Part shown: positions 1-45,347 of the stretch, piece after piece
Position numbering within the stretch: the stretch's first letter is position 1
Layout of the letters: every line of letters starts with the position of its first letter
From: Microbacterium enclense
GTDB lineage: Bacteria; Actinomycetota; Actinomycetes; Actinomycetales; Microbacteriaceae
Direction: 5' to 3'
Assembly (NCBI RefSeq): GCF_004022425.1
Contig: NZ_RBZY01000019.1
Location: forward strand, 12,728-58,074
Length of the DNA: 45,347 bases
Translations under genes and position numbers: made by a program
The notes under the pieces: generated by a model
What the model was told of the DNA's origin: nothing
What the model saw: the letters and a program-made list of their open reading frames with translations, nothing else
The model's database searches: none

Positions 1-1
1 G

Positions 2-640
2 CTCGGCGGGAACCAGGCGATCCTCCCGATCAGCGTGCCCGTCACCATCGGCGGGAACGCCGTTTCCGGGATCGGCGACAGCAACAGCGAGGACGCCACC
101 ACCAGCGGCGGCGGCTCGGGCGGCTTGATCGGTGACATCGCCACCGGCGGTGGCGACAGCATCCTCGGCGGTAACCAGCTGATCGTCCCGATCGACCTGC
201 CGGTCACCATCGGCGGCAACGCGGTCTCGATCATCGGCGACAGCACCACCGTCGGCTCGGAGACGGGCACCCCCGGAACCCCGGGCACCCCCGGCACCCC
301 CGGCACCCCGGGAACCCCGGGCACGCCCGGCACCCCGGGCACGCACGGAACGCCCGGAACCCCGGGCACGCCCGGAACGCCCGGAACCCCGGGAACCCCG
401 GGCACGCCCGGCACCCCCGGCACCCCCGGCACCCCCGGCACCCCCGGAACCCCGGGTGTGACCGGCTCGGTCGCCTCGGTGTCGTCGGTCTCGGCGGTGT
501 CGTCGCCGATAGCGTCGGGGCGCGGCGAGCTCGCCGTGACCGGAACCGACGGCGCTGCGCTGTTCACCCTGCTGAACACGGCGCTGATCCTGCTCGGCGT
601 GGGAGGTGTGCTGCTCGCCCGCCGGCGCCTCACCGCCTGA
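2..640 (+). CDS. chaplin-like, collagen-repeat, sortase-anchored surface protein (5' end missing)
   Basis: The frame is open from the window edge, so the N-terminus is missing. Visible are two copies of a chaplin-like segment (GGNQ, about ten residues, then [13 protein letters not shown]), a collagen-like tract of about twenty GTP triplets (266-454, one GTH variant), a Ser/Val linker, and a C-terminal LAVTG motif followed by a hydrophobic helix and ARRR tail. That tail is a cell-wall sorting signal; LAxTG is the form known for class E sortases. Chaplins are amyloid-like surface proteins of actinobacteria. The copies here lack the cysteines of classical short chaplins. Inference: a wall-linked, surface-exposed fibrous protein. 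The first chaplin-like copy is cut by the window, so the number of modules is unknown. Confidence 0.8.
266..454 (+). repeat. GTP-triplet coding repeat
   Basis: Nine-base units coding Gly-Thr-Pro, about twenty in tandem with one Gly-Thr-His. The tract is prone to slippage, so repeat number probably varies between strains. The Gly-X-Pro period is collagen-like, though Pro sits in the third position and no hydroxyproline is expected. Confidence 0.9.
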
Positions 641-647
641 TGCCCGC

Positions 648-673
648 TCGGGAGGGGCTTCGGCCTCTCCCGA
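648..673. terminator. hairpin terminator after the surface-protein gene
   Basis: Arms 648-658 and 663-673 pair with one mismatch around a TTCG tetraloop, eight bases after the stop codon. There is no T-tract, as is common in high-GC actinobacteria. Confidence 0.6.
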
Positions 674-678
674 CGGGG

Positions 679-831
679 CACCGGATGCCAGGGTCTATTG
701 GGGGTCTGGCATCCGGTGTCCGGCGTGTCCGGGGTCTGTGAGAGTCCGGCGAGCCTCAGGACGGGAGGAGATTCGGGCAGCGGAGGGTCGAAGCCCCTCC
801 CTGGGTCCTCCGGCCGCCGGAATCTCCTCCC
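679..831. repeat. two further hairpins in the convergent gap
   Basis: A perfect 13-bp inverted repeat (679-691 with 706-718) has GGATGCC/GGCATCC in its arms. A second one has perfect 12-bp arms (763-774 with 820-831) and extends further with mismatches. With the 648-673 hairpin, three structures stand in a row between the convergent genes ending at 640 and 864. No gene is seen in 641-863. Confidence 0.65.
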
Positions 832-863
832 CAGCCCCGCCCGCCGCCCGGCCCGCCCCCGCC

Positions 864-1295
864 TCAGTCGGCGAGGCGCCAGTCCTCGAAGCTGAACCCG
901 GGCGAGACGAGGCAGCTGACCACGGCCTCGGCGTCGTCGACGAGCCGCGCCGACTGCCAGACGCCCGCCGGGACGGTGACCTGCAGCCGCTCCCCCGCCG
1001 CGAGGTCGGCGCCGAGCACCACCGTGTCGGCACCCGAAGGCGCCGAACCGTCGCCGCCGAACGACAGCTCGAGGCGGCCCGGACCGTGCCAGAGCCACAC
1101 CTCGTCGCTCGACACGACGTGCCACGCGCTGTGCTCGCCCGGGGTGAGCAGGTAGTGGATCAGCGTCGCCGCCGGCCGCGCACCGGCGGGGGTGTCGACC
1201 GCGTAGGTCCCGGTCCACATGCGGCGGAACCACCCGCCCTCGGGGTGCTGCGCGAGGTCGAGCAGTCGGGCGGTGGTCGGGCGGTCGTCAGTCAC
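864..1295 (-). CDS. cupin protein, DUF985 family
   Basis: 143-residue single-domain cupin. It shows the DUF985 pattern: [11 protein letters not shown] near the N-terminus, [18 protein letters not shown] (a stretch with His residues facing the barrel), the charged VWLWHGPG turn, and a C-terminal [10 protein letters not shown]. Function in the family is not settled; some members have been linked to sugar epimerase-like folds. Start chosen at GTG 1295 because GGAG lies six bases upstream and the extended frame before it has no family similarity. It overlaps the stop of the amidohydrolase by eight bases, so the two are probably translationally coupled. Confidence 0.75.
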
Positions 1296-2613
1296 AGGAC
1301 ACTCCGGTCTCTCGGGTGAAAGCGGGGGATGCGAAGCGCACCTCACCCTCGACGAACGTCGCGGCCGCGCGCCCGGCGCCGTCGACCGCGAGGTGCTCGA
1401 TCGTGTCGTCGACCGCGGCGACGTCGACGTCGAAGAACGCCAGGTCGGCCACGGCGCCGACGGCTAGGTATCCGGTGCGCTGCGGTCCGGTGTCCAGGCC
1501 CATGGCGTGCGCTCCCCCGAGCGTCGCGGCTCGCAGGAGCACCGCCGACAGGTCGCGGTGGGCGTACCCCTGCGCACGCGCCAGCCCGTGCAGCGCGGCC
1601 ACGTCTGCCAGCAGGTCGAGCGAGGGAGACGACGACAGCGAGTCGGTGCCCACCGCGATCGCATTGCCCTCGACGAGGTACGCCGCGACGGGCGGTTCAT
1701 CGAGGCCGATCACGGCGTTCGACCGCGGACACAGCGCCACGGTGGTCCCCCGCTGCCGCAGCACCGAACGGTCGCGCGCCGTCATGTAGACGCCGTGGGC
1801 GATATGGCAGTCGGGTCCGAGCACCCCGAGTTCGTCGACGAACTCCGTCGCACCCGTGCCGAAGCCCTCGTCGCGCAGCGCCTGGAAACTCGCCGGACGC
1901 CGATCGCGCCACGGCAGCGCCTCGCCGTGCTCGCGCTCGAAAGCGGCCTCGCCGAGATGGATGTGCAGCCGACTCCCCCGCTCCCGCACGATGTCGGGGA
2001 TCTCCAGCAGCGGCTCGACGTCGAGCGAGTACGGCGCGTGCGGCGACAGGCCGGTTCCGGGCGGCGACGGCAGCGAGTCCAGCCGCGCCTCCACCTCGGC
2101 CCTCCCCCGCTCGGCCCACGCGGCGTTGATCCAGCTCATCACCTCCCAGTAGGTGATGCCGTGCAGCCGCGCGTCGTGCAGCGCGGATGCCGCCTCGACG
2201 TCGGTGACGACGTCGGCGACGGAGGTCGTGCCGGCGGCGATCATCTGCGCGGCGCCGGTCATGGCATCCATCGCCCAGTCCAACCCCAACTCGTAGACCG
2301 GTTGGAAGGCCGCGGCCCACTCCTCGAACCCGGCGTACGACCCCCGCCCCACCGCGGCCATGCCCGTGTACTGCAGGTGCGAGTGCGCATTGACGAGGCC
2401 GGGAGTCAGGATGCCGGGCCAGTGCACCTCGACGAACTCCGCGCCGCGCTGGCGCAGCTCGTGCCGCACCCATTCGCGGTCACCGACGTGCCGGATGCGC
2501 CCGCCCGCGACGGCGATCGCCCCCTCGACGATGGGCGGAGCGGTGATCGGGACGACGAGGGATGCCGAATACAGCACGACCCGCGGGCGCTCGGGTGCGC
2601 GATCGACGGTCAT
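1288..2613 (-). CDS. amidohydrolase family protein (cytosine/triazine deaminase-like)
   Basis: 441-residue TIM-barrel metal-dependent hydrolase. Metal ligands are visible: NAHSHLQ (HxH) after strand 1, HIHLGE, HIAHG, and the aspartate in AVGTDSLSSSPSL. An N-terminal beta-sandwich segment (AVAGGRIRHVGD) and C-terminal VGAVADLAFFDVD complete the composite domain of the ATZ/TRZ/SsnA type. The likely reaction is deamination or hydrolytic cleavage of a ring or amide substrate; the substrate cannot be told from sequence. Length and motif order are normal. It is first of a two-gene unit with the downstream cupin. Confidence 0.8.
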   Translation of the reverse strand: MTVDRAPERPRVVLYSASLVVPITAPPIVEGAIAVAGGRIRHVGDREWVRHELRQRGAEFVEVHWPGILTPGLVNAHSHLQYTGMAAVGRGSYAGFEEWAAAFQPVYELGLDWAMDAMTGAAQMIAAGTTSVADVVTDVEAASALHDARLHGITYWEVMSWINAAWAERGRAEVEARLDSLPSPPGTGLSPHAPYSLDVEPLLEIPDIVRERGSRLHIHLGEAAFEREHGEALPWRDRRPASFQALRDEGFGTGATEFVDELGVLGPDCHIAHGVYMTARDRSVLRQRGTTVALCPRSNAVIGLDEPPVAAYLVEGNAIAVGTDSLSSSPSLDLLADVAALHGLARAQGYAHRDLSAVLLRAATLGGAHAMGLDTGPQRTGYLAVGAVADLAFFDVDVAAVDDTIEHLAVDGAGRAAATFVEGEVRFASPAFTRETGVSCD

Positions 2614-2659
2614 GCCGCCAGCCTAGGAGTCCCGCGTTACAGCTCGGGAACGAAAGAAG

Positions 2660-2692
2660 CGGCCCCGGCCCGCCGAAGCGGGACCGGGGCCG
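2660..2692. terminator. terminator of the rpsF-ssb-rpsR-rplI operon
   Basis: A 14-bp GC-rich stem (2660-2673 with 2678-2692, one bulged A) closes on a CGAA loop, just past the rplI stop on the minus strand. Confidence 0.7.
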
Positions 2693-2705
2693 TGTCAGAC
2701 GCGAA

Positions 2706-3158
2706 CTACTTCGCGGCGACCACCTGGAGGGTGATCACGGCGGTGACGTCGTCACGCAGGCGAACGGTCGCCTCGTGCTCGCCCACCGACTTGATCGCCG
2801 AGGTGATCTGGATCTTGCGCTTGTCGAGCTCACCGAGACCGGCGGCCTTGACCGCGTCGGCCACGTCGCCCGTCTTGACCGAACCGAACAGGCGACCCTC
2901 GGCACCGGCCTTGACGGCCAGCTTGACGGTGTTCGACTCGAGCGAGTTCTTCAGGGCCACGGCCTCTTCGTGGTCGTGGATCGCGCGGGACTCGCGAGCG
3001 GCGCGGATCGACGCGACCTGCTTCTCGCCACCGCGGCTCCAGGCCACGGCGAAGCCCTGCGGGATGAGGTAGTTGCGGGCGTACCCGCTCTTGACCTCGA
3101 CAACGTCACCGGCGCTACCGAGCCCGGTGACCTCATTCGTGAGAATCAGCTTTGCCAT
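2706..3158 (-). CDS. rplI: 50S ribosomal protein L9
   Basis: 150 residues, the family length. The N-terminal rRNA-binding domain starts [14 protein letters not shown] and has the conserved [14 protein letters not shown] long connecting helix follows (about residues 40-75), then the C-terminal domain ([16 protein letters not shown]). L9 binds 23S rRNA domain V near the L1 stalk. It lies 10 bases after rpsR in the ribosomal protein/ssb operon. Confidence 0.97.
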
Positions 3159-3168
3159 CGGGTGCTCC

Positions 3169-3423
3169 TTAGCGGCCGGCGCCGGCGTAGGGCAGGAGAG
3201 CCATCTCGCGCGCGTTCTTGATGGCGCGGGCGATCAGGCGCTGCTCCTGCACGGAGACACCGGTGATACGACGGGCGCGGATCTTCCCGCGCTCCGAGAT
3301 GAACTTGCGGAGGGTGGCGACGTCCTTGTAGTCGATGACGCCGACGCGGATCGCCTTCGCGGGGGCTGCGTTCTTCGCGCCCTTCCGCGGCTTGCGGCGG
3401 TCGCCAGTGGCCTTTCCAGCCAT
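3169..3423 (-). CDS. rpsR: 30S ribosomal protein S18
   Basis: 84 residues. The core [19 protein letters not shown] and [26 protein letters not shown] are diagnostic. S18 pairs with S6 on the 30S platform. Start set at ATG 3423 ([10 protein letters not shown]); the upstream frame is unlike the family. There are no zinc-ribbon cysteines, so this is the Zn-independent form that still sits in the main operon. The 101-base gap to ssb carries a GGATGCC/GGCATCC inverted pair. Confidence 0.97.
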
Positions 3424-3445
3424 GCTTCCTTCTTTCGTGTGGGTT

Positions 3446-3486
3446 CGGATGCCAGGGGCGCGCACGGCGTCCGGACTCGGCATCCG
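3446..3486. repeat. inverted pair of the host heptamer
   Basis: CGGATGCC at 3446-3453 and GGCATCCG at 3479-3486 form an 8-bp inverted repeat in the ssb-rpsR gap. It could attenuate transcription within the operon, or be a chance pair of the abundant heptamer. Confidence 0.4.
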
Positions 3487-3524
3487 TAATTTCGGGGGTC
3501 GTCACGCCGTGAGGCGTAGCGAGA

Positions 3525-4037
3525 TCAGAACGGGGTGTCGTCTCCGTAGGAACCGGGAGTGCTCCACGCGTCGGCGCCGCCGCCCTGGTTCGACCCGGGG
3601 GTCGACCACGGCTCGTCGTTCGACTGCTGCACCTGCGGACGCTGCCCGCCGCCGCCACCGCCGCCGCCCGAGGAGGCGGCACGGGTGACCTGAGCGGTCG
3701 CGTAGCGGAGCGAGGGGCCGATCTCGTCGACCTCCAGCTCGATCGAGGTGCGGTTGTTGCCCTCGCGGTCCTGGTACGAGCGCTGCTTCAGGCGACCGGT
3801 CGCGATGACGCGGGACCCCTTCGTCAGCGATCCGGCGACGTGCTCGGCGAATTCGCGCCACACCGAGGCGCGCAGGAAGAGCGCCTCGCCGTCCTTCCAC
3901 TCGTTCGCCTGACGGTCGAACGTGCGGGGGGTCGACGCGATGGTGAAGTTCGCCACCGGCAGCCCGTTCTGCGTGTACCGCAGCTCGGGGTCGGCCGTGA
4001 GGTTTCCCACGACGGTGATGACGGTTTCGCCGGCCAT
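3525..4037 (-). CDS. ssb: single-stranded DNA-binding protein
   Basis: 170 residues. The N-terminal OB fold (about 1-115) includes [31 protein letters not shown] and [22 protein letters not shown] Gly-rich, Gln/Pro linker follows, then an acidic GDDTPF tip, the partner-binding C-terminus of bacterial SSB. It binds single-stranded DNA in replication, repair and recombination. Start is ATG 4037, five bases after the rpsF stop. The order rpsF-ssb-rpsR-rplI is the conserved bacterial arrangement. Confidence 0.96.
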
Positions 4038-4042
4038 CGTCG

Positions 4043-4435
4043 TTACTTCGCAGCCTTCTCGGCGGACTCGACCTTGCGGGGAGCGGCAGCCTTGCGGGCA
4101 GCCTTCTCCTCGGAGCGCTTCGCCTCGGCGGCGACCTGCGCGATGGCTTCTTCCGCACGGAGGACCTTGGTGCGCATGATCTGCTCGCTCAGCTTCAGCT
4201 GGCGGTCGAGCTCCTGCGTGGCCTCGCTCGTGGCGGTGAAGTCGACGACGGCGTAGATGCCCTCGTTCTTCTTCTTGATCTCGTAGGCCAGACGGCGGCG
4301 TCCCCAGACATCCACCTTGTCGATGGTTCCCCCATCGTTGGTGATGACCTTGAGGAACCCGTCGAGCTTCGGAGCGACCTGGCGCTCGTCGACCTCGGGG
4401 TCGAAGATGACCATGAGTTCGTACTGGTGCGTCAC
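4043..4435 (-). CDS. rpsF: 30S ribosomal protein S6
   Basis: 130 residues. The S6 fold is clear: [40 protein letters not shown] and a final helix. It has a longer Ala/Lys/Glu-rich C-terminal tail (about 97-130) than E. coli S6, common in actinobacteria. GTG start at 4435 follows a strong AGGAGG. It is the first gene of the operon, so the promoter should lie in 4440-4614, shared with the divergent gene at 4615. Confidence 0.96.
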
Positions 4436-4614
4436 TAACCCACCTCCTTCGGACTAGAACGGCTGACGGGCATTTCCCGGCAGCAGGAGGGTGTGGTGCA
4501 CGTCGTCTCGGGCTTACACGCGCATGGGCGTCGCCAGACAACCTTCGTAGTCTAACGGATGCCACGGCCCTGTGCGGAACTGGCATCCATCGCCCCTCTC
4601 GGTAGCGTGGGGCC

Positions 4615-5733
4615 ATGAGCGGTATCGCCCTGGACACCTCTGCCCTCACCGAGCCGGTCTCCCGCGCCGACGTGCGCGCATTCACCGCGAAGCTGCGACG
4701 CGAGGGCAAGCTGACGAGCATCGTCGTCACCGCCGTCGGGATCGTGGTCATCGGCGGCATCCTGCTCGTGGCGGCGGTGCTCATGGCATCCGTCGTCAGC
4801 TTCGGACTCCTCGCCGACAACGGACGCCCGAGTCCGATCGGCATCGGCTTCCTGCTGTTCTTCGTCGCCGTGATCGCCCTCGTCGCGTACACGTTGGTCG
4901 TGCTGTTCCGCGGCCGGGCGACGCGGCGGTACCGGCTCGCGCACTTCGCCGCGGCGAACGGGCTGACGTGGATCCCCGCGGTGTCCAGCCCCGACCTCCC
5001 CGGCATGATCTTCGCGCTGGGCCGCGACCGCGAGGCCACCGACGTCGTGCGCGGGTCGCTCGGCCGGCCGCTCGCGGTGGCGAACTACAGCTACAAGACC
5101 GGGTCGGGGAAGAACGAGCAGACGCACAAGTGGGCGTACGTCGAGCTGCGGCTCGACACTCCGCTCCCGCATATCGTCCTGGATGCCGTGGGCAACAACG
5201 GCCTGTTCGGCATGTCGAACCTGCCCACGACGTTCGGCCGCGACCAGCGGCTCAGCCTCGAGGGCGACTTCGACCGGTACTTCGCGCTGTACTGCCCGCG
5301 CGGATACGAGCGCGACGCGCTGTACCTCTTCACCCCCGACGTCATGGCCCGCTTCATCGACAACGCCGCGGCGGTCGACGTCGAGATCGTCGACGACCGC
5401 CTCTACCTGTACGCCCGCCGCGAGCTGTCGACCACCGACCCCGCGGTGTGGGAATGGATCGCCCAAACGGTGGATGCCATCGACGACAAGCTCGGCCAGT
5501 GGGCGCGGTGGCGCGACGAGCGGCTTGCCGCGGAGGCTGCGGGGGCCGCCGCTCCCCCGGTTTCGGCCTCGGGCTCGGCATCCCCTGTTCCGTTGCTGAC
5601 GCCCCCGCCGGTCGGTGTCGCGCGCGAGGGCCGCCGGCTGCGCCGCGGCTTCTCGTGGATCACCGCGGTGTTCATCGTGCTGGGCGTCGGCTGGTGGCTG
5701 CTCACCATCGTGTTCGATGTGATCGGCCGGTAG
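4615..5733 (+). CDS. hypothetical membrane protein
   Basis: 372 residues. There are two hydrophobic helices near the N-terminus (about 37-65 and 76-102), a soluble region (about 108-315), and one more helix at the extreme C-terminus (about 347-369). The soluble part has a [18 protein letters not shown] segment and a [22 protein letters not shown] segment. The layout recalls uncharacterised DUF3137-like actinobacterial membrane proteins, but I cannot assign a family firmly. The ATG start comes shortly after the divergent ribosomal operon promoter region. No function is proposed. Confidence 0.65.
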
Positions 5734-5757
5734 GTTCCGCCCCGGCGTGACGTGCGG

Positions 5758-6507
5758 TCAGTGCGCCGACCAGCCGCCGTCCATGACGTAGCTCGTGCCG
5801 GTGACCATCGCGGCATCCGGGCCCGCGAGCCACAGCGCGAGCGACGCGACCTCGCTCGGCTCGACGAGCCGCTTGATCGCGGCATCCTTCAGCAGGACCG
5901 TTTCGAGAACTTCGGACTCCGGGATGCCATGCGCCCGCGCCTGATCCGCGAGCTGCTTCTCGACGAGCGGCGACCGCACGTACCCGGGGTCGATGCACAC
6001 GCTCGTCACGCCGCGGGGGCCGCCCTCGAGCGCCGTGGTCTTGGACAGACCCTCGAGTCCGTGCTTCGCGGTGACGTACGCCGACTTGTATGCCGATGCG
6101 CGTATACCGTGCACACTCGACATGTTCAGCACGCGCCCGAAGCCGCGCTCGTACATGCCGGGGAGGGCGGCGCGGATCAACAAGAACGGCGCCTCGAGCA
6201 TCAGCCGCAGCATGAACGAGAAGCGCTCGGGGGCGAACTCCTCGATCGGACTCACGTGCTGGATGCCGGCGTTGTTGACGAGGACGTCGACGTCGAGGCT
6301 GAGGTCGGCCAGGGCCGCCGTGTCCGACAGGTCGACCGCCCAGGAGCGCCCGCCGATCTCGTCCGCGAGCGCGGCGGCGCCCTCGGCGTTGAAATCGGCG
6401 ACCGTCACGGTCGCGCCGGCCTCGGCGAACGCGCGCGCGATGGCGGCACCGATGCCGCTGGCACCGCCGGTGACGAGGGCGCGGCGTCCGCTGAGGTCGA
6501 TGCCCAT
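5758..6507 (-). CDS. 3-hydroxybutyrate dehydrogenase (short-chain dehydrogenase)
   Basis: 249 residues, the usual SDR length. Seen: TGGASGIG nucleotide-binding turn, acidic VADFNAEG after strand 2 (NAD preference), NNAGIQHVSPIEEF, catalytic Ser region MSSVHG, YxxxK in AYVTAKHG, and DPGYVRSPLVEKQ. NAGIQHVSPIEEF and the long DPGYVRSPLVEKQ loop are typical of D-3-hydroxybutyrate dehydrogenase, which oxidises 3-hydroxybutyrate to acetoacetate. It starts four bases after the transporter stop, so the two form an operon, probably for uptake and oxidation of hydroxybutyrate or a related acid. Confidence 0.85.
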   Translation of the reverse strand: MGIDLSGRRALVTGGASGIGAAIARAFAEAGATVTVADFNAEGAAALADEIGGRSWAVDLSDTAALADLSLDVDVLVNNAGIQHVSPIEEFAPERFSFMLRLMLEAPFLLIRAALPGMYERGFGRVLNMSSVHGIRASAYKSAYVTAKHGLEGLSKTTALEGGPRGVTSVCIDPGYVRSPLVEKQLADQARAHGIPESEVLETVLLKDAAIKRLVEPSEVASLALWLAGPDAAMVTGTSYVMDGGWSAH

Positions 6508-6511
6508 GGTT

Positions 6512-7870
6512 CTACTTCCCCCGCGCGGCGTCGGCGGCGTCGATGTCGCGCAGCGAGATGCCGCGCGTCTCCTTCAGCGACAGTACGGCGACCGAGGTCA
6601 GCACGCAGGCCGCCACGATGTACAACGCGATCGGCAGCCACGACCCGAAGTCGCGCAGCCACTGCGTCGCGAGGATCGGCGCGAGCGAACCGGCGAGGAT
6701 CGCGGTGACCTGGGCGCCGAGCGAGACGCCCGAGTAGCGCATGCGCGTCGGGAAGAGCTCGGCCATGACGGCCGGCTGCGGCGCATACATGCCGGCGTGG
6801 AACACCAGCCCGATCGACACCGCGGCGACGATGACGACGGGGTTGAGCGTGTCGAACATCGGGAAGGCGAAGAACGCCCAGGTCGCGCTGAGGATCGCGC
6901 CGGCGAGGTACACGGGCTTGCGACCGATGCGGTCGGCGAGACGGCCGAGCGGGGGAATCACGGCGAAATGGATGACGTGCGCGATGAGGAGCGCGAGGAG
7001 CAGCTGGCTCGTGTCGTACGAGTGCACGAACTTCAGGTACACGATCGAGAAGCTGACGACGATGTAGTAGACGATGTTCTCCGCGAAGCGGATGCCCATC
7101 GCCTGCACGACGCCCTTCGGGTAGCGGCGCAGCACCTCGACGACGCCGAACGACGTCGCCTTCTCCTGCTCCACCTGCTTCTTGGCCTCGAGGAAGATCG
7201 GCGCCTCCTCGACGTGCGTACGGATGTAGAAGCCGACGAGCACGATCACGGCCGACAGCCAGAACGCGATGCGCCATCCCCAGTCGAGGAACGCCGCGGG
7301 CGAGAGCACGAACGAGGTCACGAGCAGCACAGTGGTCGCCAGCAGGTTGCCGACGGGAACCGCAGCCTGCGGCCAGCTGGCCCAGAACGCGCGCGACCGG
7401 TTCGGGCTCTGCTCGGCGACGAGCAGGACGGCGCCGCCCCACTCCCCACCGACGGCGAAGCCTTGGATGAAGCGAAGGGCGACCAGCATCGCGGGCGCCC
7501 AGTATCCGACGGAGGCGAAGCCGGGGAGGCAGCCCATCAGGAACGTGGCCGCACCGACGATGATGATCGTCGCCTGCAGCGTGGGCTTGCGACCGAACCG
7601 GTCACCGATCTGGCCGAAGACGATGCCGCCGAGCGGGCGGGCGATGAAGCCGACAGCGTACGTGACGAACGCGGCGATGATGCCGTCGAGGGGGGACCCC
7701 GACGACGGGAAGAAGAACGTGCCGAACACCAGGCTCGCGGCCGTGGCATAGAGGAAGAACTCGTACCACTCGACGACCGTGCCGGCCATCGAGGCGGCGA
7801 CGACGCGGCGGATCTTGCTGGTCGGGATTTCGGGGGAGGCGCTGCGTTGCGCGGCGGCGGGGGATTCCAT
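6512..7870 (-). CDS. MFS transporter, metabolite:H+ symporter (MHS) type
   Basis: 452 residues, about twelve membrane helices. Motifs: ASMAGTVVEWYEFFLY in the first helix and GDRFGRKP in loop 2-3, repeated as LADRIGRKP in loop 8-9, plus RFIQGFAVGGEWGGAVLL. These match the MHS subgroup (ShiA, KgtP, ProP relatives), which import organic acids with protons. Start is ATG 7870 with AAGGAG upstream; the open frame continues further but without similarity. It lies upstream of the hydroxybutyrate dehydrogenase and divergent from the LysR gene, which suggests control by that regulator. Confidence 0.88.
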   Translation of the reverse strand: MESPAAAQRSASPEIPTSKIRRVVAASMAGTVVEWYEFFLYATAASLVFGTFFFPSSGSPLDGIIAAFVTYAVGFIARPLGGIVFGQIGDRFGRKPTLQATIIIVGAATFLMGCLPGFASVGYWAPAMLVALRFIQGFAVGGEWGGAVLLVAEQSPNRSRAFWASWPQAAVPVGNLLATTVLLVTSFVLSPAAFLDWGWRIAFWLSAVIVLVGFYIRTHVEEAPIFLEAKKQVEQEKATSFGVVEVLRRYPKGVVQAMGIRFAENIVYYIVVSFSIVYLKFVHSYDTSQLLLALLIAHVIHFAVIPPLGRLADRIGRKPVYLAGAILSATWAFFAFPMFDTLNPVVIVAAVSIGLVFHAGMYAPQPAVMAELFPTRMRYSGVSLGAQVTAILAGSLAPILATQWLRDFGSWLPIALYIVAACVLTSVAVLSLKETRGISLRDIDAADAARGK

Positions 7871-7957
7871 GCTGCTCCTTCGGTGTCGACGGTGACATCC
7901 GGTGACGAGTCTGCGGGGCTGATCGCGTTGCGGCAATGCCCAGACCTGCGGGTGCGA

Positions 7958-7973
7958 TGTGCAGAATTGCACA
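7958..7973. promoter_or_regulatory. inverted repeat at the LysR start (candidate operator)
   Basis: TGTGCA-GAAT-TGCACA is a perfect 6-bp inverted repeat ending one base before the LysR ATG and within the divergent gap to the transporter gene. LysR regulators commonly bind such dyads and repress their own gene. The site leaves no room for a ribosome-binding site, so the lysR message may be leaderless. Confidence 0.55.
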
Positions 7974-7974
7974 C

Positions 7975-8877
7975 ATGGATGCCACGAACGTCCGCGCCGA
8001 CGACCTGCTCATGCTCCTCGCGGTGGCGCGCACCGGCCGCTACACCGCCGCCGCACAGGTGCGCGGCGTCGACCACACGACCGTCGCCCGGAGGATCGCC
8101 GCCCTGGAGGACGCCCTCGGCGGGCGCGTCGTCGCCGCGTCCGGTCGCGGCTGGGAGCTGACGTCGCTCGGGCAGCACGCGGTCGAGACGGCCGGCCGCA
8201 TCGAGGCGGCGATGTCGCGCCTGTCGGGCGGGGGAGAGGAGCCCGACCCCGTGTCGGGGGTCATACGGATGTCGGCGACGGACGGCTTCAGCGCCTACGT
8301 CGCGGCTCCCGCGATCGCAGCGCTGCGGCAACGGCATCCGGAACTCTCCGTCGAGATCGTCGCCACCCAGCGCCGGGCGGCCCTGCACCGCCCGGGCCTC
8401 GATCTCGAGGTGGTCGTGGGGGAGCCGCAGACCTCGCGCGGCGAGGCGACCCGCCTCGGCTCGTACACGCTCGGGATGTACGCCTCGCGGGCGTACCTCG
8501 AGCGGGAGGGGACGCCCCGCGACCTCTCAGAGCTGGAGCGGCACCGGCTGGTGTACTTCGTCGACTCGATGCTGCAGGTAGAGGCTCTCGATCTGCCCCG
8601 GCGGCTCGTTCCGCGCATGCGTGACGGCGTGACGTCGACGAACGTCTTCGTGCACGTGGAAGCGACACGGGTAGGTGCCGGAATCGGCATGCTTCCGTGT
8701 TTCGCCGCCGACCGACACGACGACCTCGTGCGGTTGCTCCCCGACCTCGTCGACGAACGGTTGCCGTACTGGATGATCGTGCGCGCGGATTCGCTACGGA
8801 TCCCCGCCGTGGCGGCCCTCGCGGACGCGCTGCGCGCGCAGACCGCGGCCGCCCAGCACATGCTCGACGGGGCATAG
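7975..8877 (+). CDS. LysR-family transcriptional regulator
   Basis: 300 residues. The N-terminal winged helix-turn-helix is clear (LLMLLAVARTGRYTAAAQVRGVDHTTVARRIAALEDALG, about 10-48), then a linker helix and a periplasmic-binding-like effector domain (about 90-295). Start at ATG 7975; an earlier in-frame codon at 7936 gives unrelated residues and would run through the inverted repeat. Divergent from the MHS transporter/3-hydroxybutyrate dehydrogenase operon, its likely target. The effector is unknown. Confidence 0.88.
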   Translation: MDATNVRADDLLMLLAVARTGRYTAAAQVRGVDHTTVARRIAALEDALGGRVVAASGRGWELTSLGQHAVETAGRIEAAMSRLSGGGEEPDPVSGVIRMSATDGFSAYVAAPAIAALRQRHPELSVEIVATQRRAALHRPGLDLEVVVGEPQTSRGEATRLGSYTLGMYASRAYLEREGTPRDLSELERHRLVYFVDSMLQVEALDLPRRLVPRMRDGVTSTNVFVHVEATRVGAGIGMLPCFAADRHDDLVRLLPDLVDERLPYWMIVRADSLRIPAVAALADALRAQTAAAQHMLDGA

Positions 8878-8906
8878 ACGGCTTCAGTTCGCGCCGGGCA
8901 CCCCTA

Positions 8907-8965
8907 TCGAGTGTCCAAGACACGCCGACCGGGCCTGTCGGCATCCGCGTGTCGTGGACACTCGA
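8907..8965. repeat. palindromic element, copy 1
   Basis: Two arms of about 22 bases pair with two mismatches around a 14-base loop (TCGAGTGTCC at the left end, GGACACTCGA at the right). Each arm holds a smaller GTGTC-N3-GACAC palindrome. It sits between the convergent lysR and sfnG stops. Same family as the elements at 11315, 11438, 11561 and 29135. Confidence 0.85.
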
Positions 8966-8973
8966 CGTGGGCG

Positions 8974-10107
8974 TCAGCCCCGTGCGACTCCGATCGGGTC
9001 GCCCGTGCGGGCGAGGTCCGCCTCGATCTCGCGCACGATCGGGATGACGGTCTCTCCGAACCGCTCGAGCTCCTCCTGGAAGTGCAGGAATCCGAGGAGG
9101 AACAGGTCGACGCCGCGCTTCTTGTACTCGATGATCCGCTCGGCGATCTGCTGCGCGTCGCCGAAGAGCTGGGTGCGGAAGCCGTCGTTGTACTGCACGA
9201 GGTCCGCGACCGTGGAGTCGGCCCACATCCCCTTCTTGTCGGTGGTGGCGTTGCCCGCCTCCTGCACGCTCCGGCGGAATCCCTCGACGGCGCCGCCGTC
9301 GGCGTGCGCGATGATCTCGCGCAGTTGCTCTTCGGCTTCCGCGCGGCTGTCGCGCTGGATGACGAAGCCGTTCAGCCCGAATCGCGTGCGGCGTCCGTGC
9401 TCCGCCGCGATACGCGTGACGTCGTCGTACTGCTCGGTGAAGCCGTCGAAGTCCTTGCCGTTGGAGAAGTACCAGTCGGCGTAGGCGCCGCCGTTGAAGC
9501 GGGCCGCTGTCGAGTTGCCGCCCTGGAAGATGTCGGGGTGCGCACGCCCCGGCACCGCGTACGGGAAGGGTCGGAGCGTGAAGTCGGTGATGTCGTAGTA
9601 CTTGCCGTGGAACGAGAACTTCTCCTGCGTCCACAGCCCGCGCAAGATCTGGATGAATTCCGCCGCCCGCTCATACCGCTCGTCATGCTCGAGCCATTCC
9701 AGACCGAGGTCGGTGTACTCGTCTTTGAACCAGCCGCTCACGACGTTGACCGCGGCGCGGCCGTGCGAGAACTGGTCGGCGGTGTTGATGAACTTCGCCA
9801 GGACGGCCGGATGCCAGATCCCGGGGTGGATGGCCGAGATCACCTTCAGCTTCTCGGTGGCCAGCAGCAACGCGAGGCTGATCGAGGTGGACTCGTGCTG
9901 CTGCGCGGCCCCGTAACTCGAGGCGTACCGCACCTGGCTGAGGGCGTACTCGAATCCGACACGCTCGGCCGTCCGGGCGAGCTCGACGTTGTAGTCGAGG
10001 CTCCAGCCGGTGCGTTGCTCGATCAAGCTGATCACGAGCCCGCCGCTGACGTTGGGGACCCAGTAGGCGAACTTCAGGGGCTCGTGCGTGGGGGCGGTGT
10101 CGGTCAT
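8974..10107 (-). CDS. sfnG: FMNH2-dependent dimethyl sulfone monooxygenase
   Basis: 377-residue luciferase-like (LLM) TIM barrel. FAYWVPNVSGGLVISLIEQRT at the start, GIWHPAVLAKF, ADQFSHGRAAVNVVSGWFKDEY and HPDIFQGGNS are the SfnG signature segments. SfnG uses reduced FMN and oxygen to split dimethyl sulfone to methanesulfinate and formaldehyde, feeding sulfur assimilation. Start at ATG 10107 (MTDTAPTHEP); the longer frame lacks similarity. Divergent from a second LLM enzyme with which it may share control. No flavin reductase gene is adjacent, so reduced FMN must come from elsewhere. Confidence 0.85.
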   Translation of the reverse strand: MTDTAPTHEPLKFAYWVPNVSGGLVISLIEQRTGWSLDYNVELARTAERVGFEYALSQVRYASSYGAAQQHESTSISLALLLATEKLKVISAIHPGIWHPAVLAKFINTADQFSHGRAAVNVVSGWFKDEYTDLGLEWLEHDERYERAAEFIQILRGLWTQEKFSFHGKYYDITDFTLRPFPYAVPGRAHPDIFQGGNSTAARFNGGAYADWYFSNGKDFDGFTEQYDDVTRIAAEHGRRTRFGLNGFVIQRDSRAEAEEQLREIIAHADGGAVEGFRRSVQEAGNATTDKKGMWADSTVADLVQYNDGFRTQLFGDAQQIAERIIEYKKRGVDLFLLGFLHFQEELERFGETVIPIVREIEADLARTGDPIGVARG

Positions 10108-10232
10108 GGGGTTCTCCTCGGGGATCGGAACCCGGCTACCGTCGCACTGCCCTCGTCGAGGGTCAACGACATGTGACGGACCGTGTCCTCGCATGACGAC
10201 ACACGCCGTTGGACCGGGTGAGGATGGATGCC

Positions 10233-11294
10233 ATGACCTCCCCCCAGCGCGTGCGTTTCGGTTACTGGACCCCGATCTTCGGTGGCTGGCTCCGCAACGT
10301 CGACGACGAGCAGACGCCCGTGTCGTTCGCCCACATCGCCGAGATCGCGCGGGCGGCCGAAGAAGGCGGCTTCGATCTCACGCTGATCCCCGAGCTGAAC
10401 CTCAACGACATCAAGGGCATCGAGGCGCCGTCGCTGGACGCGTGGGCCGTGACCGCGGGACTCGCGGCCGTCACCTCGACGCTGGAGCTGCTGGCGGCCG
10501 TGCGCCCCGGCTTCCACAACCCGTTCCACACGGCGAAGCAGGCCGCGACGATCGACGAGATCAGCGGCGGGCGCTTCACCCTCAACGTCGTGTCGGCCTG
10601 GTGGGCCGAGGAAGCGAAGCAATACGACGGGCTCTTCAGCGCCCACGACGACCGCTACGCCCGCACGATCGAGTGGGTCGAGGTGCTGCGTGGGCTGTGG
10701 ACGCAGACGCCGTTCGCGTACGCGGGGGAGTACTACCGGACCGAGGGCACGTTCCTCGAGCCGAAGCCGCGGGTGATCCCGCGCCTGTATGCGGGCGGCG
10801 AGAGCGAAGCAGGCCGCACCGCCATCACGCGGTTCGCGGACGCCTACCTCACCCACGGCGGCACGCTCGACGAGCTCGAGGCGAAGGTCGCCGACATGCG
10901 ACGTCGCCGCGCGGAGGCCGGCGCGAGCCCGTTCGAGGCGTTCGGGATGGCGGCGTACGGCATCGTCCGCGACACCGAGGAAGAGGCGCAGGCAGAGGTC
11001 GACCGGATCACCGACGTGCGCGGGGGAGCGGCCTACGGCTCGTACCAGGACTTCGTGAGCAAGTCGAAGCTCGACACCCCGGTCGACCTCAAGGAGTACT
11101 CGGTCTCGAACCGCGGCCTGCGCCCGAACCTCGTCGGCACGCCCGACCAGGTGGCCGAGCGCATCGTCGAGTTCGCGAACGTCGGCGTCTCGACGCTGCT
11201 GCTGCAGTTCTCGCCGCACCTGCCCGAGCTGCAGCGCTTCGCCGCCGAGGTCATCCCGCGCGTGCGCCGGCTGGAGGCGTTGCGCGACGCCTGA
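10233..11294 (+). CDS. LLM-class FMNH2-dependent monooxygenase, SsuD/MsuD-like
   Basis: 353 residues from ATG 10233; alternative in-frame starts at 10224 and TTG 10209. FGYWTPIFGGW, ELLAAVRPGFHNPFHTAKQ, ISGGRFTLNVVSAWW and PRLYAGGESEAGRTAI match the alkanesulfonate monooxygenase branch. The likely reaction is oxygenolytic C-S cleavage of a sulfonate or related compound, releasing sulfite. It is divergent from sfnG, which makes a methanesulfonate or alkanesulfonate role plausible. The substrate cannot be fixed from sequence. Confidence 0.78.
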   Translation: MTSPQRVRFGYWTPIFGGWLRNVDDEQTPVSFAHIAEIARAAEEGGFDLTLIPELNLNDIKGIEAPSLDAWAVTAGLAAVTSTLELLAAVRPGFHNPFHTAKQAATIDEISGGRFTLNVVSAWWAEEAKQYDGLFSAHDDRYARTIEWVEVLRGLWTQTPFAYAGEYYRTEGTFLEPKPRVIPRLYAGGESEAGRTAITRFADAYLTHGGTLDELEAKVADMRRRRAEAGASPFEAFGMAAYGIVRDTEEEAQAEVDRITDVRGGAAYGSYQDFVSKSKLDTPVDLKEYSVSNRGLRPNLVGTPDQVAERIVEFANVGVSTLLLQFSPHLPELQRFAAEVIPRVRRLEALRDA

Positions 11295-11314
11295 GGCGGG
11301 TGCTCCCCGGTTTC

Positions 11315-11367
11315 AGTGTCCAAGACACGCGGACCGCGCGCGGCGGCATCCGCGTGTCTTGGGCACT
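11315..11367. repeat. palindromic element, copy 2
   Basis: 19-base arms (11315-11333 and 11349-11367) pair with a single G-T wobble around a 15-base GC-rich loop. Located 20 bases after the monooxygenase stop. First of three tandem copies spaced about 122 bases apart. Confidence 0.9.
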
Positions 11368-11437
11368 CAACGAGATTGCAACGCCCCGCGGCGGACCCGG
11401 GTTCGGCAGCCGTCAACGCCGCTCCTGCAGAGGTTCG

Positions 11438-11488
11438 GTGTCCAAGACACGCGGACCAACCCCCGCGGCACCCGCGTGTCTTGGACAC
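11438..11488. repeat. palindromic element, copy 3
   Basis: Perfect 17-base arms (11438-11454 and 11472-11488). The loop differs from the other copies (ACCAACCCCC...). Separated from its neighbours by two nearly identical spacers of about 70 bases. Confidence 0.9.
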
Positions 11489-11560
11489 TCAACGAGATGG
11501 CAACGCCCCGCGACGGACCCGGGTTCGGCGGCCCGTCAACGCCGCTCCTGCATAGGCTCG

Positions 11561-11611
11561 GTGTCCAAGACACACGGACCGCGCGCGGCGGCATCCGCGT
11601 GTCTCGGACAC
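11561..11611. repeat. palindromic element, copy 4
   Basis: 18-base arms (11561-11578 and 11594-11611) with two mismatches. It ends 46 bases before the stop of the convergent ATP-grasp gene. The 11295-11657 gap holds only this triple array. Confidence 0.9.
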
Positions 11612-11657
11612 TCAACGGGGCAGGAAGCTGCCGGAGGCCCGCCGCGGCACGGCGCGG

Positions 11658-12599
11658 TCAGCGCGTGACGAGCGGGGCGTCCTGCTCGAGCAGCGCCCCG
11701 AGCCAGCGCGCGATCTGGCGCGGACCGGAACGGGGAGCGGATGCCTCGACGTCGGGGTTGTAGTTCGTGTTGGTGTTGACGTCGTAGGTGACGACGCGGC
11801 CGTCGCGGGTCTCGATGAACTCGATCCCGGCGACGCCGATGCCCTCGGCCGCGAGGAACGCGAGGTAGCGGTCGATGAGCGCGGGCTCGACGTCGTCGCG
11901 GAGGCGGAACAGCGGCTCGGGCTCCACGCCGTCGGCACCGGGGATCGCGCACGCCTCGGCCGGGCACAGCTCGAAGCTGCCCGCGCTCGTGTCGACACGC
12001 ACGGCGTAGACGAACTCGCCCCCCACGAACTCGGCGCGCGTGATGAACGGCGCGCGTGCGACGAGCAGCTCCTGCAGCAGCGTGATCCCGTCGGGCGACG
12101 GCTCGAAGTCAGGGCTGTCGACCCACGCCGCGAACTCGGCGTGCGTCTCCCACCGGCGCACGCCCAGGCCCTTGCCGCCCTGGTTGTGCTTGCTGATGAA
12201 CGGGGCCTCGAACTCGCGGGCCTTCGTGGCCAGCCCGGCCCGCCCGAACACGGCCGACGTGCGCGGCACCTCGATACCCGCGTGACGCAGAGCCGCGTGC
12301 TGGGCGACTTTGCTGACCTCGAGCTCGAGCACATCGGCGCCGTTCACGACGGTGCGACCCCACGATGCGAGCCAACGCAGCACAGCGCGACCGTACTCCT
12401 TGCTATCGCCGTGATCCCGCGTGTGCGCGGACGCGCTGAGCCGCGACCAGAACACACCCTCGGGCGGCTCGACGGAGAGATCGATGGACCCGTCGGTCAG
12501 CAGCCATTCCTCCAGCGGAATACCTTCCGCCTGGAATGCCGCCTCGAACGGCGGGAGCCATTGGGGGTTCTCATGGATCACGTACACACTGCCCGACAT
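11658..12599 (-). CDS. ATP-grasp ligase-like protein (RimK-like)
   Basis: 313 residues. An N-terminal pre-ATP-grasp domain carries the YVIHENPQWLPPF opening. The ATP-grasp fold follows: PFISKHNQGGKGLGVRRW (nucleotide-binding loop), EFVYAVRVDTSAGSFELCP, and metal ligands in GIEFIETRDGRVVTYDVNTNTNYNP. This places it with RimK-like carboxylate-amine ligases, which join an amino group to an acyl phosphate; the substrate is unknown. Start ATG 12599. Convergent with the monooxygenase across the palindrome array, divergent from the methyltransferase. Confidence 0.8.
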   Translation of the reverse strand: MSGSVYVIHENPQWLPPFEAAFQAEGIPLEEWLLTDGSIDLSVEPPEGVFWSRLSASAHTRDHGDSKEYGRAVLRWLASWGRTVVNGADVLELEVSKVAQHAALRHAGIEVPRTSAVFGRAGLATKAREFEAPFISKHNQGGKGLGVRRWETHAEFAAWVDSPDFEPSPDGITLLQELLVARAPFITRAEFVGGEFVYAVRVDTSAGSFELCPAEACAIPGADGVEPEPLFRLRDDVEPALIDRYLAFLAAEGIGVAGIEFIETRDGRVVTYDVNTNTNYNPDVEASAPRSGPRQIARWLGALLEQDAPLVTR

Positions 12600-12727
12600 G
12601 TCGCCAGGCTAACCCGGCCCTCCGACACTCGGGCCGGTGGTCGTCACGGTCCGTCACGGCTCCGCGGCCTGGCGACCTGGCATCCGGATGTGTATCGTCG
12701 CAAGGCTGTGCCGTCGGAAGGGATGCC

Positions 12728-13558
12728 ATGACCACCGAGTACCTCGATGCGAACCGCGCCAACTGGAACGAGCGTGCCACTCTGCATGCCGCTCGCGACG
12801 GGTCGGGATACGGCGTGCTGCGGTACGTCGAGGACCGCACCGCGCTGAGCGACGTCGTGCGGTTCGATGAGCCGCTGCTCGGCGACCTCACCGGGATGCG
12901 AGCCGTGCACCTCCAGTGCCACATCGGCACCGACACACTGTCGCTCGCTCGTCTGGGCGCGCGGGTGACAGGGCTCGACTTCTCGGAGAACGCGGTGGCC
13001 GAGGCGCGGCAGCTCGTCGCCGAGACGGGAGACGATGTCGATTTCGTCCGATCGGACGTTTTCCACGCGACCGATGTGCTGCCGACGGGGGAGTTCGACC
13101 TGGTCTACACGGGCATCGGTGCGCTGTGTTGGCTCCCCTCGATCACCGAATGGGCCGGCGTCGTCGCCGAGCTGTTGGCCCCCGGCGGCACGCTCCACAT
13201 CCGCGAGGGGCATCCCGTGCTGTGGTCGATGAACGAGACGCTCCCGGGGCTCACCCTCGCGTTCCCGTACTTCGAGCAGCCCACACCCCTGGAGTGGGAT
13301 GACGACAGCACCTACGTCGAGGTGTCGGCACCGCTGCAGTCCACGCGCACGTACGAGTGGAACCGCGGCCTCGGCGAGATCGTCACGGCGCTGCTCGATC
13401 GAGGCCTGAGGCTCGACGCGCTCATCGAGCACGACAGCGTGCCGTGGGAGGCGCTCCCCGGCCGCATGACCCTGCGCCCCGACGGCGAATACGCCCTCAC
13501 CGAGCAGCCGTCGGTCATGCCGCTGAGCTACACGATCCGCGCGTCGAAGCCGGTGTGA
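12728..13558 (+). CDS. class I SAM-dependent methyltransferase
   Basis: 276 residues. SAM-binding motif I is VHLQCHIGTDTLSLARLG (about 59-76), motif II VTGLDFSENAV, motif IV DLVYTGIGALCWL. The N-terminus (YLDANRANWNERATLHA) matches a family of small-molecule methyltransferases. Start at ATG 12728, since the long upstream open frame lies in the divergent promoter region. The acceptor is unknown. The next gene overlaps its stop by four bases. Confidence 0.82.
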   Translation: MTTEYLDANRANWNERATLHAARDGSGYGVLRYVEDRTALSDVVRFDEPLLGDLTGMRAVHLQCHIGTDTLSLARLGARVTGLDFSENAVAEARQLVAETGDDVDFVRSDVFHATDVLPTGEFDLVYTGIGALCWLPSITEWAGVVAELLAPGGTLHIREGHPVLWSMNETLPGLTLAFPYFEQPTPLEWDDDSTYVEVSAPLQSTRTYEWNRGLGEIVTALLDRGLRLDALIEHDSVPWEALPGRMTLRPDGEYALTEQPSVMPLSYTIRASKPV

Positions 13559-14064
13559 GCGTGTCGCCGCGAAAACAGAACGAGCGCGGGGCTCTGGATG
13601 CCACCCGCCCCGCGTCCGCGCTCCTTGCGGCAGGCGCGCTCATCCTGACCGGCTGCGCGCCGACGCCGCTGCCGAGTTACGAGACGGTGCGCGGTCAGGC
13701 GCAGTCCGCGATGCAGCGCGTGGTCGACGAACTCCCCACCGGCCTCGAGATCGCGAAGAATCCCTCGGACGAGCCCTTCGGATGTTCGGGAGACGGGGTC
13801 TTCTACACGGGTCAGTGGACCATCGCGACGCCCGAGGGCTTTGACGGTCAGGCTTTCGTGGATCGACTGCCCGACGCCCTCGGCGAGGAGTTCCTCGTCG
13901 AGGAGACGGGGCTCGACCTCAACTATCCCTCCGTCAGCATGATCGCGACGGGCTACATGAACAGCACGCTCGACGTCTCTGTCCTCACACGCGACGAGGG
14001 AGTCGTCGTCGATATCCTCTCGACTTCGCGCTGCGCCCAGGATCCCGTGTCGCCCAGTCCGTAG
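13555..14064 (+). CDS. putative lipoprotein
   Basis: 169 residues from GTG 13555, whose GTGA overlaps the methyltransferase stop; GTG 13561 is an alternative. A type II signal peptide is present: basic N-terminus (SPRKQNER), short hydrophobic helix and lipobox LTGC at about residue 37, so the mature protein is membrane-linked outside the cell. The mature domain (about 130 residues with two cysteines) resembles uncharacterised small actinobacterial lipoproteins. No function can be given. Confidence 0.65.
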   Translation: MSVSPRKQNERGALDATRPASALLAAGALILTGCAPTPLPSYETVRGQAQSAMQRVVDELPTGLEIAKNPSDEPFGCSGDGVFYTGQWTIATPEGFDGQAFVDRLPDALGEEFLVEETGLDLNYPSVSMIATGYMNSTLDVSVLTRDEGVVVDILSTSRCAQDPVSPSP

Positions 14065-14140
14065 ACCCATGACGAACGTCACCCCCACGAGGTGACCCCC
14101 GCCCCAGGCGCGGGGCGCGCGGCCGGGCCAGCACGAGGAC

Positions 14141-14396
14141 ATGACCTCCTCCACCACCGCCCCCGCCGCGATCGACGCGCGCGGCGTCGTCGAGAGCTTC
14201 GGCTCCGTCCACGCCGTGCGCGCTTCTGCGCACGCAGGTTCCCGGATGCCGCGCCCTCATCGTCACGACCTTCGGCCGGCCGGGGTACCTTGCGCGGGCT
14301 ATGCAGGCCGGGGCGTCGGGGTTCGTGGTGAAGGACACCCCCGCAGCGGAGTTGGCGGGTGCGGTGCGGGTGGCGGTGGAGCGGGGGCGGCTGTGA
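14141..14396 (+). pseudogene. ABC-ATPase start joined to response-regulator fragment
   Basis: Two gene pieces are joined in different frames. ATG 14141 opens MTSSTTAPAAIDARGVVESF, continuing GSVHAVRA, the start of an ABC transporter ATPase, which stops matching at about 14222. From 14226, another frame reads LRTQVPGCRALIVTTFGRPG and on to AGASGFVVKDTPAAELAGAV, the second half of a NarL/DesR-type receiver domain, ending at 14396 with no DNA-binding domain. Such ABC and DesR genes often share operons, so one deletion could have fused them. The gap 14065-14140 shows nothing else. Confidence 0.75.
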
Positions 14397-14530
14397 CCGA
14401 CCACGGATCGACGTGATTTCCACGGAATGGGATCGCATTCTCTAGATTCCGACCAGCCTGCATTCATGCAGAAAAATCGAGACAGGAAAATGAGCTCCTA
14501 AGCTCCGTCTCGGCCCGTTATGTTCGATTC
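14397..14530 (+). promoter_or_regulatory. upstream region of the restriction-enzyme candidate
   Basis: AT-richer than its surroundings. A nested inverted repeat spans 14479-14511 (GAGAC...GTCTC outside, GAGCT-CCTA-AGCTC inside) and ends 19 bases before the ATG. TATGTT at 14519-14524 is placed like a -10 box for a leaderless message; no Shine-Dalgarno is seen. Assignments are tentative. Confidence 0.35.
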
Positions 14531-15637
14531 ATGGCCACGATCACGCCGGCGCAGCTCTCGATAGAGCTTCAGATTCCGCAGAAGCGAATCCGTGACTATC
14601 TACGCTCGCTCTACGGCACCCTCCCCAGCGAGGAGACCCGGCGGCAGCTCACAGATCAGCAGGCAGACGATGTGCGAGCACGGTTCTCGGGAGCGCCCGA
14701 GGGAGAAACGCGTTGGCTGCTCGAACCCGGCGATACCGTGCGCAGGCGATCGATGCATGTCGCGTACGGGGGCCAACAGCAAGGAGGTATTTCAACCCCG
14801 CGCAACCGTCCAGAAATTCTCATTTTCACCGACCCGGAGGCGGGCGCGAGGTTTGGGTACGACCGCTTCGAAGGCCTGCGCGAAGATGGTTCGTACGCCT
14901 ACACAGGTGAGGGCCAGTACGGGCCACAAGAATTCGTTCGGGGGAACCGAGCACTCCGAGACGCCGAGCGCGATGGGAAGACCGTTCGTCTCTTTCGAAC
15001 GAGGGGGACGTTAGCGACCTACGTGGGGGCATTCACCACTGGCTCTCCGACCCACACGATCGAGACCATTCCCGACGCCGACGGCAATCCGCGAAATGGC
15101 ATCATCTTCAACCTCTTGCCGCTGAATGCTCGAGTGGATCTGCTCCCGGCCTACGGCGGAGAGCTCGAGTCCGCCGAGAGCCCTGTGAGCTATGTCGGGA
15201 CGCCACGAGCGTGGAGTCCTCCCGAGTTCACGGATGTCATCGTCCCGGGGATGGCACAAGCGCCGGGCGAGCGTGTGACTTCCAGGGTCGAATTCGAGCT
15301 CCAGGCCGCATTCGGGGAATGGCTTCACACGGAGGGCACCCCACCCGCGCGGCTTCCACTCCGCGCCGGAAGCACGGTCATCGAGCCAGACATGTGGGTT
15401 CCGGGCAGGAATTGGATCGTGGAGGCGAAGCGCTCCACCGCACGGGGCCACGTGCGGATGGCAATCGGCCAGTTCCTCGATTACGCACACGTCGCTCGCA
15501 AGGCGAACCTGGCAGCGTTACCAGTGGTGCTTCTTCCGGGACCTCCAGAGATGGACCTTCGGGAGCTGATGGCCAACCTCGGGATCACTCTCGTCACGCG
15601 GACTGAGGACGGCTTTCTGGTTTCTCTCCCGAGTTAG
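14531..15637 (+). CDS. candidate modification-dependent restriction endonuclease (ScoMcrA-type SRA + PD-(D/E)XK)
   Basis: 368 residues. Three parts can be seen. About 1-55: a small helical DNA-binding-like domain (ITPAQLSIELQIPQKRIRDY). About 70-200: a domain like the SRA-type domain of ScoMcrA, with AYGGQQQGGISTPRNRPEIL, GYDRFEGLREDGSYAYTGEG, QYGPQEFVRGNRAL and a final IIFNLLPL strand; in ScoMcrA this region helps read modified DNA. About 245-368: a PD-(D/E)XK nuclease core with E in SRVEFELQAAF, then EPDMWVPGRNWIVEAKRST (catalytic D...EAK) and a helix QFLDYAHVARK. No methyltransferase gene is near, which suggests a type IV enzyme that cuts modified invading DNA. Base use differs from flanking housekeeping genes. 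Its stop overlaps the convergent Nudix stop. Confidence 0.7.
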   Translation: MATITPAQLSIELQIPQKRIRDYLRSLYGTLPSEETRRQLTDQQADDVRARFSGAPEGETRWLLEPGDTVRRRSMHVAYGGQQQGGISTPRNRPEILIFTDPEAGARFGYDRFEGLREDGSYAYTGEGQYGPQEFVRGNRALRDAERDGKTVRLFRTRGTLATYVGAFTTGSPTHTIETIPDADGNPRNGIIFNLLPLNARVDLLPAYGGELESAESPVSYVGTPRAWSPPEFTDVIVPGMAQAPGERVTSRVEFELQAAFGEWLHTEGTPPARLPLRAGSTVIEPDMWVPGRNWIVEAKRSTARGHVRMAIGQFLDYAHVARKANLAALPVVLLPGPPEMDLRELMANLGITLVTRTEDGFLVSLPS

Positions 15638-16029
15638 GCGGAGACCGACAGCAGATGCACGGCCGGTAAGTCCGGGCCCGCCCATTCGAGCTCAAGCAAG
15701 CGGTCAATCGGAACCCACTCAAGTCGGTCGTGATCCGAGCTCGCCTCGGGTGCCGGGCCCACCAACTCGCACCGCAGGCAGCTCAGTCGGATAGTCACCT
15801 CTCCGAGGTCCGTGTCGTCGGTGGTCAGCTCTTCAATCACGCGCACATCGGTCGCCAACTCCTCGACGATCTCTCGTCGCAGCGCCTCGCTGAGTGTCTC
15901 CCCCTCCTCGACCTTCCCGCCGGGGAACTCCCATAGACCGCCGGCTGACTTTCCGGGGAGCCTGCGGCACGCGAGCACGGCACCGTCGCGCACGATCACA
16001 GCGGCCACGACGTGAAGGATTCGGCGCAT
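15634..16029 (-). CDS. Nudix hydrolase, MutT-like
   Basis: 131 residues. The Nudix box GGKVEEGETLSEALRREIVE plus EL fits GX5EX7REUXEEXGU, with the last positions altered (ELATDV instead of EXGU). VVAAVIVRDGAVLACRRLPG and LWEFPGG are MutT/8-oxo-dGTPase-like. Likely reaction: pyrophosphohydrolysis of an oxidised nucleotide or another nucleoside diphosphate compound. It starts nine bases after the small membrane protein stop, so it may be third in that operon. No clear Shine-Dalgarno. Confidence 0.85.
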   Translation of the reverse strand: MRRILHVVAAVIVRDGAVLACRRLPGKSAGGLWEFPGGKVEEGETLSEALRREIVEELATDVRVIEELTTDDTDLGEVTIRLSCLRCELVGPAPEASSDHDRLEWVPIDRLLELEWAGPDLPAVHLLSVSA

Positions 16030-16038
16030 ACAAGGACG

Positions 16039-16329
16039 TTAGATGCCTTCGGGCCGGCTCCGGTAGACGAGCGCAACGGTCGCTAGCGGCGCCGCCAGTG
16101 CCAACACGACGGCCAACACACCGAACCATGATCCCTGCACGGTCATCGCATGTGAGCCACCCTGCTCCACGTACCCGCGAAACGTCGCTACGAGCGGCAC
16201 TTCGACCGTTGCAGCCTGACTGAAGGACCAGGCCGCCGAGCCCATTGCCGCGATCCCGACGAGGCAAAACGCGATCACGAAGGAGCTCGCGAAGACGAAG
16301 ACGCGGTCGAGGTTCCCCGCCATCGTCAT
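16039..16329 (-). CDS. small two-helix membrane protein
   Basis: 96 residues. Two hydrophobic helices: about 10-32 (VFVFASSFVIAFCLVGIAAM) and about 66-88 (WFGVLAVVLALAAPLATVAL), with an outside loop GYVEQGGSHAMTVQGS between and a short basic tail. ATG 16329 overlaps the upstream stop as ATGA. Family not recognised. Tight coupling to the exported protein upstream suggests that they act together; an immunity or anchoring role is speculation. Confidence 0.6.
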   Translation of the reverse strand: MTMAGNLDRVFVFASSFVIAFCLVGIAAMGSAAWSFSQAATVEVPLVATFRGYVEQGGSHAMTVQGSWFGVLAVVLALAAPLATVALVYRSRPEGI

Positions 16330-17192
16330 CGCACGCACCGCGCAGTAAACCCGTTCCGCGTAGACAGCTCGGGATACATGTTCCGAGACCGGCAGTTGTT
16401 CCACCAGCTCACGACGATCCACGTTGCAACTCCCAATGCCAGTGCCGCGACGACGATCGCGGCAGCCGCGGTCACAACGATCAAGATCACGGGAAGCGGA
16501 TCGGCAACGACCGGGTAGGAGATGTCCGCCACCCCGCGGTGTTCCACAACCTGGGTCAGGGTGTTCCCGCTGATCGAATAGTGGGTCGGAATGCTTCTCC
16601 CTGCAGCGTCCTTCGCCCACGCAGGCTCGAACGCTGCCTTGACGGTGCCCGTGGCATCGACGACCCGAGCACCTCCGTCTGCCGTGGCAACGAGCGAGTG
16701 ATCGGCAGGCAGCGTCAGGGGATAGGCGAAGTGTTCATCAGCATCCTCGTTCTCGATCACCGAAAGGAGCTGGACGCCTCCTCGAACGGGGATCACCGCG
16801 TTAGCGCTGTCGCCCTCGGACGGGTAGGCAACGGCACCGTCGGCTGTGGGGGCTGCGTCCTGGGATCCCGCGGCGTTCGGCAGACCGATCTTCAGGCTGA
16901 AGTCGCCCGCTGTGAGGCGGACACCGTCCATAGGCTCGGCCGGAATCTCGACCTCCAGCGAAGCAGTTCCCGTTTCGACGGTTGTCTCCTGAGTCACGGC
17001 ATCCCGAACGAGGCCACCGTTCACGCCCTCCAGAGCGTGCCCAACCTCCTGAGAACTGATGGTCGCGTCGTCGGCATCGTCGGTAGCTCGCGCCTGGTCA
17101 TGAGGGTTGATGACGGTGGTGGCGATGATCGCTGCAGATACGGCAACGGTCGCAATGAAGTGACGCCCGAAGCGTCGGTTGAGGACATTCAT
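16326..17192 (-). CDS. exported protein with C-terminal membrane segment, unknown function
   Basis: 288 residues. A signal peptide covers about 1-35 (RRFGRHFIATVAVSAAIIAT, cleavage near ARATDD). A beta-rich ectodomain follows, including EIPAEPMDGVRLTAGDFSLK, YPLTLPADHSLVATADGGAR and ISYPVVADP. After VVADP comes a membrane helix (about 238-265) and a cysteine-bearing tail (WWNNCRSRNMYPELSTRNGF...CVR). I recall exported actinobacterial proteins with a conserved part ending near ADP and a variable C-terminus, but cannot verify the family. Start at ATG 17192 with GGAG six bases upstream. First gene of a minus-strand unit with the membrane protein and Nudix genes. Confidence 0.6.
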   Translation of the reverse strand: MNVLNRRFGRHFIATVAVSAAIIATTVINPHDQARATDDADDATISSQEVGHALEGVNGGLVRDAVTQETTVETGTASLEVEIPAEPMDGVRLTAGDFSLKIGLPNAAGSQDAAPTADGAVAYPSEGDSANAVIPVRGGVQLLSVIENEDADEHFAYPLTLPADHSLVATADGGARVVDATGTVKAAFEPAWAKDAAGRSIPTHYSISGNTLTQVVEHRGVADISYPVVADPLPVILIVVTAAAAIVVAALALGVATWIVVSWWNNCRSRNMYPELSTRNGFTARCVR

Positions 17193-17259
17193 GTCTTGCT
17201 CCAACTGCCCGTAAGAGTGATGAACGAGCGACACGCTAGCGGGAAACGAATGTCTGCAT

Positions 17260-17634
17260 GTGCTTCGATCTCGCGATTTCACCCTCGCCACACCAATCTC
17301 GGATGCGGTCGTCAAGATGGATCGCGGCGGCAGGGTGGTCGAGGCCGCTCGCGCGTCCCGAGCGACCGTGGCGCTGCTCGACATTGAGATGCCCGGGATC
17401 GACGGCACCGCTGCCGCGCCTCTGCTGCGCACGCAGGTTCCCGGATGCCGCGCCTTCATCGTGACGACCTTCGGCCGTCCCGAGTATCTCGCGAGGGTCC
17501 TGGTTGTCCCTTCGGCGTCACGCAGAGGAGGTCCAGGGACCGACGCCCTCGCGCGGCTGTCCTATGTAGCCGACGAGCTCCACTTGTCCCAGGGCGCACC
17601 GGCGGGCGACGGGGACTCGTATCTGGCAGCCTAG
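17260..17634 (+). pseudogene. response-regulator receiver fragment
   Basis: From about 17318 the frame reads like the middle of a NarL/DesR-type receiver: ATVALLDIEMPGIDGTAAAP includes the phospho-acceptor Asp, followed by LLRTQVPGCRAFIVTTFGRP. It lacks the N-terminal acidic pocket, and after about 17500 matches nothing (RVLVVPSASRRGG...), with no HTH domain. Bases 17425-17477 match 14226-14278 at all but two positions, the first 30 identical. Two paralogous remnants therefore bracket the restriction/Nudix segment. Nothing else is seen in 17193-17748 apart from the cassette start signals. Confidence 0.7.
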
Positions 17635-17717
17635 GGTCGCAAGAGCGAACCTTCGCCTGTTCCGCCTCCCACGAAGAATCGACGGTGAGGCCCTGATGCT
17701 CGACGCCTACACCCCGA

Positions 17718-17747
17718 TATAGTCGGCACACCGAGGGGGAGGTAGCG
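17718..17747 (+). promoter_or_regulatory. start signals of the three-gene cassette
   Basis: TATAGT at 17718-17723 is a good -10 candidate. A strong GAGGGGGAGG purine run lies six bases before the GTG start at 17749. No convincing -35 is seen. Confidence 0.4.
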
Positions 17748-17748
17748 C

Positions 17749-18471
17749 GTGCTCCACACACAGTTGGTTCAAGGTGTCCGGCCGAATTCGGCAACCTTGG
17801 GCGGTCAGTGGATGTCGGACCTCTACTTGCGGTCGATGGGGCACCTGGAGCGTTTGAAGACCGCGCCGACGACGGAGAGCGCGGAAGCACTCCTCGGAAT
17901 CCCGGCGTCAACCTACTTCTACGTCGGTCGACCTCATCCTCATTTCGGCGAGGTCGTGGCACAGGTACGCCTACGCGCCAGCGCTGTTGGCGCGAGAGCG
18001 AGGGTCTCGCCTTTCGACACCGGCGGCCTAGCCACGCGTAAGATTTCCCTGCAGCCCGGCAGCGACCTAGCACCCATACTCCGTCGTCACTCCTTTCATC
18101 CTCGATGGTTCGGGATTCGATTTTGGGCTTGGATTTCCAGGGCGTATGAGGCCGCGAGCGCATACATACGTGGTGACCGACCCAAGATTGGCTCCGTGCC
18201 GGAGTTTGAACTGGCCGCGTGCGCCGACCAGGCGTGGACCTGGGAGTGCCGCGTCCCTAAGCGCGATTTACGCCCGCGAGCCTTCATACCGGCACGGCTC
18301 TACCTCTCAGAGGGGAAGCTTGACGGATACATGGCGTGGCTTCAGCGTGAATTGCCGCTCGAGCGCCAAGCTATGGCTGAGCACTTACGATGGATAGGTG
18401 ACTGCGTACTGGAGGTTGCAAGTCCCGTGGACAGCATGACCCAGGCGCTCGCAACGGGGGACCATGTCTGA
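17749..18471 (+). CDS. cassette protein A, unknown
   Basis: 240 residues, not recognised. No signal peptide or membrane helix is evident. It is rich in Arg and aromatics, with a Trp/Phe cluster (RRHSFHPRWFGIRFWAWISR) near the middle and ELPLERQAMAEHLRWIGDCVL near the end. GTG start preceded by a strong ribosome-binding site. The next gene's ATG lies inside its last codons. Codon use is less GC-biased than in the flanking housekeeping genes, consistent with transfer. Confidence 0.6.
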   Translation: MLHTQLVQGVRPNSATLGGQWMSDLYLRSMGHLERLKTAPTTESAEALLGIPASTYFYVGRPHPHFGEVVAQVRLRASAVGARARVSPFDTGGLATRKISLQPGSDLAPILRRHSFHPRWFGIRFWAWISRAYEAASAYIRGDRPKIGSVPEFELAACADQAWTWECRVPKRDLRPRAFIPARLYLSEGKLDGYMAWLQRELPLERQAMAEHLRWIGDCVLEVASPVDSMTQALATGDHV

Positions 18472-19327
18472 TCAGCTCAAGCTAGTAGGTTTCGCCTCGA
18501 CGGTTGATGGGGTCGACGGCCAGATCTATGAAGCTGCACCCGTCTTCAGCGACCGCCCGGATCGCCTGATGGTCGCTCGCGGGCTCGACTGGGACGTCAG
18601 CGGCTCTCACGAAGTGAGCGTTGGGGATGAAGGGTATATCCACTTCATCCCCACTCACGATCAAGTTGTAGTCCAGCCAGGCTGGACTGTGTGGATAGCC
18701 GGCGCCGATTTCGCATCCGGACTGCAGGGCTGCAGCAATACGCGCCGTCAGGCCGTTTCGATGATGCTGTGGGGCCGACTGGCTCTACGCGGTCTCCGTT
18801 GGCACGCTGGGCCAAGGTCTGAATTTGCGGAGTTTGTTGCGGGTCTGGAGGCGGACCTACGGGCAGCATTGTATGAAGCCATATTTGACCGCGAGGAACT
18901 CACTCACGGGGAAGCATCGATCATCCATAATCTTTACAGTGTGCTCCCGTTGAAGGAGCGCACTGACCGCTCGATTGCCTCCGGCGTCTATTTCTCCGAG
19001 ATCCGAGATATCGCGAGGTACGACTTCACCCGATCAGTGGCAGTTGACGTCTACCGCTGCTTCCCCAGCAATGCTGAATTTGATCAATCCGTCGACGCGA
19101 TGCGAGCAGAACTGAAACGCCCCCGACTGAGCGAGACGGGAAGGTCGAGCCCTGACCGGGAAGACATGAGCACCGTACTCATGTCTCTTCTAAGTCGACT
19201 GAGCGATGGCGCAATTAGCAGGACGGGCCAGAGCTGGCTGCAGGAACTTCAGCTGCCGGTTGCGTACTGGCCGTCACGGGATGCCGATATCAACAGCCTG
19301 GCGCAAACCACGAGGGACAGGCCATGA
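18464..19327 (+). CDS. cassette protein B, unknown
   Basis: 287 residues, not recognised. An N-terminal beta-rich part (about 1-80: GYIHFIPTHDQVVVQPGWTV) is followed by a helical part (about 90-200: FAEFVAGLEADLRAALYEAI, SEIRDIARYDFTRSVAVDVY) and a C-terminal tail. No membrane segments and no known catalytic motif. It overlaps gene A by eight bases and gene C by four, so all three should be made together. Confidence 0.6.
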   Translation: MSDQLKLVGFASTVDGVDGQIYEAAPVFSDRPDRLMVARGLDWDVSGSHEVSVGDEGYIHFIPTHDQVVVQPGWTVWIAGADFASGLQGCSNTRRQAVSMMLWGRLALRGLRWHAGPRSEFAEFVAGLEADLRAALYEAIFDREELTHGEASIIHNLYSVLPLKERTDRSIASGVYFSEIRDIARYDFTRSVAVDVYRCFPSNAEFDQSVDAMRAELKRPRLSETGRSSPDREDMSTVLMSLLSRLSDGAISRTGQSWLQELQLPVAYWPSRDADINSLAQTTRDRP

Positions 19328-19758
19328 CTCAAGAGACCGGCAGCGCTGAGGACGCAAATACGGGCGCCTCAGAAGAGAGCGACCCCTTCGAGGCCCTATT
19401 CAACGTCTCTAGGCGTGAACAAGAGCGGAATGCGGCGGCATACAGAGAAGTAGCATCCTCGCCCGACTACCCAGAACTTCTGCGCGACGCGTTGCGCACC
19501 TTGCAGGAAAGCTACACGCCGCGTAAAGGTGAGCTCGTGCAGTGGCGGAAGTACCTGCAGCCACGCCCCTACCCCGCCGCGGGGAAGCCCGGAATAGTTC
19601 TAGAGATCCTCGAGAAGCCCGTAGATGTTGACGACCAGGGTCGGCCGTTAGGGTTCCCGCATGACGTCCGCGTGGGGTATCTAGACGGCCGCGCCAACTT
19701 GCGGACGTTTCTCACGTCCAGCACTCGCTTGATGAAATGGACAGACCAGACAGAGTAG
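19324..19758 (+). CDS. cassette protein C, small unknown protein
   Basis: 144 residues. An acidic, disordered-looking N-terminus (about 1-25) leads into helices and then a compact beta-rich domain: KGELVQWRKYLQ, GKPGIVLEILEKPVD, FPHDVRVGYLDGRANLRTFL, STRLMKW. The beta part looks like a small SH3- or OB-like barrel. I cannot name the family. ATG overlaps the previous stop as ATGA. Confidence 0.6.
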   Translation: MTQETGSAEDANTGASEESDPFEALFNVSRREQERNAAAYREVASSPDYPELLRDALRTLQESYTPRKGELVQWRKYLQPRPYPAAGKPGIVLEILEKPVDVDDQGRPLGFPHDVRVGYLDGRANLRTFLTSSTRLMKWTDQTE

Positions 19759-20143
19759 GCCCCGACCCACACGCGCCAACGGCGGCGATATCCCCACCAC
19801 GGGAAGAGCGCCTGCAGCGCGCAGATGCGCCGTGCTTGCTCACGGTCCAAACAAGTGGTTCATGGCGCCTAACCCCCTGGGCGCCCCCTCTGGACGCGCT
19901 TTTTACTGCCTCGGTTACCCCCTCGGCCGCCGGCACCGTGGCGCGTCCGATCGGCCCCGTGCAGGCGTCCCACCACTAGAGAGACTACGGCGAGTTCCGC
20001 ATGCACTCTGCACATCTGGTGGCAGCGGCTGCGCTTCTCTAGCCTCAGAAAGCACGCCCGACCTGGGACTAGCGAAGCAGTCGAGAGTCCGCAGATACTC
20101 CTGGCAGCGCACGACTGAAATCGTGAGGTCATACAGCAGCTTC
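19759..20143. other. gap at the right edge of the island
   Basis: 385 bases with no convincing gene, tRNA, att-like repeat or inverted repeat noticed. It separates the cassette from the convergent DUF779 gene and may contain decayed sequence. Confidence 0.4.
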
Positions 20144-20527
20144 CTAAACTCCCACCCCGAACGCCACCGCCTCCTCCTCCGTCAGCATCCGCGACCGGAT
20201 GAGGAACCGCATCCCCGTCGGCCCCTCCACCGAGAACCCGGCGCCGCGCCCCGGCACCACGTCGATCGTGAGGTGCGTGAACTTCCAGTACTCGAACTGC
20301 GACTCCGACATGTAGACCTCGACGGGGTCGTCGAGGTCTACGTCGATCGAGCCGAGGTGCACGTCGCTGGGGCCGGTGAGGAACATCCCCACCGGGTAAC
20401 ACATGGGGGAGCTACCGTCGCAGCAGCCGCCCGACTGGTGGAACATCAGCGGGCCGTGCTTGGCCGTCAGGTCGCGCAGCAGCGCGGCCGCGGCATCCGT
20501 CACGTCCACGCGTGAGAGGTCTGACAT
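20144..20527 (-). CDS. DUF779 protein (aldehyde dehydrogenase partner)
   Basis: 127 residues, typical length. FHQSGGCCDGSSPMCYP contains the conserved cysteine cluster, and EYWKFTHLTIDVVPGRGAGF is the family core. DUF779 genes regularly sit beside ExaC/AldB-type aldehyde dehydrogenases; the biochemical role is unknown. It lies 98 bases after the dehydrogenase on the same strand, so probably co-transcribed. Confidence 0.9.
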   Translation of the reverse strand: MSDLSRVDVTDAAAALLRDLTAKHGPLMFHQSGGCCDGSSPMCYPVGMFLTGPSDVHLGSIDVDLDDPVEVYMSESQFEYWKFTHLTIDVVPGRGAGFSVEGPTGMRFLIRSRMLTEEEAVAFGVGV

Positions 20528-20625
20528 CCGTTCTTCTCCTTCGAATCCGGAAATGGGTGTGACCCCCGGGCGCGAACCCGGGGGTCACTGAGCGCCGGCG
20601 ACCCGCCGCCCCGACGCTCCGTCGA

Positions 20626-22176
<1,551 letters not shown>

Positions 22177-22248
22177 GCGTGTCTCCTTCGACGGTCATGA
22201 ACGCCGCGACGGCTCCGGGCGGCGATGCGCCGAACGTACGCCGGGGGA

Positions 22249-22267
22249 GGTTGCATCGGGTTGCAAC
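22249..22267. promoter_or_regulatory. GGTTGCA direct repeat upstream of exaC
   Basis: Two GGTTGCA copies ten bases apart, the second continuing to the palindrome GTTGCAAC, about 75-90 bases before the exaC start. Possible regulator or promoter element; weak evidence. Confidence 0.3.
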
Positions 22268-22301
22268 GGGTCGGGGCCGTGAGAGCACGGGGTCGGGACC
22301 G

Positions 22302-22379
22302 CGAGATCACACGTTCCGTTCGAGAGCACACGTTTCGGCCGCGCACAACGTGTGCGCTCGCACGGATCGTGTGTTCTCG
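22302..22379. promoter_or_regulatory. four-copy dyad upstream of exaC
   Basis: The 14-mer CGAGANCACACGTT occurs at 22302-22315 and 22321-22334, then inverted at 22347-22360 and 22366-22379, with small changes. Copies on each side are 19 bases apart, so the 33-base halves match as an inverted repeat at 29 positions around a 12-base centre. Paired direct repeats facing each other fit a tetrameric or cooperative regulator site. The GAF regulator encoded at 23145 is the obvious candidate. The rest of 22177-22591 holds no gene. Confidence 0.55.
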
Positions 22380-22591
22380 GCGCCGCACCGCCCTCGACAC
22401 GGCACCGTCGCAGACACCGCACCGGCCGCACGACCCCGCGCGCTCACCCGACGCCGCGCACCACCCCGCCCCGCACCGCCGTGCGCCCACCCGACGCCGC
22501 AGCCGCCGAACGGCGCACGCCGCACCGCGCCGCACGACCACGCGGAAACGACGGATGCCGCGACCCTGAGGCCGCGGCATCCATTCGGCTT

Positions 22592-23116
22592 CTACGCGTC
22601 GGCGTCGACCAGCACCGACCGTAGCGGCGGGACGTTCACCTCGTGCAGGTCGACGTCGTCGAGGCGCTCTATGCTCACCACGCGCGGGGCGATCACGCGG
22701 TCGTCGGCCACGATCCAGCTGCCGACGAGGAGGAAGCGGTCGTTGCCCGCGGTGATCGGACCCGTCACGGCGAACGTCGCGGCGGTCGGCGTGACGAACG
22801 TGACCCGCACCGGCGTGCCGTGGGGGAGGGTCGAGGGGTCGACGACGTCAGCGGAAAGCGCCGGCTCGGGAGCCGCGATGCCGAGGTCGATGCGCTGAAT
22901 CTCGGCGCTGGTCGCGAGGATTACGTCTCCGACGAGCGGCTGCCCGCCCACGCCGATGCGGACAGCGCCCTCGATCGCGTACAGACCGTAGCGCGGCGAC
23001 CGCACCAGGACGCGGGCGATGTCACCCGCCTTCACCTCGGCGACTGCCTCGCGGATGCGCCCCACATCACGTCGGGCGCGAGCTGCCGAGAAGATGTCGA
23101 GCGTCTGTTCGTCCAT
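22592..23116 (-). CDS. conserved hypothetical protein
   Basis: 174 residues from ATG 23116 (MDEQTLDIFSAARARRDVGR); the longer frame upstream overlaps the regulator gene and looks unlike protein. Mixed alpha/beta, no membrane helix. AGDIARVLVRSPRYGLYAIE and VGDVILATSAEIQRIDLGIA suggest a small beta-rich fold. Not recognised. It lies 28 bases after the GAF regulator on the same strand. Confidence 0.6.
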   Translation of the reverse strand: MDEQTLDIFSAARARRDVGRIREAVAEVKAGDIARVLVRSPRYGLYAIEGAVRIGVGGQPLVGDVILATSAEIQRIDLGIAAPEPALSADVVDPSTLPHGTPVRVTFVTPTAATFAVTGPITAGNDRFLLVGSWIVADDRVIAPRVVSIERLDDVDLHEVNVPPLRSVLVDADA

Positions 23117-23144
23117 GCATTCAGCGTAACCAGGGCCTCCGACA

Positions 23145-24452
23145 TCAGTCCCGTTCCAGGCGCTCGATCCGCGAGACGAGCCCGGCGCGCTTGGGCGACC
23201 GGGCGGGCAGCATGCCGAGGCACAGCCGCAGCACCTCGGCATCCTCTCGACCGTCGACGGTGTCGGCGTACGCGAGCAGCACGTCGAGCCCCGCTTCCTC
23301 GATGAGCGCTTCGCGCAGCGCCTGGCGCACCGACTCCCGCACCTCGGCCACCCCGGGCGCCACCGAATCCGGCAGCACCGGCCCGCGGTAGGCGGCGAGC
23401 GCGACGCGGTGCGCCCCGCGATCGAGCAACGACACGACCTGCTGGGCGTCGGTTTCGAGGCCGTCGGGCAGCCGGTACGGGCGGGATGCCGGGACCAGGG
23501 CGGGCGCGAGGGGCTCGAGGACCTTCCGCAGCCGCACCATCTCGGGGCGCAGCGTCTCGGTCGCGGGGTGCCCGTACACGGCTTCGCTCAGGGCCTCCGC
23601 CGACAGGCCCTCGCGGTGAACGGCGAGAAGCAGCAGGATCTCGGCGTGCCGCGCGCCGAGCTCGACCACCGTCTCACCGGACTCGCCGGACACCTCGAGC
23701 AGCGCCCGATCCCGCCCGAGGATCCGTAACAGCGCGCGCGTCCCGGGGGAGCGCCGAGGTCGACGCGGCGGGGGATTCTGATGCGCCCGGAGCCGGCCGA
23801 CGAGGATCTCGCTCTCGATCGCCCGGGCCGTGGCATCCACCAGCAATTGGGCCTGCGGAGTCACGGCCTCGGGTCCGCCCGTGACGTCGATCATGCCGAG
23901 CAGCCGCCGCGTTTCGGGATCGTGCACGGGCGCCGCGGTGCACGACCACGGCTGCACGAGCCGATTGAAGTGCTCGGCGCCGCGGATCTGCACCGACCGG
24001 TCGAGCGTCAACGCCGTACCGGGGGCTGAGGTGCCCACGGCATCCTCCGACCAGTTCGCCCCGGCCACGAACCCCATGTCGCCCGTGAGCGTGCGGATGT
24101 GCCGATCACCCTCGACCCACAGCAGGCGCCCGGCCGCATCTCCCACGGCGACGACGACGCCCGAGTCCTCCGCCGACCCCGGCAGCAGCAGCGCGCGGAC
24201 CATGTCCATCACCCCGGCGAGCGGGTGCGCGCGCCGATACGCCTCGAGCTCCTCGGAGGCGAGGTCGAGCGTCGGCAGACCCTCCGGACCGACGAGGGAT
24301 GCCAACGACCTCCGCCACGACTCCCGCACCAGCGGGCGCACGTCGCTGAGGCGCCGATCCTCGTTGCCGGCGAGCAACTCGTCGTGGGCGCGCGCGATGA
24401 TCAACCCCGAGGTCTCGGGGGACACGGTCGGACGCGACCACGGAGAAGGCAC
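23145..24452 (-). CDS. GAF-domain transcriptional regulator of the alcohol/aldehyde module
   Basis: 435 residues. The N-terminal part resembles AcoR-type regulators: DVRPLVRESWRRSL, then a GAF domain (about 85-215; GDMGFVAGANWSEDAVGTSA, PWSCTAAPVHDPETRRLLGM). There is no AAA+ sigma-54 domain. Instead a C-terminal winged-helix-like region (about 250-330) ends with helices. Such GAF regulators accompany actinobacterial aldehyde and alcohol dehydrogenase genes. It is divergent from the alcohol dehydrogenase and upstream of exaC, so it likely controls both. GTG start at 24452. Confidence 0.75.
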   Translation of the reverse strand: MPSPWSRPTVSPETSGLIIARAHDELLAGNEDRRLSDVRPLVRESWRRSLASLVGPEGLPTLDLASEELEAYRRAHPLAGVMDMVRALLLPGSAEDSGVVVAVGDAAGRLLWVEGDRHIRTLTGDMGFVAGANWSEDAVGTSAPGTALTLDRSVQIRGAEHFNRLVQPWSCTAAPVHDPETRRLLGMIDVTGGPEAVTPQAQLLVDATARAIESEILVGRLRAHQNPPPRRPRRSPGTRALLRILGRDRALLEVSGESGETVVELGARHAEILLLLAVHREGLSAEALSEAVYGHPATETLRPEMVRLRKVLEPLAPALVPASRPYRLPDGLETDAQQVVSLLDRGAHRVALAAYRGPVLPDSVAPGVAEVRESVRQALREALIEEAGLDVLLAYADTVDGREDAEVLRLCLGMLPARSPKRAGLVSRIERLERD

Positions 24453-24547
24453 CGAACTCCCATCGACGGTGACGGAGGTGGGACCAGTGTAGGTGCGTGC
24501 AACCGCGGACGGGAGGGTTCGCGGCGGGATGCCAGGACCCGGGCGTC

Positions 24548-24608
24548 ACGGTGTGCTCGCGGAAGCCGCGCGGTAGCCCCGCGGCCACTGTTGAGACCGA
24601 TTCCCAAC
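24548..24608. promoter_or_regulatory. candidate regulator sites in the GAF regulator/adhP gap
   Basis: ACGGTGTGCTCG at 24548-24559 is a degenerate inverted match to the exaC 14-mer. GTTGAGA-N5-TCCCAAC at 24590-24608 is a 7-bp inverted repeat with one mismatch. Both lie in the divergent region before adhP (24696). Confidence 0.3.
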
Positions 24609-24695
24609 TGGCGAGAACAGCCGTCAACCCCCGCCACCACGACCCGTCCGCGACGGCACCGTGGAGGAACGGACACACCGAGAGGAAGGACAGCC

Positions 24696-25730
24696 ATGAA
24701 GGCAGTGCAGTACCGCGAGATCGGTAAAGGACCCGAGGTCGTCGAGATCGAAGAGCCCCACCCCGGCCCCGGCCAGGTGCGTCTGAAGGTGACCGCCGCG
24801 GGCCTCTGCCACTCCGACTGGTTCGTGATGGACCTCCCGGAGGAGCAGTACACGTATGGCCTTCCGCTGACCCTCGGCCACGAGGGTGCCGGCGTGGTCG
24901 ACGAGCTGGGCGAGGGCGTCGAGGGCGTGAATGTCGGCGAGGCCTACGCGATCTACGGACCGTGGGGATGCGGCCGCTGCCACGCCTGCGCGAAGGGCGC
25001 CGAGAACTACTGCCCGTACGCCGCCGACATGGGCATCACCCCGCCCGGACTCGGGGCTCCGGGCGCGATGGCCGAGTACGTCATCGTCGACGACCCGCGT
25101 CACCTCGTGCCGCTGGGCGACCTCGACCCCGTCGAGACCGTGTCGCTCACCGACGCCGGCCTCACTCCGTACCACGCGATCGTCGCCGCGAAGGAGAAGC
25201 TGTACCCCGGGGCCACGGCCGTCGTGATCGGCGTCGGCGGTTTGGGGCACGTGGGCGTGCAGATCCTCCGTGCCATCACGCAGGCCACCGTCATCGCGGT
25301 CGACCTCGGCGAAGACAAGCTCGCGCTCGCCCGCGAGGTCGGCGCGCACCACACGGTGACCTCGGACGAGCACGCCGCCGAGCGCATCCGCGAGCTGACG
25401 AACGGCCTCGGAGCCACCGCCGTGTTCGACTTCGTCGGCGTGCAGCCCACGATCGACCTGGCGCGGGAGGTCGCCGCGCTCGACAGCTTCATCCACATCG
25501 TCGGGATCGGCGGTGGCATCCTCCCCGCCGGCTTCTTCTCGACGCCGATGGGTGCCGCGGTGCGGGCGCCCTACTGGGGCACCCGCAGCGAGCTCGTCGA
25601 GGTTCTCGATCTCGCGCGCAGCGGCGCCGTCGGCGTCCACGTCGAGCGGTACGGCTTCGATTCGGCCGTCGATGCCTACCAGCGCCTGCACCACGGCGAG
25701 GTGCGCGGCCGCGCGGTCATCGTTCCGTAA
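24696..25730 (+). CDS. NAD(P)-dependent zinc alcohol dehydrogenase
   Basis: 344 residues, MDR superfamily. Catalytic zinc ligands are in GLCHSDW and LGHEGAG. The structural zinc lobe has four cysteines in GCGRCHACAKGAENYC. The Rossmann turn is GVGGLGHVGVQ, followed by VIAVDLGEDK, whose Asp suggests NAD. Likely oxidises primary alcohols to aldehydes, the step before ExaC. AAGGA lies eight bases before ATG 24696. Divergent from the GAF regulator. Confidence 0.92.
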   Translation: MKAVQYREIGKGPEVVEIEEPHPGPGQVRLKVTAAGLCHSDWFVMDLPEEQYTYGLPLTLGHEGAGVVDELGEGVEGVNVGEAYAIYGPWGCGRCHACAKGAENYCPYAADMGITPPGLGAPGAMAEYVIVDDPRHLVPLGDLDPVETVSLTDAGLTPYHAIVAAKEKLYPGATAVVIGVGGLGHVGVQILRAITQATVIAVDLGEDKLALAREVGAHHTVTSDEHAAERIRELTNGLGATAVFDFVGVQPTIDLAREVAALDSFIHIVGIGGGILPAGFFSTPMGAAVRAPYWGTRSELVEVLDLARSGAVGVHVERYGFDSAVDAYQRLHHGEVRGRAVIVP

Positions 25731-25740
25731 CCGCGGCATG

Positions 25741-25776
25741 GAGGGGGTGGCATCCGGTTCGGGATGCCACCCCCTC
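25741..25776. terminator. terminator of the alcohol dehydrogenase gene
   Basis: A perfect 15-bp stem (25741-25755 with 25762-25776) closes on a six-base loop, ten bases after the stop. The stem contains GGCATCC/GGATGCC. Confidence 0.75.
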
Positions 25777-25824
25777 GGCGTTCCCGCATCTCGCACCGTC
25801 GGCCGCTTAAGCCAAGCCGCAGTT

Positions 25825-25862
25825 GGTGGCCCCGGGGCCATTGGCGACACCCCGGGGCCACC
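25825..25862. repeat. strong inverted repeat before padR
   Basis: Perfect 13-bp arms GGTGGCCCCGGGG and its complement (25825-25837, 25850-25862) around a 12-base loop. Role unknown; it could be a second terminator or part of padR control. Confidence 0.5.
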
Positions 25863-25905
25863 TACGTCGCCCCAACTCCCAGCCCACTAGATCCGCACTA
25901 CACAC

Positions 25906-25924
25906 TACCGCGCATCGCGTGGTA
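25906..25924. promoter_or_regulatory. dyad before padR (candidate PadR operator)
   Basis: TACCGCGCATCGCGTGGTA is a 19-base dyad with one mismatched pair, 31 bases before the padR start. PadR repressors usually bind a dyad over their own promoter. Confidence 0.45.
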
Positions 25925-25955
25925 CTGTCCCTCACAGACAAGCGAAGGGGGCGGC

Positions 25956-26315
25956 GTGGATACGACGCAGCTGCTGAAGGGGGTGCTGGACGCTGCGGTG
26001 CTCGCCGTGGTCCAGCACGACGACGGGTACGGCTACGACATCGTGCGGCGCCTACGCGACGCGGGGCTCGGAGAGGTGGGGGATGCCTCGGTCTACGGCA
26101 CCCTGCGTCGGCTCTACTCCGCGGGGGCGCTGTCGAGCTACGTGGTGCCGTCCGACGGCGGACCGCATCGCAAGTACTACGCGATCAACCCGCAGGGACG
26201 CGAACTGCTCGACGCGCAACGCGCCAGCTGGACGCACTTCGCGTCGGCCATGACGAACCTGCTCGACGATACGACCACCCCGAAGAAGCTGCGCACGATC
26301 GGAGACGCCCGATGA
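25956..26315 (+). CDS. PadR-family transcriptional regulator
   Basis: 119 residues. The PadR winged helix is complete: QLLKGVLDAAVLAVV, DDGYGYDIVRRLRDAGL, EVGDASVYGTLRRLYSAGAL, and GGPHRKYYAINPQGRELL. GTG 25956 follows GAAGGGGG. Its stop overlaps the next gene as ATGA. PadR genes followed by a HAAS membrane protein form a known sensing pair, in which the HAAS protein is thought to modulate PadR. Confidence 0.9.
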   Translation: MDTTQLLKGVLDAAVLAVVQHDDGYGYDIVRRLRDAGLGEVGDASVYGTLRRLYSAGALSSYVVPSDGGPHRKYYAINPQGRELLDAQRASWTHFASAMTNLLDDTTTPKKLRTIGDAR

Positions 26316-27427
26316 TCACCACGCCCGTCCACGATGACATCCAGGCGTTCGCCGCGGCCGTGCGCGCGCACCTCGACGACCTGCCCGCCGACGAGGTCGA
26401 CGACCTGCTCGACGGCCTCGAGGCCGACCTGTCCGACCAGGCCGCGGAAGCCGGCGACGACTTCACGCTCCCGGATGCCACGACCTACGCCGCCGAACTG
26501 CGCGCCGCCGCGGGACTCCCCGAGCGCACCGACACTCCTCGCGCGACGGGCACTCCGATCCTGCAGCGCGCCGCCGCGCTCGGGCGGTCGGTCGATGCGC
26601 AGATTCGACGCAATCCGGCGGCGGCGTGGACTCTCGACCTACTGGCATCCCTTCGCCCGCTCTGGTGGATCCTCCGGGCCGTGGTGCTCTATCTCTTCAT
26701 CGCGCCGTTCTTCTGGTCCGGCTACGGCTGGATGTCGGGGCCGATCGCCTACCTGTTCGGCGCGGTGCAGTTCCCCGGCATCGTGCTCATGACGGGTCTG
26801 CTCCTGGTGAGCGTGCAGTGGGGACGAGGGCGCTGGGCCCCCAACCGGATCGCGCGCGGATTCCGCACGGCGGTGACCGTGGTGGCGGTGCTGCTGACCC
26901 CGTTCACCCTGGCGGCCCTCGGGTCGAACCTGCAGTCGATGGTGTGGGACTCGTCGAACGGCTCGTCGGTCGGAGCATCCTTCACCCCCGGCCTCTCGGT
27001 CGACGGCCAGCGGGTGCGGAACATCTTCGCGTTCGACGCCGAGGGCAATGCGATCCCGATGGTGCAACTGTTCGACCAGGACGGCAATCCGCTCACGACC
27101 ATCGGGCGCGAGAACGGGCCGGCCCCGTACGACGCCTACTTCTACGGCGGCGGTGGTCCGGTGCCCGTTCCCTACACGGCCCCCGGCGCGAGCGACACGT
27201 GGAACGTCTTCCCGCTGCGGGAGATCCCGCCGGGCGACATGGCGTGGGATCCCTTCGAAGACGTCAAGAAGGCGACGGCGACGGAGTTCCCCTTCCTGCG
27301 TGTGCAGCCCGTGCCGACCGACGTCGCGCCCAGTCCTGCCGCGACCACCGGGGCGGTTCCGGATGCCACTCCCACCCCCGGAGCGACGACGCTGGCCGAC
27401 CCCACGCCGGCGCCGGTGACTCCGTGA
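26312..27427 (+). CDS. HAAS-domain membrane protein paired with PadR
   Basis: 371 residues. The N-terminal HAAS-like helical domain (about 1-75) includes FAAAVRAHLDDLPADEVDDL, LDGLEADLSD. Membrane helices follow (about 110-210; PLWWILRAVVLYLFIAPFFW, AVTVVAVLLTPFTLAALG), then an ectodomain of about 120 residues with DAEGNAIPMVQLFDQDGNPL and a Pro/Thr/Ala-rich tail. It probably senses an envelope signal and passes it to the coupled PadR. The ectodomain is not recognised. Confidence 0.75.
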   Translation: MITTPVHDDIQAFAAAVRAHLDDLPADEVDDLLDGLEADLSDQAAEAGDDFTLPDATTYAAELRAAAGLPERTDTPRATGTPILQRAAALGRSVDAQIRRNPAAAWTLDLLASLRPLWWILRAVVLYLFIAPFFWSGYGWMSGPIAYLFGAVQFPGIVLMTGLLLVSVQWGRGRWAPNRIARGFRTAVTVVAVLLTPFTLAALGSNLQSMVWDSSNGSSVGASFTPGLSVDGQRVRNIFAFDAEGNAIPMVQLFDQDGNPLTTIGRENGPAPYDAYFYGGGGPVPVPYTAPGASDTWNVFPLREIPPGDMAWDPFEDVKKATATEFPFLRVQPVPTDVAPSPAATTGAVPDATPTPGATTLADPTPAPVTP

Positions 27428-27510
27428 CCGACCAGCCGCGCATCGTGAGCATCGACCTCACACACCTCGTGCTGGCCGCCCTCGAGCAGGCGCGCGACGA
27501 GGAGGACTGA
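27424..27510 (+). CDS. possible 28-residue peptide
   Basis: GTG 27424 overlaps the HAAS stop as GTGA. The peptide (VTDQPRIVSIDLTHLVLAAL, then EQARDEED) could form one amphipathic helix with an acidic end. The overlap geometry matches real coupled genes here, but the size and lack of comparison keep this uncertain. Confidence 0.35.
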   Translation: MTDQPRIVSIDLTHLVLAALEQARDEED

Positions 27511-27523
27511 GCTCTCCACAGGT

Positions 27524-27570
27524 TTCGGGGCGTGATTCGGCGAATTGGGGCGCACGAATCACGCCCCGAA
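27524..27570. terminator. long bidirectional hairpin between convergent genes
   Basis: Perfect 16-bp arms (27524-27539, 27555-27570; TTCGGGGCGTGATTCG and complement). It stands between the padR operon end and the tRNA nucleotidyltransferase stop, and could end transcription from both sides. Confidence 0.7.
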
Positions 27571-27636
27571 TTCGTGTACGGAGAACCTGACCTGTCCCGT
27601 CCCGCGGAGTTCTGCGCCGACACGCCCGCGGCGTCG

Positions 27637-29064
27637 TCAGCCCCGCGCGGCCCACCACTCCCGAAGCCGCTTCTCGGCCTCGGCCTCGCCGAGCACGCCC
27701 TCGTCGAGGCGCAGGTCGAGCAAGAAGCGGTAGGCCTCGCCGACCTCGCGCCCCGGCTTCAGGCAGAGCACCTCCTGGATGCGGTTGCCGTCGAGCTCGG
27801 GGCGGATCGAATCGATCTCTTCCTGCTCGCGCAGCGCGACGATCCGGGCCTCGATGTCGTCGTAGGCGGATGCCAGGCGCTGGGCCTTCCGCTTGTTGCG
27901 CGTCGTCACGTCCGCCCGCGTGAGGATGTGAAGGCGTTCGAGTTCGTCGCCGGCGTCGCGGACGTAGCGGCGGACAGCGGCATCCGTCCACGCCCCCTCG
28001 GCGTAGCCGAAGAACCGCAGGTGCAGCTCCACCAGGCGCGCCACCACGGTCGTCGTCGCGGCGTCGAAGCGCAGCGCCTGAAGGCGCTTGCGCGCCATCC
28101 GCGCACCCTTGATGTCGTGGTGGTGGAACGTCACGCCACCGCCGGGTTCGAGGCGGCGGGTCGCGGGCTTGCCGATGTCGTGCAGCAGCGCGGCCAGGCG
28201 CAGCGCAACGTCGGGGGCTTCGCCCGGGTGCCGCTCGTGCTCGAGCGCGATCGCCTGACGCAGCACCGTGAGCGAGTGCTCGTAGACGTCTTTGTGGTGG
28301 TGGTGCTCGTCGACCTCGAGCCGCAGCGCGGGGATCTCGGGCAGGAATTCGTCGATCAGTCCCGTCTCGACGAGGACCCGGATGCCACGCACCGGGTCAT
28401 CGGTCTGGAGCAGCCGCACGAGTTCGGCCTGCACGCGTTCGGGGCTCACGATCTCGAGCGTGGCGCGCAGATCGGTGATGGCATCCAGGGTCTCGGGGTC
28501 GACCGCGAACTCGAGCTGCGATGCGAACCGGGCCGCGCGGAGCATGCGCAACGGGTCGTCGCCGAAACTGACCGCCGGGTCGATGGGCGTGCGGAGGCGC
28601 TGTGCGAGGAGGTCTTCGACGCCGCCGGTCGGGTCGACGAGCGTGCGCGCGGGAACGCGCAGGGCCATCGCGTTCACCGTGAAGTCGCGGCGGCTGAGGT
28701 CGGCCTCGAGCGTGTCGCCGAACTCGACGGTGGGCTTCCGCGTGACGCCGTCGTAGCTGTCGGCGCGGTACGTCGTGATCTCGACCTGCTCGCCGTGCAC
28801 CTTGGCGCCGATCGTGCCGAAGGCGCGACCGAGGTCCCACTGCACGCTCGACACGGGCTTCACGAGGGCCAGGATCTCGTCGGGACGCGCGTCGGTCGTG
28901 AAGTCGAAGTCGTGGGTCGTGCGCCCGAGGAGCGCATCGCGCACGGGACCGCCCACGATCGCGAGATCGCGCCCGGCGTCGGCGAACACCCGCGCGAGGG
29001 TGGCGACCACCGGGTGCTCGGCGAGGTCGCCGAGGCGCGCGACACCGTCGGCCATGTTCAGCAT
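27637..29064 (-). CDS. pcnA: CCA-adding tRNA nucleotidyltransferase
   Basis: 475 residues. Class II nucleotidyltransferase head: LAIVGGPVRDALLGR and the metal-binding HDFDFTTDARPDEI, then VEITTYRADSYDG and DLSRRDFTVNAMALR. An HD domain follows (LLHDIGKPATRR; EHHHHKDVYEHSL). It adds or repairs the CCA end of tRNAs. Start listed at ATG 29064; ATG 29055 also has a well-spaced GAAGG. The longer open frame further upstream has no similarity. Its place next to the origin block is normal for actinobacteria. Confidence 0.92.
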   Translation of the reverse strand: MLNMADGVARLGDLAEHPVVATLARVFADAGRDLAIVGGPVRDALLGRTTHDFDFTTDARPDEILALVKPVSSVQWDLGRAFGTIGAKVHGEQVEITTYRADSYDGVTRKPTVEFGDTLEADLSRRDFTVNAMALRVPARTLVDPTGGVEDLLAQRLRTPIDPAVSFGDDPLRMLRAARFASQLEFAVDPETLDAITDLRATLEIVSPERVQAELVRLLQTDDPVRGIRVLVETGLIDEFLPEIPALRLEVDEHHHHKDVYEHSLTVLRQAIALEHERHPGEAPDVALRLAALLHDIGKPATRRLEPGGGVTFHHHDIKGARMARKRLQALRFDAATTTVVARLVELHLRFFGYAEGAWTDAAVRRYVRDAGDELERLHILTRADVTTRNKRKAQRLASAYDDIEARIVALREQEEIDSIRPELDGNRIQEVLCLKPGREVGEAYRFLLDLRLDEGVLGEAEAEKRLREWWAARG

Positions 29065-29134
29065 GCCTTCGAGCCTAACCGGGGGCACCGACGCGCCGGG
29101 GTCTCGGCGGCGTCCGTGCCCGTTCCCCCGGTTC

Positions 29135-29187
29135 AGTGTCCTGGACACGCGGACCGCGCGGCGCGGCATCCGCGTGTCTTGGACACT
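29135..29187. repeat. palindromic element, copy 5
   Basis: 19-base arms (29135-29153, 29169-29187) with two mismatches around a CCGCGCGGCGCGGCA loop, flanked by GGTTC before and CAACG after as in most copies. Located 30 bases beyond the methyltransferase stop, between two minus-strand genes. Confidence 0.9.
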
Positions 29188-29216
29188 CAACGGGTCGATC
29201 CGACCGCACCCGCCCC

Positions 29217-30743
29217 TCACGCGTCGGCGAACGCGAGGAACCCCGTCACGATGGGTTCGCGCACCCGCGGCAGGACATCGGCGCGGAGCTCGGTGGCATC
29301 CACCTCCAACAGCTGCGCGATCGCGTCGAGCAGCGCACCGACCGGAAGGTCGCCGTCGGATGCACCCACGAGCGCGGCGACCGCCGAGTCGACCTCGATC
29401 GTGCGGGCGAAGCCGCCACCCTGCCGGAGTTCGATCACGGAGGGCGACTCTTCGCCGGGCCGGTGGTGCCGGGCCTCGGTCACGTCCGGCGCGACCCTCA
29501 GGACGGCGGATGCCAGCCCCTCGTCGTCCAGCAGGGCGGCGCGGTCGTGGTTCTCGAGGCACGCGGCGAGGTGCGGCCCGAACGCGGATTCGCCGCCGCC
29601 GGCGACCCGCTCGTAGCGCGCGAGCGTGGGAGCACCGGCGAGCGGGCGGCGGAGCACGACGTATCCGAACCCGATGCCGGTGACCCCGCGCTGCGCGAAG
29701 TCGTCGAGCCACGCGTCGATGAGACGCGCATACGCGGGCGTGCCCGGAACGGTTCCGCCGTCGCGCACCCACAGCTCGGCGTACGCGAGCGGATCGAGCA
29801 CCTCCCGCTCGATCACCCACGCGTCCAGCGACGGATCGACCCAGCCGCGGAGCCGGTCGAGCCCCGATTCGCCGTCGCGGTACTCCCAGTTGCCGAGCGA
29901 CTGCGCGACCCCGCCGGGAGCGAGGTGCGCGGCGACGCCCGAGACGACCGCGGAGACCAGCGCGTCGCCCTCCAGCCCGCCGTCGCGGTACTCGTAGGCC
30001 GGGACGCCCGCGACGCGCGGCGTGATGACGAACGGGGGATTGGATGCCACCCGCTCGAACGTCTCGCCGGCCACGGGCTCGAACAGCGAACCGAGTCGCG
30101 TCTCGATGCCGTCGACGTCGTTGAGCAGCGCGTTCAGCCGCGTGAAGCGCAGCGCCCGTTCGGAGATGTCCGTCGCGATCACGCGCGGCACGAGCCGCCG
30201 CAACCGGAGGGCCTGGATGCCACACCCCGTGCCGAGATCGAGAGCCGTCCCGCCGCGCCACGTGAGCTGGAGCGTGGCGAGCGTCTGCGAGGCCCCGCCG
30301 ACGCCGAGGACGTGGTCCTCGGGGAGCGGCCCGCCCAGCGCGGCCTCGTCGAGGTCGCTCGCGATCCACCACTCCACCTCTCCGTCGCCGTCGTCGAAGG
30401 GCTGCGGGCGCACGAGCACGGCGGGCACGACGTGGTCACCCTTGAGCGCGACCAGGCCGAGCATTGCCGCCCCCTCCACGCCGAGGGAGGGGAGAGCCGC
30501 GGCCGCAGCCTCTCGCGCGACCGGAACGCCGAGACCCCAGAGGCGCCCGAGCACCGCGAGCGCGTCGCTCCGGCGGCCGAGCGCACGCTCCGCCGGCCCG
30601 CGCAGGCCCCGAGCCACGGCATCGTCCGCCTGGACGCCCCACGCGTCGCGGAGCGCCGCGCCGGAATACCTCGCGGCCCGGAGATCATGGGCGAGAGCGC
30701 GGCACAGTGTCGGGTCGGGTTCGGGGAGCACCGGTCCATTCAA
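29217..30743 (-). CDS. SAM-dependent methyltransferase (rRNA/PrmC-like fold)
   Basis: 508 residues. An N-terminal helical domain (about 1-140) precedes a methyltransferase domain: TALDLGTGCGIQALRLRRL (motif I), VIATDISERALRFTRLN (motif II), and RVASNPPFVITPR (motif IV NPPF). NPPF enzymes methylate amino groups of nucleotide bases or Gln residues, so rRNA or protein is the likely target. A C-terminal extension (about 350-508) is not recognised. The type is common in Microbacteriaceae at this place, between pcnA and the DUF6049 gene. Confidence 0.82.
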   Translation of the reverse strand: MNGPVLPEPDPTLCRALAHDLRAARYSGAALRDAWGVQADDAVARGLRGPAERALGRRSDALAVLGRLWGLGVPVAREAAAAALPSLGVEGAAMLGLVALKGDHVVPAVLVRPQPFDDGDGEVEWWIASDLDEAALGGPLPEDHVLGVGGASQTLATLQLTWRGGTALDLGTGCGIQALRLRRLVPRVIATDISERALRFTRLNALLNDVDGIETRLGSLFEPVAGETFERVASNPPFVITPRVAGVPAYEYRDGGLEGDALVSAVVSGVAAHLAPGGVAQSLGNWEYRDGESGLDRLRGWVDPSLDAWVIEREVLDPLAYAELWVRDGGTVPGTPAYARLIDAWLDDFAQRGVTGIGFGYVVLRRPLAGAPTLARYERVAGGGESAFGPHLAACLENHDRAALLDDEGLASAVLRVAPDVTEARHHRPGEESPSVIELRQGGGFARTIEVDSAVAALVGASDGDLPVGALLDAIAQLLEVDATELRADVLPRVREPIVTGFLAFADA

Positions 30744-30831
30744 CCGTCTGCGCGAGGCTATCGGGGGGTTCCGAGGTGTGCGGACCTAGACTCGTCGCGG
30801 TGCGAGGCCGCCTGGCCCGACCGACGTTCGT

Positions 30832-32940
30832 ATGACCGTGACCTCCCAGCCCTCGGGCTCACCCGTGCCGCGGCGCCCCCTCACGCGCCGGTTGCTGGCG
30901 ACCCTCGCCGCAGTGGCCCTCGCGATCGGCCTCGCGACGCCGTCCCTCGCGGTCGCTGCGACGTCGACGCCCTCGCCCTCCGCCACCGCGTCATCACCCT
31001 CGCTGGCCGCGGCCCCCGCCGGCAACGGCATCCTGCGTCCCGGAGAGGCGCTGACCGTCCTCACGACCCTCGCCAACCCGGGAGGCGCGACCGTCTCCTC
31101 CCGGCCCGCGACGCTGTCGATCGGCTCCGCCCCGCTCGCCGACGACGCGTCCCTGACCCGCTGGTTGGGCGGCGACACGTCGGGCGTGACGCTGCAGCAG
31201 GTCGCTACCGGAACCCTGGATGCCACGGCGCCGACCTCGCAGACCTCGGTGACGTTCACCGTGCAGGGCACCGACCCCGCTCTGGCCGGGCGGGCAGCCG
31301 GCGTCTACCCCGTGCTCGCGAGGACGAACGGGGAGGCGGCGCTCGAGGCCCCGACCGTCGTCGTCATCCCGGCCGACGGCGCGACGACTCCTCTCGCCGT
31401 CGTGGTGCCGATCACCGCGGCGCCGCGCACCCGGGGCCTGTTGACCGCGAACGAGCTCGCCGAGCTGACGGCGGTCGACGGGCCGCTCTCCGCGCAGCTC
31501 GACGCCGTCGACGGCTCGCTCTCCACCCTCGCCGTCGACCCCGCCATCCCTGCCGCGATCCGCGTGCTCGGCTCCGCCGCACCACCGACGGCGGTCGCCT
31601 GGCTTCAGCGCCTGCTCGCGCTCCCCAACGACCGGTTCGCCCTGCAGTTCGGCGACGCGGATCTCTCGGCGCAGATTCACGCCGGCGTATCCACGCCGCT
31701 CGCTCCGACATCGCTGCAGTCCTACATGTCCGCGAACGACTTCACGCAAGAGGTGGCGACGGTGGCGACGCCGCGCCCGACGTCCTCGTCCGAGCCCGGT
31801 CAGCCGGCATTCCCCGACCTCGGCGCGCTGCTCGACATCGGAACCGCCGCACCGAACGTGTTCTGGCCCGCCACCGGCTCCGTCGACGGCTCCGTCGTGA
31901 GCGCTCTGGGTGCCCTGGGAACGGATGCCGCACCGACCCGCATCCTCGTGTCGTCCGGAAACCTGACCGAGTCTCCGCCCACGGCCAGCACAGCCAGCTC
32001 CGGGGTCGCGACGGCCGTCTACGACGCCGAGATCTCTCGGGCGCTGACGACCGCGGCCGGCGAGAACGACACCGCGCGGCGGGGCGCGGCCCTCGCCGCC
32101 GTCTCCGGACACCTCGCGTTCGCGCGCACCGGCTCGCCCGACCGGCCCGTGCTCGCCGTCCTCGATCGCGGCACCGACCGGTCCCGCGTGAGCCTGCGCG
32201 CAACGCAGGGCGCCTTGGCATCCACCCCCGGATACACCCCCACGACGTTCGCCGCGATCGCGAGCGCCCCCCGGTCGGACGTCTCGATCGCCGACGCGGC
32301 CCCGGACTCCGCACGTGCCGCCGACGTCGCCGAACTCCTCACCGGCGAGAAGACCATCGACCGCTTCGCGACGATCCTCGACCAGCCCGAACTCCTCACC
32401 GGGCGCGAACGCGCCGAAGTCCTGCAGGTTCTCAACGTCGCCTGGACGGGGGATGCCGCCCGCACCGCCGTCGCCGACCATCGCGCCGCAACCCAGACGA
32501 CGCTCGACTCCGTCGGCATCCTGTCGTCGGACTTCCGCCTGGTGAGTTCCAGCGCTCCGCTGCGCCCGTGGGTGCGCAACGACCTGCCCTGGCCGATAAC
32601 GGTGGAGCTGCGGACGCAACCGGACGACGTCCGCCTCCGCGTGGAGCCGAGCACCCCGATCAACGCCCAGGCATCCGCCAACACGCGTGTCGAGGTACCC
32701 GTGGAGGCCCGCATCGCGAACGGCGAGGTGACCGTCGGGATGCAGTTGTACAGCCCGACCGGTGAGCCCATCGGCGCGCGACAGAACGTCTCGGTGGAAG
32801 TGCGTGCCGAATGGGAGAGCATCGGCCTGATCGTCTTCATCGCGCTCGTGGCGGCGTTCCTCGGAATCGGCGTCGTACGCACCGTCGCGAGCCGTCGGCG
32901 GGCCCGCGCGGCGATGGACGGCGCGGCCTCCTCAGACTGA
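30832..32940 (+). CDS. DUF6049-type exported, membrane-anchored protein
   Basis: 702 residues. A signal peptide is near the N-terminus (RRLLATLAAVALAIGLATPS, cleavage around AVA-AT), followed by a large Ala/Thr/Ser-rich ectodomain. A membrane helix and basic tail end the protein (about 660-690; IGLIVFIALVAAFLGIGVV, then ASRRRARA). It matches the actinobacterial family encoded between pcnA and murJ (Rv3909 in M. tuberculosis). Probably works at the cell envelope; mechanism unknown. No Shine-Dalgarno is evident before ATG 30832. Here trxB follows directly. Confidence 0.8.
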   Translation: MTVTSQPSGSPVPRRPLTRRLLATLAAVALAIGLATPSLAVAATSTPSPSATASSPSLAAAPAGNGILRPGEALTVLTTLANPGGATVSSRPATLSIGSAPLADDASLTRWLGGDTSGVTLQQVATGTLDATAPTSQTSVTFTVQGTDPALAGRAAGVYPVLARTNGEAALEAPTVVVIPADGATTPLAVVVPITAAPRTRGLLTANELAELTAVDGPLSAQLDAVDGSLSTLAVDPAIPAAIRVLGSAAPPTAVAWLQRLLALPNDRFALQFGDADLSAQIHAGVSTPLAPTSLQSYMSANDFTQEVATVATPRPTSSSEPGQPAFPDLGALLDIGTAAPNVFWPATGSVDGSVVSALGALGTDAAPTRILVSSGNLTESPPTASTASSGVATAVYDAEISRALTTAAGENDTARRGAALAAVSGHLAFARTGSPDRPVLAVLDRGTDRSRVSLRATQGALASTPGYTPTTFAAIASAPRSDVSIADAAPDSARAADVAELLTGEKTIDRFATILDQPELLTGRERAEVLQVLNVAWTGDAARTAVADHRAATQTTLDSVGILSSDFRLVSSSAPLRPWVRNDLPWPITVELRTQPDDVRLRVEPSTPINAQASANTRVEVPVEARIANGEVTVGMQLYSPTGEPIGARQNVSVEVRAEWESIGLIVFIALVAAFLGIGVVRTVASRRRARAAMDGAASSD

Positions 32941-33033
32941 CCTCTCCGCCTGTGCGCCAGCCCCCGGCTCGCGGAATACTGCCGGGCTAGCATGGGTTTC
33001 ATCCGACGGAATCAACGAAGGGAACGCGCTACC

Positions 33034-34020
33034 GTGCGTCACGTCATCATCATCGGATCGGGCCCGGCCGGCTACACGGCCGCCATCTACGCCGCCCGAG
33101 CCAACCTCGAACCCCTCGTCGTCGCGAGCTCCGTCGAAGCGGGTGGCGATCTCATGACCACCACCGACGTCGAGAACTTCCCGGGCTTCCCCGATGGCAT
33201 CCTCGGACCCGACCTCATGGCCAAGATGCAGGCCCAGGCCGAGCGCTTCGGCGCCGAGGTCCTGTACGACGACGTCGTCTCGCTCGAGCTCGACGGCCCG
33301 GTCAAGACGGTCACGCTCGGCAGCGGCAAGGTGCACGAGGCCGCCTCGATCATCTACGCGACCGGCTCGGCGTACCGCAAGCTCGGGCTCGAGGGCGAAG
33401 AGCGCCTGTCCGGCCGTGGCGTCTCGTGGTGTGCGACGTGCGACGGCTTCTTCTTCCGCGAGCGGACGATCGCGGTCGTCGGTGGCGGCGACTCGGCGAT
33501 GGAGGAAGCGAGCTTCCTCACCAAGTTCGCGTCGAAGGTGTACATCATCCACCGTAAGGACACCCTGCGCGCCTCGAAGATCATGCAGGAGCGCGCGTTC
33601 GCGAACCCGAAGATCGAGTTCGTCTGGAACAGCGAAGTCGCCGACATCCTCGGCGACGAGGCCGTCAACGGTGTCCGGTTGCGCTCCACCGTCGACGGCT
33701 CCGAGCGCGACCTGCCCCTCGATGGTCTGTTCGTCGCGATCGGCAACGACCCGCGCACGCACCTCGTGCACGACAAGCTCCAGCTGACCGAGCAGGGCAC
33801 GATCTGGGTCGACGGTCGCTCGTCGCGGACATCGGTCGACGGCGTCTTCGCCGCCGGCGACGTCATCGACCCGACGTATCGACAGGCCATCACGGCTGCC
33901 GGCAGTGGCACCGTGGCCGCGCTCGACGTGGAGCACTTCCTCGCCGCACGCGGCGAGGCCGGCGAGCCCGCCGTCGCGGAAAGCCCCATCGACGGGCTCC
34001 CCGACCCCGCTGTCGTTTGA
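33034..34020 (+). CDS. trxB: thioredoxin reductase
   Basis: 328 residues. FAD motif [20 protein letters not shown], redox-active [15 protein letters not shown] motif [15 protein letters not shown] plus HRKD, and [20 protein letters not shown]. It reduces thioredoxin with NADPH. Start set at GTG 33034 ([12 protein letters not shown]); the upstream extension lacks similarity. It is 62 bases from trxA, in the same direction. Confidence 0.96.
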
Positions 34021-34082
34021 GGAATAAACCCGCGCTCACCGGGGTTTCAGCCGGTAACGCTTCCATCTAAGGAGATATGCAC

Positions 34083-34406
34083 ATGACCGCCAAGGCGACG
34101 ACCAGCGCGACCTTCGAGCAGGACGTCCTGCAGGCCGAGGGCCCCGTTCTCGTGGACTTCTGGGCCGAGTGGTGTGGACCGTGTCGTATGGTCAGCCCCG
34201 TTCTCGACGAGATCCAGTCCGAGAACGCCGACAAGATCACCATCGTGAAGCTCAACGTCGACGAGAACCCCGACCTCGCGATGAAGTACCAGATCACCTC
34301 CATCCCCGCGATGAAGGTTTTCCAGGGCGGCGAGGTCAAGACGACCATCATCGGCGCCAAGCCCAAGTTCGCTCTCGAGAAGGACCTCGAGGCCTACCTC
34401 GGCTGA
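34083..34406 (+). CDS. trxA: thioredoxin
   Basis: 107 residues. VLVDFWAEWCGPCRMVSPVL holds the active site WCGPC; cis-Pro in ITSIPAMKVF. General cytosolic disulfide reductant, recycled by the upstream TrxB. ATG 34083 is eight bases from GGAG; ATG 34077 is only two away. Confidence 0.96.
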   Translation: MTAKATTSATFEQDVLQAEGPVLVDFWAEWCGPCRMVSPVLDEIQSENADKITIVKLNVDENPDLAMKYQITSIPAMKVFQGGEVKTTIIGAKPKFALEKDLEAYLG

Positions 34407-34420
34407 GTCCCCTCGCAGTG

Positions 34421-34457
34421 AAGCCCCCGGCATCCTCGTGATGTCGGGGGCTTTTTC
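34421..34457 (+). terminator. trxA terminator
   Basis: A 12-bp stem (34422-34433 with 34441-34452, one G-T pair) is followed by TTTT, a classical intrinsic terminator 15 bases after trxA. Confidence 0.9.
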
Positions 34458-34530
34458 GCGTCTCGATGCCACGGCCCGGCGCCTGTTCGCGGCGCGTGCG
34501 TGGCCCGTAGACGGTGCGGGGGGCCGTGAA

Positions 34531-34590
34531 GGCTGTCGCGCGGCCTAGGAGGCTGTCGCGCCGTCTGCAGGGCTGTCGCGCGACCTAGGA
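34531..34590. repeat. 20-bp tandem repeat, three copies
   Basis: Units at 34531, 34551 and 34571 all begin GGCTGTCGCGC. The first and third differ at one position; the middle one has a changed second half. The last unit overlaps the final codons of the minus-strand gene ending at 34585. Confidence 0.85.
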
Positions 34591-34932
34591 GGCGTCGAGA
34601 CGCACGGATGCGTCCCACCGGCGGTGGGGCTCTTCGTCGCCGAGGATGCGCCACACAGCGCGAGTGAGTGGGGGATGGTCGAGAGCGATCTGACGCAGCA
34701 CGCGGTAGTTGCGGGCGCGCGTAGGGCGCACTCCGCCGTTCTCGGCGATGTTCTCCGCGCGAAGGGTCAGAACCACGAGCTCGTCGACACTCGGAAGGTC
34801 TTCCATGAACTCCCACGGGTCTTCGCCGCCGCGCAGCCGCTCGTGAATCAGGACAGCGAGCTCGTCGGAGGCCTCAGCGCGAAGGAGCTCGAGACTGGCT
34901 CGGCGGCGGGGGCTTTGGTCGTTCGCGGTCAC
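34585..34932 (-). CDS. conserved hypothetical protein of the trxA-parB interval
   Basis: 115 residues, GTG start at 34932. Helical, no membrane segment. SLELLRAEASDELAVLIHER and VLRQIALDHPPLTRAVWRIL are recognisable blocks. Other actinobacteria carry a small unknown gene at this place (compare Rv3916c); homology is inferred from position more than from motifs. Confidence 0.65.
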   Translation of the reverse strand: MTANDQSPRRRASLELLRAEASDELAVLIHERLRGGEDPWEFMEDLPSVDELVVLTLRAENIAENGGVRPTRARNYRVLRQIALDHPPLTRAVWRILGDEEPHRRWDASVRLDAS

Positions 34933-35015
34933 CCATCCAGCCTACGTCGACCCTCCGACACGGGGACAGACGGGCGGGCATCGCAGGGTATACCCGGGAA
35001 GGAATGAGTCGGTTC

Positions 35016-35984
35016 TCAGCCCGTGTAGCCGTCTTCGCCCAGGACGGCGAGAATGCGGTTGAGGTCCTGGATAGTTGCGAAATCTATGCTGATCTGGCCT
35101 TTTCGTGCCGTGAGTGAGACCTTGACCTTCGTGTCGAACCGGTCGCCCAAACGTTCCGCGATGTCGTCGAGACCCGATCGGCGGGATCCGGCCTTCGGCC
35201 TCTGGCGGACGGGTGCCACGCCGGGCATCTTCGCGGCCGCTTCGGCCGCACGCACTGAAAGGTCTTCGTTGACGATCTTGTCGGCCAGCTTCTGCATCTC
35301 GCGCGGATCGTCGAGCGAAAGGATCGCGCGGGCATGTCCGGCGCTGAGAACGCCGGCCGCCACACGCTGCTGTACGGGTACCGGGAGCTTGAGGAGGCGG
35401 ATCGTGTTGCTGATCTGGGGGCGCGAGCGGCCGATGCGGGTGGCGAGCTCTTCTTGGGTGATGCCGAAGTCCTCGAGGAGCTGCTGGTAGGCGGATGCTT
35501 CTTCGAGCGGGTTGAGCTGCGAACGATGCAGATTCTCCAGGAGGGCATCACGCAGGAGATACTCGTCCTCGGTCTCCCGCACGACCGCCGGGATGGACGT
35601 CAGGCCCGCCTCGCGCGATGCGCGTGTGCGGCGCTCACCCATGATCAGCTCGAACGTGCCGTCGCCCTTGTCGCGCACGACGACGGGCTGCAGAACACCG
35701 AACTCGCGCACCGAGTGCACGAGTTCCGCGAGGTCATCGGAATCGAAGTGCGTGCGCGGCTGCCGGGGATTGGGGACGATCGACTTCGGGTCGATGTGCA
35801 CGAGGCGTGCACCCGGCACGCTGACGAGGTCAGCCGTCGCCTCATCCGACGGCGTGCTCGCCTTCGTGGTTTCGTCGGACGACGACGCACCCGGGAAGAA
35901 GACGTCGACAGGACGCGACTCCGACGACTCGGCGGTGGGGATGAGGGCACCGATGCCGCGGCCCAGTCCGGTTCTCTTGGCCAT
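35016..35984 (-). CDS. parB: chromosome partitioning protein ParB
   Basis: 322 residues. N-terminal AKRTGLGRGIGALIP, then the CTPase/ParB-N box with GERRTRASREAG, HTH domain (FGITQEELATRIGRSRPQIS), and a C-terminal dimer domain. ParB binds parS, loads as a CTP-dependent clamp and spreads, guiding origin segregation with ParA. ATG 35984 shares one base with the parA stop. Seven parS sites lie just upstream of parA. Confidence 0.96.
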   Translation of the reverse strand: MAKRTGLGRGIGALIPTAESSESRPVDVFFPGASSSDETTKASTPSDEATADLVSVPGARLVHIDPKSIVPNPRQPRTHFDSDDLAELVHSVREFGVLQPVVVRDKGDGTFELIMGERRTRASREAGLTSIPAVVRETEDEYLLRDALLENLHRSQLNPLEEASAYQQLLEDFGITQEELATRIGRSRPQISNTIRLLKLPVPVQQRVAAGVLSAGHARAILSLDDPREMQKLADKIVNEDLSVRAAEAAAKMPGVAPVRQRPKAGSRRSGLDDIAERLGDRFDTKVKVSLTARKGQISIDFATIQDLNRILAVLGEDGYTG

Positions 35985-36904
35985 CAGTCTTCCTTCGTGG
36001 TGGTGTCGCGGGCAACGATCTCGACCGCCGCTTCGCGGTAGGCGATCGCGCCCGCTGAGTGGCCATCGTACGCGATGACCGTCTGACCGAAGCTCGGCGC
36101 CTCTGACACACGTACCGAGCGGGGGATCACGGTCTCGAGGACCTCGTTCGAGAAGTGCGTGCGCACCTCATCGGCCACCTGTTGCGCGAGACGGGTTCGC
36201 CCGTCGTACATCGTCAGCAGGATGGTCGACACGTGGAGCGCGGGATTGAGGTGCTTCTGGATCATCTGCACGCTGCCGAGGAGTTGGCTCAGCCCCTCCA
36301 GGGCGTAGTACTCGCACTGGATGGGGATCAGCACCTCGTCGGCGGCGGTGAAGGCGTTGATCGTCAACAAGCCCAGCGACGGGGGACAGTCGATGACCAC
36401 GAAGTCGAGATGGGTGTCAGGTGAGGCGAGGTAGTCGCGGAGCGCACCGCGGAGCCTGTGCTCGCGAGCCACCTGTGAGACGAGCTCGATCTCCGCGCCC
36501 GCGAGATGAATCGTGCTGGGCGCACACAGGAGGTTCGGCGACTCGGGGCTCGTCTGAATGATGTCGGAAAGCGGGAACTCGTCGATGAGGACGTCGTAGA
36601 TACTCGCGGTGTCCGCATTGTGGGGAACCCCGAGCGCGGTCGATGCGTTGCCCTGAGGGTCGAGGTCGATCACCAGTACTTTGGCACCGAGGGATGCCAG
36701 CGCCGCCGAGATGTTGACGGCGGTGGTGGTCTTGCCGACGCCGCCCTTCTGGTTGGAGACCGTGAATACGCGGGTGCGTCCCGACAGCTTCACCTCAACG
36801 GCCTCCAACGCTCGTCGTCGCGCCGACAAATCTGCGAGCTCGCGCGCAATGGGGGAGTCTTCGAAGGAGGTGGCGGAACGAGACGGCTCACCGGACTGTT
36901 TCAC
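35984..36904 (-). CDS. parA: chromosome partitioning ATPase ParA
   Basis: 306 residues. Deviant Walker A is SNQKGGVGKTTTAVNIS, Walker A' VIDLDPQGNAS, Walker B VVIDCPPSLG. ATP-dependent DNA-bound partner that moves ParB-parS complexes. An N-terminal helix region of about 45 residues precedes the core. The GTG start (36904) falls inside parS site 1, with AAGGAG ten bases upstream on the far side of the site. ParB binding there could block parA expression. Confidence 0.95.
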   Translation of the reverse strand: MKQSGEPSRSATSFEDSPIARELADLSARRRALEAVEVKLSGRTRVFTVSNQKGGVGKTTTAVNISAALASLGAKVLVIDLDPQGNASTALGVPHNADTASIYDVLIDEFPLSDIIQTSPESPNLLCAPSTIHLAGAEIELVSQVAREHRLRGALRDYLASPDTHLDFVVIDCPPSLGLLTINAFTAADEVLIPIQCEYYALEGLSQLLGSVQMIQKHLNPALHVSTILLTMYDGRTRLAQQVADEVRTHFSNEVLETVIPRSVRVSEAPSFGQTVIAYDGHSAGAIAYREAAVEIVARDTTTKED

Positions 36905-36912
36905 GTGAAACG
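36897..36912. promoter_or_regulatory. parS site 1
   Basis: TGTTTCACGTGAAACG, the ParB-binding palindrome. It covers the parA start codon. Confidence 0.95.
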
Positions 36913-37260
36913 CGCTCCTTCGTACCCGGGGACAACGACCTCAGTCTACGCGGGCGGAGGATCGCGCGAAGGCCAGGGGCTGGCCGCGACGGGATCCCGA
37001 CCGGATCTCTCCGCGCTGCTGCACCTGGGCGCGATCGCGTCGAGTAGATGGGTAGGTAGCGCATACTCCTACTGCTGACCGACTGGAAACGGCGTGGGAC
37101 GCGATCCCGACGACGGTGTGGGAGCTCGTGCGGACCACGCCGAATGCTTACGCAAGCTGACCTATTTGCCGCGCGGGCCGCCAGCCGCTCTCCTCGGCTG
37201 GGTTGCTGACGTGGGGCGCGGGCGCGGCGCGGTTGTTCGCACCGAGCATCGTCACGCGTG

Positions 37261-37276
37261 TGTTTCACGTGAAACG
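37261..37276. promoter_or_regulatory. parS site 2
   Basis: TGTTTCACGTGAAACG; core palindrome GTTTCACGTGAAAC intact. Confidence 0.95.
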
Positions 37277-37626
37277 TGTTGCGCCTAGGCGCCCGACCTC
37301 GTCCCTAAAGTGCGTCGAAGTGGTCAGTGCGGCAGCTGGCAGTCGCGGCGGGCCGTATCCGCTCTGCGGGCCCGGCGAGAACTGACGGAAAGATGTGGCC
37401 TGCGCCGACTGTGCGCTTCCACGGGTGGATGGCTCCCTAGCCACCGGGGGAAGCGGTACGGCGTGCGTTGCCGCGCCTTGAAGACGGTGTCGGCGCGCGT
37501 GCGTGAGGTGCTGAAGAGTGCGCGTAACCGGCGCGCCTTGCGGCGGCGTCCCTCACGCGCCAGCTGAGGCATCGACTCGCAGCGCGGTTCCACGCGATGA
37601 TCCGGCGCGGGACGACGACGCCGTCG

Positions 37627-37642
37627 TGTTTCACGTGAAACA
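37627..37642. promoter_or_regulatory. parS site 3
   Basis: TGTTTCACGTGAAACA, the perfect 16-base consensus. Confidence 0.96.
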
Positions 37643-38083
37643 TGACGCCTCTACCCGCACAGCATGGTCTCCCGGGATCAACCACGTCGCACCCCGCGGA
37701 CGTACACCCCCAGGCCCATCCCGCCGGTCGCTCCTGGTAATCCAAGCCGGCGGAGCGTTCTGGCCCACTGTTCCGCCTCGCACTACGGTTGCACGCAGGC
37801 CAGGGCATCGGAGCCGACTTGTGAGGACACCGGCCATCCCCCGCCGATCGTGATGCCGCCTGTCGGATACGGCGCGGGTGCCTGAAGCGGCCCAGCGTCC
37901 TTTCATCCCTCGCTCAGTGACCCTGGCGGTTTCGCCCCCTCCGGACGCGCCGCCTGAAGTGACGGGCGGGGCTGATCGCTCCGCGCGATTAGGGGGAGGG
38001 GCGGCCCCGATGGGCACCGCATGTCGGCACCCCGCGAAGCGCCGGATGCCGGCACACCACCACGAGGGCGATACCTGAGGGAA

Positions 38084-38099
38084 TGTTTCACGTGAAACA
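38084..38099. promoter_or_regulatory. parS site 4
   Basis: TGTTTCACGTGAAACA, the perfect 16-base consensus. Confidence 0.96.
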
Positions 38100-38775
38100 G
38101 CGGTGGCGATGCTAGACACTCCCGCCAACACCACCGAGACGTCGTGAACCGCCCTGCGATGTACCAGCGACGTCCGCCAGGCATCCGCCATTGCATCGCA
38201 TGCGCGAGGTGCGGCTGCAGCGACCCGTGCTCTTCGGGCATGTCGAGCGTGCGTGGCCTCACGCACGTATCGCGTCGCACGATTTCCCTGCGCCACAACG
38301 GGGGAGTAGGCGTCAATCAACAGTCGACGTGTGGCGCGACAGAAGTCGCAACGGGCGGCAGGCAGCGTGACCAGTGGAGCCGGCGGGAGCGATCTTATGC
38401 TGCGTGGGCAGCAACGGATGATGCCTCACCCTCGTGCGGGAATCGCGTGGTGAACCGTCACCAAGAGGGAGCGCAGACGCACCGTGCTCGGTCTCACCCC
38501 GGGCCGGGTCGATGCGTCGTTCCCAACTCTCCCCATCTCTCGGGCCCTGACACGCGCCGCGAATCGACGACGCTCCCGTGAGTCGCTACCTCGACCGGTC
38601 GCTGGGTTCCGAGCAGGCGGTCCGCGCCGGGTTCAGCTCAGCCCACATTCGCAGCTGCCCCGCCTTGCAATGTGTCGTGAACCTCGGCCATGAGCTCGTT
38701 GAGCCATCTCTCGAGGCACGACAGGTCTCACGTCCGGTCGTCGTACCGACCCTCGCCGCAGAACGGCGGCGCCTT

Positions 38776-38791
38776 CGTTTCACGTGAAACG
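38776..38791. promoter_or_regulatory. parS site 5
   Basis: CGTTTCACGTGAAACG; palindromic at all 16 positions but with C/G outer bases. Confidence 0.94.
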
Positions 38792-38935
38792 ACTCGTCTA
38801 GGCACGGAGCTCGTGTGCGCGTCGGGCCACCACCTACTCCATGCGACCAGGCGTGAGACGTACCGAATCCCGCGTCCGCGGAGAGTGGTGCGAGTAGCCG
38901 GTATCACCCGCCCCGTTCCGGCCGAACAGTCGTCG

Positions 38936-38951
38936 GGTTTCACGTGAAACA
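38936..38951. promoter_or_regulatory. parS site 6
   Basis: GGTTTCACGTGAAACA; 160 bases from site 5, the closest pair. Confidence 0.94.
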
Positions 38952-39784
38952 TGGACCCACACTCAAGCCCTACAGTCACTCTGCGAGCGACTCCCGCCAC
39001 AGTGCACGTGGCCCGAGGGGCCGGGCCTCTCGGGTGGGTTCCGACCCGGCCCATGGTGGTCTACTCCTGCAGCCAATGCCATCGACGATAAGTCGACCAA
39101 GCCGCCGGCGCTCGAGAGCTCGGCGATTTCCTCTCGATGATCGACATCCTCCGACAACGATCGGGGAGACCGTTGGCCTGGCGGACCGCACGGACGCGAC
39201 TGACGGGCAGCCGTCTCCGACGCCAACACCTGAGCTCGGACGACACCGCAGGATGATGCCCCTCCCCAGCGCGCAGTCCAGCCCGTCCAACCACGACCGT
39301 AGGACGAGACCGGACCGTGCAGATACCTCTGAACGAGACACCGAGCCTGTTCCGTTCCGGGCGCGGCCACTGCGGACCCACAACGACCATCGATGTGCGC
39401 GCACGATCTTGCCACGCGTACGACCAACGTCACCCGCGTCTGCCTCCGTACCAATGCCGGACGAGGTCGGCTACAGCCGACCGTCGAGAAGCTCGCGGTG
39501 ACGCCGAGATGTGGCCATACCGAAGGACGGAGGCAACCTGCGCAGGACTGCCACGGTGTGCGGGGGTGGATGCATCGGATGGTGGTGCCTCGAGCGTCCG
39601 ATCGTGCGGGCACCCAACACTCCCGGGTACGGGATGAGCCACGAGAGCGCACTCACTCCCCAAAGGGCGCCAGTCCGCTGCAGGTACCGGGTACGCCGCG
39701 CGGAACGCCGCCTCACGATGCGCTGGAGACACGGCAATTGCCTCGGCCGAGACGCCACACCCGACCCGCTTCAGCGCATAGGGC

Positions 39785-39800
39785 CGTTTCACGTGAAACG
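39785..39800. promoter_or_regulatory. parS site 7
   Basis: CGTTTCACGTGAAACG; followed at 39815-39842 by a hairpin with perfect 9-bp arms. Confidence 0.94.
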
Positions 39801-39991
39801 GATACACGACGGCTGCTGGGCCGATCTGCCGCGCGGCCCAGCCGGCGCAGGGATCCGGCGCGCCCGTCATGCCCGCGCACACAGGCCTAGGACGGCAAAC
39901 TCCCACGCAGATTGCACCTCGTGTGCCGGTACCATCGACGCTGGAACCATCGGTGATCCTGTTCGATCACGCTGACATCGCGAGACGTTGA

Positions 39992-40732
39992 TGCACCCTC
40001 GCCACGAGCCGGCCGCTCCTCCCTTGCTACAGCAGGTCCTCGCACTACCTCCCGCACTGGACGACAGCCGAACGATCGGCTGCCCGGCTGCGGTTCGCGC
40101 TCCCCGGGCTCCACCTCCAGATCGACGAGAATCAACCCGACTGGCGTCCCGAGGACGCACCACTCAGAGTGTCCAATATGCAGACGGCCACGTACTCGGG
40201 TCCAGTCGGTTCCGATCGCGGCACGCATCGCCACCGCGCGGAAAACCTCGTCGTCCACACGCCTGTCCCCACTCGTCTCGGCTTCGCTCCACGTGCGGGC
40301 CGTGTCGAAGTAACCCTGCGCGCGAGCGCGGATCCCGACTGCATGACCGCGATCTGGCTCGTCGGCACCGAACACCAGGACCCCCGCGAGTGCGGCGAGA
40401 TCTGCGTCGCCGAGATCGATGCCGATACCGTCCGACTGCGGACGCGGACGCGATGCGGTATCAATGCCCACCTCGACGACCGGCTCACCACCGACATGAT
40501 CGCGACCACCGTCCCGTACGACACCCGTCGGCCCTTGACGTGGTCGGTCGAGTGGGGCGGGGGAGTGACCTTCATCGGTTGCGAGAATCGCGTGATCGCA
40601 ACATTCGATCAGGCCCCGACGTACGCCCTGATGCTTCTCATCGACGTCTTCGACCTCTCATCGGGCAGAGGGACGTACCCGACGTCGGCCGTGCTGCATC
40701 ATGCGAGAGCCTGGTCTCGCGACTCCCATTGA
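39992..40732 (+). pseudogene. GH16-like (concanavalin-type) gene, 5' end broken
   Basis: The similarity to actinobacterial GH16-like proteins extends upstream of the first usable start (GTG 40169): the same frame reads HYLPHWTTAERSAARLRF at about 40043-40096 and DWRPEDAPLRVSNMQTATYS, which belong to the domain. Above that the frame hits a stop at 39989-39991 with no start codon, so the N-terminal part is lost. The active-site strand GEICVAEID has Cys where GH16 enzymes have the middle catalytic Asp (E-[IL]-D-x-x-E). As an intact gene, 40169-40732 would code 187 residues. Convergent with rsmG, nine bases away. Confidence 0.55.
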
Positions 40733-40741
40733 ATGGGATCC

Positions 40742-41371
40742 CTATCGGGTGACGGTCGCCGTCAACACGCGCGTCGGCTCGTCCACCACGCCCTCGCCCA
40801 CGACGTGGATCTCGACGTCGACGACACCGAACCGGCGCATCTGCTTCTCAGCGGCATCCACCTCCGCCGCGACGTTCGCCCCCTTCAAATACGCGAGACG
40901 CCCTCCGACGCGCACCAGAGGTGCTGTCCAGGGGATGAGCGTGCGCAGCGCGCTCACCGCGCGGGCGGTGACGACGTCGAAGACGCGCCCCTTGGCCCAC
41001 TCCTCAGCCCGCAGGCGCTCCACCGTCACGTTGTCGAGCCCGAGGGATGCCACCTGCTCGTTCAGCCACACCGTGCGGCGTTCCATGGGCTCGATGAGCG
41101 TGAACTGCACATCCGGCCGCGCGATCGCGAGGACCAGACCGGGGAGGCCGGCGCCCGAACCGACATCAGCGACGCGTCCGTCGAAGAACGGGGCCGCGAC
41201 GGCACTGTTGAGGATATGCCGCGTCCACAGCCGCGGTACCTCGAGCGGGCCGATCAGTCCGCGCTCTTCCCCGTGCTCGGCGAGTGCGGCGGTGAAGCCG
41301 CGCGCCAGGTCGATGCGGTCGCCGAACACCGCGGCCGCGGCATCCGGTTCCGCTTCGAGTTCGTCCGTCAC
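40742..41371 (-). CDS. rsmG: 16S rRNA (guanine-527-N7)-methyltransferase
   Basis: 209 residues from GTG 41371 (MTDELEAEPD); the frame stays open to GTG 41416, which would overlap jag by 35 bases and adds residues unlike the family. GLIGPLEVPRLWTRHILNS, then SAM motif VADVGSGAGLPGLVLAIARP, and VTARAVSALRTLIPWTAPL. It methylates G527 of 16S rRNA. Last gene of the minus-strand rpmH-rsmG cluster. Confidence 0.92.
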   Translation of the reverse strand: MTDELEAEPDAAAAVFGDRIDLARGFTAALAEHGEERGLIGPLEVPRLWTRHILNSAVAAPFFDGRVADVGSGAGLPGLVLAIARPDVQFTLIEPMERRTVWLNEQVASLGLDNVTVERLRAEEWAKGRVFDVVTARAVSALRTLIPWTAPLVRVGGRLAYLKGANVAAEVDAAEKQMRRFGVVDVEIHVVGEGVVDEPTRVLTATVTR

Positions 41372-41381
41372 GTCGAACGGA

Positions 41382-41885
41382 TCAGCCGCGACGGAGCACG
41401 GTGTGACGGTCCGCACCCTCGCCGAACGACTCGGACGAGTAGCCGCGGTCGGCGGCGATGTCGTGCACGAGCTTGCGCTCGTAGCTCGACATGGCGGGCA
41501 ACGACGCCTGCGAGGCCCCCTCGTCGAGGCGCTGGATGGCGCGATCGACCAGGTTCTCGAGCTCGCGCTGACGCGCGTCGCGCGACCCTCCGATATCGAG
41601 GATCAGCCGCGAGAAGCGGCCGGTCGAGTTCTGCACGGCCAGACGGGTGAGCTCCTGCAGGGCCTGCACGGTGTCAGGGTGGGACAGCGTCGCCAGAGCC
41701 GCGACGTCGTCGGCCTCGACCGACACGTAGGCACGGCCCGCGCGCACATCGAGCGCGAGGTCGCCCTCGATGTCGGCGATGTCGAGGAGGCCCTCGAGGA
41801 AGTCGGCAGCGACGTCGCCCTCTTGCTCGAGCTGCTCCTCGGTGGCAGCAGGCTGGTCGGTCACGATCTGCTCGGACGTCGTCAT
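41382..41885 (-). CDS. jag: Jag/KhpB-like R3H-domain RNA-binding protein
   Basis: 167 residues. A KH-like domain (about 30-100; FLEGLLDIADIEGDLALDVR) is followed by an R3H domain (about 105-165; SSYERKLVHDIAADRGYSSE). The acidic N-terminus is short and the Jag-N domain of Firmicutes is missing, as usual in actinobacteria. RNA-binding partner encoded after yidC in most bacteria; 18 bases between the genes. Confidence 0.92.
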   Translation of the reverse strand: MTTSEQIVTDQPAATEEQLEQEGDVAADFLEGLLDIADIEGDLALDVRAGRAYVSVEADDVAALATLSHPDTVQALQELTRLAVQNSTGRFSRLILDIGGSRDARQRELENLVDRAIQRLDEGASQASLPAMSSYERKLVHDIAADRGYSSESFGEGADRHTVLRRG

Positions 41886-41903
41886 CTCATCGTCTCCGGG
41901 TGC

Positions 41904-42977
41904 TCAGGAGGGGGTGTCGGTTCCGGGCTTCGCGGTCGGCCGCGGTGCCGTCCCCGAACCCTTCGTGGACTGCTGCTGCTTCTTGGCGCGCTGCTTGCCG
42001 ACGGGCTGCTGGCGCTTCGGCTGGGCGGCGCGGGCGCGCTCAGCCTCTTCGAACAGACGCTGCTGCTCCGCCTCGTACTTCTCGATCGGAACGACCTTGC
42101 CGCTCGCGTCGATCGCCTTGCCCTTGCGCGCCAGACGCTCCTCCCGGGCCTTCGCGGCATCCGATCCGGGAGTCGGCATCTCGCGGATGACGATGAACTG
42201 CTGCACCATCGTCCACAGGTTGCTGACGAACCAGTAGATGACGACACCGAGCGGGAAGAAGACACCGGAGAAGATGAAGGCCAGCGGCAGGATGTACAGC
42301 ATGATCTTCTGCATCTGGTACGCCTGACCGGTCTTGGCCTCGGGCGACAGGTTCTTCGAGATGATCTGCAGCTGGGTGAAGAACTGCGACGCGATCATCA
42401 GCACGACGAGCGTCAGGAGGATCGCGACCGTGACCTGGCCATCCGACTGGCCCCACGCGGTCACGAGGTTCACGTGCATGGATGCCACGTCGAACAGGCG
42501 CGCGTCGTAGAACTCGCGCGTCAGCTCGGGCGTGAGCAGCCCCACACCGCCCTGACCGCTGTTGGCGTGCCGGGAGACATCGTTCAGAACGCTGAACAAG
42601 GCGAAGAAGATCGGCATCTGCACCAGCAGAGGCAGGCAGCTGGACACGGGCGTGGTGCCGTGCTTCTTGTACAGCGCCATGGTCTCGCGGCTCATCGCCT
42701 CACGCGAGAGCTGGTCCTTCTTTCCCCGGTACTTCTCCTGCACCTTGCGCAGCTCGGGGGCGATCTCCATCATCTTCCGCTGGCTCTTGATCTGCCGAAC
42801 GAACAGGGGGATCAGGGCGGCGCGCACGACCAGGACGAGGCCGACGATCGAGATCACCCAGGTGATACCGGCAGCCGGCGCCATGCCGAGCGCCGTGAAG
42901 AGCGTGTGCCAACCGACCAGCACGAGCTCGACCGCCCATTTCAATGGCCAGAGGACGATTCCAATGAGATCCGGCAC
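41904..42977 (-). CDS. yidC: membrane protein insertase YidC
   Basis: 357 residues, GTG start at 42977. Five membrane helices of the core: AGITWVISIVGLVLVVRAAL (with the conserved Arg for substrate contact), LPLLVQMPIFFALFSVLNDV, a helix near QVTVAILLTLVVLMIASQFF, and two near the end (MLYILPLAFIFSGVFFPLGV, VIYWFVSNLWTMVQQ). A Lys/Arg-rich cytosolic tail of about 80 residues can bind the ribosome. It inserts membrane proteins with or without SecYEG. Confidence 0.95.
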   Translation of the reverse strand: MPDLIGIVLWPLKWAVELVLVGWHTLFTALGMAPAAGITWVISIVGLVLVVRAALIPLFVRQIKSQRKMMEIAPELRKVQEKYRGKKDQLSREAMSRETMALYKKHGTTPVSSCLPLLVQMPIFFALFSVLNDVSRHANSGQGGVGLLTPELTREFYDARLFDVASMHVNLVTAWGQSDGQVTVAILLTLVVLMIASQFFTQLQIISKNLSPEAKTGQAYQMQKIMLYILPLAFIFSGVFFPLGVVIYWFVSNLWTMVQQFIVIREMPTPGSDAAKAREERLARKGKAIDASGKVVPIEKYEAEQQRLFEEAERARAAQPKRQQPVGKQRAKKQQQSTKGSGTAPRPTAKPGTDTPS

Positions 42978-42980
42978 GGA

Positions 42981-43337
42981 TCAGTCCTTTCGGGAGGGCA
43001 CGACGAAGCCGTGCGGAGTGAGTTCGTGGCGGAAGGCACGGTGCGGACGGACGTCGTCGATGCCACCCTGAGCCCAGGGGTGACAGCGGGCGAGGCGAGC
43101 CGCGGTCAACGCGGCACCTTTGACGAGTCCGTGCTGCTGCACGGCGCCCACCGAATAGGCGGAGCAGGACGGGTAGTACTTGCACACGTCGCCGTAGACG
43201 TGCGAGATCGTCGCTCGGTAAGCGTGCAGGAGGGCGAGACCGGCATTACGGGGGAGGAGCGGAACGGATGCCGCGACCGTCGACCACTCGAGGTGTCCGG
43301 CACCGGTCGAGGACACGGGCAATGTCGAGGAACTCAC
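42981..43337 (-). CDS. yidD: membrane protein insertion efficiency factor YidD
   Basis: 118 residues. The family block YRATISHVYGDVCKYYPSCS, then AYSVGAVQQHGLVKG and RLARCHPWAQGGIDDV, is complete. GTG 43337 overlaps the rnpA stop as GTGA. An N-terminal extension of about 30 residues precedes the core. Supports YidC-dependent insertion. Confidence 0.92.
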   Translation of the reverse strand: MSSSTLPVSSTGAGHLEWSTVAASVPLLPRNAGLALLHAYRATISHVYGDVCKYYPSCSAYSVGAVQQHGLVKGAALTAARLARCHPWAQGGIDDVRPHRAFRHELTPHGFVVPSRKD

Positions 43338-43672
43338 GCCGCGGCCTTGCGCTGGAGGCACCGAACGACGTCGGCGCGCAGATCTGCGTAGTCGACGGTG
43401 GCCGATGAGGGGAGGGCACGGATGACGATCGAGGCGCCCCCGCGAACGAACGGGAGCGCCTCGGCGCACACCGCCTTGAGGCGGCGGCGAACGGTGTTGC
43501 GTGTGACGGCCGAGCCGACCTGGCGGCTCACGATGAAACCGAACCGTGCGGGACCTTCGTCCGGCACGCTGCCGACGTAGGTGACGGTGTGCGTTCCGGC
43601 ACACCGAACACCCCGACGGACGGTGGCTTTGTAGTCCGATCCGCGGGTGAGTCGGTTCGGCTTCGCGAGCAC
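43334..43672 (-). CDS. rnpA: ribonuclease P protein component
   Basis: 112 residues. N-terminal AKPNRLTRGSDYKATVRRG and the RNR-like motif SAVTRNTVRRRLKAVCAEAL are diagnostic. Assists RNase P RNA in tRNA 5' processing. GTG start, eight bases after rpmH. Confidence 0.93.
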   Translation of the reverse strand: MLAKPNRLTRGSDYKATVRRGVRCAGTHTVTYVGSVPDEGPARFGFIVSRQVGSAVTRNTVRRRLKAVCAEALPFVRGGASIVIRALPSSATVDYADLRADVVRCLQRKAAA

Positions 43673-43680
43673 GTAGGAGG

Positions 43681-43818
43681 TCAGGCCGAGAGCTCGGTGC
43701 GACCCTTGGCGCGACGCGCCGCCAGGATCGAGCGGCCGGCGCGGGTACGCATGCGGGCGCGGAAGCCGTGCTTCTTGGCACGACGGCGGTTGTTGGGCTG
43801 GAAGGTACGCTTGCTCAT
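43681..43818 (-). CDS. rpmH: 50S ribosomal protein L34
   Basis: 45 residues: [20 protein letters not shown], continuing [20 protein letters not shown], the complete L34 sequence. ATG at 43818. First gene of the minus-strand cluster and divergent from dnaA. Confidence 0.97.
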
Positions 43819-44114
43819 GGGGTCACTCCGGAGGTGATGTCACCCGATGCTCTTCTGCCGGGGGACGTGGTCGGGACTGCCGTGAAGGCATAAGTCAACC
43901 GACTAAGGCTACGTCGCGCGCGACGTTAACTCAAACCGGGAGGGCGACCGCTCATTATCCCCAAGCGTCGTCCACACCCGTGGCAAAGACACGCGAGCGC
44001 GTTCTACAGTTGATTTGGCTCCGTGCGGACCGCGAACTAGCGTGTCCCCGGAAGTTATCCACAGGTTCGGCGCGATGCACGTCGACAGTATCGCGCCGAG
44101 ATCCCGGAGGGGAT
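43819..44114. promoter_or_regulatory. rpmH-dnaA divergent region with DnaA boxes
   Basis: TTATCCACA (44055-44063) is a perfect DnaA box. TTATCCCCA (43955-43963) and TCGTCCACA (43968-43976) are near matches 13 bases apart. The region must hold the rpmH and dnaA promoters, and the boxes fit dnaA autoregulation. The main origin in actinobacteria usually lies after dnaA, beyond this window. GGAGGGG precedes the dnaA start. Confidence 0.7.
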
Positions 44115-45347
44115 ATGTCACTGCACCAAGTACCGGATGTCCCCGTCTGGTCCGCCGTGCTCGACCACCTCCTCACCGACGACCGCGTCACCCCGCAGCT
44201 GCACGGCTTCCTCAACCTCGCCGTCCCGCAGGGCGTGATGGGCGGGACGCTCTATCTCGACGTCCCGAACGACTTGACCGCGGCGCAGATGAACAAGCGC
44301 ATGCGCGCGCCCATCCTCGAGGCGCTGACCCAGGTCCAGGGCATCGACCCGGAGGTCAGCAACTTCCGTGTCGTCGTCAACCCCGACCTCGTCGACTCCC
44401 ACCGGTCGGTGCCCGCGGGGGATGACCGACCGACGCCGATGCCGGCGCCGACCTCCACGTCGCACTCGCCGATGCCGGAGCAATCCGCCGACCCGATCGT
44501 CCCGGCATCCCGCAACGACACCCGTCTCAACCCCAAGTACACCTTCGACAACTTCGTCATCGGACAGTCCAACCGCTTCGCGCACGCGGCCGCGGTGGCC
44601 GTCGCCGAAGCGCCGGCGAAGGCGTACAACCCCCTGTTCATCTACGGGGACTCGGGTCTCGGCAAGACGCACCTCCTCCACGCGATCGGCGACTACGCCG
44701 CGAGCATGTACGCCGGCATCCGCGTGCGGTACGTCTCGAGCGAGGAGTTCACGAACGACTTCATCAACTCCATCGCGAACAACCGCGGCTCGGCGTTCCA
44801 GGCGCGTTATCGCGACGTCGACATCCTCCTGATCGACGACATCCAATTCCTTCAGGGTCGCGCCGAGACGCAGGAGGCGTTCTTCCACACCTTCAACACG
44901 CTGCACGACCACGACAAACAGGTCGTGATCACCAGCGACCTGCCGCCCAAGCAGCTCACCGGCTTCGAAGACCGCATGCGCAGCCGCTTCGAGTGGGGTC
45001 TCATCACCGACGTGCAGGCCCCCGACCTCGAGACGCGCATCGCGATCCTTCGCAAGAAGGCGCAGAGCGAGCGGCTCCTCATCCCCGACGACGTGCTCGA
45101 GTACATCGCCACGGTCGTCTCGTCGAACATCCGCGAACTGGAGGGTGCGCTCATCCGCGTCTCCGCGTTCGCGAGCCTGAACCGGTCGACCCTCGACATG
45201 TCGCTCGCGCAGACCGTACTGCGCGACATCATCGACCAGGACGATGCGAATGTCGTCTCGCCGACCGACATCATCACCGCGACCGCGCAGTACTTCAAGC
45301 TGTCCGTCGACGACCTCTACGGCTCGAGCCGATCGCAGGCCGTGGCC
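44115..45347 (+). CDS. dnaA: chromosomal replication initiator DnaA (3' end missing)
   Basis: 411 residues before the window ends. Domain I (about 1-85; WSAVLDHLLTDDRVTPQLHG), a Pro/Ser-rich linker (about 95-135), and AAA+ domain III starting LNPKYTFDNFVIGQSNRFAH. Walker A is GDSGLGKTHLLHA, Walker B ILLIDDIQFLQG, and RMRSRFEWGL follows. The DNA-binding domain IV lies mostly outside. ATG 44115 has GGAGGGG upstream. It opens the origin and also acts as a transcription factor. Confidence 0.97.
   Translation, partial: MSLHQVPDVPVWSAVLDHLLTDDRVTPQLHGFLNLAVPQGVMGGTLYLDVPNDLTAAQMNKRMRAPILEALTQVQGIDPEVSNFRVVVNPDLVDSHRSVPAGDDRPTPMPAPTSTSHSPMPEQSADPIVPASRNDTRLNPKYTFDNFVIGQSNRFAHAAAVAVAEAPAKAYNPLFIYGDSGLGKTHLLHAIGDYAASMYAGIRVRYVSSEEFTNDFINSIANNRGSAFQARYRDVDILLIDDIQFLQGRAETQEAFFHTFNTLHDHDKQVVITSDLPPKQLTGFEDRMRSRFEWGLITDVQAPDLETRIAILRKKAQSERLLIPDDVLEYIATVVSSNIRELEGALIRVSAFASLNRSTLDMSLAQTVLRDIIDQDDANVVSPTDIITATAQYFKLSVDDLYGSSRSQAVA

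Follow-up and report, generated by a model that had tools for sequence, protein, structure and literature searches.

The parA-rsmG locus

The analysed stretch of DNA (the window; 45,347 nucleotides of Microbacterium enclense) carries parB (35016-35984, minus strand) and parA (35984-36904, minus strand), whose frames meet at position 35984. The ParB protein contains ParB_N, HTH_ParB and ParB_C domains, a GERR box and the residues R173 and G201; ParA is an ATPase matching AAA_31 (203 bits) and CbiA (101 bits). On the far side of a long gap lie rsmG (40742-41416, minus strand; GidB), jag and yidC, which adjoin each other, and the contig ends where the window ends, before oriC or dnaA is reached. 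An order rsmG/jag/yidC is typical of origin-proximal DNA, and the locus may lie near oriC. The parA leader (36913-36948, minus strand) includes a box TAGACT of the TANNNT type (36943-36948) and an AAGGAG motif (36915-36920), which would act as promoter-like and ribosome-binding-like elements, respectively; both are shared by close relatives but not by the genus as a whole.

The first-pass annotation had placed seven parS sites between parA and rsmG, and this count stands: seven perfect copies of the 14-bp core GTTTCACGTGAAAC are found within 36897-39800. In a scan tolerating three mismatches, the corresponding seven 16-mers all differ from TGTTTCACGTGAAACA at no more than two positions; 0.06 such sites were expected by chance, and none of 100 shuffles gave seven. 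The first (TGTTTCACGTGAAACG, 36897-36912) includes the predicted GTG start codon of parA (36904-36902), and in 70 of the 113 Microbacterium loci the core is found at precisely this distance from parA. The others lie at 37261-37276, 37627-37642, 38084-38099, 38776-38791, 38936-38951 and 39785-39800, the third and fourth of the seven being perfect 16-mers. Throughout the 3.41-Mb assembly (149 contigs with 3,407,767 bases in total and a completeness rating of 100%) only these seven cores occur with zero or one mismatch, and allowing two mismatches adds a single match, with two mismatches, on a different contig. All perfect cores of the genome are thus packed within 2.9 kb.

Gene content of the spacer

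It had been proposed that about 3 kb without convincing coding sequence separate parA and rsmG. The gene-free character of this DNA is borne out for positions 36913-39988, which contain parS 2 to 7 and show no coding signal, no curated RNA family and no conserved reading frame; the limits of the interval have to be revised. The full distance between the two genes, 3,837 bp, exceeds the proposed interval because a small conserved frame of 187 aa (40169-40732, plus strand), tail-to-tail with rsmG, fills the rsmG side, and parS 1 lies at the edge and not in the spacer proper. Copies of this frame with 66-69% identity are found beside rsmG in four other loci (L031, L032, L034 and L035), L142 has a 273-aa relative whose resemblance to GH16 stays below the cut-off, and in the window the frame is closed upstream by an in-frame stop at 39989-39991. 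The interval originally delimited (36897-39991) stops short of it.

That hidden genes or a non-coding RNA account for the stretch is highly improbable. Long chance frames do exist, but mean codon-periodicity contrast is 0.11 in the gap versus 0.37 in parAB, with only 6% of gap windows above 0.25, and five long spacer frames gave no Pfam match at E ≤1. The only Rfam match inside the spacer is a weak one to sR28 (37798-37849; 17.6 bits versus a gathering score of 39), and a search for tRNAs in the stretch found none. When 45 stop-to-stop frames of at least 50 aa in the window gap were compared by tblastn with the gaps of 112 relatives, six had matches (E ≤1e-3), namely five frames overlapping the small one at 40169-40732 and one located at the parA-proximal end. 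Likewise, the DNA of 36905-40168 matches other genomes of the genus only near both ends (two candidates scored per genome). Between 36700 and 41000 we found no sigma-70-like promoter with a scan that fits actinobacterial promoters poorly, and two terminator-like sites where 1.3 were expected.

Recurrence in the genus

The statement that parA and rsmG are close neighbours in many actinobacteria agrees with our small sample from outside Microbacterium and Bifidobacterium, in which 17 of 21 loci have a gap of less than 600 bp. In an even draw of the genus Microbacterium (25 loci having both genes) the gap is at least 600 bp in 20. The same is true for 94 loci in a larger sample of 113 (38 named, 26 from a first genome batch, 48 from a later batch, and the window), which is enriched for kin of the window and is not a fair genus rate because closeness to the window ParB was one criterion in choosing the later batch. 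Left out were nine loci lacking rsmG, parA or parB, and 12 duplicates (153 reduced to 141); 28 loci outside Microbacterium were then removed (141 to 113). Counting the parS at the parA start as inside the gap, 646 of 709 perfect cores in the 113 loci fall within it, with one to 13 sites per gap and gap lengths from 86 to 11,397 bp; 19 loci have short gaps of 86-425 bp with one to three sites. On the tree, long gaps are clustered: they occupy 57 of the 65 rows of the Microbacterium clade, and 11 changes of gap length are required on the whole tree versus 26.7 in shuffles.

Long gene-free stretches had been presumed to be rare in such compact genomes, in line with our observation that the longest non-coding-like run of the gap beats that of the rest of the locus in 79 of the 94 long-gap loci (median 3,125 bp in the gap versus 1,150 bp elsewhere, the maximum outside the gap being 1,900 bp). 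In 90 loci, coding-like windows, defined by a periodicity contrast above 0.3, account for 1.3% of the 2,398 windows lying within the parS span. Their share is 11.6% in the remaining, rsmG-side part of the gap (440 windows) and 75.6% in parAB (1,530 windows). Exceptions are L041, L055, L063 and L071, with more than 10% coding-like windows within the parS span, L065, with a diacylglycerol-kinase-like gene between two parS, and L068, in which a PNPOx-like gene lies between two parS and a GNAT-like gene overlaps the last site. The rsmG side of the gap harbours unrelated genes that differ among species, including a transposase in an Agromyces and RibD_C, methyltransferase and Clp_N/AHSA1-like genes in Microbacterium.

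A Mutator transposase in one Agromyces gap and REP-like repeats in 12 of 59 spacers examined might suggest that a decayed mobile element or plasmid left this stretch behind. We give this explanation very little credence: the tested spacer frames of the window lack Pfam matches, no notable tandem array was found, the REP-like 8-mer searched for does not occur in the window's 20-kb part, and the same layout is met again throughout the genus.

The confinement of parS to this locus is also recurrent. In all 26 Microbacterium genomes compared (that of the window and 25 further ones, with one fetched locus each) the number of perfect cores genome-wide equals that of the locus, which at the sequence level supports a dedicated centromere block, as the first-pass annotation had put it; one Agromyces genome departs from this pattern, with 13 cores genome-wide and 7 in the locus. 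Furthermore, two relatives (L075 and L076), in which rsmG and parA almost touch, have a second gene-free stretch of about 3.9 kb between jag and rsmG, with 12 and 10 perfect cores, respectively. Since the periodicity screen overlooked jag in L075 and rsmG in L076, frames were checked here by list and with Pfam, and the eight frames of at least 110 aa in this stretch have no Pfam match above the cut-off.

Divergence of the spacer and retention of parS

In two close pairs of loci, identity is 95-100% in the flanking genes and 72-89% across most of the spacer. Across four pairs the divergence of the parS span is 2 to 3.3 times that of the fourfold sites of neighbouring genes. In one of the two close pairs it is 2.8 times that of distant fourfold sites, a control that is lowered by its restriction to blastn segments with a length of 300 bp or more and an identity of 80% or more (93,681 of 120,000 bases). 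The rate of G-C exchange in the spacer, in a calculation that ignores base composition, is 1.7 times that at distant fourfold sites (0.051 versus 0.030, one pair). Most of the excess divergence consists of exchanges between G/C and A/T, and relaxed selection on composition is therefore a fair alternative to hypermutation.

The parS sites behave differently. Excluding the parA-proximal site and taking composition-matched 14-mers for the expectation, 9 of 10 sites are intact in the two close pairs, which align reliably, versus 1.7 expected. In ten disjoint pairs 35 of 66 are intact versus 4.6 expected (nominal P ~1e-25), shared counts being possibly inflated in eight poorer pairs, where the alignment may anchor on parS if little else aligns. 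One of the latter, L123/L169, retained none of five sites, and its gaps differ in length (3,990 versus 6,059 bp). All 18 pairs, the remainder of the 60 closest by shared k-mers after removal of those with more than 99.8% identity, less than 66% fourfold identity or a gap below 60 bp, have 65 of 190 sites in common. The flanks of common sites show no conservation beyond 3 bp. Comparison with relatives thus yields a divided picture, with most sites kept in close relatives and the sequence between them not conserved. Given these retention counts, selection on each parS appears to be the best reading of the alignments.

The suggestion that the spacer itself may be retained to let ParB spread or condensin load is a separate matter, on which the evidence points both ways; a spacer absent or random in close relatives had been named as speaking against it, and this is half the case. 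It is quite possible, if somewhat short of an even chance, that only the sites matter and that the spacer is neutral DNA which accumulated once parA had gained its own promoter and which is tolerated, not kept. This would agree with the rapid divergence of the parS span in the four pairs (one of them checked against distant genes), a sequence that is effectively random between species, the varying unrelated genes on the rsmG side, the more than hundredfold range of gap lengths and the short gaps in 19 of 113 congeners, which also indicate that the long block is dispensable for ParABS. On the other hand, the sites are retained, long gaps are common in the genus and clustered on its tree, genes are almost absent within the site span, two relatives have a further gene-free parS block at a different junction, and length may stay similar in some close species while sequence is largely lost, as in L157/L162, whose gaps of 4,948 and 5,125 bp are 59% identical.

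ParB, SMC loading and comparison with known systems

In an alignment with Noc (7ng0), the window ParB carries R and G at positions occupied in Noc by Q and R, respectively; R173 and G201 are described as switches between parS and NBS specificity (PMC7383237). By a hand count from the alignment, Q162, G170, S172, N178 and R204 also fit the parS type, position 171 is R instead of K, and at position 184, which varies among ParBs (PMC7383237), the window protein shares its K with Noc. Judged by these residues, the window ParB is of the parS type and not of the Noc/NBS type. The locus combines a ParA-type ATPase gene beside parB, a ParB with the expected domains and GERR box, and consensus 16-bp parS palindromes, as is characteristic of chromosomal ParABS systems, and SMC hinge and ScpA families are present in the genome.

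Every perfect core of the genome falls within the block, and the other Microbacterium genomes compared agree with this. Spacing of the sites is somewhat more even than random (mean CV 0.58 versus 0.76; below the simulated median in 42 of 56 loci), in statistics that, like those on gap length, ignore the relatedness of loci. We read the interval, with a probability of roughly 0.8, as a chromosomal ParABS centromere block that would serve as a track for ParB clamps, in ParA-dependent movement and as a compact place of SMC loading; the stretch is likely a dedicated platform for chromosome segregation. ParB would load at each parS and slide as a CTP-driven clamp over the gene-poor spacer, which may be kept as a track with little transcription; ParA would move the region bearing the ParB-loaded block, and this one compact place would likely also be where SMC condensin is loaded. 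ParB probably also represses parAB, since the predicted start codon of parA falls within parS 1, just downstream of the promoter-like box.

A different emphasis, which we consider rather unlikely, is that the block mainly provides one compact site for loading SMC, which would avoid condensin collisions, its gene-freeness being secondary. SMC hinge and ScpA, the clustering of all cores within 2.9 kb, and the discussion of collision avoidance by clustered as opposed to scattered parS for Bacillus subtilis (PMC8357415) are in favour of it; however, compactness needs no gene-free spacer, and species with short gaps are still more compact. Going beyond the ParABS centromere block, one can conceive of a bacterial counterpart of the centromere paradox, with a gene-free centromere in which selection pins the ParB sites and keeps them roughly evenly spaced, length is selected as a transcription-free clamp track, the ParB-coated filler mutates faster than neutral chromosome sites because of this coating, and the block may re-form at a different junction, for which Gulosibacter would be an example; this full version is speculative and improbable.

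In Corynebacterium glutamicum ten parS, nine of them intergenic, form one cluster in the origin region, which loads SMC, although a single site is enough for segregation (PMC7083940). The Microbacterium locus resembles it as an actinobacterial ParABS system with clustered, largely intergenic parS, but the C. glutamicum sites span a 35-kb region with one in the gene trpCF (PMC7083940), whereas those of the window occupy one gene-free stretch. The parS of most bacteria form clusters of 5-40 kb (PMC8357415, citing Livny 2007). Near-origin sites and a platform for ParB and SMC would be common to both, but in the window seven sites share 2.9 kb without an intervening gene, and the Microbacterium spacer turns over while most sites stay. 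Among other actinobacteria with parAB, Mycobacterium smegmatis (3 parS) has the same core motif and Streptomyces coelicolor (21 parS) nearly the same (PMC7022226); a gene-free parS block is absent from their description in the passages of that paper available to us. No paper title among the matches listed in the open-licence literature names such a block. Yeast and other fungal centromeres, in which fast-evolving DNA goes along with conserved function, may be likened to it by analogy only, as there are no homologous parts. The 113 loci can be regarded as natural variants of one centromere, which makes the role of the DNA between parS in ParB spreading and SMC loading directly testable, and Microbacterium would provide a bacterial case of conserved centromere function without conserved DNA.

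Other sequence features

DnaA boxes (TTRTCCACR) are not enriched in spacers, with 2 matches in 181 kb versus 216 outside, where origin regions are included. The motif ATGTACAT was rejected as spacer-enriched, being equally dense outside gaps, and a terminator after rsmG acting as an insulator was also discarded in view of the weak effect (mean hairpin energy -20.0 versus -18.6, n=94, nominal P 0.03). GGGGGAG is in excess in spacers (0.62 versus 0.22 per kb), though not universally. Letters adjacent to the core favour GAT-core-ATC, the signal being unclear beyond about 6 bp (325 sites, 59 spacers). Tandem duplication was dismissed as the origin of the window's parS, as the flanks of the sites are unrelated and only four tiny arrays of 15-21 bp are present. 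The search for tandem repeats covered the window and L075, and in the latter a 151-bp tandem repeat bears parS.

Results and Discussion

The block between parA and rsmG is most likely a ParABS centromere, a familiar type of element that here takes an unusual form, in which every perfect parS site lies in one gene-free block whose filler turns over faster than synonymous sites; among the matches listed from the open-licence literature, none describes this form. Seven parS-like 16-mers, all with the perfect 14-bp core GTTTCACGTGAAAC, occur within 36897-39800 of the window (plus-strand coordinates), where 0.06 would be expected by chance, and cores with no or one mismatch were found only there in the entire assembly of 3,407,767 bases. 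The block is flanked by parA (35984-36904) and parB on its left and by rsmG on its right, all on the minus strand. The intervening DNA comprises 3,837 bp and shows low codon periodicity (mean contrast 0.11, compared to 0.37 in parAB). Five long spacer frames gave zero Pfam matches, no tRNA was found in the parA-rsmG gap, and an Rfam scan of the gap yielded nothing close to the gathering score. A small plus-strand frame (40169-40732) adjoins rsmG. Relatives of this frame with 66-69% identity are present beside rsmG in four related loci (L031, L032, L034, L035), and L142 has a 273-aa relative with a weak resemblance to GH16, under the curated cut-off. As the sequence shows a stop at 39989-39991 that closes the small frame beside rsmG on its upstream side, the gene-free part extends from parA to about 39990.

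The named relatives of its rsmG place the window close to M. testaceum within Microbacterium. Once duplicates were removed, 141 loci with rsmG, parA and parB were available, of which 113 belong to the Microbacterium clade. Here the gap ranged from 86 to 11,397 bp (median 2,725) and was at least 600 bp long in 94 of the 113 loci, a sample enriched for the window's kin, and in 20 of 25 loci from an even draw. These 113 loci, nearly all 17-20 kb long, contain 709 perfect cores: the gap holds 646, with those at the start of parA counted in, the start of rsmG accounts for 52, and the other 11 are in or downstream of parAB. In 26 genomes, including that of the window, the genome-wide count equals the locus count, and thus no perfect core lies elsewhere in them. 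On a 94-row tree built from ParA, ParB and RsmG, the long form occupies 57 of 65 Microbacterium-clade rows, and the long/short label changes 11 times on the whole tree versus 26.7 times after shuffling. Since 19 of the 113 Microbacterium loci have short gaps, the genus can do without the long form. Of 21 gaps from outside Microbacterium and Bifidobacterium, 17 were below 600 bp; those of the two Agromyces measured 2.7 and 4.4 kb. In Agromyces L074 (genome G371, contig C9) six of the cores have a second copy, with the order mirrored (465-2871 and 74736-77142), representing either an assembly palindrome or a real inverted copy. Two Curtobacterium loci (L070, L072) showed only sites with 1-2 mismatches and no perfect core in the 20 kb around parAB.

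[Zimmermannella] faecalis (L075:6415-9902; 12 perfect cores and 11 near-cores) and Gulosibacter hominis (L076:6299-9330; 10 perfect cores) also have a gene-free parS array, placed between jag and rsmG; in both, rsmG and parA almost touch and the jag-rsmG interval measures about 3.9 kb. No frame in this interval had a Pfam match above cut-off, and the L075 array consists partly of a 151-bp tandem repeat.

A DNA search of 366 genus genomes with 36905-40168, which scored two candidates per genome and may have missed weak matches, hit 33 of them, one being the genome of the window; non-self matches were confined to the first 68 bases or to bases 3131-3261 of the query. The latter segment belongs with the 40169-40732 frame, on its upstream side, and in some genomes this segment is located elsewhere. 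For two close species pairs, identity in 500-bp windows was 0.95-1.00 outside the gap, and within it passed from 0.94-0.96 beside rsmG through 0.72-0.89 to 0.97 at parA. Between loci L162 and L163, 17.2% of sites in the parS span differ, compared to 5.5% of fourfold sites in neighbouring genes, 1.6% of sites in the remaining intergenic DNA of this locus and 6.2% of 15,703 fourfold sites in six 20-kb regions elsewhere (66 genes; per-gene 95th percentile 13.1%, maximum 18.1%). Three further pairs agreed, with 22.1/6.6%, 34.9/17.0% and 47.3/14.2% for parS span and neighbouring fourfold sites. The excess divergence is partly a change in base composition and would thus be compatible with full neutrality or with a higher mutation rate.

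The sites themselves were retained: 9 of 10 were intact at the aligned place in two reliably aligned pairs (1.7 expected from composition-matched 14-mers), as were 35 of 66 in ten disjoint pairs (4.6 expected), although there parS itself may have anchored the alignment in stretches with little other similarity; one of the ten pairs retained none of five. Flanks of shared sites more than 3 bp away have diverged as much as the remaining spacer, and the selected unit therefore looks like the site itself. Of 56 loci in the first set, 42 had sites spaced somewhat more evenly than random. Coding-like windows made up 1.3% of the site span, compared to 11.6% of the rsmG-side rest of the gap, which in several species holds genes of unrelated kinds, and 75.6% of parAB (90 loci). 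Gene exclusion is strong and not absolute, since L065 carries a diacylglycerol-kinase-like gene between two sites (11510-12520), L068 has one gene between two sites and another overlapping the last, and four loci exceed 10% coding-like windows inside the site span.

According to the established biology of ParB, loading takes place at parS, after which the protein slides as a CTP-dependent clamp; it also activates ParA and recruits SMC. The ParB encoded here retains R173 and G201, the residues of parS-type recognition, as well as the GERR box, and SMC hinge and ScpA families occur in the genome. With several sites and few promoters between them, such a block might allow clamps to spread with no RNA polymerase in their way; in the main rival explanation, the spacer would simply be tolerated. 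The GTG predicted as the start codon of parA (36904-36902) sits within parS 1 (36897-36912), and in 70 of 113 Microbacterium loci a core occupies exactly this position relative to parA codon 1. In close relatives a TAGACT box, a short leader and AAGGAG are preserved just upstream, and similarity stops beyond the box; across the genus the leader is not retained (AGGAG in 27 of these 70 loci). parA may have its own promoter here, repressed by ParB.

Several repeats were noted alongside. Spacer DNA contains a REP-like repeat (TATCGAGA / CTACTCGA) at about 15-30 times the density of flanking DNA, with copies in the gaps of L045, L046, L050, L053, L055, L061, L092, L094, L123, L129, L141 and L143; TATCGAGA is absent from the tested 20-kb part of the window. 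A palindrome-like repeat about 60-100 bp long (GTGTCCAAGACACGC...CGCGTGTCTTGGACAC) occurs five times in the window, at 8907-9006, 11312-11656 (three in a row, about 122 bp apart) and 29132-29231. At the window start (257-465) lies a run of 9-bp repeats of the GGCACCCCC type, which would be collagen-like if translated.
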